Assembly: GCF_002020805.1 (NCBI RefSeq)
Contig: NZ_MPRJ01000018.1
Span: 1 to 49,388, forward strand
Length of the DNA: 49,388 bases
Reading direction: 5' to 3'
DNA from: Solemya velesiana gill symbiont
GTDB taxonomy: Bacteria > Pseudomonadota > Gammaproteobacteria > Chromatiales > Chromatiaceae
A program made the translations under genes and the position numbers. Of the stretch, positions 1-49,388 are shown in pieces (positions within the stretch are counted from its first letter, which is position 1; each line of letters begins with the position of its first letter). The notes beneath the pieces were generated by a model, which was not told the origin of the DNA, did no database searches, and was given only the letters and a program-made list of their open reading frames with translations.

Positions 1-113
1 CGCAAATTTCCTTCCAGGGAATAACCTGCTCCATCTCATCCAGAAATTGTTCCTTGCGGGTCTTTTTTCCTGAATTTCTCGTAGCCACTGGCTTCTAGGT
101 TTTGCTGTCTCAT
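1..113 (-). pseudogene. IS5-family transposase, N-terminal fragment, frameshifted
   Basis: The gene runs off the left edge, so only about 38 codons are visible. Reading from the ATG at 113, the protein starts MRQQNLEASGYEKF and, after a one-base frame change, continues TRKEQFLDEMEQVIPWKEIC. That is the typical start of IS5-group DDE transposases (basic stretch, then FLxEME, then PW). The frame change falls in a run of six T on the plus strand (63-68); five would restore the frame. Uncorrected, the reading frame soon meets a TGA. An AGGA lies about six bases before the ATG. No inverted repeat could be identified between here and dapD. It is either a dead copy or a homopolymer sequencing error. 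Confidence 0.75.
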
Positions 114-278
114 CGTTTTCCTGGGAGTGGAGATCAATAGGTCGATGGTATACGATTTTCGAAATTAATCAGATTTGCCTTAATATATAATCTAAACAAT
201 AAGTTGCAGGCGTTTTATGATGCCGTTTCTTCGTTTGGTTATTCCCTGGTATCTCCCTGGCTCTGCAGTTTGGAGCAA

Positions 279-1100
279 TCAAATATCGCGCAGCAGTTCG
301 TTGATACCGACCTTGGAGCGGGTCTTTTCGTCAACCTGCTTGATGATCACTGCGCAGTAAAGGCTGTGGCTGCCGTCCTTGGAAGGGAGGCTGCCAGGTA
401 CCACCACGGCACCGGCCGGGACGCGGTCGAAAGAGATCTCGCCAGTCTCGCGGTTGTAGATCTTGGTGGACTGGCCGATGTAAACGCCCATGGAGATGAC
501 GGCGCCTTCTTCGACGATCACGCCTTCTACGATCTCGGAGCGAGCGCCAATGAAGCAGTTGTCCTCGATGATGGTGGGTGCAGCCTGCAGGGGCTCCAGC
601 ACGCCGCCGATGCCGACGCCACCGGAGAGGTGGACGTTCTTGCCGATCTGGGCGCATGAGCCAACGGTTGCCCAGGTGTCGACCATGGTGCCGCTGTCCA
701 CGTAGGCGCCAATATTCACATAGGAGGGCATCAGCACGGTGCTGGGGGCGATATAGGCGCCTTTGCGCGCGGTGGCCGGAGGTACGACACGGACACCGGT
801 TTCGCGGAACTCGCGGGAGTTCATGTCAGCGTACTTTGAGGGAACCTTGTCGTAGTAGTTGGTGAACCCGCCCTTCAGGAATTCATTATCGTGGATGCGG
901 AAGGAGAGTAGCACCGCCTTTTTCACCCAGTCGTTGACCACCCAGTCGCCATCTTTCTTTTCGGCTACACGGATCTCACCGCGGTCCAGCTGTTCCATGG
1001 CCTCGGCCACGGCATCCTTGACCACGGTGTCTACATTGCGGGGGGTGATCTCTGCCCGGTTTTCAAAGGCTTCGATGATGATCGACTGGATATCGCTCAT
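279..1100 (-). CDS. dapD: 2,3,4,5-tetrahydropyridine-2,6-dicarboxylate N-succinyltransferase
   Basis: This cytoplasmic trimeric enzyme transfers succinyl from succinyl-CoA to tetrahydrodipicolinate in the succinylase branch of lysine and diaminopimelate synthesis. The 273 residues match the family length. The N-terminal helical part ends near residue 100. A left-handed beta-helix of hexapeptide repeats follows (for example [20 protein letters not shown] and [18 protein letters not shown]). The ATG at 1100 has GGAGAG about six bases upstream. It lies 25 bases downstream of dapC on the same strand, so the two lysine genes are probably co-transcribed. No terminator is obvious in the 165 bases between its stop and the IS5 fragment. 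Confidence 0.97.
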
Positions 1101-1125
1101 TTTTCTCTCCAGTTAGTGTTCTTGT

Positions 1126-2322
1126 CTACAACGATTTGATAAAAGTCTTAATGCGCTCGGCGGCTTCCACGCACTCGTCCAACGGGGCGACCAGCGCCAT
1201 GCGCACACGATGACTGCCGGGATTCATTCCGTCCACTTCCCGGGAGAGGAAACTGCCGGGCAGCACCGTTACGTTTTGCTGTGCAAACAGCCCGCGTGCG
1301 AATTCGGTATCCGAAACCGGGGTCTCCGGCCAGAGGTAGAATCCGGCGGCTGCGCGCTCCACAGGCAGTACATCGTACAGGATGTCGTGCGCCGCTTCGA
1401 GCTTCTTGCGATAGAGGGACCGGTTCTCTTCCGCGTGCTGCTCATCGCTCCAGGCCTTGATGCTGGCTGCCTGGTGATGAGTGGGCATGGCGCAACCGTG
1501 ATAAGTGCGGTAGAGGAAGAAGGGGTTGATCAAGTCGGCGTCTCCGGCGACAAAGCCGGAGCGCAGACCGGGAACACTGGAACGCTTCGAGAGGCTGTTG
1601 AACACGATGCAGCGGCGGTATTCCGTGTTGCCCATCTCCGCGGCGGCTTGAAGCAGTCCGGGTGGCGGGTTCTCTTCGTCCAGGTATATCTCTGAGTAGC
1701 ACTCGTCCGAGGCGATGATGAAATCGTGCTCTTCGGCCAGGTTGATAAGTCTCTGCAGGGTTGCCATATCCGCCACGGCACCGGTGGGATTGCCGGGGGA
1801 GCAGAGGTAGAGCAGCTGGCAGCGTTTCCAGGTCCCGGGGCTGATGCCGTCGAAATCGGGCAGAAAGTTATTCTCATCTGTACAGGAGAGAAATACGGGT
1901 TCCGCACCGGCCAGCAGCGCCGCCCCTTCGTAGATCTGGTAGAAGGGATTCGGCATCAGTACCTGGGGTTGCCTGGAGGCGTCGACCGCCGCCTGGGCAA
2001 AGGCGAACAGCGCCTCGCGGGTGCCGTTTACCGGGAGGACATGTCGCTCGATATCCAGGCTCTCCGGGGGCAGGTCGTAGCGTTTGATCAGCCAGTCGGT
2101 GATAGCCTGGCGCAGCTCGGGCGTGCCCTTGGTGGCGGAGTAGGTGGCCACGCCATGGAGATTGTCATGCAGTGCATCCCGGATGAAGACCGGGGTCTTG
2201 TGCTTGGGCTCCCCGATTGAGAGCGGGATGTGGTTCAGCTCTTCGGGGGGCGTTACGCCTGCTTTGAGGGTCGCGAGCTTCTGGAAAGGGTAGGGCTGGA
2301 GTTTGTCCAGACTCGGGTTCAT
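1126..2322 (-). CDS. dapC: Succinyldiaminopimelate aminotransferase
   Basis: This is a fold-type I PLP aminotransferase that makes N-succinyl-L,L-diaminopimelate, the step after DapD. The PLP-lysine region is FNSLSKRSSVPGLRSGF, where SLSKR holds the Schiff-base lysine, and CSPGNPTG is the conserved substrate/PLP loop. The frame is open up to a TTG at 2352 with another ATG at 2337. I chose the ATG at 2322 because family members begin MNPxLDxLQPYPFxKL; this gives 398 residues. Pairing with dapD supports DapC over other class I aminotransferases. The 150 bases up to glnD leave room for a promoter. Confidence 0.93.
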   Translation of the reverse strand: MNPSLDKLQPYPFQKLATLKAGVTPPEELNHIPLSIGEPKHKTPVFIRDALHDNLHGVATYSATKGTPELRQAITDWLIKRYDLPPESLDIERHVLPVNGTREALFAFAQAAVDASRQPQVLMPNPFYQIYEGAALLAGAEPVFLSCTDENNFLPDFDGISPGTWKRCQLLYLCSPGNPTGAVADMATLQRLINLAEEHDFIIASDECYSEIYLDEENPPPGLLQAAAEMGNTEYRRCIVFNSLSKRSSVPGLRSGFVAGDADLINPFFLYRTYHGCAMPTHHQAASIKAWSDEQHAEENRSLYRKKLEAAHDILYDVLPVERAAAGFYLWPETPVSDTEFARGLFAQQNVTVLPGSFLSREVDGMNPGSHRVRMALVAPLDECVEAAERIKTFIKSL

Positions 2323-2473
2323 CAGGTCCACTGTCATACTGTTGGACGGCAAGTCCGGTTCGTTACGAGGCGGGTAGTATAGGCTATTCGAGCTTTCAGA
2401 CCAACGTGCTGCAGGTGCGAAAAAAATAAGGGAATTCCGGATCAGGGTGAAGGTTGGAGCAGAAAATGCCCGG

Positions 2474-5125
2474 TTAGACCTCTGAATTGGCGTCCAACCG
2501 CTCCCGGATCGCTTTTTCGATGCACTTGAACTGGCTGCGATCGTCCAGTGGGCGATCCTCGCGGTCGGTGATGAAGAAGGTGTCTTCCGCTACGGCGCCG
2601 ATGGTCGCGATTTTGGCGTTGATAAGGCGCAATCCACAGGCTGTAAAGGCATAACCCACCTGGGAGAGGAGTCCCGGACGGTCGTCGGTGACCAGTTTCA
2701 TGATGGTGCGTTGATTGCCGCCATCCAGTACGAAATCGATGCGGGTCGGAGTGGTGAAGTGCTTCATCTGTCGTGGTACGCGCCGGGTTACCGTGATGTC
2801 ATCGATTTCGTCTTTACTCAGGGCCTCCTTGAGAGTGGCGCAGATCTCTTCCCGGCGGCCGGGGTTGTCAATCGCGCTGCCATCGTTCTCAAGTACCATA
2901 TAACTGCTCAGGGAGTAACCTGTATGGGTGGACTCGATACGTGCACCCAGGATGTTAAGTCCCAGTTGATCCAGCAGGCTGGTGGTGAGAGCGAACAGGT
3001 TGTCCCGGTCGGTTGTATAGATGAAAACCTCGTTTCCGCCGCGGGTGCTGGATTTGCGCAGCAGCACCAGTGGCAGATCCTCTTTCTTGGCCGTGAGCAC
3101 CATCTTGCTCTGCCAGGCGATCTCTTCCCAGGTGTGATGCAGGAAGTATTCGAGACTCAGGGTCAGCCAGAATGCATTGGAGTCCTCCGGGCTGATGCCG
3201 TCGGCTTTAAGCAGGTGGCGTGCACCGGCCTGCTTGTTCTGGATCACCTCGTCGCGGTCCTTGAGATTCTCGAGCCCCCGCAACAGGGCCTGCTTGGTGG
3301 TCATGTAAAGGTCACGCAGCAGGGAGTTTTTCCAACTATTCCACTTCTTGGGGTCGGTAGAGCGGATATCCGCGACTGTCAGGAGGTAGAGGTAGTCGAG
3401 CCTGACAGGGTTCTTCACCTCTTCGGCAAATGCCCGGATGACATCGGGGTCGCTGGTGTCCTTGCGCTGGGCGGTGATGGACATCAACAGGTGTTTCTCT
3501 ACCAGCCAGGAGACCAGGAGGCTTTCGTGTTCGCTCAGGTCGTGGTGCCTGCAGAATTTCAGGGCATCTTCGGCGCCCAGCGTTGAGTGGTCGCCGCCAC
3601 GTCCCTTGGCGATGTCGTGAAACAGGGCGGCCAGGTAAATCAGTTCATGTTTTGGCAGCCGCTCCATGATATCGCTGCAGAGCGGAAACTCGGCACGGTG
3701 ATCCGGGACTGCGAAACGGCGCAGGTTGCGTATCAGGAACAGGGTATGCTCGTCCACGGTGTAGGCGTGAAACAGGTCGTACTGCATGCGCCCGACAATG
3801 TTGGAGAATTCGGGGATGTAGCGTGCCAGGATGCCATATCGATTCATGCGGCGAAGCTCGTGGGCGATGCCGCGGGGCTGGCGCAGGATCTCCATGAACA
3901 GGTGGCGGGTTGCCGGGTCGGCCCTGAATTTGTCATCGATCAGGTGGCGGTGACTGCGTGCCAGGCGGATGGTGCTGGCACGTACGCCGTAGAGCTCGGG
4001 GTGTTGTTCCATGATAAGGAACATCTCGAGCAGGGCCAGGGGATAGCGCTCGAAGATATCCTCGCTTGTGATCTCCAGGAAACCGCTCCTGGAGTGAAAA
4101 CGGGGATTGATGGGTTTGGGTTCGTCCAGGTGGCATTTGAGCAGGATGTATTCCTGGAACAGCTGCAGCAGCATTTCATTCATCCGGTTGAGCCGGATCG
4201 CGATTTGGTAGTAGTGCTGCATGAACTGTTCGACGCCCAGGCCACTCTCGTCGTCGCTGTATCCGAACTGCTCGGCCAGGGTGCGCTGGTAATCGAACAG
4301 GATGCGGTCTTCATGGCGTCCGGTGAGCAGGTGCAGGGCGAAGCGGATGCGCCAGAGCAGTTCCTGGCCCTCCATCAGGTCCTCGAATTCGGTTTTGGTC
4401 AGAAAGCCGTGGGAGACCAGTTCGTCCAGGGTATCCGCCCTGAAGTGGCGCTTTACAACCCAACCGATCATCTGGATGTCCCGCAATCCCCCCGGGCTCT
4501 CCTTTATATTGGGCTCGAGATTGCTGACGGTGCCATCGAATTTGAGATGGCGCTGCTTCTGTTCCTCCCACTTGGCCTGGAAAAAACGCTCGATGGGCCA
4601 GATTTTGTCAGGGCCGGTGCTGTCGCGAAGTGCGTTGAACAGTCGGAGCGGGCCGGAGAGCAGGCGGGACTCCATCAGGTTGGTGGCGACGGTTATGTCC
4701 CGTTCCGCCTCCTCGATACTCTCCTGCAGGGTGCGGACGCTGTGGCCTATCTCAAGGCCGATATCCCAGAAAAAGGTGAGCAGGCTGCCCAGGCACTCCG
4801 ACAGTTGATCGTGATCGCCTTCGCCGAGCAGGATCAGCAGGTCGATGTCTGAGTTCGGATGGAGTTCACCCCGGCCGTAGCCGCCCACTGCGATCAGTGC
4901 CACATCGGCATCCAGGGGAACTTGCCGCTCCCACACCGCTCTCAGCAACAGATCGATGATCTCGGCACGCAGTTGAACCAGGTTGGAGACCGGTTCACCC
5001 GCTTCAAACAGTGTTTTGAGGTGCTCTTTACCCCTGCCGATGGCATCTCGAAAGAGTGCCAGTGGATTATCCGTCTCAGCGGCTTCCCTCAGAAAAGCGG
5101 CTGTGTCCAGGATACGATCAGGCAT
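2474..5125 (-). CDS. glnD: Bifunctional [protein-PII] uridylyltransferase / uridylyl-removing enzyme
   Basis: GlnD senses glutamine and adds or removes UMP on PII proteins, so it sets nitrogen regulation. From the chosen start the domains run in order. The nucleotidyltransferase domain has GGYGRGE at 81-87 and SDIDLL at 92-97 with the metal-binding aspartates. The helical linker is next. The HD hydrolase domain (LFHDIAKG, HD near 503-504) removes UMP. Two ACT domains lie in the last 180 residues. The frame is open further upstream, but the ATG at 5125 gives 883 residues (E. coli about 890) and the family-like start MPDRILD. This start lies inside the map stop region, overlapping map by 8 bases, which suggests translational coupling. 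Confidence 0.97.
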   Translation of the reverse strand: MPDRILDTAAFLREAAETDNPLALFRDAIGRGKEHLKTLFEAGEPVSNLVQLRAEIIDLLLRAVWERQVPLDADVALIAVGGYGRGELHPNSDIDLLILLGEGDHDQLSECLGSLLTFFWDIGLEIGHSVRTLQESIEEAERDITVATNLMESRLLSGPLRLFNALRDSTGPDKIWPIERFFQAKWEEQKQRHLKFDGTVSNLEPNIKESPGGLRDIQMIGWVVKRHFRADTLDELVSHGFLTKTEFEDLMEGQELLWRIRFALHLLTGRHEDRILFDYQRTLAEQFGYSDDESGLGVEQFMQHYYQIAIRLNRMNEMLLQLFQEYILLKCHLDEPKPINPRFHSRSGFLEITSEDIFERYPLALLEMFLIMEQHPELYGVRASTIRLARSHRHLIDDKFRADPATRHLFMEILRQPRGIAHELRRMNRYGILARYIPEFSNIVGRMQYDLFHAYTVDEHTLFLIRNLRRFAVPDHRAEFPLCSDIMERLPKHELIYLAALFHDIAKGRGGDHSTLGAEDALKFCRHHDLSEHESLLVSWLVEKHLLMSITAQRKDTSDPDVIRAFAEEVKNPVRLDYLYLLTVADIRSTDPKKWNSWKNSLLRDLYMTTKQALLRGLENLKDRDEVIQNKQAGARHLLKADGISPEDSNAFWLTLSLEYFLHHTWEEIAWQSKMVLTAKKEDLPLVLLRKSSTRGGNEVFIYTTDRDNLFALTTSLLDQLGLNILGARIESTHTGYSLSSYMVLENDGSAIDNPGRREEICATLKEALSKDEIDDITVTRRVPRQMKHFTTPTRIDFVLDGGNQRTIMKLVTDDRPGLLSQVGYAFTACGLRLINAKIATIGAVAEDTFFITDREDRPLDDRSQFKCIEKAIRERLDANSEV

Positions 5126-5918
5126 TGGGTTGTAGTGCCTCGGGAGCTGTCTGCTCCCGCTCTTCTGCTCGCAGGGTGAGCACTTCATAGCCGTCGTCCG
5201 TTACCAGGAGGGTGTGTTCCCACTGGGCGGAAAGGCTGCGATCCTTGGTAACAACAGTCCAGCCGTCGGGAAGCAGTTTTACCTGGCGTTTGCCGGCGTT
5301 GATCATCGGCTCGATGGTGAAGCACATGCCCGCCTGGAGCTCCAGGCCGTTGCCGGCGGTGCCGTAGTGGAGCACCTGGGGGTCTTCGTGGAAGTCGCGA
5401 CCGATACCGTGCCCGCAATATTCGCGGACCACGGCGTAATTGTGCGCCTCCACGTGGCGCTGGATTGCCTGGCCGATGTCACCCAGGGTTGCGCCCGGGC
5501 GGACCATTCTGATGCCGGTCCAGAGGGCCTCATTGGCAACCTTCACCAGGCGGCGGGCCAGGATCGAGGGCTCGCCGACGAAGAACATCTTGCTGGTATC
5601 GCCATGAAAGCCGTCCTTGATGACGGTGATGTCGATATTCACCGCATCGCCGTTCTTGAGTTTTTTCGTCCCTGGAATACCGTGACAGACCTGGTGATTG
5701 ATCGAGGTGCAGATGGATTTGGGGAAACCACGGTAATTGAGGGGGGCGGGAATGGCCTTCTGCTCGTTCACGATGTAGTCGTGGCACAGCTGGTTGAGCT
5801 CATCGGTGGTGATGCCGGGTTTTACGTGGGGCTCGATCATATCCAGCACATCGGCTGCGAGCCGGCCGGCTACCCGCATTTTTTCTATTTCGTCGGCGGT
5901 CTTGATGGTTACACTCAT
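5118..5918 (-). CDS. map: Methionine aminopeptidase, type I
   Basis: This dinuclear-metal enzyme removes the initiator methionine from nascent proteins. All five metal ligands are visible: D96, D107, H170, E203 and E234, in the motifs VNIDIT, GDTSKMF, GHGIGRDFHE, FTIEPM and QWEHT. They sit one residue off the E. coli numbering. The protein has 266 residues with a C-terminal tail rich in E, Q and A. It is the first gene of a minus-strand unit map-glnD and is divergent from rpsB, as in E. coli. The shared 254-base region must hold both promoters. Confidence 0.97.
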   Translation of the reverse strand: MSVTIKTADEIEKMRVAGRLAADVLDMIEPHVKPGITTDELNQLCHDYIVNEQKAIPAPLNYRGFPKSICTSINHQVCHGIPGTKKLKNGDAVNIDITVIKDGFHGDTSKMFFVGEPSILARRLVKVANEALWTGIRMVRPGATLGDIGQAIQRHVEAHNYAVVREYCGHGIGRDFHEDPQVLHYGTAGNGLELQAGMCFTIEPMINAGKRQVKLLPDGWTVVTKDRSLSAQWEHTLLVTDDGYEVLTLRAEEREQTAPEALQPNA

Positions 5919-5989
5919 CTGGCTGTGATTCCTGAAAAACTTTGGGAAAAATAAGATCTTGGCTAGGCTCAGCCCCTGAGTCCCAATGA

Positions 5990-6018
5990 TTGTGGCAACA
6001 GGCGCGATATGATATAAA
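5990..6018 (+). promoter_or_regulatory. Sigma-70 promoter of rpsB-tsf
   Basis: TTGTGG (5990-5995) and TATAAA (6013-6018) are spaced by exactly 17 bases. The GC-rich stretch GCGCGCC (6019-6025) follows at the place of the discriminator, as in stringently controlled ribosomal protein promoters. The -10 region is also framed by a perfect inverted repeat, GGCGCG (6001-6006) and CGCGCC (6020-6025). Stringent control is inferred from the discriminator. Confidence 0.7.
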
Positions 6019-6050
6019 GCGCGCCTCAGGATCGCAAACGATTCTGTACT

Positions 6051-6144
6051 CCGGCAGAAATCATCTGCCGGGGAATATTACACACACACACCGTCACGAC
6101 TGTCGGGGTGCCCGGGAAACCGGGTCGGCAGCCGGGGTGTGTGG
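6051..6144 (+). promoter_or_regulatory. rpsB 5' leader, folded RNA (probable S2 autoregulatory element)
   Basis: The leader holds a strong set of stems. CCGGCAG (6051-6057) pairs with CTGCCGG (6065-6071). A CA-rich strand (about 6083-6092) pairs with CGGGGTGTGTG (6133-6143). Inside this lie CTGTCGG (6100-6106) with TCGGCAG (6125-6131) and CCCGG-GAAA-CCGGG (6111-6124), a GNRA tetraloop hairpin. Gammaproteobacterial rpsB leaders are known to bind S2 and repress rpsB-tsf. Assignment to that class rests on position and fold, not on an alignment. Confidence 0.6.
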
Positions 6145-6172
6145 AGGAAAAACCCAACAATTTGGAGATTTT

Positions 6173-6934
6173 ATGAGCAACGTATCAATGCGCGAGATGC
6201 TCGAGGCCGGCGTTCACTTCGGCCATCAGACTCGCTACTGGAACCCCAAGATGGGGGCCTACATCTTCGGTCAGCGCAACAAAATCCACATCATCAACCT
6301 GGAAAAGACGCTGCCACTCTATAAAGATGCAATGAACTACCTCGGTTCTCTCGCTGCCAACGGCGGCAAGATCCTGTTCGTTGGCACCAAGCGTGCTGCA
6401 CGTGACACCGTGCGCGAAGAGGCCGAGCGTTGTGGTATGCTTTACGTCAATCACCGCTGGCTGGGTGGCATGCTGACCAACTTCAAGACCATCAAGCAGC
6501 GCATCAAGCGCCTGAAAGACCTGGAAGCGATGTTTGAAGACGGTTCTGTTGAACGCTTCAACAAGAAAGAGGCCCTGGGTCTTCGCCGCGAGATGGAGAA
6601 GCTGGATCGCAGCCTGGGCGGTATCAAGGACATGGCGGGTCTGCCCGATGTCCTGTTCGTGGTAGACACCGGTCATGAAAACATCGCCGTCGCTGAAGCC
6701 AAGAAGCTGGGTATTCCGGTGGTCGGTGTTGTGGATACCAACAACGATCCCGATGATATCGATTACGTGATCCCCGGCAACGATGACGCCATCCGCGCTA
6801 TTCAGCTTTACGTCCAGGGTGCAGCTGCTGCTGTACTGGAAGGCCGCACCAGCGCTGCCCACCTCGGTGGTTCTGGCAATGACGAGTTCGTTGAAGTTGA
6901 AGAGAAAGCTGCCGCTGAGGCGCCAGCCGAATAA
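6173..6934 (+). CDS. rpsB: 30S ribosomal protein S2
   Basis: S2 binds the 30S subunit late in assembly and recruits S1. The start [19 protein letters not shown] and the segments [13 protein letters not shown] and [12 protein letters not shown] are typical. An open frame extends 61 codons upstream into the leader, but the ATG at 6173 has GGAG 5 to 8 bases before it and begins like the family, giving 253 residues. The C-terminal tail is acidic and alanine-rich. It forms the usual pair with tsf, separated by 158 bases that contain a hairpin. Confidence 0.97.
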
Positions 6935-6981
6935 ACCGCGGGCAGTCATTCGGTAAACGATGTGACAACCAATTGACCCTC

Positions 6982-7002
6982 GCCCTGGATAAAGCCCAGG
7001 GC
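6982..7002 (+). promoter_or_regulatory. Hairpin between rpsB and tsf
   Basis: GCCCTGG (6982-6988) pairs perfectly with CCAGGGC (6996-7002) around a 7-base loop. No T-run follows, so it is not a full terminator. A partial attenuator or an RNA-stability element between S2 and EF-Ts is plausible. Confidence 0.4.
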
Positions 7003-7092
7003 CGGGGTTGCTTCTGTTAGCAAGTGAGGCCCATGTCCATAACCCGGATTTGGGGCACTCAATTTATTTAGACAACTTGAGGATTTCGAACC

Positions 7093-7986
7093 ATGGCTAT
7101 TACTGCCTCTATGGTAAAGGAACTGCGCGAACGTACCGGTTCCGGCATGATGGAATGCAAAAAGGCGCTGGTGGAGACCAACGGTGATATCGAAGCCGCC
7201 ATCGAGATGATGCGCAAGTCCGGCCAGGCCAAGGCTGCCAAGAAGTCCGGCCGTACCGCCGCTGAAGGCATTATTGTTATCAAGTACAGTGACGATGCCA
7301 AGAAAGCCGCTATGGTGGAGGTCAACTGTGAAACTGACTTCGTGGCCAAAGACGAGAACTTCACCTCTTTTGCCAACGCCGTTGCAGAGCGTGCACTCAA
7401 CTCTGACGTTGATACCGTTGAAGCGCTGCTGGAGCAGCCTCTGCACGACGGTGAAGAGACCACCATCAACACCGCCCGTGAAGCCCTGATCGCCAAGATC
7501 GGCGAGAACATGAGCGTTCGCCGTTTTCAGCGTTTCAGCACCGATGGCGGTATGCTCGCGAGCTACCAGCACGGTATTCGTATCGGTGTTGTTGTTGAGC
7601 TCGAGGGTGGCGACGAGTCCCTGGGCAAGGATATTGCCATGCATGTTGCAGCCAGCAACCCAGTCTGTGTCTCCGAAGAGCAGGTGCCAGCCGACATGCT
7701 GGAAAAAGAGCGTGACATCTTCAAGACCCAGGCGCTCGAGAGCGGCAAGCCCGAGAACATCGTCGACAAGATCATCGATGGCCGCGTACGCAAGTACCTC
7801 GCCGAGATCACCCTGGTAGGGCAGGCATTCGTCAAGGATCCTGACCAGACCGTCGGCAAACTGCTCTCTGGTGCCAACGCCAAGGTGACCGGTTTCTCCC
7901 GCTTTGAAGTGGGTGAAGGCATCGAGAAGAAGGTTGAAAACTTTGCCGATGAAGTTGCAGCCCAAGCAGCGGCTGCAGGCAACTAA
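7093..7986 (+). CDS. tsf: Elongation factor Ts
   Basis: EF-Ts exchanges GDP for GTP on EF-Tu. The N-terminal UBA-like domain ([19 protein letters not shown]) and the TDFVA motif ([12 protein letters not shown], near residue 80) that contacts the EF-Tu nucleotide site are clear. The 297 residues include the core, the coiled-coil part and the C-terminal module, as in other gammaproteobacteria. A GAGGA lies about nine bases before the ATG. A rho-independent terminator lies directly downstream. Confidence 0.97.
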
Positions 7987-8002
7987 GTCAGTCCTAGCGA
8001 TT

Positions 8003-8026
8003 AGCCCCCGATTTTCGGGGGCTTTT
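8003..8026 (+). terminator. Rho-independent terminator after tsf
   Basis: AGCCCCCGA (8003-8011) pairs perfectly with TCGGGGGCT (8015-8023) around a TTT loop, and a short T-run follows. It separates rpsB-tsf from pyrH. Confidence 0.85.
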
Positions 8027-8076
8027 CGTATAAGATAAACAAAATATATATCACGATCGGAGGGGCTCGGAACAAT

Positions 8077-8811
8077 ATGTCTGAAATGATCTGCCAACGC
8101 ATCTTACTCAAGCTCAGCGGTGAGGCGCTGATGGGGCAGGGCAATTTCGGAATCGATCCGAACGTGATCTCCCGCCTGGCCAGCGATATCAAGGAGCTGG
8201 TCGATGCGGGCATGCAAGTGGGTGTCGTCATCGGCGGCGGCAATATCTTTCGCGGTGAAGGGCTTGCTAGATCCGGGATCGACCGGGTCTCCGGTGATCA
8301 CATGGGTATGCTGGCAACTGTCATGAACTCCATGGCCATGCAGGATGCCCTGCAGAAGACCGGTGTGAAGGCTAGGACCCTGTCCGCAATCAAGATGGAG
8401 CAGGTCTGCGACTTCTATGTGCGCCGCAACGCTGTTCAGCATCTCGAGGATGGCGAGGTTGTGATACTGGCCGGTGGTACCGGTAATCCTTATTTCACAA
8501 CGGATTCGGCTGCCAGCCTCCGGGCCGTCGAAATCGGTGCCCAGCTGATGATCAAGGCGACCAAGGTCGATGGCGTCTATTCAGCCGATCCTGTGACGAA
8601 TCCTGAGGCGGTTTTTTATCCGCGTCTGAGTTATGATCAGGCGCTGGCAGAGGGGCTCAAGGTGATGGATGCGACTTCCATCGTTCTTTGCCGCGACAAC
8701 GACATGCCCCTTCGTGTGATGAACATCAATGAGCCTGGCGCACTGATGCGCCTGCTTCAGGGAGAAGATGTGGGTTCTCTAGTAGAGAGTGGAGATGGAA
8801 ATGATCGATGA
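8077..8811 (+). CDS. pyrH: Uridylate kinase (UMP kinase)
   Basis: This hexameric bacterial UMP kinase of the amino acid kinase fold phosphorylates UMP to UDP and is regulated by GTP and UTP. Visible motifs are LLKLSGEAL near the start (phosphate binding), [11 protein letters not shown], and the nucleotide-binding segment [17 protein letters not shown], followed by KATKVDGVY. The length of 244 residues is typical. GGAGGGG lies about 11 bases before the ATG. The stop overlaps the frr start by 11 bases, so the two are probably translationally coupled. Confidence 0.97.
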
Positions 8812-9358
8812 CATAAAAAAAGACGCGGCAGAACGCATGGGGAAAAGCGTGGATGCGTTGAACAACGAACTGGCGAAGGTCAGGACCGGCCGCGCCCATC
8901 CAAGTCTGCTCGATCACATAACGGTGTCATACTACGGAAATGACACCCCCCTCAACCAGGTTGCCAATATCTCCGTGGATGATGCGCGCACCCTGGCAGT
9001 AACGCCCTGGGAAAAGACCATGGTTGCTGCTGTGGAGAAAGCGATCATGAGTTCAGATCTTGGTCTCAATCCGAACACGGCAGGTACTGTTATTCGTGTT
9101 CCGCTGCCTCCACTGACAGAGGAGCGGCGCAAGGACCTCATTCGTGTGGTTCGCCAGGAAGCGGAGCAGGCACGCGTTGCTGTACGCAATATCCGGCGTG
9201 ATGCCAACCAGGACCTGAAGAGCCTGGTAAAAGAGAAGCTGATATCCGAAGACGATGAGCGTCGGGGACAGGAGATCATCCAGAAGCTCACCGATCAGCA
9301 CGTCAAAGACGTCGATGAGCTTCTGGCAAAGAAAGAAGAAGACCTGATGTCGATCTGA
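8801..9358 (+). CDS. frr: Ribosome recycling factor
   Basis: RRF splits the post-termination 70S ribosome together with EF-G. The protein begins [17 protein letters not shown] and carries the conserved [15 protein letters not shown] and [15 protein letters not shown] segments of the three-helix bundle and beta domain. The frame also allows a GTG at 8789 and an ATG at 8795. I chose the ATG at 8801 because GTGGAG lies just upstream and because it gives 185 residues, exactly the E. coli length. Confidence 0.96.
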
Positions 9359-9370
9359 CAGACGTCCGGG

Positions 9371-10123
9371 ATGACCAAATATCCTCGGTTACCTCGGCAC
9401 GTGGCCATCATCATGGATGGCAACGGCCGATGGGCACAAAAACGTGGTCAGCCTCGATATGCTGGTCACAAGGCCGGTGTCAAATCCGTACGGACATCGG
9501 TTGAGCAGTGCGCGAAACTGGGCATTGAAGTATTGACCCTGTTCGCCTTCAGCAGCGAAAACTGGAAGCGCCCAAAGAAAGAGGTGCGCATGCTGATGGA
9601 ACTGTTCATGGTGGCGCTTAAAAAAGAGGTTAAGCGGCTCAATAAAAACAATGTCAGGCTCCGTATCATTGGTGACAGATCAGCATTCGATCCTGCACTC
9701 CAGAAAAAGATCGCAGAATCTGAAACCGCCACGGCAGAGAATACAGGGCTGGTCCTCCAGATCGCTGCTAATTATGGTGGCCGATGGGATATCACGCAGG
9801 TAGCTCGACAACTTGCCGAAAGAGTAAAGGCCGGTGAACTTGAGTCGAGCCAGATCACTGAATCCATGATTGCGGAAACGCTCTCATTTGCAGACCTGCC
9901 TGATCCGGATCTGTTCATACGAACAGGTGGTGAGCAACGGATCAGTAATTTCATGCTTTGGCAGACTGCTTACACCGAACTCTATTTCGCTGACGTACTC
10001 TGGCCCGATTTCGATGCAGAAGCTTTTGAAGGTGCATTGGCATCTTTCCGGCAGCGACAGCGTCGGTTCGGTAAGACCGGTGAACAGATCGATCAGGAAA
10101 CACCGGAAAACACAGAAGAGTAG
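9371..10123 (+). CDS. uppS: Undecaprenyl diphosphate synthase (cis-prenyltransferase)
   Basis: It elongates farnesyl diphosphate with isopentenyl diphosphate to the C55 carrier lipid for peptidoglycan and O-antigen. The active-site aspartate is D16 in [25 protein letters not shown] and the C-terminal [20 protein letters not shown] complete the family signature. The 250 residues end in an acidic Q/E-rich tail. It starts 12 bases after frr and is followed 5 bases later by cdsA. Confidence 0.97.
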
Positions 10124-10128
10124 TTTTC

Positions 10129-10947
10129 ATGCTGATCCAGAGACTCATCACTGCACTGATTCTCATCCCACTGGTCATTGCCGGTGTGCTTTACCTGCCA
10201 ATCACAATCCTGGCTGCAGTTTTTGCGCTGATCGTGCTCCTGGGGGCGCGTGAATGGACCGCTCTCGCAGGGATTCGGAATTTTTCCGGCAAGCTGCTGT
10301 TTTTTGCCGTTGTCACAGCAGGTATCGCAGGTGCGTACTGGTTGATACAGCGGCCGGAGCTGGCTCTCTACATGTTTGTCGCTTCGGTTGTCTGGTGGGT
10401 GATTGTGACTGTTCTTCTTTATCGCTATCGTCCCCAACAGGCCATCTTCGGTGGTTCTCTTTTCAAAGCGTTTCTCGGTCTGATCGTATTGGTTCCCGCC
10501 TGGGCGGCGCTTGTAGCAATACACGGTTATGGGGAAAAGGGGCCTGTTCTGTTGCTGTTTTCAATGACCCTTTCCTGGGTGGCTGACAGTGGCGCCTACT
10601 TTGCAGGCAGCCGCTGGGGGAAAGTGAAGCTGGCACCCGCTATCAGCCCAGGGAAGACACGTGAGGGAGTGTATGGCGCCCTTGCAGGAGCCGCACTTTG
10701 GGGGCTGCTGTTGGCATGGTATGCACCGGAACTGGGTTCTGTGTTGGTGCTGGTACTTTTCTGCCTTCTGGTGTGTATCATCTCGGTAGTGGGCGACCTG
10801 TTCGAAAGTCTGCTCAAGCGACAGGCAGGGATGAAGGATAGCGGGAGGCTGCTGCCGGGTCATGGGGGCGTACTGGATCGCATGGACAGTCTGACCGCCG
10901 TGGCACCGGTCTTCGTTTCTGGCTTGATGTTGTTGGGAGGGGTGTGA
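10129..10947 (+). CDS. cdsA: Phosphatidate cytidylyltransferase
   Basis: This inner-membrane enzyme makes CDP-diacylglycerol from phosphatidate and CTP, the branch point of phospholipid synthesis. The 272 residues are mostly hydrophobic helices. The family signature is seen near the C-terminus as [13 protein letters not shown], then [13 protein letters not shown], which includes the metal-binding aspartates. ISPGKTREG is a conserved cytoplasmic loop. The stop TGA at 10945-10947 shares a base with the dxr ATG. Confidence 0.96.
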
Positions 10948-12125
10948 TGATCGGTCTGACCGTGCTGGGGTCCACCGGGTCTATCGGGGTCAGCACCCTC
11001 GACGTGGTTGCGCGACACCCTGAGAAATACAGGGTAGTGGCCCTCACGGCGAACCGGGATGTAGAGGGCATCTTCAGGCAGTGCCAGTCATTCAACCCCG
11101 CTTATGCCGTGATGGCAGATTCGGAATCAGCAAAGCAACTCGAGACAATGCTTTCTTCTACGGAGCTGAAGACCGAAGTCCTGGCGGGGATTGAAAACCT
11201 GGAGGCGGTTGTCGCACACCCCGAAGTGGATTATGTAATGGCCGCAATCGTCGGGGCGGCAGGGTTGCTGCCGACCCTGGCTGCGGTTCGTGCGGGAAAA
11301 AGGATTCTGCTCGCCAATAAAGAGGCACTGGTGGTCTCCGGTGAACTGTTCATGCAGGAGGCCGAAAAAAGCGGCTCACTGATTCTCCCTATCGACAGTG
11401 AGCATAATGCGGTCTTCCAGTGCATGCCCTCCGAGTTCAACCAGGGCCTGGAGCGTGTGGGTGTGCGGAGAATTCTATTGACAGCTTCGGGGGGGCCGTT
11501 CAGACAGACGTCCCTGGAGCAGTTAGAACACGTTACTCCCGAGCAGGCCTGTGCCCACCCGAATTGGGATATGGGGCGAAAGATCTCTGTGGATTCCGCC
11601 ACCATGATGAACAAGGGGTTGGAGGTTATCGAAGCCTGCTGGCTCTTTCATACGTCAGTGGACAATATACAGGTAGTACTCCATCCTCAAAGCGTGATTC
11701 ACTCCCTGGTTCAATATGTCGATGGATCAGTGCTGGCCCAGCTGGGCAATCCCGACATGCGTACCCCAATCGCGCACGCCCTGGCTTGGCCCGAGCGGAT
11801 TGAATCCGGCGTATCGAATCTCGATTTCTTCGAGGTGGCCCGGCTTGATTTCGAGCCACCGGACATGGACCGTTTCCCCTGTCTTGCGTTGGCCTACCAG
11901 GCCGTCGAGGCGGGCGGTACCGCGCCAGCTGTGCTGAACGCGGCAAACGAGGTTGCCGTTGCCTCTTTTCTGGATGGCAAACTTGGTTTTACCGGAATCC
12001 CAAAACTGATAGAGGCGGCTCTTGAGCAGATGCCGGTCACGCCTGCCTCGAACCTGGAGTCTCTGCTGGCAGTGGACCGCGAAGCCCGATTCGTGGCGGA
12101 ACAAACGATCGCCACCCTGGTCTGA
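10947..12125 (+). CDS. dxr: 1-deoxy-D-xylulose 5-phosphate reductoisomerase
   Basis: It converts DXP to 2-C-methyl-D-erythritol 4-phosphate with NADPH, the committed step of the MEP isoprenoid pathway that also feeds UppS. The NADPH fold is [15 protein letters not shown] at the N-terminus. Metal and substrate ligands lie in [12 protein letters not shown] and in the flexible loop [12 protein letters not shown] at 10944 is also in frame; the ATG at 10947 (392 residues) is preferred, with GGGAGGGG ending four bases before it. Confidence 0.96.
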
Positions 12126-12133
12126 TTTTCGGT

Positions 12134-13498
12134 ATGGATTCCTTTCTGTTTACTGTTGCATCATTTATCGTCGCCCTGGGTGTGCTGATCACGGTGCATG
12201 AGTTCGGTCATTTCTGGGTGGCCCGGAAACTCGGCGTCAAGGTGCTGCGCTTTTCCATCGGCTTCGGCAAGGCCCTCTGGAGTCGTACCGGTGCACGCGA
12301 CGATACAGAGTACGTGATTGCCGCCATTCCCCTCGGCGGTTATGTGAAAATGCTCGACGAGCGTGAAGGGGAGGTGGCTGAAGAGGAGAAGGCGCGGGCT
12401 TTCAATCGCCAGTCCCTTTCAGTTCGCACCGCAATTGTTGCGGCTGGACCGGTATTCAACTTCTTTTTTGCGATTTTCGCTTTCTGGGCAATTTTCGTTG
12501 CCGGGGACGATGGGACGCGCCCTCTTGTGGGTGAAGTGAAAGCCGAATCAATAGCCTACTCTGCAGGGTTTCGCGCTGATGACGAACTGATCTCCATTGG
12601 TGGTCGTTCGACTCCGACCTGGGAGAGCGCAGTGTTTGCCCTGTTGTCCCGCTCCGACAGCGCTTCCCCATTGGAGGTCGTGGTCAGGAGTGCTGACGGT
12701 TTTGAAGAGAGTCGCCATCTGCCAGGCGGTGAGCTTGTCAGTCTGAGCGAAAACGGCAACCTGCTCCAGGGCATGGGATTGACACCCAAGCGGCCCGTGG
12801 TTCCCCCTGTTATTGGGGAGCTGGTGCCAGGGGAAGCGGCGTCTGTTGCTGGCATCAGAAGCGGGGACAGGATTCTGAGTGTCGATGGGGAGCATGTCCC
12901 GGATTGGGGGGAATTCCTGACCTACGTGAGAGCCCATCCTGGTCAAAAGGTCGAACTCGAGGTTGAACGCGGGTTGGAGAGGCTCTCGATTTCACTTGTT
13001 GTGGGCTCTCGCGAGGCCAATGGTGAGACGATCGACAGAATAGGCGCAGGGGTTCATATCCCGGAAGAGCTCTACCGGGATTATCGTGTAGAGGTGCGAT
13101 ACGGACCCGTCGAGGCGGTAGGTGAGGCGGTAGTGAAGACCTGGGACATGTCCCTGTTCATGCTGAAAATGCTTGGCCGCATGGTAACCGGCGAAGCTTC
13201 AGTCAAGAATCTCAGTGGACCGATATCCATCGCCCAGACAGCGGGCAAATCAGCCAGCTATGGCCTGGTCTATTTTTTAAAGTTTCTGGCCCTCATCAGT
13301 ATCAGCCTGGGTGTGTTGAACCTGTTGCCGATCCCGGTACTCGATGGCGGTCACCTGCTGTTCTTCCTGGTCGAGGGGGTCAAGGGCAGTCCGATGTCCG
13401 AAGAGGCTCAAATACAGAGCCAGAAGATCGGCATGCTGATTCTGCTGGCCCTGATGGGACTGGCTTTTTATGTCGACATTGCCCGTCTGCTGGGATAG
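12134..13498 (+). CDS. rseP: Site-2 intramembrane zinc metalloprotease RseP
   Basis: RseP cuts the anti-sigma factor RseA within the membrane after DegS, which releases sigma E, and also clears remnant signal peptides. The zinc motif HEFGH is at residues 22-26 in the first membrane helix. Two PDZ domains fill the periplasmic middle (around 110-300). The second active-site motif, LLPIPVLDGGH, is in the C-terminal membrane region. The 454 residues match the family. Its place just before bamA fits control of outer-membrane stress. Confidence 0.96.
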   Translation: MDSFLFTVASFIVALGVLITVHEFGHFWVARKLGVKVLRFSIGFGKALWSRTGARDDTEYVIAAIPLGGYVKMLDEREGEVAEEEKARAFNRQSLSVRTAIVAAGPVFNFFFAIFAFWAIFVAGDDGTRPLVGEVKAESIAYSAGFRADDELISIGGRSTPTWESAVFALLSRSDSASPLEVVVRSADGFEESRHLPGGELVSLSENGNLLQGMGLTPKRPVVPPVIGELVPGEAASVAGIRSGDRILSVDGEHVPDWGEFLTYVRAHPGQKVELEVERGLERLSISLVVGSREANGETIDRIGAGVHIPEELYRDYRVEVRYGPVEAVGEAVVKTWDMSLFMLKMLGRMVTGEASVKNLSGPISIAQTAGKSASYGLVYFLKFLALISISLGVLNLLPIPVLDGGHLLFFLVEGVKGSPMSEEAQIQSQKIGMLILLALMGLAFYVDIARLLG

Positions 13499-13661
13499 TT
13501 CGGAAAGTTTATTTATACTAGAGCATCTTTGTGGGACGGACGATGATTAACAGTCTCTGCCTGGCATGAGCGGGCTGTTACCTGGATTCGTCACAGGGAT
13601 GTAGGATGATCCTTTGTGGGATTGTTAAAATTCATAAAAATCAAACAGATATAACGAAAAT

Positions 13662-15956
13662 ATGAACTCTGTCATTAGGTTCTTCCAGGTCTGTTTTGCC
13701 GTATTGACGCTTCTACCTCTTGTCGCCTTTGGCGAATCGTTTGTTATCAAGGATATCCGCGTCGAGGGGCTGCAGAGAATTTCAGCAGGTACGGTATTCA
13801 ATTACCTCCCTGTGAAGATTGGCGAAGCGATCGATGCCACCGAGACCTCGAGCATCATCAAGTCTCTCTACAAAACCGGCTTTTTCAAGGATATCCGGCT
13901 GGAGCGTGAAGGCGATGTCTTGATCGTTTTTGTCACCGAGCGCCCGGCCATTGCCAAAATCGACATCAGTGGTAATGAGTCCATGGAATCGGAACAACTG
14001 CTGCTGGCCCTCAAGGATATCGGTCTTGCAGAGGGTCGTGTTTTCAATCGATCCATCCTGGATAAAATCGAACAGGAGCTTCGTCGACAGTATTTCAGCC
14101 AGGGAAAATACGGCGTCAAGCTGGAGTCCACCGTTTCCCCTCTTGAGCGGAACCGGGTCGGAGTCAATATCAAGATTTCCGAGGGTGCGACTGCACGAAT
14201 CAGAAAGATCAATATCATTGGCAACGAGTCATTAGAGGAAGAGGATCTTCTGGATGAGTTCAGCCTGAGTACCACGGGCTTTCTCTCGGCATTTACCAAG
14301 GACGATCAATATTCCAGGCAGAAACTTGCGGGCGACCTGGAAAAACTCCGTACCTACTATCTTGACCGGGGCTATCTCAATTTCAAGATCATATCCACCC
14401 AGGTTTCCATTACGCCTGACAAGAATGATATTTATGTCACGGTGAACATCTCGGAGGGGGATGTCTACACCATCAGCGATATCAGGCTGGCTGGTGAGTT
14501 GGCTGCGCCAAAAGAAGAGTTTTTCCCGTTAATTCGTCTTACACGCGGCGAAGTTTTTTCACGCAAGGCAGTGACAAGCAGTGCGGAGCGTATCACTGAC
14601 CTGCTGGGCAACAAGGGCTATGCGTTTGCCAACGTGAACAGCATTCCTGATATCGATAAAGAGAAGAAACAGGTAGCCATCACCTATTTCGTGGATCCGG
14701 GTAAACGGGTATACGTACGTCGGGTGAACATGCGCGGAAACCATGAAACCCGGGACGAGGTCCTGCGCAGGGAAATGCGGCAGATGGAGTCTGCATGGTT
14801 CTCCAGAGAGTTGGTAACCCGCTCCCGCAATAGACTGCAGCGTTTGGGTTACTTCGACGAGGTGAATATCGAGACGCCCGCCGTTCCCGGCTCTACTGAC
14901 CAGGTGGATGTGGATATTTCGGTAATTGAAAAGCCCATGGGTAACCTGCTTGCTGGCCTGGGTTACTCCCAATCATCAGGTATCGTATTCAGTAGCAGTA
15001 TTACCCAGACGAACTTTCTCGGCACCGGTAAGCGGGTAAGCCTGGCGTTTGACAACAGCGGGGCGAACACCAATTACTCACTTGGTTACACCAATCCCTA
15101 CTATACCGTTGATGGCATAAGCCGGGGTTTTAATCTCGGTTACAAAAAGACCGACTTCAAAGAGGTAGATACCGCGAAATACCTGACGGATACAGCCCTT
15201 GCCGGGGTAAATTTCGGTATTCCGGTAACAGAGACCGACAGGGTTGGCGTTAGTTTCGACCTGGCCAACACAAAGTACAAGGTAGGTGCTGGCGCTTCGA
15301 CCGAGATCGCGGATTTTGCGACGGACAATGGCGATGATTTCGTGGATCTTAAGGTCGGAATGAACTGGAGCCGTGATTCCCGTGACTCTGCGGTTATGCC
15401 GACCAGTGGATCCATGCAGAGATTCGAGGCAATGGCCACGTTTCCTGGCAGTGATCTCGAGTATTACAAGATCAACTACAAGCACAAGAAGTACTTCCCT
15501 CTCAATGAATTCGTATCCCTGGCCCTGTCAGGGGATGTCGGGTACGGCGATGTCTATGGAGACTCAACACGCTTGCCATACTGGGAAAACTATTTTGCCG
15601 GCGGCGTAAAGTCTGTCCGTGGATTCAAGGATTACAGCCTCGGGCCCCGGGATAGCATTGATGATCCTCTGGGAGGGAACTTTAGGTTGGTTGCCAATGC
15701 CGAAGTGTATTACCAACCCGGTTTCAGATTGCTGGAGCGATCTGTAAGACTGGGATGGTTCTTTGATGCCGGTAATGTCTATGACACTTCCGGTGATGAG
15801 GATATTGATTTGGGTGAACTGCGCTACTCTACCGGCCTGTCCGCGTTATGGCTCTCTCCGCTGGGGGCACTCGGCTTGAGTCTGGGACTGCCGCTCAACG
15901 ATAAGAGTAGCGATGAGGTAGAGAGCTTGCAGTTTACTTTTGGCACTACATTTTAA
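13662..15956 (+). CDS. bamA: Outer membrane protein assembly factor BamA
   Basis: BamA is the Omp85 core of the BAM complex that inserts beta-barrel proteins in the outer membrane. A signal peptide covers about residues 1-24 (FFQVCFAVLTLLPLVAFG, cut before ESFVIKD). Five POTRA repeats follow to about residue 420, each with the I..I.V.GN pattern. A 16-strand barrel then runs to the end. Barrel motifs include the lid-lock type VRGFKDYSLGPRD, and the chain ends in phenylalanine (FTFGTTF), as outer-membrane barrels do. The 163-base gap before it is the largest in this block and may hold its own, possibly sigma E, promoter. Confidence 0.97.
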   Translation: MNSVIRFFQVCFAVLTLLPLVAFGESFVIKDIRVEGLQRISAGTVFNYLPVKIGEAIDATETSSIIKSLYKTGFFKDIRLEREGDVLIVFVTERPAIAKIDISGNESMESEQLLLALKDIGLAEGRVFNRSILDKIEQELRRQYFSQGKYGVKLESTVSPLERNRVGVNIKISEGATARIRKINIIGNESLEEEDLLDEFSLSTTGFLSAFTKDDQYSRQKLAGDLEKLRTYYLDRGYLNFKIISTQVSITPDKNDIYVTVNISEGDVYTISDIRLAGELAAPKEEFFPLIRLTRGEVFSRKAVTSSAERITDLLGNKGYAFANVNSIPDIDKEKKQVAITYFVDPGKRVYVRRVNMRGNHETRDEVLRREMRQMESAWFSRELVTRSRNRLQRLGYFDEVNIETPAVPGSTDQVDVDISVIEKPMGNLLAGLGYSQSSGIVFSSSITQTNFLGTGKRVSLAFDNSGANTNYSLGYTNPYYTVDGISRGFNLGYKKTDFKEVDTAKYLTDTALAGVNFGIPVTETDRVGVSFDLANTKYKVGAGASTEIADFATDNGDDFVDLKVGMNWSRDSRDSAVMPTSGSMQRFEAMATFPGSDLEYYKINYKHKKYFPLNEFVSLALSGDVGYGDVYGDSTRLPYWENYFAGGVKSVRGFKDYSLGPRDSIDDPLGGNFRLVANAEVYYQPGFRLLERSVRLGWFFDAGNVYDTSGDEDIDLGELRYSTGLSALWLSPLGALGLSLGLPLNDKSSDEVESLQFTFGTTF

Positions 15957-15974
15957 AAGCTCCGGAGAACGGCT

Positions 15975-16502
15975 TTGAAAAAGACAGCGATTATTCTATT
16001 GGCGGGTTTGCTTGGTTTTTGTGGAACTGTGCTTTCCGAAGAGCTCAGGATTGGCGTGGTGAATATCAATTATCTGTTGGCCAAGTCACCACAAAATAAT
16101 GCTGCCAGCAAAAAATTGGACGCGGAGTTCAAAAGCCGCAATAATGATCTGGTTGGCAAGCAGAAGAAGTTGAAAACACTGGAAGAAAAACTGGAGCGGG
16201 ATAGCGCAGTGATGAGTGCGGATGAGGCGAAACGCCTAGAGCAGGATATCCGTTCACGCAAGCGTCAACTCAAGAACTCCCGGGACGAATTTCGCGAGGA
16301 CCTTAATCTTCGTCGCTCCGAAGAGACCAATAAGCTGCTGAAGTATATTTCCGAGGTGATCAACCAGGTTGCAGAGGAAAGGAAGCTCGATCTGGTGCTT
16401 AGCAACGTGCCGGGTGTTGTGTATGCGAGCAAGCGGTTGGACATCACCGAAGATGTCCTGGATAAACTCAATGCCCAGGCTACATCCGGAGGCAGCAAGT
16501 AA
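15975..16502 (+). CDS. skp: Periplasmic chaperone Skp / OmpH
   Basis: Skp is a trimeric jellyfish-shaped chaperone that carries unfolded outer-membrane proteins to BamA. The start is a TTG with GGAG eight bases upstream. A signal peptide (KKTAIILLAGLLGFCGTVLS) leads into LRIGVVNINYLLAKSP. The middle (about 45-120) is long charged coiled coil rich in K, E and R, which forms the tentacles. The 175 residues fit the family. It lies 18 bases after bamA and 16 bases before lpxD. Confidence 0.94.
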   Translation: MKKTAIILLAGLLGFCGTVLSEELRIGVVNINYLLAKSPQNNAASKKLDAEFKSRNNDLVGKQKKLKTLEEKLERDSAVMSADEAKRLEQDIRSRKRQLKNSRDEFREDLNLRRSEETNKLLKYISEVINQVAEERKLDLVLSNVPGVVYASKRLDITEDVLDKLNAQATSGGSK

Positions 16503-16518
16503 CCTGCCGGGAAAAATT

Positions 16519-17565
16519 ATGGCTACTCGGCTTGAAGCGCTTGCCCGGGCTGTGGATGCGCAGTTGCAGGGCGATCCCGGTTGTCTGATAGACAGGGTCG
16601 ATACGATTCAGGATGCCGATGGTGAAGGGGCCATCTGCTTTCTAGCAAACAACAAGTATCGAAAATACCTGTCAACAACACGGGCTTCAGCGGTGATTCT
16701 GGGGGCTGAGTTCGCTGAGGGGTGCCCGGTCAATGCGCTGGTTTGTGACAATCCCTATCTTGCTTATGCAAGAGTTTCTGCGCTTTTGAATCCAAGGCCG
16801 CCTGTGGCGGGCGGTATTCACCCATCGGCCTTCGTTGATGAGGGGGTGCATGTAGACAGTCTTGCGTATATCGGTCCCTGTGCCGTGGTAAGCGCCGGTG
16901 CGCATGTGGGCCCCGGGGCATACATAGGTCCTGGCAGTGTGCTTGAGTGCGATACTTCAGTTGGCGAGGAGAGCCGACTGGTGGCCAATGTGACGGTTTG
17001 CAAGGGCAGCCGTATCGGAAAGCGGGCCATCATCCATCCAGGCGTGGTCATAGGAAGTGATGGTTTCGGCTTCGCCAACGATAACGGCGTTTGGGAGAAG
17101 GTCCCGCAACTCGGAAATGTGGTCGTAGGCGACGACGTGGAGATTGGCGCCAACACCACGGTTGACCGGGGTGCCCTGCGAGATACTGTCATTGAGCAAG
17201 GGGTCAAGCTGGACAACCAGATACAGATCGCTCACAACGTACATGTTGGCGCCCACAGCGCAATGGCAGGTTGTACAGGGGTGGCCGGCTCAACAACCAT
17301 TGGCGCCCACTGTACCTTTGGTGGGGGAGTCGTGGTAGTGGGGCATCTCGAACTTGGTGATAACACCCATTTCTCGGCCATGAGCCTGGTCAGTCGTTCT
17401 GTCAAGGAGCCAGGGCTGTACAGCGGCAATCTGCCGGCAACTCCGAATTCCGAATGGAGGAAAACCATCGCAAGGACGAGACAGCTGGATGATATGGCAC
17501 GGCGACTGAAGCAGCTTGAAAAGCAGGTTGCCCAACAGGCCGAAAAAGAAGCAACAGACGACTGA
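16519..17565 (+). CDS. lpxD: UDP-3-O-acylglucosamine N-acyltransferase
   Basis: LpxD adds the second 3-hydroxyacyl chain to UDP-3-O-acylglucosamine in lipid A synthesis. An N-terminal uridine-binding domain (1-100, with CFLANNKYRKYL) leads to a left-handed beta-helix of hexapeptide repeats and a C-terminal helical extension for acyl carrier protein. The catalytic histidine lies in IQIAHNVHVGAHSAMAG. The frame is open 50 codons further into skp, but the ATG at 16519 gives the family-like MATRLEALA start and 348 residues. Confidence 0.96.
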   Translation: MATRLEALARAVDAQLQGDPGCLIDRVDTIQDADGEGAICFLANNKYRKYLSTTRASAVILGAEFAEGCPVNALVCDNPYLAYARVSALLNPRPPVAGGIHPSAFVDEGVHVDSLAYIGPCAVVSAGAHVGPGAYIGPGSVLECDTSVGEESRLVANVTVCKGSRIGKRAIIHPGVVIGSDGFGFANDNGVWEKVPQLGNVVVGDDVEIGANTTVDRGALRDTVIEQGVKLDNQIQIAHNVHVGAHSAMAGCTGVAGSTTIGAHCTFGGGVVVVGHLELGDNTHFSAMSLVSRSVKEPGLYSGNLPATPNSEWRKTIARTRQLDDMARRLKQLEKQVAQQAEKEATDD

Positions 17566-17629
17566 GAATAGAATTTTATAGTTTCTGCGACGGGATCAAT
17601 GTGATGATCACCTGTCTGGAGGGGAAGTT

Positions 17630-18079
17630 TTGAGCACAATGGATATTCACAAGGTGATGCGCCTTCTGCCGCACCGCTACCCGTTCCTGCTGATTGACCG
17701 GGTGAAGGAGTTTGAGAAAGACAAACGCCTTCTGGCAGTCAAGAATGTCAGCATCAATGAGCCTTTTTTCAATGGCCATTTTCCGATACGACCGGTCATG
17801 CCTGGTGTCCTGATTGTCGAGGCAATGGCCCAGGCAACAGGCCTGCTGGCCATGGAGTCGGACCCTTCCACGGTGGGAGAAAATTCCCTGTACCTGTTCG
17901 TCGGAATCGACAAGGCCAGGTTCAAGCGGCCTGTAGAGCCTGGAGACCAACTGGAAATAGAGGTTTTCCTCAACAACATGAAACGGGGTATCGGCGTTTT
18001 TTCCTGCACGGCAAAGGTTGATGGAAAAATTGCGGCTACTGCTGACATCATGTGCACGGCAAAGGAATTCAACGATTGA
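17630..18079 (+). CDS. fabZ: 3-hydroxyacyl-[acyl-carrier-protein] dehydratase FabZ
   Basis: FabZ dehydrates 3-hydroxyacyl-ACP in fatty acid elongation and so competes with LpxA and LpxD for the same substrate. The hot-dog fold has the catalytic pair in [22 protein letters not shown] (His and Glu), after [15 protein letters not shown] place the start at the TTG at 17630 because GGAGGGG ends five bases before it; the next ATG (17639) would be 14 bases away. The stop overlaps the lpxA start by four bases. Confidence 0.95.
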
Positions 18080-18846
18080 TCCATCCCTGTGCCATCATTG
18101 ATCCCAAGGCGGAGCTGGACGAGTCCGTTAAGGTCGGCCCGTTTACGGTGATTGGACCTGGCGTTCAGGTAGGCAAGGGAACCGACATTGGGCCGCATGT
18201 GGTTATCAAAGGGGAGACCTCAATTGGAGAAGATAACCGCATCTTCCAATTCGCTTCAGTAGGCGAGGACCCCCAGGATAAGAAATATGCGGGGGAGCGT
18301 ACCCGTCTCGAGATTGGTGACCGCAACGTAATCCGTGAATTCACGACCATCAACCGGGGTACTGCCCAGGATGCCGGGGTGACACAGATTGGCAATGACA
18401 ACCTGTTAATGGCTTATACCCATGTTGCCCATGACTGCAGGATAGGAAATCACGTCATCATGGCCAACGCCGCATCCCTTGGCGGTCATACCGTTATCGA
18501 TGACTGGGCAATACTGGGAGGCTTCACAATAGCCCACCAGTTCAGCCACATCGGTGCACACAGTTTCTGCGCCATGGGTTCAGCCGTCAACAAGGACATG
18601 CCGCCCTATGTCACAGTCAGTGGTCATCCGGCAAAACCCCACGGTATCAACTCCGAAGGACTTAAACGGCGGGATTTCAGCGCTGATGCCATAGCGGCGA
18701 TCAAGGAAGGTTACAAGCTGATTTATATGAGGGGACTCAAACTGGAGGAAGCCAGGGAAGCATTGGACGCACTGGCCCGGGATTTTCCGGAAGTTTCCCT
18801 GTATACCGATTTCCTTCAAAAAAGCGATCGCGGCATAGTCCGCTAA
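18076..18846 (+). CDS. lpxA: Acyl-[ACP]-UDP-N-acetylglucosamine O-acyltransferase
   Basis: LpxA starts lipid A synthesis by moving a 3-hydroxyacyl chain to UDP-GlcNAc. It is a beta-helix of hexapeptide repeats ([20 protein letters not shown] and onward); the catalytic histidine is in [10 protein letters not shown]. The C-terminal helical domain follows from about residue 190. Homologues begin within two residues of IHPxAIID, so I place the start at the TTG at 18076, which overlaps the fabZ stop as TTGA and has AGGA upstream. An ATG at 18052 inside fabZ would add eight residues. The length is 256 residues. Confidence 0.95.
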
Positions 18847-18854
18847 CACTTTCC

Positions 18855-20012
18855 ATGGCAGATACCCTAAGAGTCGGCATCGTGGCCAACGAGGTCTCGG
18901 GAGATCATCTTGCTGCCTCTTTGATACGTGCGCTGCGAACCAAGCATCCCGATATCCAGTTTGAAGGGATGACAGGACCTGCAATGGCAGGGGAGGGGTG
19001 CAAAAGCCTTGCGGTGATCGACCCGGTCATGGGGCTGGCCGAGGTGCTGAAGCACCTGCCTTCGCTGATCTCAACCCGGAAGGCGCTGTTCAAACACTTC
19101 GTGGAGAATCCACCTGATGTCTTCATTGGTGTGGATGCGCCCGATTTTAATCTGCAGCTGGAAACCCGGCTGCGGGAGTCAGGGATCAAGACCGTGCATT
19201 TCGTCAGCCCAACGGTTTGGGCATGGCGCCAGAAGCGGGTCAAAAAGGTACACAAGGCAGTGGGCCTGATGCTGAGCATCTTTCCCTTCGAGGTCGATTT
19301 TCTACGGGAACACGATGTGCCGGTTGCCTGCGTAGGGCATCCGCTGGCGGATGAAATCCCCCTGGAAAACGATGCAACTGCCTCAAGGGAAAGGCTTGGC
19401 ATCCCGGCAGATGTCCCCGTGATCGGGATACTGCCCGGCAGCCGGATGAGCGAACTGAAGGGGCTGTCCGAAACTTTCATACGCACCGCCCAGTGGTGCC
19501 ATGAAAGGGAGCCCAGGTTGCAGTTTGTCACACCCCTGGTCAACGCCAGGATACGTGAAGCCTTCGAGTCGGAACTGGAACGACTCGCTCCCGACTTGCC
19601 AATACACCTGGTGGATGGGAGTTCCAGGGATGCCATTCTCTCCTCGGACCAGGTCCTTACCGCTTCTGGAACTGCAACCCTTGAGACTTTGCTGTTGAAA
19701 CGTCCGATGGTGGTCGGTTACAGACTCCACTGGCTGACCTATTGGTTGGTCAATACGTTCGATCTACTGAAAATTCCGCATTTTGCTATGGCCAACCTTC
19801 TCTCCCCCGAGCCTTTGGCTCCCGAGTTTCTACAGGATGAGTGTAATCCTGAACAGCTCGGTCCAGCACTGATGGAACTGCTGAACGCGCCAGAGCGGCG
19901 TGCTGAAATCCGTTCCGTCTATGGTGAAATCCATAAGCACATGCGGCTGAATGCTGCAGAAACAGCAGCTGGTGCCGTTCTGGAACTGATCCGCGGCAGG
20001 CCAGGCTCATGA
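18855..20012 (+). CDS. lpxB: Lipid-A-disaccharide synthase
   Basis: LpxB is a GT-B, family 19 glycosyltransferase that joins UDP-2,3-diacylglucosamine to lipid X. The N-terminal motif is [15 protein letters not shown], and the acceptor side shows [10 protein letters not shown]-type and [10 protein letters not shown] segments. The donor side has [10 protein letters not shown] and the UDP-binding TASGTATLE. The 385 residues are typical. The end overlaps rnhB by four bases (ATGA), so coupling is expected. Confidence 0.96.
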
Positions 20013-20584
20013 GTGATACCCGATTGATAGCCGGTGTCGACGAAGTCGGGCGGGGTCCTCTCGCGGGCCCTGTGGTGGCTGCAGTCGTGATTCTCGATCC
20101 TGGTCGCGAGATAGCCGGATTGGCCGACTCGAAAAAGCTGACTGAAAAGCGGCGTGAGAGGCTTGATGAGGAGATCAAGTCGTGTTCCCTGGCCTGGGCG
20201 TTGGGCAGGGCAGAGGTGGAGGAGATCGACCGGTTGAATATCCTCCAGGCAAGCCTGCTGGCCATGAAGCGTGCAGTGGAGGCACTGTCAGTTGCCCCAC
20301 ATCACGCCCTGGTGGATGGAAATCGCTGTCCTCAGTTGCTGTGCAGTGCAGAGGCAATTGTCGGTGGTGACAACAGCGTACCGGTTATCAGTGCTGCATC
20401 GATCATCGCGAAGGTTGCCAGGGACAGGGAGATGATCGCCCTGGACGAACGATACCCGGGTTATGGCCTGGCCAAGCACAAGGGCTATCCTACCAAGGCC
20501 CACCTGGAGGCCCTTGCCGAACTGGGCGTCACGGAAATACACCGACGCTCCTTCGGTCCTGTGAAGCGCCTTCTCACGGCTTAA
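20009..20584 (+). CDS. rnhB: Ribonuclease HII
   Basis: RNase HII cuts RNA in RNA-DNA hybrids and starts ribonucleotide excision repair. The catalytic carboxylates are D11 and E12 in [13 protein letters not shown], with further acids in ALVDGN and VARDREM. The GRG motif for recognising the RNA-DNA junction is intact. The 191 residues are typical. The 175 bases after it, before dnaE, show no clear terminator. Confidence 0.96.
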
Positions 20585-20759
20585 TAAAGGTCATACAGAT
20601 ACGCCTGCAAGCACATGAAATTTAATGGGAAGTATTGTGTGATCGTTGGTTTGCATGAAGACGAAAGCTGTTTGTCACGAGATTGTGTGTTGCACAGGAC
20701 CCAGGCAGATACGAGAATTAGCAGGTGGCTGACAAGGCAGCTCCCTCAATAAAAATCAT

Positions 20760-23700
20760 ATGTCGAAACAGTTTGTCCATTTGCGGGTTCATTCAGAGTA
20801 CTCACTGGTCGATGGGCTGGTGCGTATCAAACCCCTTGTGGGTGCAGCGGCCAAGGCGGGCATGCCGGCCGTCGCGGTCACGGATCAATCCAATCTTTTC
20901 GCGCTGGTTCGGTTTTACAAGGCGGCCGTTGCTGCCGGTGTAAAACCGATTTGCGGGGTCGACGCCTGGATTCGCGACCCGGAAGATCCCAACAATCCCT
21001 ACCGCATGGTGTTCCTGGTTCAGAATAACCGGGGCTACAGGAACCTGACTGAGCTGGTGTCCCGAAGCTATCGCGAAGGGCAACACCTGGGGCGGGCCAT
21101 GATGGAGCGTGAATGGCTGACCCGTGAAACATGTGAAGGTGTTATCGCCCTGTCCGGCGGACGGTTGGGCGATGTGGGCAGGGCCATTCTGGCTGGCAAT
21201 CGTCAGGACGCCGACAGACTGCTGGAGCAATGGCTGAGCATCTTTGGCGATCGATACTACCTTGAGATCCACCGTACCGCCAGGGCGAACGAGGAGGAGT
21301 GCCTCCATGCCAGCGTCGATCTGGCCCTGGCTCATGGTGTTCCGGTAGTTGCGACCAATGAAGTGCGCTTTCTCAACTCGGAGGATTTCGAAGCCCACGA
21401 GGTCAGGGTCTGCATCCATGAAGGGCGCACTCTCGATGATCCGCGGCGACCGAAAAACTATAGTGACCAGCAGTATCTGCGCTCAATAGAGGAGATGCAT
21501 GAACTCTTCTCCGATATCCCCGAGGCGCTGGAGAACAGTGTAGAGATTGCCAAGCGCTGCAACATAGAGCTGACCCTGGGTAAGAATTTTCTACCGGATT
21601 TTCCCATCCCCGAGGGGATGACCATCGAAGAGTTTTTCTCCGCCGAGTCCTACAAGGGACTGGAGTGGCGCCTGCAGCGCATACTCTCTGAAGATGACTC
21701 GGAGTACCAGAGTAAGCGCAAAGTCTACGAAGATCGCCTTCAGATTGAGTTGGACGTGATCAACCAGATGGGATTTCCCGGGTACTTCCTGATCGTGGCC
21801 GACTTCATACAGTGGGCCAAGGACAACGGCATACCCGTAGGTCCGGGGCGTGGATCCGGTGCCGGTTCCATCGTCGCTTACGCATTGAAAATCACCGACC
21901 TCGATCCCATAGAGCACGATCTGCTGTTCGAACGCTTTCTCAATCCCGAACGTGTCTCCATGCCCGACTTCGACGTGGACTTCTGCATGGACAATCGCGA
22001 CCGGGTTATCGACTACGTGGCACAGCGCTACGGCCGCGACTCGGTGTCCCAGATCATCACCTACGGCTCCATGGCGGCGAAAGCGGTGGTGCGTGATGTA
22101 GGACGCGTACTGGGACATCCCTACGGCTTCACCGACAAGGTAGCCAAGATGATCCCCTTCGAGATCGGTATGACCCTGGACAAGGCGCTGAAGGAGAGCG
22201 AAGACCTGGGCCAGGCCTATAAGCGCGAGGAAGAGGTCACCGCCCTGATCGACATGGCCAAGAAGCTGGAGGGCTTGTCACGCAATGCCGGCAAACATGC
22301 AGGAGGCGTGGTCATCTCCCCCGGCAAGCTGACCGATTTCACCCCCCTCTACTGCGAGCCCGGGGGAGAGAACCTGGTCACCCAGTTCGACAAGGACGAC
22401 GTGGAACAGGTGGGCCTCGTGAAGTTCGACTTTCTCGGTCTGCGTACCCTGACTATCGTCGATTGGGCATTGAAGACCGTCAATACCGAGCGCCAGTCCC
22501 AAGGGCTTGAGCCGGTGGACATCTCGGCCATACCGGTGGATGACGAGGCCTCCTTCCGTCTTCTCAAGAACTGCGAGACAACCGCGGTCTTCCAGCTGGA
22601 ATCCCGGGGTATGAAGGAGTTGATCAAAAAGCTCCAGCCCGACTGCTTCGATGACATTACAGCGCTTGTGGCACTGTTCCGCCCGGGGCCCCTGCAGTCG
22701 GGAATGGTGGATGACTTTATTGCCCGTAAACATGGTCACCAGGAGGTGGTCTATCCTCATCCCGATCTCGAACCGATTCTAAGATCCACTTATGGCGTGA
22801 TTCTCTACCAGGAACAGGTGATGCAGATTGCCCAGGTCCTGGCAGGCTACAGCCTGGGTGGGGCGGACCTGCTGCGCCGCGCAATGGGTAAGAAGAAGCA
22901 CGAGGAGATGAAAAAGCAGGGCGAGATCTTCCGTACAGGGGCAGTAGAACGAGGCGTAGAGGCAGACACCGCCACCTACATTTTCGACCTGATGGAGAAG
23001 TTCGCGGGTTACGGCTTCAACAAGTCCCACTCCGCTGCCTACGCACTGGTTTCATACCAGACCATGTGGCTCAAAGTGCACTACCCGGCAGCATTCATGG
23101 CGGCAGTGCTCTCAGCAGACATGGATACCACCGAGAAGGTGGTCACCCTAATCGAGGAGTGCCGGTCCATGAAGCTCAAGGTCGACCCTCCCCATGTCAA
23201 TCACTCGGAGTTCATGTTCACTGTGGATGGCGATGACACGGTGATCTATGGCCTGGGTGCAATCAAGGGCGTTGGCGAGTCGGCTATCGAGAGCTTCATC
23301 GAGGGACGCAAGTCGGGTGGGTCCTACAATGATCTGTTCGAATTCTGCCGTCGCATCGATTTGCGAAAGGCAAACCGCCGGGTGCTTGAATCTCTCATAC
23401 GTGCAGGTGCGTTGGATGAACTGGGTGCCAACCGGGCCAGCCTCATGGCCCAGCTACCCCTGGCCCTGAAGATGGCCGAGCAGCACCACGAGATGCAAGC
23501 GGCAGGGCAGGACGATCTGTTCGGCATGGCCGACCCGGAGCCCAAGATGGGAGCCGACCTGCAGGTGGTGCCCCAGGACACCGAAGAGTGGGATGACGAA
23601 ATCAGGCTTCAGGGCGAAAAGGAGACCCTGGGCCTCTACCTTACCGGCCACCCCATCGATCGTTATGGAGCCGAACTCTCCGGACTGGGCTGTTCGCGCA

Positions 23701-24332
23701 TAGCGAACCTGTCTCTCGATGGCGGCAACGGTGGTGGGGATGGTGGATTCCGCAGACGGGGTGGCCCAAGGGTTATGGTGGCCGGATTGGCGCTGTCGGT
23801 CAGTCACCGGCAGACCCAGCGGGGCCGGATGGGTACCGTGACACTGGACGACCGGACTGCGCGAATAGAGGCAACACTCTTTTCAGAAGTCTATGAGACC
23901 TACCGGGAGCTGCTGGTGGGTGATAAGATACTGGCGGTGTCGGGAACCCTCAACTACGACGAGTACCGGGGCGGTCTGAGCATTCGGGTCGACCACCTGA
24001 TGGAGTTCGAACAGGCCAGGGACGCCTATGCCAGTTACCTGCGACTGCAGGTGGACTGGAACCGGTTCCAGGATGGCAGCTACTCGGCTGCCGGCTTTGT
24101 CCGTGAACTCAGTCAACTGCTAGCTACCTACCAAGGGGGGAACTGCGGATTGCGGCTGACCTATTCAGGCACAACGGCCATGGGAACCATGATGCTGGGA
24201 GATGAATGGCGGGTAAGGCCCACGGACGAACTGATCAAACGGCTCGAAAGGATGCTGGGCCCCGGTCGTGTGGAGGTGGTCTACGGTCCACGAAAACAGA
24301 TGCCGGAGAATGGCGCTGCAATGGCCGGTTGA
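20760..24332 (+). CDS. dnaE: DNA polymerase III alpha subunit
   Basis: DnaE is the replicative polymerase subunit. Domains in order: the PHP domain at the N-terminus (HLRVHSEYSLVDG), the palm with catalytic aspartates in MPDFDVDFCMDNRD, thumb and fingers (GPGRGSGAGSIVAYAL and LLRRAMGKKKHEEM), a helix-hairpin-helix region, an OB fold (RMGTVTLDDRTARIEATLF) and a C-terminal tau-binding domain. The 1190 residues are slightly longer than E. coli (1160); a glycine-rich insert (GGNGGGDGGF) just before the OB fold explains part of this. No clear Shine-Dalgarno precedes the ATG. Confidence 0.97.
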   Translation: MSKQFVHLRVHSEYSLVDGLVRIKPLVGAAAKAGMPAVAVTDQSNLFALVRFYKAAVAAGVKPICGVDAWIRDPEDPNNPYRMVFLVQNNRGYRNLTELVSRSYREGQHLGRAMMEREWLTRETCEGVIALSGGRLGDVGRAILAGNRQDADRLLEQWLSIFGDRYYLEIHRTARANEEECLHASVDLALAHGVPVVATNEVRFLNSEDFEAHEVRVCIHEGRTLDDPRRPKNYSDQQYLRSIEEMHELFSDIPEALENSVEIAKRCNIELTLGKNFLPDFPIPEGMTIEEFFSAESYKGLEWRLQRILSEDDSEYQSKRKVYEDRLQIELDVINQMGFPGYFLIVADFIQWAKDNGIPVGPGRGSGAGSIVAYALKITDLDPIEHDLLFERFLNPERVSMPDFDVDFCMDNRDRVIDYVAQRYGRDSVSQIITYGSMAAKAVVRDVGRVLGHPYGFTDKVAKMIPFEIGMTLDKALKESEDLGQAYKREEEVTALIDMAKKLEGLSRNAGKHAGGVVISPGKLTDFTPLYCEPGGENLVTQFDKDDVEQVGLVKFDFLGLRTLTIVDWALKTVNTERQSQGLEPVDISAIPVDDEASFRLLKNCETTAVFQLESRGMKELIKKLQPDCFDDITALVALFRPGPLQSGMVDDFIARKHGHQEVVYPHPDLEPILRSTYGVILYQEQVMQIAQVLAGYSLGGADLLRRAMGKKKHEEMKKQGEIFRTGAVERGVEADTATYIFDLMEKFAGYGFNKSHSAAYALVSYQTMWLKVHYPAAFMAAVLSADMDTTEKVVTLIEECRSMKLKVDPPHVNHSEFMFTVDGDDTVIYGLGAIKGVGESAIESFIEGRKSGGSYNDLFEFCRRIDLRKANRRVLESLIRAGALDELGANRASLMAQLPLALKMAEQHHEMQAAGQDDLFGMADPEPKMGADLQVVPQDTEEWDDEIRLQGEKETLGLYLTGHPIDRYGAELSGLGCSRIANLSLDGGNGGGDGGFRRRGGPRVMVAGLALSVSHRQTQRGRMGTVTLDDRTARIEATLFSEVYETYRELLVGDKILAVSGTLNYDEYRGGLSIRVDHLMEFEQARDAYASYLRLQVDWNRFQDGSYSAAGFVRELSQLLATYQGGNCGLRLTYSGTTAMGTMMLGDEWRVRPTDELIKRLERMLGPGRVEVVYGPRKQMPENGAAMAG

Positions 24333-24439
24333 TGGTTGGTTTGTCGGCAGCAGCAGCTCGGGATTTCAAACGCCGGATCCCGGTTCAATATATGTAAATA
24401 CCCTGTAATAACAGTTCTGAATCCGGTATATTTCGCCCT

Positions 24440-25396
24440 ATGAATCTGAACTTTCTTGAATTTGAGCAACCTATCGCCGAACTCGAGGCGAAAATCGAAG
24501 AATTGCGTCTTGTCGGGGACGATAACGAGATCAACATCCATGACGAGGTTACCCGCCTGGAAACCAAGAGCCGTGCCCTGACAGAGTCCATATTCTCAAA
24601 TCTTAAACCCTGGCAGATCGCCCAGCTGGCGCGGCACCCTCAGCGCCCCTACATGTTCGACTACATCGAGCGTATTTTCGATGATTTCCAGGAATTGCAC
24701 GGTGATCGTGCTTTCGCCGATGATCATGCAATTGTCGGCGGTGTGGCAAGGCTGGATGGTGTTTCCGTTATGGTCATCGGACACCAGAAAGGACGCGATA
24801 CCAAGGAGAAGCTCTATCGCAATTTTGGTATGCCCCGTCCGGAGGGCTACCGCAAGGCCTTGCGTCTGATGGAGATGGCAGAGCGCTTCAAGATGCCTAT
24901 TCTTACCTTCATCGACACGCCGGGTGCCTATCCCGGCATCGATGCCGAAGAGCGGGGGCAGAGCGAGGCGATTGCACGTAACCTCAAGGTGATGGCTGGC
25001 CTCAAGACGCCGATTATCTGCACCGTGATGGGTGAAGGCGGTTCAGGCGGCGCCCTGGCGATCGGCGTAGGCGATCGAGTGATGATGCTGGAGTACAGCA
25101 CCTATTCCGTGATTTCACCCGAGGGTTGTGCATCGATCCTGTGGAAGAGCGCCGACAAGGCATCCCTGGCTGCAGAGGCTATGGCGATTACCTCTGATCG
25201 TCTCAAAGACCTGGAGTTGATCGACACCATTGTGCCCGAACCCCTGGGTGGTGCGCACCGCGATGTGGATACCATGGCCAGAAACCTCAAGCATGCACTG
25301 ATCGAGTCGCTGGAACACCTGGGTACGGTACCCACGGACAAGTTGCTTGAAGACCGTTACCAACGCCTGATGTCCTACGGTCAACATTCCAACTGA
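24440..25396 (+). CDS. accA: Acetyl-CoA carboxylase carboxyltransferase subunit alpha
   Basis: AccA pairs with AccD to move CO2 from biotin to acetyl-CoA, giving malonyl-CoA. The 318 residues match E. coli (319). Conserved segments include the N-terminal [18 protein letters not shown] helix, [30 protein letters not shown] and the oxyanion region [12 protein letters not shown]. No Shine-Dalgarno is seen; a TATATT ends only seven bases before the ATG. A strong terminator follows. Confidence 0.97.
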
Positions 25397-25422
25397 GGCT
25401 GGTCGGGTTGTGAACTGATCGG

Positions 25423-25456
25423 AAAAGGCCGGGTAATGCCGGCCTTTTCTTTTTTG
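25423..25456 (+). terminator. Rho-independent terminator after accA
   Basis: AAAAGGCCGG (25423-25432) pairs perfectly with CCGGCCTTTT (25439-25448) around a six-base loop, and CTTTTTT follows. The A-rich 5' side could let it work on both strands. Confidence 0.9.
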
Positions 25457-25512
25457 GTACCGGGTTAATATTGGGAGTGAAGCATCATTCACTATTGCTG
25501 CGGCTGTGATCA

Positions 25513-26862
25513 ATGGAATTCAATAGGGATCATCTCCACGATCGTCTGATTTCATTAACCCCCGACTCTGTAGGGCGGTATATCGTTGCCTATAGCGGGG
25601 GTTGCGACTCCCAGGTCCTGTTGCATGCTCTCGCATCCCTGAGAGAGCACCTATCCTCACCAGTTCTGGCCGTGCACGTGAACCACGGCCTGCAGGAAGG
25701 AGCTGAACAGTGGGCAGCCCACTGTGTCGAGACTTGCCGTTCACTGAACATTCCCCTGGAGACCATCACCCTCACTCTGAAACTGCAGCGGGGCGAAAGT
25801 GTCGAGGAGATCGCCAGAAACGCGCGTTACGGGGCGATCCGGGAACTGATGCATAATGGCGACCTGCTGCTTACCGCACATCACCTGGATGACCAGGCTG
25901 AAACACTTCTTCTTCAGCTGTTCAGGGGAGCTGGTCTGAAAGGGATGGCCGCCATGCCTGAAGCGATTCCCTTTGGTCCAGGCCGCTTGGTGCGACCACT
26001 GTTGAGTTTTTCCCGAAGCCAACTGGAAGACTACGGGGAAAAGCATGGTCTCAGCTGGGTGGAAGATGAAAGTAATCTCGATCCCCGTTACGACCGGAAT
26101 TTTCTGCGCAACAGTGTCATGCCGAAGTTGCTCGAGCGTTGGCCGAGTGTGAAACAGACCCTTGCACGCAGTGCCTCGTACTGTGCCGAGGCCCAGGGTG
26201 AGATCGACCGGATTGCAGCGGATGACCTGGCGACAGTTCTCAACCCTGAAGACAATGCCCTCTCCATCGAGGGTGTGTCGGCATTGGAACCGGCCCGGCA
26301 GCGTTCGGTCCTGTGTATGTGGATCAGGGAGAGCGGTTTCAGGGCCCCCAACAGCAGGCGCATAAACCAGATTCAGAGTGAAGTGCTCGGGGCAGGTGAC
26401 GACCGTAATCCAGTGGTCAGCTGGGATGCTGCGGAACTGCGCCGTTATCGCGGATCACTCTATCTCATGCCGCGTCTTCCTTATCCGGACTCATCGGTAG
26501 AGCTCGCCTGGGATGGTGAAAGTGAGTTGGAACTGCCCAGCGGTATCGGCGTGCTCACAAAGCGAACCGGACATGGAGGCATCGATGGTGAGCGCTGGCG
26601 CCAGGGGGTATTGCGTGTGCGCTTCAGGCAGGAGGGGCTCAAATGCAGACCGGCAGGCCGGGGTATCAGCATCAGCCTGAAAAAGCTTTTCCAGGAGCAC
26701 GGGGTTCCACCCTGGGAGCGGTGGCGTACACCGTTGCTTTTTATCGATGGGGAGCTGGCAGCGATTGGTGACTTGGTCGTATGCGAGCCTTTTCAGGCCA
26801 AATCTGAAGAACAGGGAGAATGGCTAGTGATGACGCGGCAGAGCCGAGAGACCGCCTTTTAG
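25513..26862 (+). CDS. tilS: tRNA(Ile)-lysidine synthase
   Basis: TilS puts lysine on C34 of tRNA(Ile) CAU so that it reads AUA. The ATP pyrophosphatase P-loop is YSGGCDSQVLLHAL near residue 29. HVNHGLQ, TAHHLDDQAETLLLQLFRG and the DESNLDPRYDRNFLR block complete the catalytic domain. The TilS substrate-binding and C-terminal domains (GGIDGERWRQ, KLFQEHGVPPWERWRTP) follow. The 449 residues are typical. Its last 39 bases overlap the tail of the convergent gene on the other strand. Confidence 0.96.
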   Translation: MEFNRDHLHDRLISLTPDSVGRYIVAYSGGCDSQVLLHALASLREHLSSPVLAVHVNHGLQEGAEQWAAHCVETCRSLNIPLETITLTLKLQRGESVEEIARNARYGAIRELMHNGDLLLTAHHLDDQAETLLLQLFRGAGLKGMAAMPEAIPFGPGRLVRPLLSFSRSQLEDYGEKHGLSWVEDESNLDPRYDRNFLRNSVMPKLLERWPSVKQTLARSASYCAEAQGEIDRIAADDLATVLNPEDNALSIEGVSALEPARQRSVLCMWIRESGFRAPNSRRINQIQSEVLGAGDDRNPVVSWDAAELRRYRGSLYLMPRLPYPDSSVELAWDGESELELPSGIGVLTKRTGHGGIDGERWRQGVLRVRFRQEGLKCRPAGRGISISLKKLFQEHGVPPWERWRTPLLFIDGELAAIGDLVVCEPFQAKSEEQGEWLVMTRQSRETAF

Positions 26863-27879
26863 CACAAAGACCTGGTAGCCGCGCTGGCTGAGCAGGAATG
26901 CAGCCGCTGAACTGCGCAGGCCGGTATCGCAATACAAAATGTATTTTCTGGTTCTGTCCAGCCGGGGGGCTCTCAGTCGCAGCATGTAGAGAGGGATATT
27001 GACGGCTCCTTTTATGCGGGATTTCTTGAATTCGCTCTCCAGGCGCACATCCAGGCGTACAGCACCCTCGCGCACCATCTTGCTGGCCTTTTTCAGATCC
27101 ACCCAGTTCAGCAGGGGCTCCTTCAGCAGTTTGAGGAAGTCATTTTTCGAAACCCGCATCAGGGTTCCGTCAGTCAACATGGTGATCGTGGCATTGCGTG
27201 GCACGTCGGATATCAAGGCCTCTTCACCGAAACTGTCGCAGCGGTCGAGTTCCGCCAGTACGGTTGTTCCCGAGTCACTGGGTCGGGTGACCTTGCAGCG
27301 CCCCGCCTTGATCATGTAGTAGTAGTCGCCAGGGTCTCCCTGTTTGATGACTACATCTCCCTCCTTCACGGGATACTCTTTCATTTTCTGGAACAGCAGT
27401 TGAATGTTTGCCGAGGGGAGTTTCAAAAAGGCCGAGGTCTGGAGCATGGCCATCATCCACTCTCCATCTTCGACTCCATTGCCTTCAAATTCCGCCACCT
27501 CCATGCCTTCCGTGGAGGCGGAAGGGGCGAACTGGCCCCAGGCCAGCATCTTGTCCAGCAGCTTGGAGTCGACCCGCGCGATAACTGCTGTTTCCGAGGT
27601 GACTTGTGCTCTGAATTGGCGCGGTCTGAGGTTGGCCAGTGCATAGTGGGCCTCTTCCGTGCCGGCACGAACTATCTTTTTTTGATTTTCAACACTGATC
27701 TCAAGCACTTCTCCCTCCATGAGAAAAAGAGAGTCAGGACTTTGATCTCCGATTTCAAACAGGATTTCACCCTTGCTGCGGCGCTCGAGGGTGCTCTCCC
27801 TTGCTAGGTGGAGGAGATTATCCTCGTACAAGGAGTTGATCGGGATCAGCTTCCTGAATTTGTTGAGGTCGATTTCCAT
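26824..27879 (-). CDS. Cyclic-nucleotide-binding (x2) and rhodanese domain protein
   Basis: Three domains are seen. Residues 15-115 form a cNMP-binding-like beta-roll without a good phosphate cassette. Residues 145-255 form a second one with a canonical cassette, FGEEALISDVPRNATI (217-232), whose arginine would hold the cyclic phosphate. Residues 258-351 are a rhodanese domain with active-site C317 in YCDTGLRSSAA. The order suggests a sulfur- or phosphate-transfer enzyme gated by cAMP or cGMP, or a sensor; function is inferred from domains only. No signal peptide or membrane helix is present. Its 3' end overlaps tilS tail to tail by 39 bases. Confidence 0.8.
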   Translation of the reverse strand: MEIDLNKFRKLIPINSLYEDNLLHLARESTLERRSKGEILFEIGDQSPDSLFLMEGEVLEISVENQKKIVRAGTEEAHYALANLRPRQFRAQVTSETAVIARVDSKLLDKMLAWGQFAPSASTEGMEVAEFEGNGVEDGEWMMAMLQTSAFLKLPSANIQLLFQKMKEYPVKEGDVVIKQGDPGDYYYMIKAGRCKVTRPSDSGTTVLAELDRCDSFGEEALISDVPRNATITMLTDGTLMRVSKNDFLKLLKEPLLNWVDLKKASKMVREGAVRLDVRLESEFKKSRIKGAVNIPLYMLRLRAPRLDRTRKYILYCDTGLRSSAAAFLLSQRGYQVFVLKGGLSALPRHH

Positions 27880-28106
27880 GTGTCGTGATCAATAATCGCC
27901 AACTTGGGTGGCTTGGCGTTTGTCTTAATACTCTGCCTGGATCAGGTGAAAAATCATGGGAAGCGCTTTCAGAGATAAGCTACGGTATAAACTCAATGCT
28001 GACAAGTGAAAAGAGTGATTTCCCCCACTGTGGCGCGAAGATGCGCACTTCCCGTATGGCCCACTAGTAGTGTAATATTCGCGCTCCGTTCCATGTGAGG
28101 CTGACC

Positions 28107-29205
28107 ATGCAGGACTTGAATCCCATCACTAATAAAATCAGTGAATTGAAAGAGCGCTCGGAAGCGCTTAGGGGGTATCTTTGACTTCCCTGAGAAGAAA
28201 GAGCGACTGACCGAGGTCCTGCGCGAACTGGAAGATCCGGAGATCTGGAACAATCCCGATCAAGCCCAGGCGCTTGGCAAGGAGCGTGCCTCCCTGGAGG
28301 GCGTGGTGCTGACCCTGGAAGAGCTGGATTCGGGGCTTGTTGATACGGCCGATCTTCTGGAGATGGCAGTAGAGGAGGGCGACGAGGATACGGTGGATGC
28401 CGTGGTCGCCGATCTGGAGCTTTACGAAAACAAGGTTTCCGGTCTCGAATTCCGCCGCATGTTCTCCGGCGAAATGGATTCCAATCACTGCTTCCTCGAT
28501 ATTCAGGCGGGTTCCGGTGGTACGGAGGCACAGGACTGGGCGGAGATGCTTCTGCGCATGTACCTGCGCTGGGGGGAGGCCCGCGGTTTCAAGACCGAGT
28601 TGATGGAAGTGTCTCTAGGCGACGTGGCGGGCATCAAATCAGCCACCATCAAGTTCGACGGTGAGTATGCTTTCGGCTGGCTGCGCACCGAGATCGGGGT
28701 ACACCGCCTGGTGCGCAAGTCTCCCTTCGATTCGGGCAACCGGCGCCATACGTCATTTGCTGCAGTCTTTGTCTCACCGGAGATCGACGACTCTATCGAG
28801 ATCGATATCAATCCGGCGGATTTGCGCATCGATGTCTACCGGGCGAGCGGTGCCGGCGGTCAGCATGTCAACCGTACCGAGTCGGCGGTGCGTATTACCC
28901 ATATGCCCACCAACACCGTGGTCCAGTGCCAGAACGACCGTTCCCAGCACAAGAACAAGGACCAGGCGATGAAGCAGCTCAAGGCCAAGCTCTATGAGCT
29001 GGAGATGCAGAAGCGCAGTGCAGATCAGCAGGCGTTGGAAGAGACGAAATCGGATATCGGCTGGGGTAGCCAGATCCGCTCCTACGTGCTGGACCAATCC
29101 CGGATCAAGGATCTGCGAACCGGTGTTGAGACCGGCAATACACAGGCGGTGCTCGACGGCGGTCTGGACCTTTTCATCGAGGCCAGCCTGAAGAGCGGCC
29201 TATAG
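28107..29205 (+). CDS. prfB: Peptide chain release factor 2 (programmed +1 frameshift)
   Basis: RF2 ends translation at UGA and UAA. The gene starts at the ATG at 28107 with TGAGG upstream, runs 25 codons to an in-frame TGA at 28182-28184, and continues in the +1 frame from the GAC at 28183. The joined product is 365 residues, the E. coli length. Class I motifs are all present: the stop-reading SPF ([10 protein letters not shown]) and the peptidyl-tRNA hydrolysis GGQ ([14 protein letters not shown], near residue 250). A plain single-frame call would miss the first 25 residues. lysS follows 38 bases later, as in E. coli. Confidence 0.96.
28168..28185 (+). promoter_or_regulatory. prfB programmed +1 frameshift signal
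   Basis: The site reads AGG GGG TAT CTT TGA C. It holds an internal Shine-Dalgarno-like AGGGGG three bases before the slippery CTT, then the poor-context stop TGA followed by C. This matches the classical autoregulatory RF2 signal: low RF2 slows stopping at TGA and favours the shift. Confidence 0.95.
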
Positions 29206-29243
29206 GGCCTGTTAACACTTACATAGCATATTTGAGTTAGACC

Positions 29244-30743
29244 ATGACTGATCAAGTCCAGGACGAAAACAAGCTGATAGTCCAGCGCCGAGAGAAGCTC
29301 GAGCAGATTCGTGAGCGCGGCATCGCTTTCCCAAATGATTTCCGCCGCAACGTGATGGCCGGTGAACTCCATGCCGAGTATGGGGAGAAGAGCGGTGAAG
29401 AGCTGGAAGAGATGGCTGTCCGTGTCAGGGTGGCGGGCCGCATGATGAGCCGGCGCATCATGGGCAAAGCGAGTTTTGCCCACATCCAGGACATGTCAGG
29501 CCGTATCCAGGTGTTTGTACAGCGCGACGCGCTGCCTGAAGGGGTCTACAATCAGCAGTTCAAGAAAGAGTGGGACGTGGGTGATATCGTCGGTGCCGAA
29601 GGGCAGCTGTTCAAGACCAAGACCGGCGAACTTTCCGTGCGTTGTGACGAGATCCAGTTGCTCACCAAGTCCCTGCGTCCACTCCCCGAGAAGTTTCACG
29701 GACTCACCGACCAGGAGCAGCGCTATCGCCAGCGTTACCTGGACCTGATCATGAACGAGGCATCCAGGGACACCTTCCGGGTGCGCACCCAGATGGTTCA
29801 GTTCATCCGCAACTACCTCAATGGGCGCAATTTCCTGGAAGTGGAGACGCCCATGATGCAAGCGATTCCGGGAGGCGCCACAGCTCGCCCGTTCGCCACC
29901 CATCACTACGCCCTGGATATGCAGCTGTTTCTGCGTATTGCGCCTGAGCTCTACCTGAAGCGCCTGGTGGTGGGTGGTTTTGAAAGGGTCTACGAGATCA
30001 ACCGTAACTTCCGCAACGAGGGCCTCTCCACCCGCCATAATCCCGAGTTCACCATGCTAGAGTTCTACGAGGCCTATGCCGACTACCATGACCTAATGAA
30101 CCTCACGGAAGACATGCTGCGGGCCCTGGCAATGGAAGTCCTGGGTTCCACCACCCTCAACTACCAGGGTGAGAACCTCGATTTCGGCAAACCGTTTGCC
30201 AGGATGACGGTGGAAGAGTCCATCTTGCATTTCAATCCTGAGATCAGCGAGGCCGAACTGGACGACCCGGAGCAGGCGAGGGCGCTTGCAACCCGGTTGG
30301 AGATTCCCTTGAAGGACTCTTACGGTCTGGGCAAGGTGCAGATCGAAATCTTCGAGAAGACGGTGGAACACCGCCTGATGAACCCCACCTTTATCACCGC
30401 ATACCCGACCGAGGTTTCACCCCTGGCCCGTCGCAACGACGATGACCCCTTCGTCACCGATCGGTTCGAATTCTTCGTGGGTGGACGTGAGATCGCCAAC
30501 GGGTTCTCGGAGCTCAATGACGCCGAAGACCAGGCCAAACGATTTCGCAAACAGGTGGAGGAAAAAGAGGCGGGCGACGAGGAGGCGATGCATTTCGACG
30601 CTGACTATATTCGTGCGCTGGAACATGGCCTGCCGCCCACCGCGGGTGAAGGGATCGGCATCGACCGCCTGGTGATGCTGTTCACCGATTCCCCGTCGAT
30701 ACGGGACGTACTGCTGTTCCCCCATATGCGGGCAGAAATCTGA
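29244..30743 (+). CDS. lysS: Lysyl-tRNA synthetase, class II
   Basis: LysS charges tRNA(Lys). The N-terminal OB fold (about 60-160, [25 protein letters not shown]) binds the anticodon. The class II core carries motif 1 ([10 protein letters not shown]), motif 2 ([11 protein letters not shown], then [12 protein letters not shown]) and motif 3 ([14 protein letters not shown]). The 499 residues match the family. It lies just downstream of prfB and ends at a strong terminator. Confidence 0.97.
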
Positions 30744-30793
30744 TTCACCGCGGGATCAACCCGGCGACATACTTGGTCGCCGGGTCAATAAAA

Positions 30794-30833
30794 AACGCCA
30801 TGCCGGTCCGTAAAGCGGCATGGCGTTTCTTTA
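30794..30833 (+). terminator. Rho-independent terminator after lysS, probably bidirectional
   Basis: AACGCCATGCCG (30794-30805) pairs perfectly with CGGCATGGCGTT (30816-30827), a 12-bp stem with a 10-base loop, followed by TCTTTATTTT. An A-run lies on the 5' side (30788-30795), so it can also stop transcripts from the small minus-strand gene that ends at 30846. Confidence 0.92.
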
Positions 30834-30845
30834 TTTTAACAGGAT

Positions 30846-31028
30846 CTAGCCTGTTTCCTGTACAGTCGTCCCCCCGGAGCCATCTTCGAACGCTTTCTGT
30901 TCCAGGGCAGACTTCAGGAGAAACTGAAAGACATCGTTCATGAAAATGTCATGATGTGACATAGGGGGTGTATGCCGCTCAATCTCCTTGCGGTAAAGCT
31001 CGATTCTATCTTCCGTTGATAAATCCAT
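30846..31028 (-). CDS. Small protein of unknown function (60 aa)
   Basis: I do not recognise a family. The 60-residue product is charged and mostly helical-looking in its first 45 residues (MDLSTEDRIELYRKEIERH, then DIFMNDVFQFLLKSALEQKA) with a glycine/threonine tail. There is no signal peptide or membrane segment. Evidence for a real gene: GGAGTGGAG lies five bases before the ATG, amino-acid use is natural, and the stop sits just before a terminator that also has a tail for this strand. The short length limits certainty. Confidence 0.5.
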   Translation of the reverse strand: MDLSTEDRIELYRKEIERHTPPMSHHDIFMNDVFQFLLKSALEQKAFEDGSGGTTVQETG

Positions 31029-31167
31029 TGAGACTCCACTCCATTAATGAGCCTACTGTAAGGGTAGTCCCTCTATCCCAGGTTGTAATTGGCAGGAATC
31101 CCCAATTGCTGTGGGAATTAGATTACAAGCAAGATGCCTGTGATTTAGAGGAAAATCTCTTCAACCG

Positions 31168-31204
31168 CTGACCGCCATGGAAGGCTGAAAGCCGAGGCGG
31201 TTAG
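31168..31204. other. Strong stem-loop in the gap between the small gene and the HDOD pseudogene
   Basis: CTGACCGCC (31168-31176) pairs with GGCGGTTAG (31196-31204) over nine pairs with one G-T. An inner stem, GGCT (31183-31186) with AGCC (31190-31193), closes a GAA loop. A smaller CGTG/CACG hairpin lies at 31240-31254. No T-run follows on either strand, so it is not a standard terminator. It could be a small structured RNA or a repeat; the 226-base gap (31029-31254) holds nothing else I can name. Confidence 0.4.
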
Positions 31205-31254
31205 TCCCCGGTAGCCGTGAGGCCGCACTGCTTGCCCGTCGTGTGCGCAGCACG

Positions 31255-32104
31255 CTAGAGGGAAAATCTTTCACGAGGTCGAAGACTCGCTTGCTCCTGG
31301 ATCTCCTCTGCAGCACCTTCCATGCTGATTGCCTCAACTTCAGGCTCCAGGCCGACTCTTCGAAACGAGGGGATCTCGGCCCAGTCGGCATGGTCAGCAA
31401 GGTCGGGGTCCTGGCTCTGCAATCGGGCTACCAGAACCACATCCACGTAGTCAGCGGATGGCCCGTTGTCATAATCCAGGTTGTGGCTGTACTTGGCTAC
31501 GTGGACAAGGGGGTTCGGGAAAATTCCAACCGTCCAGGATCTGTTCACTGATCTCAGGAGTAAGGGATTCAATAAGCTGGTCAAGCTGCTTGTCATCTTC
31601 CATCAGTTCAGGAAAGGATTCCGCGAACATCAGGATCGGCAGGGTGCCGATATTTTGAATGAGACCGGCCAGCATCGCCTGGTTGGGGTCGAGGTTGGGC
31701 AGTACCTGGGACAGCACGCGGCTGATGGCCGCCACCTGTACACTGTTTTTCCAGACCGCCCTGAGGCGCGTGTCAACAGCATCCGTGGTGGCCTGGAAAA
31801 TCTGTTTCATGGCAAGGCTGATCACCAGGCTCCGAACCAGGGTGATACCCAGGCGGGTGATCGCCATCTGTATGCTTTCAATAGGTACCTGGCCCCGGTA
31901 AAGCGGGCTGTTGGCAACTTGCAGCAGCCGGGTACTGAGTGCAGCGTCGGTTGCAACCAGGTCTGCTATCTCGTCTGCCGACGAGTCCGCGCTGTCTACA
32001 GCATCACGAATGCGCAGGGCCACCTCCGGGAGGGTGGGCAGCGTGATCTGTTCGTCTGCAATGGCCTGCTGGAGCTTCTCTTAAAATTCTGCTGTATTGA
32101 TCAT
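31255..32104 (-). pseudogene. HDOD-domain protein, broken by a stop and a frameshift
   Basis: HDOD proteins are regulators with an HD-like fold that usually lacks the metal-binding residues. From the ATG at 32104 the frame reads MINTAEF, then meets TAA (32081-32083), and continues EKLQQAIADEQITLPTLPEV into a clear HDOD domain (ALRIRDAV, STRLLQVANSPLYRG, MAITRLGITLVRSL). A second lesion is an extra base in a run of five G on the plus strand (31509-31513): with four, FPEP continues into LVHVAKYSHNLDYDNGPSADYVDVVLVA, the usual C-terminal half. Repaired, the product is about 282 residues. The closest remaining start after the stop is a GTG giving 184 residues without the C-terminal part. Confidence 0.85.
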
Positions 32105-32166
32105 TGTTGATTTTCTTCTAAAGGGAAAATGGAATCCTTCTCCATTTGTCGGCAGTTTGCTGTGTT

Positions 32167-32248
32167 GTTTAGGGAACTTCGCGGAGCACAGCGAAGAGCC
32201 GGACAAATTGCGCGAAGAGCATGGAACGCTTTTAGGGATTTCCCTAAA
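32167..32248. repeat. Cluster of short inverted and direct repeats
   Basis: In the 227-base gap between the HDOD pseudogene and ygfZ, TTTAGGGA (32231-32238) and TCCCTAAA (32241-32248) form a perfect hairpin. The same unit occurs as GTTTAGGGAA at 32167-32176. CTTCGC (32177-32182) pairs with GCGAAG (32191-32196), and GCGAAGAGC is repeated at 32191 and 32212. No coding frame is seen. A MITE-like remnant or a folded leader for the HDOD gene is possible. Confidence 0.45.
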
Positions 32249-32331
32249 CGAATAATTCAGAGTTTACAAATCAGCCCTTGATTGAACATCACCGTTTACC
32301 TGGGGCCTGTTATTCAGAACCGTTTTGGGAT

Positions 32332-33363
32332 CTATGCCTCAAAGTCGTAGGGCAGCTCCCGAAAGGTGAGCTTGGGGCCGTCGGCAGCTGAAAGATGCAG
32401 GTCATCGGCTTCGATACTCGCGATCTCAGCAACAGCAAGCAATTCGTAGCCGCCGTCAGGGGAGGGTTGGGCGTCCACAATGCGCCCTGCGCCCTGACCG
32501 GACTGGCTGATGGAGGAGAAGAGCTCGTCCCCGGGTGCCGGCGGTTGTTCACTGTCGCCTTGAGCCAGGTACATGCGGCGCTTGAGTTTGCCCAGGTACT
32601 TCATTCGGGCGACCACCTCCTGGCCGGTATAACACCCCTTGGTGAAACTGACACCATCGATCAGCTGCATATTGGTCATCTGGGGTACGAAGGCCTCGAT
32701 GGTGGGTTTCAGCACGGTTGGGATCCCCGCTCGGATATCCATCAATGACCACCGTTCACGATTGGCGGCGACAGCGCCGCCGGCAGCCAGTTCACTCCAG
32801 AGTGAAATCATATTCTCTGCGGATCCAATCAACTCGAACCTGGGGCTCTCCCCCGGCAGGCAGACCATTGTGATCTCCTGTTCAGACAGGGCGTCGCCAA
32901 AGTTTTCGGGAAGCTGGCTGAAGCGCTTGCTCAGAAGGTCCAGGGCACAATCTCCGGCAACGCCCATGCTGACCAGTTCATCACTGGCATCCTTTACCTC
33001 CACCTTGGACATGAGGATGAACATGGGCAGTCGTTTCGTCACCGCATCCATCGTCTCCAGGGGCATCTGCAGAAGATAGGCTCTGTTATGGCGAATAACC
33101 CTGAAATTGGCCATCATGCGCCCTTTGGGCGTGCAGTAGCTGCTCATCTGGGAGTGGCTCTCTGTCACCTCCTGGACATTGTTGGTGACCTGGCCCTGGA
33201 GAAAGGCTTCTGCATCTTCACCGCTGACGCTGACGAGACCCAGATGGGAGAGATCGAAAAGGGCGCAGGCAGGTTGACTCTCCGTCGTCTGGAAGTTGAC
33301 GCCGCCGTTATCGTCGATTTGGCCAGATTGGCTCTCCAGGAAAGTTTTCCACTCGCTATTCAT
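32332..33363 (-). CDS. ygfZ: YgfZ/GcvT folate-binding protein
   Basis: YgfZ is a folate-dependent helper of Fe-S cluster proteins, including the tRNA methylthiotransferase MiaB. The GcvT-like fold is seen from CALFDLSHLGLVSVSGEDAEAFLQGQ. The family fingerprint KGCYTGQE is at residues 242-249, with the important cysteine intact. The frame is open 24 codons further upstream, but the ATG at 33363 follows GAGAGAG and begins MNSEWKTFLE, giving 343 residues. It is divergent from the RNB gene, with 184 bases between. Confidence 0.93.
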   Translation of the reverse strand: MNSEWKTFLESQSGQIDDNGGVNFQTTESQPACALFDLSHLGLVSVSGEDAEAFLQGQVTNNVQEVTESHSQMSSYCTPKGRMMANFRVIRHNRAYLLQMPLETMDAVTKRLPMFILMSKVEVKDASDELVSMGVAGDCALDLLSKRFSQLPENFGDALSEQEITMVCLPGESPRFELIGSAENMISLWSELAAGGAVAANRERWSLMDIRAGIPTVLKPTIEAFVPQMTNMQLIDGVSFTKGCYTGQEVVARMKYLGKLKRRMYLAQGDSEQPPAPGDELFSSISQSGQGAGRIVDAQPSPDGGYELLAVAEIASIEADDLHLSAADGPKLTFRELPYDFEA

Positions 33364-33547
33364 TATTCTAAACTCTCTCTCAATCCGTAATGCTGGAGTT
33401 GAAGGTGGTGTCTGCAAGCCCGATATGCAAGGCATCGGTCAAACGATATGCAATCCATGTTGTCTCATGGGACAGAACACTGCTCAAGAGGGTACCATAG
33501 CCCATCTGCTAATACGTATTTATCCATGGTAGTTTCACGGGAATTTC

Positions 33548-35368
33548 ATGTTTGACCATCGCCCCTCCGCTGGCAGCCTGGCCCTCTACAAGATCAGGCC
33601 GGCAATCGTTACTGCCGTAAGCGACAAAATCGATATCACCCTGGACGGGTGCAAGAGCAAACGGGTACGGCCCAAGGATATCGCCATACTCCATCCCGGC
33701 CCCCTGAAGAGCCTGGGGGACCTCGGTGATCCCGCAGGGAATGTAGACGAGGCGTGGGCCCTCCTGGAGGGGGGAGAGACCCACCTGGAGGAGTTGGCGG
33801 AGCTGGCCTTTGGCGATTACACGCCGACCACGGCATGGGCAGCCTGGCAACTGGTGGCCGAAGGGCTCTACTTCGAAGGAACCCCGGAAAATATCAAGGT
33901 ACGGTCGGAAGCCCAGATCGCAGAGGACAGGGCGCAATGCGAAGCCAAAGCGGCCGCGGAGCGCGACAGGGAGACTTTCCTGGAGCGCCTGCGGTCCCGT
34001 GCCCTCGAAGAGGGGGACAGGGAGCGCCTTTCAGAGGTTGAGCGCATGGCCCTCAAGGTGAATGACAGGAGTCGCATCCTTCAGGCACTGGGGCACCAGG
34101 AGAGCGCCGAGAATGCACACCGCATGCTGGTGGATGTCGGCTACTGGGAAGCGACTCACAACCCCTATCCCGCGAGACAGTCACTGGTGGAAGTCGATCC
34201 CGACCACTCCCTGCCGGAACTGCCCCGGGAGGAGCGGCTCGACCTGACCCACCTGGCGGCCTATGCCATTGACGACGAGGGGAGCCAGGATCCGGACGAT
34301 GCCATCAGTCTCGACGGGGATCGAATCTGGGTGCATGTTGCAGATGTTGCAGCCCTGGTCACGCCCGATTCGGAACTCGACCTGGAGGCCAGGGAGAGAG
34401 CGGCCAATCTCTACATTCCCGAGCGCATCGTGCACATGTTGCCACCGGCAATCACCGATATCCTTGGTCTTGGCCTGCAGGAGATCTCTCCGGCGCTCTC
34501 CTTCGGGTTCCGGCTCGACGAACAGGGTGAGCCCCAGGAGTTGGAGGTCGCCGCCAGCCTGGTGAGAGTGAGTCGCCACAGTTATGCAGAGATCAATGAA
34601 CGGATGGGAGAAGAGCCATTCGCCACGCTGTATCAGCTGGCGGAACGCTACCGTAACCGGCGCAAGGTTGCCGGCGCAGCCTCCATCGACCTGCCCGAGG
34701 TCAGTGTCCGGGTCAATGATGAAAACATAAGAATAAAACCCCTGAAACGCCTGGATAGCCGCCAGATGGTCACCGATGCCATGCTGATGGCGGGGGAGGC
34801 GGTGGCGCGCTACGCCATCGTACGGGATATCCCCGTGCCGTTTGCCACCCAGCCTCCGCCCGATGCCAGGGCGGAGCCCGAAGGCATGGCACAGATGTAC
34901 GCATACCGGCGCCAGATGAAACCCTCCCAGTCGAAAGCGGTCGAGGAGGCCCATTCCGGCCTGGGCCTGGAAGTGTATACCCGCACCACCAGCCCTTTGC
35001 GGCGATACCTCGACCTTGTCACCCACCAGCAGCTGCGTGCCCATCTCAAGGGTGAAACCCTGTTGGCGGTCAGTGACATCACGGAGCGTATCGGTGCCAC
35101 AGACGGGACGGGTGGCGCGATACGTCGTGCAGAACGTTTCTCCAACACCCATTGGAAAATGGTCTACCTGCAGAGAAACTCCCTGTGGCAGGGGACGGGG
35201 GTCGTGGTCGAGATGAACGACAAGCGGGCCACGGTCATTATTCCGGAACTGGCCATGGAGACCAGGGTGAGGCTGCGCCGGGAAGTACCCCTCGACCAGG
35301 AGATCAGGCTGGCTGTCAGGGAGGTCGACCTGGCGGATCTCACCGCTTGGTTCAGGGTGATTGAATAG
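33548..35368 (+). CDS. RNB-family 3'-5' exoribonuclease (RNase II/R-like)
   Basis: The catalytic RNB domain starts near residue 230. The four metal-binding acids are D242, D248, D250 and D251 in AIDDEGSQDPDDAIS, with the same spacing as in E. coli RNase R and RNase II. TSPLRRYLDLVTHQQL gives the conserved arginine-rich segment near the end, and a small C-terminal beta domain follows. The first 230 residues are unlike E. coli RNase II: a short beta barrel, then a long charged helical stretch (about 115-180) with no clear cold-shock pair. This layout resembles the smaller RNB proteins first described in Deinococcus. The 606 residues would degrade RNA processively; the substrate is not evident. 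Confidence 0.9.
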   Translation: MFDHRPSAGSLALYKIRPAIVTAVSDKIDITLDGCKSKRVRPKDIAILHPGPLKSLGDLGDPAGNVDEAWALLEGGETHLEELAELAFGDYTPTTAWAAWQLVAEGLYFEGTPENIKVRSEAQIAEDRAQCEAKAAAERDRETFLERLRSRALEEGDRERLSEVERMALKVNDRSRILQALGHQESAENAHRMLVDVGYWEATHNPYPARQSLVEVDPDHSLPELPREERLDLTHLAAYAIDDEGSQDPDDAISLDGDRIWVHVADVAALVTPDSELDLEARERAANLYIPERIVHMLPPAITDILGLGLQEISPALSFGFRLDEQGEPQELEVAASLVRVSRHSYAEINERMGEEPFATLYQLAERYRNRRKVAGAASIDLPEVSVRVNDENIRIKPLKRLDSRQMVTDAMLMAGEAVARYAIVRDIPVPFATQPPPDARAEPEGMAQMYAYRRQMKPSQSKAVEEAHSGLGLEVYTRTTSPLRRYLDLVTHQQLRAHLKGETLLAVSDITERIGATDGTGGAIRRAERFSNTHWKMVYLQRNSLWQGTGVVVEMNDKRATVIIPELAMETRVRLRREVPLDQEIRLAVREVDLADLTAWFRVIE

Positions 35369-35429
35369 TGGCAGGATCTCGCTTTTTCGAGGCCCGCTCC
35401 CTATACTGGAACGACTAAAAAAACAACAA

Positions 35430-35459
35430 CTGTTAAAACCGGTGATTGACCGGAAACAG
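35430..35459 (+). promoter_or_regulatory. Stem-loop in the leader of the ATPase operon
   Basis: CTGTT (35430-35434) pairs with AACAG (35455-35459), and CCGGT (35439-35443) with ACCGG (35449-35453). The two stems are separated by an internal loop of four A opposite one A. It lies 23 bases before the start of the 65-aa gene, downstream of a TATACT (35402-35407) that could be a -10 box. This suggests a separate transcript from the RNB gene. Confidence 0.4.
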
Positions 35460-35482
35460 ACAGATTCATACGGAGAGCAGAC

Positions 35483-35680
35483 ATGACCGCAGAGCTTGAG
35501 GTCAAACCCCTCAGCACATCCGAGCTGCAGGGACCTTCCCAGGACTTTACCGATTACTGCGAAGCGGAGTTCGAACGCCGCCGCAACTCCGGTGAACCCA
35601 TCGAAGAGGACGAATACAGGGAAGCGATGGAGATGACCCTTCGCCGTCTACGTGCCCTGGAAGACGAGGGTTACGCATGA
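35483..35680 (+). CDS. Small acidic protein encoded with the membrane ATPase (65 aa)
   Basis: I do not recognise a family. The 65 residues are acidic and helical-looking in the second half (DYCEAEFERRRNSGEPIEEDEYREAMEMTLRRLRALEDEGYA), with no membrane segment or cysteine pair. GGAGAG lies five bases before the ATG. Its stop overlaps the start of the next gene as ATGA, so it is translationally coupled to the ATPase. A small partner or regulator of that ATPase is the natural inference. Confidence 0.8.
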   Translation: MTAELEVKPLSTSELQGPSQDFTDYCEAEFERRRNSGEPIEEDEYREAMEMTLRRLRALEDEGYA

Positions 35681-37584
35681 TCATTACCGATATCACCGCA
35701 CGGGATGTTCTCAAGTACGACGCCCTGGATCTTAAAGGCCTGCCCGAGTCCGGCGTGATCGCCATCGGCGGTCCCAACGAGTCCGGCAAGAGCACGATCG
35801 GCGAGACGATCTGTTTCGCCCTGTTCGGACGCACCTTTTCACTGGAGCCCAGCGAACTCGTGAAGATGATCCGCTGGGGTGAGAACCACTGCTCCGTCAA
35901 TCTCTGTTTCAAATCAAGTGACCAGACCCACTACGAGGTGGCCCGTTTTCTGGATCGCGACGGCAACCACGGCGTGCGCCTCAACTTGGTGGGAGAGTCC
36001 GAGAATCCCATCGCCAGGGGTGTCGAAGATGTGGACAACGCCATCTACGACATCCTGGGTTATGGCTACGATGAGTTCATCGAATCGTTCTACCTGGCCC
36101 AGCGGGAGATCACCACGCCTCATCCTCACAGCTATGCCGTGAAGGCGATGGCCGGGATCACCTCCCTGGAGTATGTCTCCTACGAGTTCGAAGAAGAGGT
36201 CCGCCACGAAGAGGCGGCCATCAGCGAACTGGACCAGGAGATCGCCGACATCGACCAGGAACTGGAGGATCTTGCCATCGACCCCGGCCAGTTGAATGCC
36301 CTGGAGAGTGAGCGTGAACAACTGGTTGCCTCAGAGAGCCAACTCCAGGGGGAGATCGAGGAACTGGACGCTGCGTCCACCGCTTACCAAGATGCAGACC
36401 CCAAGATAAAGTCGGCCACCTCTGCACGGGGAATAACGCGCTTTTTCCGTTTCATCTCCTTGTTGCTGACCCTGATTGCCGGGGCCAGTTGGGGCCTGCT
36501 GACCCGTATGCCCGAGCACCCCTATGCCCAGCAGCTCGATGGCCTGCTGCAACAGCAGATCCCCCAGTGGGGAGCCCAGTATCTGCCCTGGTTGCTCTAC
36601 GTCGCTATAGGGTTCGGCATTCTGCTTGTTTTCCTGATGATCCGGGGTGGTGTCCTCACCAGCCGCATTACCAGGCTGAACCAATCTGCGACTGAGCTCT
36701 CAGAGAAATTGTCCGCCATTTACGAGGCAGTGCCTGAGACAGAACAACAGGTGGAATCGGAAGACGATACCTCTGAAGAGGAGGACTTGCCCCCCGCCGA
36801 TACCGAGATTGCCGCCATCTGCCAGCGCATTGCTGCCGCCCAGGCTTCACCCTTCGAAGTGCGGGATTCCGTCGGCCGGGAACTGGCCCGGATGCGACGT
36901 GAGCGCCAGCAGCAGCAAGAGCGTCTCATCAAGCTTGAGCAGGAGATCTGGAGCGAGAAGGATCGCCTGTCCAAGGCAGAGAAGCTCAACGACGTGGAGC
37001 AGGCCCTGGAACAGAAGATGGAGGAGCACCGTCAGGAAATCCGTCAGCGGGAACTGGCGTCCGAACTGCTGGCTGGTGCCACCAAGCAGCTCTCCCAGCG
37101 CTTCAATCGCGATCTGCGCGACCTGGTGGGGCGTACGCTGCCACTGTTCACGGATAACCGTTACGAACACCTGCAGATAGACGGGGACCTCACTGTCCGT
37201 GTCTTCTCCAACGAGAAACGGGATTTCATGGACTTGGAAGAGATCTCCAGCGGTACCCAGCGCCAGATCATGCTGGCGGTACGCCTGGTCCTCTCCCAGG
37301 AGCTGGTCAACAGCACCGTGGTGGGCAAGCAGTTCATCTTTCTGGATGAACCCTTTGCCTTCTTCGACCAGGAACGTACCCGCAGCTCACTCAAGGTACT
37401 GCCCGATCTCAGTGATGAGATCACCCAGGTCTGGATCGTGGCCCAGGAGTTCCCGAACGACCACGTCTTCGATCTGCCTATTACCTGTAATAGGGAGCAG
37501 CGTGAGTTGGTGACGGAGCAGCAGGTACTGGCTTCCGCGCCAACTGATCAGCCAATGCCGATTGGAGAAGAGACCCATTACTAG
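35677..37584 (+). CDS. Rad50/SMC-like ATPase with a central transmembrane hairpin
   Basis: The 635-residue protein has a split ABC-type head, as in Rad50, SbcC and RecF. Walker A is GGPNESGKST (31-40), the Q-loop is YLAQREI (139-145), the signature is EISSGTQRQIMLAV (522-535), and Walker B is FIFLDEPFAFFD (553-564). Charged helices at about 170-245 and 330-470 would form the coiled coil. In place of a zinc hook there are two hydrophobic helices, about 256-275 and 302-322, with a loop of about 26 residues. The head would sit in the cytoplasm on a membrane-anchored stalk. Bacillus YhaN is a comparable known design. No Mre11/SbcD nuclease gene is next to it, but an RNB exoribonuclease is. Role unknown. 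Confidence 0.88.
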   Translation: MIITDITARDVLKYDALDLKGLPESGVIAIGGPNESGKSTIGETICFALFGRTFSLEPSELVKMIRWGENHCSVNLCFKSSDQTHYEVARFLDRDGNHGVRLNLVGESENPIARGVEDVDNAIYDILGYGYDEFIESFYLAQREITTPHPHSYAVKAMAGITSLEYVSYEFEEEVRHEEAAISELDQEIADIDQELEDLAIDPGQLNALESEREQLVASESQLQGEIEELDAASTAYQDADPKIKSATSARGITRFFRFISLLLTLIAGASWGLLTRMPEHPYAQQLDGLLQQQIPQWGAQYLPWLLYVAIGFGILLVFLMIRGGVLTSRITRLNQSATELSEKLSAIYEAVPETEQQVESEDDTSEEEDLPPADTEIAAICQRIAAAQASPFEVRDSVGRELARMRRERQQQQERLIKLEQEIWSEKDRLSKAEKLNDVEQALEQKMEEHRQEIRQRELASELLAGATKQLSQRFNRDLRDLVGRTLPLFTDNRYEHLQIDGDLTVRVFSNEKRDFMDLEEISSGTQRQIMLAVRLVLSQELVNSTVVGKQFIFLDEPFAFFDQERTRSSLKVLPDLSDEITQVWIVAQEFPNDHVFDLPITCNREQRELVTEQQVLASAPTDQPMPIGEETHY

Positions 37585-37588
37585 CGCC

Positions 37589-37771
37589 ATGACCGATCGT
37601 TACGAAAGCTGTGCCTTCTGCAGCTTCATGCGCGGCCTCGCTTTCGGTGCCATAGGGGGCGGGGCTGCCGGCTACCTGGCACTGGGCATGGAGCGCAACC
37701 ACGCCATGATCGCCGCACTCTTCGGCGCTGTTGGGCTGGTTGGCTGGGTGACCCGAAAGCGCAATAAATGA
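37589..37771 (+). CDS. Small two-helix membrane protein with CxxC (60 aa)
   Basis: The product begins MTDRYESCAFCSFMRG, with a CxxC at C8 and C11. Two small hydrophobic helices follow (about 16-31 with a GAIGGGAAGY glycine zipper, and 37-54), then a basic end (TRKRNK). The ATG lies four bases after the ATPase stop, so it belongs to that operon. The nearest purine-rich site is 17 bases away, so translation probably depends on coupling. A TTG at 37562 would add nine residues but has no ribosome site. No known family; the CxxC could bind metal or be redox-active. Confidence 0.7.
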   Translation: MTDRYESCAFCSFMRGLAFGAIGGGAAGYLALGMERNHAMIAALFGAVGLVGWVTRKRNK

Positions 37772-37779
37772 AGCCGGGG

Positions 37780-38265
37780 TCAGTCTTGAGCTGCGGAGAC
37801 CGGTGTGGGGTTAAGCAGCCTGGCCATATCCTGTGACTGCATCGAGATGATGTAACCCCGCTTACCTCCGTTGATGTAGATCTTCTCCAGCTCAAGAATG
37901 CCCGCCTCGCAGTAGACGGGCATTTTCTTTCGCGTGCCGAAGGGGGAGGTGCCCCCTACCTGGTAGCCGCAGTAGCGGTCTGCATCCTTGGGATTGCACG
38001 GCTGGATCGACTTGACCCCGATCTGGCGGGCCAGTGCCTTGGTAGAGACCTCCCGGTCGCCATGCATCAGAACGATCAGCGGCTGTTTCCGTTCGTCTTC
38101 CATGATCAGGGTCTTGATCACCTGGCGCTCATCCACGTCGAACAGCTTCGCAAACAGCGCAGTGCCGCCGCCCTCTTCGTAGGTATAGGGGAAGCCTTCA
38201 AAAGGAATCTTTGCCTGGCGCAGGGCGCGTACGGCCTGGGTGGTCGGGTGTTTCTGTTTTGCCAT
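37780..38265 (-). CDS. ybaK: YbaK/EbsC-type aminoacyl-tRNA deacylase
   Basis: YbaK clears mischarged Cys-tRNA(Pro). The conserved lysine is K51 in RQVIKTLIM. The family block GYQVGGTSPFGTRKKMPVY and the C-terminal INGGKRGYIISM match E. coli YbaK. Two ATGs are in frame; I chose 38265 (161 residues, MAKQKHPTT), while 38277 would add MILP. Neither has a strong ribosome site. It is convergent with the small membrane protein gene, eight bases away. Confidence 0.92.
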   Translation of the reverse strand: MAKQKHPTTQAVRALRQAKIPFEGFPYTYEEGGGTALFAKLFDVDERQVIKTLIMEDERKQPLIVLMHGDREVSTKALARQIGVKSIQPCNPKDADRYCGYQVGGTSPFGTRKKMPVYCEAGILELEKIYINGGKRGYIISMQSQDMARLLNPTPVSAAQD

Positions 38266-38320
38266 TGGAAGTATCATAACGGAATAATCGACAGAGTTTC
38301 ATAATCAGGATGAGAGGAGC

Positions 38321-38770
38321 ATGTACGACTGGATTGTCTATCTATCTGGGGAGATCCATACCGATTGGCGTGAACAGATAATCGAGGGCGCGGAGGAGGC
38401 AGAGCTCTCCATGCTCTTCACCGGGCCCATCACCGATCATGCCGACAGCGACGAGTGCGGGGAAAAGCTGCTGGGGGAGGAGATCAATCCTTTCTGGCGG
38501 GATCACAAGGCGGCAAAGATCAATGCCATCCGCACCCGGAAAATGATCGAGGAGGCGGACCTGGTAGTAGTGCGCTTTGGTGATAAATACAAACAGTGGA
38601 ATGCAGCCTTTGATGCGGGGTATGCCTCAGCCCTCGGCAAGTCCACCATCATTCTGCATGCACCTGAGCTGACCCATGCCCTCAAGGAGGTGGACGCTGC
38701 CGCCCAGGCCGTGGCCGAGACACCTGAGCAGGTGGTTGAGATCCTGAAGTACATAACCCGGGAACGTTGA
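38321..38770 (+). CDS. YtoQ family protein
   Basis: The 149 residues align in pattern with Bacillus YtoQ: an N-terminal IVYLSGEIHTDWREQI, a middle FTGPITDHADSDECGE, then DKYKQWNAAFDAGYA and KSTIILHAPELTHALKEVD. The fold looks like a nucleoside 2-deoxyribosyltransferase-type Rossmann domain, but the function of YtoQ is not established to my knowledge. AGAGGAG precedes the ATG. hrpB starts 11 bases after its stop. Confidence 0.85.
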   Translation: MYDWIVYLSGEIHTDWREQIIEGAEEAELSMLFTGPITDHADSDECGEKLLGEEINPFWRDHKAAKINAIRTRKMIEEADLVVVRFGDKYKQWNAAFDAGYASALGKSTIILHAPELTHALKEVDAAAQAVAETPEQVVEILKYITRER

Positions 38771-38780
38771 AGCCTCCTGA

Positions 38781-41288
38781 ATGGAATCCCTTCCGATACA
38801 CGCTGTTCTTCCTGACCTGAGGGAGGCCCTGGCGAACGCCTCCTCGGTGGTTCTTTCCGCTCCGCCCGGGTCGGGCAAGACCACCATTGTGCCCCTTGAA
38901 CTGCTTGACGAGTCCTGGCTGGCCGGGAAGAAGATCCTGATGCTGGAACCGCGCCGCCTGGCAACCAGGGCATCTGCGTTGCGCATGGCGCAGCTGCTGG
39001 GTGAAAAGATAGGGGCCCAGGTCGGTTACCGTGTGCGTTTTGACAGCTGCGTCTCCAGGCAGACCAGAGTCGAGGTGGTGACCGAGGGCATCCTCACGCG
39101 AAGACTGCAGCACGATCCCGAGCTCGATGGCGTGAGCCTCGTGATATTCGATGAGTTTCACGAGCGCAGCCTGCACGCTGACCTTGCGTTGGCACTGTGT
39201 AACGACGTTCAGGGCGTCCTGCGGGATGACCTGCGGCTGCTTGTGATGTCTGCGACCCTGGATACCGGTCGGATCTCCAGCCTGCTGAATGATGCACCGG
39301 TAGTGAAGGGAGAAGGGCGCAGTTACCCGGTGGACATTCACTATCTCGAGAAGCGGGCAGAGGGTCTCACTGCCAAGGTTACGGTCAATGCCGTGCTGCG
39401 AGCACTTAACACGGAGAACGGCGATATCCTGGTGTTTCTACCCTGTACCGGGGAGATACGCCAGGCCGAGCAACTGCTCAACGAACAACTCGGTTCAGAA
39501 GTTGTTGTCTGTTCGCTTTACGGTAATCTGTCGAAGGAGGCTCAGGACAGGGCCATATTGCCCGATGAAGGCGGCAGACGCCGCGTGGTATTGGCGACCT
39601 CCATTGCCGAGACCAGCCTGACCATCGAAGGGATTGCCTGCGTGGTGGACAGCGGTTGGTCCCGGTTGCCGCAGTTCGATCCCAACAGCGGCCTCACCCG
39701 GTTGCAGACCCTGCGGGTATCCCTGGCATCAGCAGACCAGCGCGCCGGCAGGGCGGGGCGACTTGGCCCCGGTGTCTGCTACAGGCTCTGGACCGCATCG
39801 GAGCACTCCCTGCTCAATGCACACACGCCACCGGAGATCCAGGGTGCCGATCTAGCCCAGCTTGCCCTGGAACTGGCCAGCTGGGGTGTGGCTGATCCCG
39901 CCGATCTTCGCTGGCTGGATTCACCGCCGAAAGGGGCATACGCCCAGGCAAAATCGCTGCTCCTGGACCTTGAGGCAATAGACGAAAAAGGGCGCATAAC
40001 AGAGACAGGCGGTCGCATGGTTGAAAGCGCCGTACACCCCAGGCTGGGACATATGCTGAATTACGCCTGCAGCAGTGGACAGATCTCCCTTGCAGCGGAC
40101 CTGGCGGCCATTCTCACGGAACGTGACCTGTTAAGGCGTGAGAGGGGTGGTGATGTGCTGCCGGTGGATATCGATGACCGCCTTCAGCTGTTGAACACCT
40201 GGCGTGAGCAGGGCAAGAGAAGGATGCCGGGCATCGACCACAACGCGTGTCGAAGGGTGGAGCAAGCGAGCAGGCAATGGCGGCGTGCCAAGGTCTCTGA
40301 AGCGACACTGCTCGAACTGTCCACAGGGGGGTTGCTGGGACTCGCTTTTCCTGACCGCATCGCCAAACGCAGGTCTCCAGATGGCGAGGGTTATCTCCTG
40401 GCCGGGGGGCGTGGTGCGCGTTTGCCTGAAGGAGACCGGTTGTGTGGTTCGGAGTTCCTGGTCATGGCCCAACTTGACGCGGGACGTTCCGAGGGCCGGG
40501 TTTTTCTGGCGGCAGAGATAAGGTTGGATGAGATCAGTTCCTCTCACACCAGGCGCATATCACGGGAGACCCAGATAGGATGGGACAAGGCGAGTGCTGC
40601 CGTGACAGCCCGGGAAGAGGAGCGTCTCGGTGCAGTTGTGCTCTCTTTCCGGCCACTCGAAGAGATTGATCCTGAAGCACAGTTGCAGGGGATGCTCGAG
40701 GGCGTACGGCAGATGGGTTTGAAGGCCTTGCCCTGGAGTCGCGAAAGTGAAGAGTGGCTGAGGCGGCTCAGGTTTCTGGGGCAGTGGCAGCCGGATGCCG
40801 GGTGGCCTGATGTCAGTGAGCAGGGCCTCATGAAAACACTCGATACTTGGCTGGGCCCATGGCTTGCGGGTATGAGCAGAAGAGATCACCTGAAGCGCCT
40901 GGATATGAAGGCGGTAGTGACCGGGCTGCTGGATTGGGAGAGCCAGCAGCGTATGGATGACCTGGTCCCAACCCACATCAAGGTCCCCAGCGGTTCACGC
41001 AAGCGCATCGATTACGTGGAGGAGGGCGATCCCGTGTTGGCGGTGAAACTGCAGGAGATGTTCGGCCTGGCCGATACACCGACCATATGTGGCGGCAAGG
41101 TTGCGTTGCAGCTGCACCTGCTTTCGCCGGCTCAACGCCCGATCCAGGTGACCCGGGACCTGTGTGGATTCTGGGAGCGCACTTACCAGGAGGTGAAGAA
41201 AGAGCTGAAGGGGAGATACCCCAAGCACTACTGGCCTGACGACCCCTGGTCTGCAGTGCCAACTGCCAGGGTCAGGCCTAAAACGTAA
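38781..41288 (+). CDS. hrpB: ATP-dependent helicase HrpB
   Basis: HrpB is a DEAH-type RNA helicase family member of unclear cellular role. The order is Walker A PPGSGKTT (28-35), the DEAH-box variant DEFH (FDEFHERSL), motif III SATL, then the second RecA domain with TSIAETSLTIEG and QRAGRAGR. The helicase-associated and HrpB-specific C-terminal domains follow (DHLKRLDMK, THIKVPSGSRKRIDY, then the end YPKHYWPDDP). The 835 residues match the family. It ends eight bases before the convergent mobA. Confidence 0.95.
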   Translation: MESLPIHAVLPDLREALANASSVVLSAPPGSGKTTIVPLELLDESWLAGKKILMLEPRRLATRASALRMAQLLGEKIGAQVGYRVRFDSCVSRQTRVEVVTEGILTRRLQHDPELDGVSLVIFDEFHERSLHADLALALCNDVQGVLRDDLRLLVMSATLDTGRISSLLNDAPVVKGEGRSYPVDIHYLEKRAEGLTAKVTVNAVLRALNTENGDILVFLPCTGEIRQAEQLLNEQLGSEVVVCSLYGNLSKEAQDRAILPDEGGRRRVVLATSIAETSLTIEGIACVVDSGWSRLPQFDPNSGLTRLQTLRVSLASADQRAGRAGRLGPGVCYRLWTASEHSLLNAHTPPEIQGADLAQLALELASWGVADPADLRWLDSPPKGAYAQAKSLLLDLEAIDEKGRITETGGRMVESAVHPRLGHMLNYACSSGQISLAADLAAILTERDLLRRERGGDVLPVDIDDRLQLLNTWREQGKRRMPGIDHNACRRVEQASRQWRRAKVSEATLLELSTGGLLGLAFPDRIAKRRSPDGEGYLLAGGRGARLPEGDRLCGSEFLVMAQLDAGRSEGRVFLAAEIRLDEISSSHTRRISRETQIGWDKASAAVTAREEERLGAVVLSFRPLEEIDPEAQLQGMLEGVRQMGLKALPWSRESEEWLRRLRFLGQWQPDAGWPDVSEQGLMKTLDTWLGPWLAGMSRRDHLKRLDMKAVVTGLLDWESQQRMDDLVPTHIKVPSGSRKRIDYVEEGDPVLAVKLQEMFGLADTPTICGGKVALQLHLLSPAQRPIQVTRDLCGFWERTYQEVKKELKGRYPKHYWPDDPWSAVPTARVRPKT

Positions 41289-41296
41289 TCCACTCG

Positions 41297-41896
41297 CTAC
41301 GGGCTGCGCAGGATCTCTTCCACCCGTGCCTTCTCTTTCGGCGTGTTCACATTGATGAAGGCGTTAGGATGATCAGAGAAGTCTTCAACAGCGAATTTCT
41401 GGGTACTCAGCCACAGCTGCAGTTTACGGTCACCCGCTTCAAGAAAGTTATTGATGCTGGTGACGACCCTGCGGTGAAAGAGACCGAAAACAGGCTGCTT
41501 TCTGTTGCCGTCATGGGCGATACAGATATCCGCATCCTCCTTTAACAGCCGTTGTTCGAGGCGTACTGCCAGGTCGGCCGGGAGCCAGGGGCCGTCGCAG
41601 GGGACGGTCAGGATCATGTCGCTGGCTGCATGATCGATGGCGGCGGCAATGCCCGCCAGCGGCCCGGCAAATCCCGTCACCGCGTCTTCAAATACCGGAA
41701 AGCCGTACGCCAGGTATCGGGACTGGCTGCGGTTGGCATTGATGAGTAGTTCGTCCACCTGGGGTGATAGCACATCGATCACGTACTCGATCATGGGGCG
41801 GCCAGCCAGTTCTATGAGGCCCTTGTCCATGCCGCCCATCCTTTGCGCTTCTCCCCCGGCAAGGACCACGCCGGTTATTCTGTTTTTCTGATCCAA
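41297..41896 (-). CDS. mobA: Molybdenum cofactor guanylyltransferase
   Basis: MobA links GMP to molybdopterin to form the MGD cofactor of DMSO-reductase-type enzymes. The nucleotide-binding loop is LAGGEAQRMGGMDK at 12-25. The metal-binding aspartate lies in TVPCDGPWLP, and the end FINVNTPKE is typical. The 199 residues fit the family. Its presence implies bis-MGD enzymes elsewhere in the genome. Confidence 0.95.
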   Translation of the reverse strand: MDQKNRITGVVLAGGEAQRMGGMDKGLIELAGRPMIEYVIDVLSPQVDELLINANRSQSRYLAYGFPVFEDAVTGFAGPLAGIAAAIDHAASDMILTVPCDGPWLPADLAVRLEQRLLKEDADICIAHDGNRKQPVFGLFHRRVVTSINNFLEAGDRKLQLWLSTQKFAVEDFSDHPNAFINVNTPKEKARVEEILRSP

Positions 41897-41942
41897 CGGA
41901 AACTCCAGAGATGGGTTAACCCAGATATTTCACCCGGTCGCT

Positions 41943-43633
41943 TTACAACGCGGGGATTATAATCTGTTCACCCGCGGCAACGAAGCTGTTTCTGGCATGT
42001 CGTGAGGGTACAGCGTGAGGCATGCCTACCGAATTTCCTCGGGGGGCAATGAAATGGCGGGTATCACCCTTTGAGCATGCCTGTTCCATGTTTTTGGATA
42101 TTGTTCCCGTACCTAGCTCAAAACTCTTCACAAGAGAGACCAGAAACTTTTTGTCAGGTGCAATTTCCAGCACCTCTTCAATGACAAACTCATCGAGCAA
42201 CAAATGCTCTCTTGAATCCACTTTTTCGACGGGTGGTCAATGCTCAGAGCTGCCGCTACTCGTTTCAGTAGCCTCTCTGATTGTATTGACGAGCTGGCGA
42301 GCAGAGATCGGCTTGGTCAGGAAGTAGGCAATTCCTGCTTTTTCGCATGCTTCCCGTGTCTCCGACGTTGTATTTGCCGTTAGCATGATGAAGGGTATCC
42401 TCTCTTCATCGGGGCAGTGCCGGATATAACGCTTATAGGTTTCGATGCCATCCAGAACCGGCATCTGCATATCCAGTATGACCAGGTCATAAGCTCTCTT
42501 GTCCAGGGAATCGAGGATCTCCTGTCCATTTTCGACCAGTTGGTAATCTATCCCGGTCAGTTCCAGGATTCTCTCTATGATGACACTGTTGATTCGATTG
42601 TCTTCAGCAACCAGCACCCGGAGATTCGGGTTGAGACTGATATCTCCAATATCTTCCATCGGTGTTGCCGTATTCGCTTTCTCGTAGCCTGCCGGAAGAC
42701 GTGCATGCAGCGAATTGAAGAGGTGGGGTTTCCGGATAGGTGTCTGGAGCAAGGTGGTGCCTTGGGGGAGCTCGCCGGGGTTTGCGTCAGGACCGATATC
42801 ATCTTTAACGACTACCAGGCCGATGCCATCCTTGCCCAGTACTGAAGCGAGTTTTTCAAGCCTGTCGTGGTTTACGTGGAATCCGTCGATGACCAGGACC
42901 TGGCAGTCCGTTTCCGACAATTTGCTTATTGCAGATTCGATATCATGAACATCCACGTAAGGAACACCCCAGCCGTTCAGGCAGTGGGATGTGTCGGTAA
43001 TCCCGGTATCAGGCGAGGTAAGCCGAACGGTTTGGCAGTGCCTGATGTCACGCATATCCTGTTCATCGACCAGGTCCTGCTGACATCGGAATCCGGTTTC
43101 GAACCAGAATGTTGAACCCTGATCCGGGGCGCACTCAAGGCCGATTGTCCCCCCATGAGCCGCACGAGCTGACTTGAGATATTGATGCCGCGCCCTGTGC
43201 CGCTGAAATCTCCGGTTGGGTCTGCATCTGTCTGGGCGATAGATTCGAGAATCGTTTGTTGCAGCGATTCAGGTATTCCGATACCGGTATCTATGACCTT
43301 GAAACGGATCCGCTCTGAACAGTCTTTCTGATCAAGGTGTTTGCAGAGGAGAGTGACCCTTCCTCTATCCGTGAACTTGATGGCGTTGTCGAGCAGGTTG
43401 GACAGTGCCTGGATCAGGTGCAACCGGTCACCAATCAGCCGGAAAGGTATCAGTGGGCCAATATGACAGACCAGGGCCAATCCTTTCTCCGAGGCCTTGG
43501 CGGATATCATGTGAACAGTGCGATTGACTACCGCGTGCAGATCGAACGGGTTGCTCTCGATGGAGCACGGCAGTAGCTGGTCATGCCCGCGGTCTGTTCC
43601 TGCCTGAGGTTTGTTGATAAGGGTGTGGATCAT
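41943..43633 (-). pseudogene. Hybrid histidine kinase remnant (RpfC-like), multiply broken
   Basis: Reading on the minus strand, fragment A begins inside the dimerisation helix (ERMIHTLIN) and contains an ATPase domain with NLLDNAIKF, DTGIGIPE and GTGRGI. The frame breaks at a G-run (43149-43154, six bases; seven would restore the frame to give LMGGTIGLECAPDQGSTFWFE). Fragment B continues with a degenerate receiver and then a complete receiver (VLVAEDNRIN, LVILDMQMP with the phospho-Asp, LTKPIS). An in-frame TGA (42237-42239) ends it. The same frame reopens as an Hpt-like helix (LLLDEFVIEEVLEIAPD) that has no recognisable phospho-histidine motif. The 5' sensor and H-box part is missing. It is a dead gene. 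Confidence 0.85.
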
Positions 43634-43646
43634 CCTCTCCGTCTTT

Positions 43647-43678
43647 ACGACCTGAACGGCGTTGACCGTTCAGGTCGT
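43647..43678. repeat. Perfect 13-bp inverted repeat between thrH and the kinase remnant
   Basis: ACGACCTGAACGG (43647-43659) is matched by CCGTTCAGGTCGT (43666-43678) around a six-base loop. It lies directly after the thrH stop. The T-rich tail (TTTCTGTTT) is on the plus strand, while thrH is on the minus strand, so it is an unusual terminator for thrH. One arm lies in the reading frame leading into the kinase remnant. Confidence 0.6.
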
Positions 43679-43684
43679 TTCTGT

Positions 43685-44302
43685 TTAAACGCTCAAATCC
43701 CTGATGCTCGCCTCGCAGAATGCCTTTTTAAAGGCCTCGTAGTCATTCACCACGGGGTACTGTGGGAACTCATCGATCACGTTCGGTGGCGGGCGGAACA
43801 GGATGCCTGCGTCCGCTTCGGCCAGCATGGTGGTGTCGTTATAGGAGTCTCCCGCTGCAATGATGCGGTAGTAGAGGCTCTTGAGTGCGAGAACGGACTG
43901 GCGCTTGGGATTGCTCTGGCGTATGTGATAGTTGGTGACAAAACCCTGTTCGTCCACGCTGAGCTTGTGGCAGAGCAGGGTGGGGTGACCGAGCTGGCGC
44001 ATCAGCGGGGCAGCGAACTCGTAGAAGGTGTCCGACAGGATCACCACCTGGAAACGCTCCCGCAGCCAGTCCAGGAATTCACGGGCACCTTCCAGGGGAC
44101 CCATGCCGTCAATCACTTCCTGGATATCGGGCAAACCCAGCTTGTGCTCCTTGAGAATTCGGAGGCGCTGGGTCATCAGTACATCGTAATCGGGGATATC
44201 GCGCGTGGTAGCCCTCAATTCATCGATGCCGGTACGTTCGGCAAAGTTGATCCAGATCTCTGGAATAAGTACACCTTCCAGATCTAAACATGCGATTTCC
44301 AC
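43685..44302 (-). CDS. thrH: Phosphoserine phosphatase / homoserine phosphotransferase ThrH
   Basis: ThrH is a HAD enzyme that removes phosphate from phosphoserine and can pass it to homoserine. The first HAD motif is CLDLEGVLIPE, in which the second acid is glutamate, a ThrH mark. VVILSDTFYEF and the C-terminal AAGDSYNDTTML give the other motifs. The start is GTG at 44302, giving 205 residues and matching the Pseudomonas protein; GGGAG lies seven bases upstream. An ATG at 44350 would add 16 unlikely residues. Confidence 0.93.
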   Translation of the reverse strand: MEIACLDLEGVLIPEIWINFAERTGIDELRATTRDIPDYDVLMTQRLRILKEHKLGLPDIQEVIDGMGPLEGAREFLDWLRERFQVVILSDTFYEFAAPLMRQLGHPTLLCHKLSVDEQGFVTNYHIRQSNPKRQSVLALKSLYYRIIAAGDSYNDTTMLAEADAGILFRPPPNVIDEFPQYPVVNDYEAFKKAFCEASIRDLSV

Positions 44303-44511
44303 TCGGATTCTCCCATCGGTTAATAAGGGCTTCTTTGGCCCTGTCGTCAAAAAGAGGCATAGGATACTACACAGCAGTTGATTGGGGCAGGGACTGATTC
44401 ATTGATACGTGGCAAAGCGAAGCCATAAAAAAACTGTTGCATCTATAATAAAAAGAAATATCATTAACCTCCCGCTGTTCATTTAAAGGCTTGGCTGGAG
44501 GAGATGGTCAA

Positions 44512-44775
44512 ATGGGGAATGCCGCAGAGAAACTGAACCAAGAGAAGGGCTACCACGAGTTGCTTGATGTTACCGGGCTCTCCTGCCCGCTGCCTGTGCT
44601 CAAAAGCAAGGCGCAGCTGGCGAAGATGGAGGTAGGGCAGGTTCTCAAGGTGATTGCCACCCATCCCGATTCACAGAAAGAGTTTCCCTCCCTCTGTCGT
44701 CTTCCGGGCTTGGAATTGGTGGCGACCACTGCTGATGATGGAATCTATACCTTCTGGGTTCAGAAAACCCTTTAG
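44512..44775 (+). CDS. TusA-family sulfur carrier protein
   Basis: The 87-residue protein has the TusA fold signature: LLDVTGLSCPLPVLKSKAQL, with the persulfide cysteine C25 in CPxP, then VLKVIATHPDSQKEFPSLCRLPG. It could pass sulfur for tRNA thiolation or, in sulfur oxidisers, for the Dsr/Hdr pathway. The mid-chain CR pair is common in relatives. The ATG at 44512 follows GGAGGAG by nine bases; a TTG at 44491 is in frame but starts before that site. A TATAAT at 44444-44449 is a plausible -10 box. It converges on the Lrp gene with a five-base gap. Confidence 0.88.
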   Translation: MGNAAEKLNQEKGYHELLDVTGLSCPLPVLKSKAQLAKMEVGQVLKVIATHPDSQKEFPSLCRLPGLELVATTADDGIYTFWVQKTL

Positions 44776-44780
44776 CCTGA

Positions 44781-45245
44781 TCACGGCAGGGGCAGCACCG
44801 TCCTTGTCACCACCTGGCGCATCACGAAACTGGAGTGCACACCGGTTACCCCCTCGATGCGGGTGATCTTGTTCAGTAGCAGCTCCTGGTAGGCCTCCAT
44901 GTCCTTTACCACCACTTTGAGCTGGTAATCAGCCTCTTGGCCAGTGATCAGCAGGCATTCGAGCACCTCCGGCAGGGCGCTGACCGTGGCGTCGAAGTTG
45001 GCAAAACGCTCCGGCGTGTGGCGGTCCATTGAGATATGGATCAGGGCAAACAGGGTCAGTCCCAGCTTCTGGGCATCCACCATGGCCCGGTAACCGGTGA
45101 TCAGTCCACTCTCCTCCAATGCCCGGACCCTGCGCAGGCATGGGGATTGGGAGAGCCCGATGCGCTCAGCCAGTTCCTGGTTGCTGAGACGTCCCTCCTG
45201 CTGAAGTATCTCCAGGATGCGCTTATCGTAGCGATCGAGTTTCAT
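44781..45245 (-). CDS. Lrp/AsnC family transcriptional regulator
   Basis: A typical feast/famine regulator: the helix-turn-helix is in residues 4-50 (YDKRILEILQQEGRLSNQELAERIG, then SPCLRRVRALEESGLI). A RAM/AsnC ligand domain follows (LTLFALIHISMDRH, VLECLLITGQEADYQLKVVVKDM, GVHSSFVMRQVV). The 154 residues fit. It faces the broken leuA across 285 bases with A-tracts, so it may have controlled leuA as well as itself. That link is inference. Confidence 0.92.
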   Translation of the reverse strand: MKLDRYDKRILEILQQEGRLSNQELAERIGLSQSPCLRRVRALEESGLITGYRAMVDAQKLGLTLFALIHISMDRHTPERFANFDATVSALPEVLECLLITGQEADYQLKVVVKDMEAYQELLLNKITRIEGVTGVHSSFVMRQVVTRTVLPLP

Positions 45246-45274
45246 TTGCTGCCCTCAAATAGGCTCAATGAGAT

Positions 45275-45309
45275 AAAAAATAGCTAAAAAATATCAAAAA
45301 ACGCAAAAA
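45275..45309. promoter_or_regulatory. Phased A-tracts between the Lrp-type gene and leuA
   Basis: Four A-tracts lie at 45275-45280, 45286-45291, 45296-45301 and 45305-45309, with centres 11, 10 and about 9 bases apart. Such phasing bends DNA. Lrp-type proteins prefer bent, AT-rich DNA, so this may be the autoregulatory site. A GTCCGT/ACGGAC hairpin (45381-45397) and a GCTGTTT/AAACAGC stem (45407-45437) lie further toward leuA. Confidence 0.45.
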
Positions 45310-45527
45310 TATATTTATAAAGTACATTATTACGGCAATTTCGCAAGAATCTATCTCCAATTTTGAATTAATCTATGACTGTCCGTTACCCACGGACGAA
45401 TTGACCGCTGTTTACCCAATATCGGTCAGGAAACAGCCGGGGCCCAAAAGGACCGGCAGGGCTTTTCCATCTACCCGGTGAGAGTCCGCAATCCGTCGAG
45501 TACGGTTTTAGAACATTGAAGGAGTAA

Positions 45528-46635
<1,108 letters not shown>

Positions 46636-46713
46636 ACCGGGCACAGCTGCAGCGAAGCCAGGCGGCTTGAGTTCTTTCCATCAGCCTTTTTAACTGGTGT
46701 AGAAGGTGTACGA

Positions 46714-47295
46714 CTAATGCAGATCACCCACCAGTGAGCCCCGGGTCTCTCCGGTGATCTCAGTCTCCGCCGTGTACGCCGAGTGGTCGATACCGGCAAC
46801 AAGTGCCGAACCCGCCTTGGCTGCGGCGATCATCTCCGGGCTCAACTCGAAACGAACGAAGTGAACCGACGAGGTCTTATCTTCGGTTTCCCGGTCCAGG
46901 TCTTCATTGGCAATTGGGTGAACCCGCTCGAAACCTTCGACCTGGATATAGAGTGCTCTCTCAACACCGATGAGCTTGGCCAGCATCACTTTACGTTCCT
47001 CGACGTCAGAGTACTCCATCATGAAGGTGGCCTTCCAGTTGCTGCCGTCGGGGATCAGCGGATTGTAGACGTCGAGTTCTTCCTGGATGTCGTCGTGTTC
47101 GAAGATGCGTTCGATGCGCAGCATCTCCTGGACCTGGTACTGCATGGTCAGCGCATCCTCGAAGTAGAGCGCAGCATGCTCACCGATGGCTGCCCTTCGG
47201 TTCTTCTTGTGTTCGATCACCTTTGCCCGGAATTCAGGACGAACGCGGGCATACTCTTCCAGACTGTAGAGATCTTCATGAGACAGCTTGCTCAT
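46714..47295 (-). CDS. DUF3501 family protein
   Basis: The 193-residue soluble protein begins MSKLSHEDLYSLEEYARVRPEFR and shows the DUF3501 pattern (HKKNRRAAIGEHAALYFEDALTMQYQVQEMLRIERI, then LIPDGSNWKATFMMEY). DUF3501 genes are known to sit beside rubrerythrin and CCG-type Fe-S genes, as here; its biochemical role is unknown. The frame has an earlier ATG at 47313, but the one at 47295 follows GAGGAAG by six bases. It is the last gene of the minus-strand cluster. Confidence 0.88.
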   Translation of the reverse strand: MSKLSHEDLYSLEEYARVRPEFRAKVIEHKKNRRAAIGEHAALYFEDALTMQYQVQEMLRIERIFEHDDIQEELDVYNPLIPDGSNWKATFMMEYSDVEERKVMLAKLIGVERALYIQVEGFERVHPIANEDLDRETEDKTSSVHFVRFELSPEMIAAAKAGSALVAGIDHSAYTAETEITGETRGSLVGDLH

Positions 47296-47356
47296 CGGGT
47301 GCTTCCTCTTCAATTCAGTTCAAATCTATTGGATCTCTCGCCCCAGAGGTCGACAC

Positions 47357-48688
47357 TCAAATACCGTAAGCCTTGCGGAGCAGGCTCATGGGGTGTTCGG
47401 TTTGGCTGCCGTCATTTATGCCCTGCTCGATATGGTGGCCCGCCATGGGGCAGTCGCTGCCGTAGTGGTCGGCTTCGGCACGTTTCACCTGGTTCACTAC
47501 CGGCCGCACGATTTTCATCGAGGCTTCGTGGAACTCCTTCTTCACGGCATAGGTGCCGTCGTGACCAGAGCAGCGCTCGATGGCTGTTATTTCCGTATCG
47601 GGAATCAATGACAATACCTCCCTGGTTTTGGCGCCAACGTTCTGAACACGTTGATGACAGGCCGCATGGTAGGCCACCTTGCCCAGGGCGGTTTTGAAGT
47701 CGGTCTTCAGCAAGCCTGACTTATGGCGATGCAGCAGGTACTCGAAGGGATCGAAAATCGCTTCGCTCACTTTCTTTACATCAGCATCATCAGGGAATAT
47801 CAGCGGTAGTTCCTGCTTGAACATCAGGGCGCAGGAGGGCACTGGCGCGACGATATCCCATCCGTCGTCCACCAGTTTTGCCAGTACGGGAATGTTGGCA
47901 TTCTTAGCATCTTCCACCGCATCAAGGTTACCCAGTTCCAGTTTCGGCATACCGCAGCACTGTTCCTTCTCGGCCATGGTGACCGGAATACCGTTGTGCT
48001 CGAATACGGCCACCAGGTCTTCGCCGATCACCGGTTCGTTGCGGTTGCCGTAGCAGGTGGCAAACAGGGCCACCTTGCCCTTGGTTGGGCCTGCAGTCTC
48101 GCCTGTGGCCTGGTTGCCCACTTTTTCCGAGAGGCGGGAGCGCATGGTCTTGGAATGGAATTCAGGTAACCTGGCATCTGCATGCACACCCAGTAGCGAC
48201 TCAAGCACCTTGCGGGTGGGCTTTGCCTTGTTGGCTGCGTTTACGATACCGGCCACCACCGGAATGCCAGCAAAGCTACCGACAGCATCGGTACTGGTAA
48301 GAATTCTGTCGCGGGTCTTCACATCGCCCTTCTTGTACTTCACCGCCTTGGCCCGCAGCATCAGGTGGGGGAAGTCCAGGTTCCACTCGTGGGGTGGTGT
48401 ATAGGGACACTTGGTCATGTAGCAGAGATCACAGAGATAGCAGTGGTCCACCACCTGCCAGTAATCCTCTTTCTTTACTCCGTCCACCTCGAAGGTGTCG
48501 GACTCATCCACCAGGTCGAAGAGGGTGGGGAAGGACTGGCAGAGGCTGACACAGCGTCGGCAACCGTGGCAGTGGTCGAACACCCGCTCCAGCTCCTTGA
48601 ACAGGGACTCCTCGTTGTAGAACTCGGGGGTTTTCCAATCCAGGGGATGCCGTGTGGGGGCTTCAAGGTTACCTTCTCGTACAGCCAT
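47357..48688 (-). CDS. Heterodisulfide-reductase-like Fe-S protein (two 4Fe-4S sites, CCG domains)
   Basis: The N-terminal half carries two 4Fe-4S motifs: C40, C43, C46, C50 and C83, C86, C89, C94 (the last spacing is four residues instead of three). The C-terminal half holds two cysteine-rich CCG-type domains. The first has ATCYGN and EQCCGMPKLE; the second has HAACHQR and ERCSGHDGTY, where the second cysteine of CCG is serine. This resembles GlpC/HdrD electron-transfer subunits. The 443 residues lack a membrane anchor. Between rubrerythrin and DUF3501 it probably moves electrons to or from the diiron protein; that is inference. Confidence 0.9.
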   Translation of the reverse strand: MAVREGNLEAPTRHPLDWKTPEFYNEESLFKELERVFDHCHGCRRCVSLCQSFPTLFDLVDESDTFEVDGVKKEDYWQVVDHCYLCDLCYMTKCPYTPPHEWNLDFPHLMLRAKAVKYKKGDVKTRDRILTSTDAVGSFAGIPVVAGIVNAANKAKPTRKVLESLLGVHADARLPEFHSKTMRSRLSEKVGNQATGETAGPTKGKVALFATCYGNRNEPVIGEDLVAVFEHNGIPVTMAEKEQCCGMPKLELGNLDAVEDAKNANIPVLAKLVDDGWDIVAPVPSCALMFKQELPLIFPDDADVKKVSEAIFDPFEYLLHRHKSGLLKTDFKTALGKVAYHAACHQRVQNVGAKTREVLSLIPDTEITAIERCSGHDGTYAVKKEFHEASMKIVRPVVNQVKRAEADHYGSDCPMAGHHIEQGINDGSQTEHPMSLLRKAYGI

Positions 48689-48730
48689 GGTGTCTCTCCA
48701 GATCTCGTTATTGTTTGAATCTGCTTAAGC

Positions 48731-48758
48731 AAAAAGCCGGGGCCATTGGGCCCCGGCT
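48731..48758 (-). terminator. Rho-independent terminator after the rubrerythrin gene
   Basis: AGCCGGGGCC (48735-48744) pairs perfectly with GGCCCCGGCT (48749-48758), a ten-bp stem with a four-base loop. On the minus strand it is followed by a run of T (A-run at 48731-48735 on the plus strand). It sits between rubrerythrin and the Fe-S gene, so it may limit readthrough from the highly expressed first gene. Confidence 0.85.
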
Positions 48759-48766
48759 GACGGACA

Positions 48767-49183
48767 TTAATCCATCTCGTCCAGGGCTTTCTGATAGCGG
48801 TTGGCGTGGGAACGCTCCGCCTTGGCCAGGGTCTCGAACCAGTCGGCGATTTCGTCGAAGCCCTCGTCACGGGCGTCTTTCGCCATGCCGGGATACATGT
48901 CGGTGTACTCGTGGGTCTCACCGGCTACGGCGGTCTTGAGGTTGTCAGAGGTTGAGCCGAACGGCATGCCGGTAGCGGGATCACCGCACTGCTCCAGGTA
49001 CTCCAGGTGGCCGTGGGCATGACCGGTTTCACCTTCTGCGGTTGAACGGAACAGTGCCGCAACATCTGGATGACCTTCCACGTCAGCCTTGTTGGCGAAG
49101 TAGAGGTAACGACGGTTGGCCTGGGATTCGCCAGCAAAGGCATCCTTCAGATGCTGTTCTGTCTTGCTGCCTTTCAGTTCCAT
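48767..49183 (-). CDS. Rubrerythrin-type diiron protein without rubredoxin domain
   Basis: Rubrerythrins reduce hydrogen peroxide with a diiron centre. Four helices carry the carboxylate and histidine ligands: [43 protein letters not shown] and [14 protein letters not shown]. The 138 residues end right after helix four, so the C-terminal rubredoxin domain of classical rubrerythrin is absent. Electrons must come from a partner, and the Fe-S protein encoded next is the natural candidate. GAGAAT lies about six bases before the ATG. Confidence 0.93.
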
Positions 49184-49274
49184 TTTATTCTCCTGTTTGT
49201 GGGTTTTGGTAAATGCGCACCTACCTCAGTACGTCCATCAAAGATAGCCGCCGATTTTTGTTTCATCCAATTGA

Positions 49275-49293
49275 GATAATCGCAATTATTAAT
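49275..49293. promoter_or_regulatory. Fur-box-like site upstream of the rubrerythrin cluster
   Basis: The 19 bases starting GATAATCGCAATTATT match the classical 19-bp Fur consensus at 13 positions by eye. They lie about 90 bases upstream of the rubrerythrin start, in an AT-rich stretch that could hold the promoter. Fur- or PerR-type control would suit a peroxide- and iron-linked gene set. Such AT-rich matches can be chance. Confidence 0.3.
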
Positions 49294-49388
49294 CGCGAAT
49301 TCAATTTCCAAGTGCAACTCGACAGAGTTGGTTAGAGGGTAAGCTGCGGTAGCATAGGTAGCTTCTCTCACCGACCAAAGTTTGAGGA

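Follow-up and report, generated by a model that had tools for sequence, protein, structure and literature searches.

A Rad50/SMC-like ATPase with a predicted membrane hairpin and its 65-residue partner: a conserved gene pair found mainly in sulphur-metabolising bacteria

To which family does a Rad50-like ATPase belong when its coiled coil apparently ends in a membrane hairpin, and which of the genes around it are parts of the same system? These questions are raised by a locus of the Solemya velesiana gill symbiont that lies in a stretch of 49,388 nucleotides (contig NZ_MPRJ01000018.1, assembly GCF_002020805.1), which was analysed as a whole and is referred to here as the window. A first-pass annotation of this DNA had described a three-gene operon that consists of a 65-aa gene, an ATPase gene coupled to it by ATGA, and a gene for a 60-aa membrane protein with a CxxC motif that starts four bases past the ATPase stop; the coordinates, lengths, coupling, gap and CxxC motif are all borne out in the sequence (Table 1).

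Table 1. Features of the locus in the window, with positions on the forward strand
Feature	Position	Strand	Remark
RNase II-type exonuclease (RNB domain)	33548..35368	+	115 bp upstream of 65-aa gene
65-aa partner gene	35483..35680	+	predicted helix-loop-helix product
ATGA start/stop overlap, 65-aa gene/ATPase	35677..35680	+	translational coupling
Rad50-like ATPase, 635 aa	35677..37584	+	split ABC head, coiled coil, predicted membrane hairpin at tip
Walker A GGPNESGKST	35767..35796	+	residues 31-40
Q-loop Gln142 (YLAQRE)	36100..36102	+	Q in 121/125 homologues
N-terminal coiled-coil arm	36157..36438	+	residues 161-254, AF2 model
Transmembrane helix 1, predicted	36445..36501	+	residues ~257-275; conserved Trp272
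Short outside loop, predicted	36502..36585	+	predicted amphipathic helix 282-294; conserved P279, P296, W298
Transmembrane helix 2, predicted	36586..36642	+	residues ~304-322
C-terminal arm	36643..37086	+	coil 323-350, acidic linker ~351-374 (low confidence), helix from 392; arm to 470
ABC signature ISSGT	37243..37257	+	residues 523-527
Walker B FIFLDE	37333..37350	+	residues 553-558; D557, E558 in 125/125
Switch position Gln590, H-loop His replaced	37444..37446	+	aligned to Rad50 His; Q in 121/125
CxxC small membrane protein, 60 aa	37589..37771	+	lineage-restricted accessory, outside conserved core

A seed-based scan of 84,980 species genomes yielded 213 relatives of the ATPase, the best 80 of which were fetched; beyond Pseudomonadota, the breadth of the family was gauged by this one scan, through the best 80 of its 213 matches. 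All these 80 relatives come from Gammaproteobacteria, largely, from Sedimenticola, Thiodiazotropha and tubeworm symbionts, Chromatiales, Arenicellales and Thiohalomonas. The gammaproteobacterial neighbourhood set drawn from these best relatives comprises 80 loci with an intact ATPase ORF, that is, 79 fetched loci and the window. Among the best 80 of the 213 relatives, the homologous ATPase loci show 42-63% identity and are open at full length. Given 80 such loci, with the small gene alongside, neither the ATPase gene nor the 65-aa gene is a chance ORF.

The AF2 model of the ATPase (mean pLDDT 85) has a Rad50-type head. The motifs of a split ABC head that had been read from the window alone are indeed present and are conserved over 125 distinct homologues, where no substitution occurs at the Walker A lysine, the Walker B Asp-Glu, R90 or W67; the D-loop is represented by D564. 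A feature absent from the first-pass annotation is the glutamine at the switch (H-loop) position, Gln590. In ABC ATPases, loss of the switch histidine slows or stops hydrolysis, so that its replacement by a conserved glutamine would suggest a slow or regulated ATPase cycle. In structural searches with Foldseek and VIA-align, the top match is E. coli SbcC (6s85_D; Z 30.9, rmsd 2.9 over 343 residues); SbcC and archaeal Rad50 rank first, followed by SMC heads (Z 25-29). The only Pfam model that the ATPase passes is AAA_23 (PF13476), which represents the broad Rad50-like superfamily (53.3 bits against a gathering score of 27), and no NCBIfam equivalog fits, the best Rad50 model reaching 76 bits where 847 are required.

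Thus characterized, the ATPase can be compared with the known families. With Rad50/SbcC, it shares the ABC head fold with its motifs and the antiparallel coiled coil that connects the two halves of the head. However, a coil of about 90 residues with a membrane hairpin takes the place of the long coil with a zinc hook, the switch histidine is a glutamine, and the partner is a 65-aa helix-loop-helix protein rather than Mre11/SbcD. An Mre11/SbcD gene is not found adjacent to the ATPase gene either in the window, as had been noted before, or in any of the surveyed neighbourhoods. SbcD (TIGR00619) was not detected in the symbiont's own genome, which is 84% complete, nor in 25 of the 36 gammaproteobacterial carriers, and is present in the other 11; because SbcD occurs in some carriers and goes undetected in others, the pair apparently neither needs nor replaces SbcCD. 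The likeness to YhaN of the YhaMNO system is local: the two proteins share the signature region S-x-G-T-x-x-Q-x-x-L-A-x-R-L-A and the FD-x-x-R that follows Walker B, and the C-terminal half of the head resembles a YhaN in hhalign (E 5e-5). The YhaN domain of Pfam, AAA_27 (PF13514), nevertheless scores 14.5 bits on the ATPase, below the cut-off of 22, and a PF13514 search of the symbiont's genome gave no match. Unlike the ATPase, the YhaN compared, a gammaproteobacterial protein of 1164 aa and not that of Bacillus, contains no transmembrane segment, and proteobacterial YhaN genes adjoin a DNA repair exonuclease gene; at the surveyed loci, no YhaO-like Mre11-type gene is adjacent to the ATPase gene.

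With scores below the cut-offs and the partners missing, membership of the ATPase in either SbcC or YhaN was rejected, in agreement with the first-pass annotation, which had suggested that it might lie outside the known SbcCD and YhaNO systems. A related possibility is that the protein is a diverged SbcC or YhaN involved in DNA repair, with the SbcD or YhaO nuclease encoded elsewhere in the genome. The common fold and head, the local similarity to YhaN and the carriers that also possess SbcD are all compatible with this explanation. Nevertheless, we consider it very unlikely, in view of the profile scores that fall far under the equivalog cut-offs and under that of the YhaN domain, the failure to detect SbcD in the symbiont and most other carriers, the membrane hairpin and the glutamine switch.

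The comparison with SMC, condensin and MukB leads to a similar picture. The head fold is the same, and a small helical subunit at the neck would be a plausible kleisin analogue, but the coil is short, a membrane hairpin is predicted, and the hinge domain is absent; the stretch between the two arms, only about 66 residues, consists of the hydrophobic hairpin. The score of the SMC_N Pfam model, 38.6 bits, is below the cut-off of 40. Lamassu LmuB, MADS mad3, PbeC and other SMC-like ATPases of defence systems show weak profile and fold similarity to the head, in contrast to which the present ATPase is chromosomal, carries the membrane hairpin and has no effector gene among its nearest neighbours. 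Lacking the hook, the partner and the switch histidine of SbcC/Rad50, the profile match and YhaO of YhaN, and the hinge of SMC, the ATPase is a variant of the Rad50/SMC kind that lies outside these families.

The hairpin, which had been proposed to replace the zinc hook, holds up across the family: two hydrophobic segments are retained at the tip of the coil in 48 of the 49 distinct homologues, the exception (L064) showing a single segment at the threshold applied, and no CxxC zinc hook was found in the 635-aa sequence. In all 48, the cytoplasmic flanks are denser in lysine and arginine than the loop (mean 0.257 vs 0.042), which predicts that both halves of the head are inside and the loop of about 30 residues is outside. 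In and around the hairpin, W272, P296 and W298 occur in 105, 95 and 94 of the 125 homologues, respectively (~75-85%), and are better conserved than the adjoining coil; hence the hairpin probably does more than anchor the protein. The ATPase comes in two length forms, of about 600-650 aa and about 740-780 aa, with the ~100 additional residues of the long form located in the N-terminal arm, between the head and the hairpin.

In its model, the 65-aa protein folds into a helix-loop-helix, with helices at residues 18-36 and 42-61 and pLDDT of about 90 over residues 21-60. Its conserved core, F-x-x-Y/F-C-x-x-E-x-x-R-R-x-N-S...F-D...A...L..RL, includes F22, Y/F25, C26, E29, R32, R33, F40, D41, A48 and L56. 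There were no matches for this protein in Pfam, NCBIfam, PADLOC or PHROGs, and a Foldseek search with the model produced no significant match, as expected for two helices.

The first-pass annotation suggested a survey of whether this small gene travels with the ATPase, and across two classes it does. In the gammaproteobacterial set, the 65-aa gene lies directly 5' of the ATPase gene at 79 of the 80 loci, the remaining one (L036) ending at a contig edge, and 71 of these 79 have the ATGA junction. At all thirty loci fetched from the class search, the divergent long forms included, the small gene is upstream as well. An automatic pairing rule joined the two genes at 156 of 164 ATPase loci (~125 distinct proteins) from both classes, with a 4-nt overlap at 141 of the 156. 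Two loci left unpaired by the rule, L036 and L115, are contig ends; L060 reflects a miscalled start codon; L146 is the same place as L111, where the gene is present; at L161 and L162, the gene was recognized next to the ATPase gene by profile search, and at L167, it was located by hand. The one clear exception among the ATPase homologues examined is L149 (genome G221, family f105), without a recognizable homologue of the 65-aa protein. A different, basic ORF of 45 aa at this locus (L149:3124-3261:-) overlaps the ATPase start by 4 bases and may encode a diverged version of the partner or its replacement.

Searched for by its own profile, the 65-aa gene was detected in 33 of 369 gammaproteobacterial genomes, all of them among the 36 carriers of the ATPase and in every case beside it (Fisher p ~5e-44), and, in the second class, in 24 of 48 genomes, each time next to the ATPase gene. 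In none of these 417 genomes did the profile find the 65-aa gene without the ATPase. At the gene level, then, the ATPase has an obligate partner in the 65-aa gene, and this holds for two classes. Covariation between the two proteins (APC-corrected mutual information over 124 pairs, Neff ~88) provided no usable signal: residues 474-482 at the base of the coil recur among the top pairs, which, however, follow the clades. The evolutionary distances of the two proteins are correlated (r = 0.89), as co-inheritance alone would also produce.

The third gene of the proposed operon, although a genuine ORF, fared differently. The gene for the 60-aa CxxC membrane protein, which belongs to no database family, occurs at 15 of the 80 gammaproteobacterial loci, including the window, all from close, Sedimenticola-like relatives; C8 and C11 of the CxxC motif are invariant at these 15 loci, and the gene was not found in more distant carriers. 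Being absent beside most ATPase homologues, it appears to be a lineage-specific accessory or a bystander, and the hypothesis of a trio was rejected in view of this confinement to close relatives. The conserved core consists of two genes, the ATPase and its 65-aa partner.

The only constant neighbour of the ATPase gene, at the loci surveyed in both classes, is the 65-aa gene. Many Chromatiales-type genomes have an RNase II-like gene upstream of the pair and hrpB downstream; in other lineages, hslVU-like or unrelated genes are found upstream. The upstream enzyme raises the possibility that the ATPase cooperates with an RNase II-type exonuclease in RNA turnover at the membrane, and an RNB-domain gene is, indeed, located immediately 5' of the pair at about 30 gammaproteobacterial loci; in Bacillus, the genes are arranged in the order yhaM-yhaN-yhaO, which offers a comparison for such a partnership. 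Yet the RNB gene is missing in the Thiodiazotropha branch and in nearly all distant carriers (one occurrence among L132-L167), and in the window, where its 606-aa product is an exoribonuclease of the RNase II family that reaches no NCBIfam equivalog cut-off, an intergenic gap separates it from the pair. As a general rule, the partnership was rejected because the RNB gene is not kept in distant carriers, and we regard it as an extremely improbable account of the system. In the second class, at most loci (L150, L151, L159, L162 and related ones), the ATPase gene is followed on the same strand, often with an overlap or nearly so, by a gene whose product, about 300-390 aa long, is a putative solute-binding protein, secreted and possibly similar to PstS.

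When whole genomes were searched with the ATPase profile, carriers made up 36 of the 369 gammaproteobacterial genomes of an even draw (~10%), and a phylum-wide draw added one further class, with 33 of 48 genomes. We take this second class to be Magnetococcia, given that one of its members, G373, resembles Magnetococcus marinus MC-1. In a quick tree, Magnetococcia form a single clade (support 99) beside the long gammaproteobacterial forms. One genome of this class, G438, encodes two different copies of the ATPase, on contigs C69 and C75 (529 and 516 bits).

Such a distribution bears on the possibility that the pair acts against phages or plasmids as a conflict system of the SMC/Rad50 type, comparable to Lamassu, Wadjet or MADS, and recognizes foreign DNA at the membrane. 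When the nearest genes were scanned with PADLOC, the similarity found over the ATPase was weak (mad3, 8e-17; LmuB, 7e-13) and of the size expected of any Rad50-like head. No copy of the ATPase was found in the phage records searched; plasmids yielded three distant matches, at 26% identity, to an Arcobacter SMC-family ATPase and nothing closer; and IMG/VR contained one weak match. A mobile or phage element was accordingly rejected. The same searches count against a conflict system, as do the lack of an effector gene alongside, the chromosomal, housekeeping neighbourhoods and the clade-consistent inheritance in Magnetococcia, and we consider this explanation quite improbable.

The carriers are mainly sulphur-metabolising bacteria. 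Among Gammaproteobacteria, dsrA is present in 27 of 36 carriers vs 11 of 44 non-carriers (p = 1.3e-5, with kinship ignored and the non-carriers taken in list order) or, counted by family, in 14 of 17 vs 11 of 44 (p = 8e-5, kinship likewise ignored). In the second class, 43 of 48 genomes possess dsrA, which is too common there to discriminate carriers. We treat the enrichment as a lead only because it is confounded by shared ancestry and the non-carriers followed the order of a list.

What could such a protein pair do? Our tentative reading, to which we give somewhat less than an even chance, is that the ATPase is a membrane-tethered clamp of the Rad50 type that keeps DNA close to the inner membrane and carries the 65-aa protein on the base of its coil. 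The architecture behind this mechanism is well supported: a coiled coil that brings together the two halves of the ABC head, a tip predicted to cross the membrane twice at the place of the Rad50 zinc hook, and a co-translated helix-loop-helix protein as obligate partner. Upon ATP binding, two ATPases would pair by their heads and clamp nucleic acid, most probably double-stranded DNA, at about 10-14 nm from the inner membrane; this distance is estimated from a coil of about 90 residues, each contributing 0.15 nm. At the base of the coil, the 65-aa protein would bind and control opening, much as Mre11 binds Rad50 through a helix-loop-helix or a kleisin binds the neck of SMC. The conserved switch glutamine, by slowing hydrolysis, would make the complex a lasting tether, locked by ATP, instead of a fast motor, and with a nuclease subunit absent, the complex would hold or organise DNA, not cut it. 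The SbcC/Rad50-type fold of the head, its intact catalytic residues, the switch glutamine aligned to the Rad50 histidine, the conserved hairpin with its positive-inside bias, the constant partner and the carriers in which SbcD mostly goes undetected all argue for the clamp. It is weakened by the conservation of W272, P296 and W298, which a plain anchor would not need and which would suit a membrane-acting machine at least equally well, and by the difference of about 100 residues in one arm between the sub-families.

The main rival takes up precisely these residues. Under this alternative, the pair is an envelope machine in which closure of the heads is relayed via the coils to the hairpin and the outside loop and so acts on the envelope, in the manner of mechanotransmission ABC systems such as FtsEX or MacB, with nucleic acid uninvolved and the 65-aa protein acting as a cytoplasmic regulator. 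The modelled helices that run from the coil into the membrane, the retention of the tryptophans and the proline of the hairpin above the level of the adjoining coil, and the absence of nuclease linkage are compatible with such a machine. However, the head is of the Rad50/SMC rather than the transporter type, the outside loop is too short for a domain, the arm varies in length, and no envelope gene is constant nearby, so that we find this possibility doubtful, although far from negligible. Judging by the fold, DNA tethering appears to be better supported than a role in the envelope.

Among open-access full texts, we found no paper that describes such a Rad50-like ATPase anchored in the membrane, and with no named family found for it, the pair is an undescribed two-gene bacterial system, the smaller member of which is missed by annotation pipelines due to its size. 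If the DNA clamp is the correct reading, the pair might form a new branch among Rad50/SMC machines, that of an ATP-locked clamp set in the inner membrane and free of a nuclease, in which the hairpin stands in for the hook or hinge and the 65-aa protein for Mre11 or the kleisin; this is a possibility that we advance with considerable reserve. Rad50/SMC machines are otherwise described as soluble; such a branch, if real, would connect the chromosome directly to the membrane under the control of ATP, and it would be kept mainly by sulphur bacteria with dsr genes and by magnetotactic cocci. The way in which bacteria hold their chromosomes at the membrane or move them along it is an old open question, for which a membrane-built two-gene family with a minimal, co-expressible partner would offer a small system. 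In addition, the 65-aa partner defines a protein family that so far has no name.
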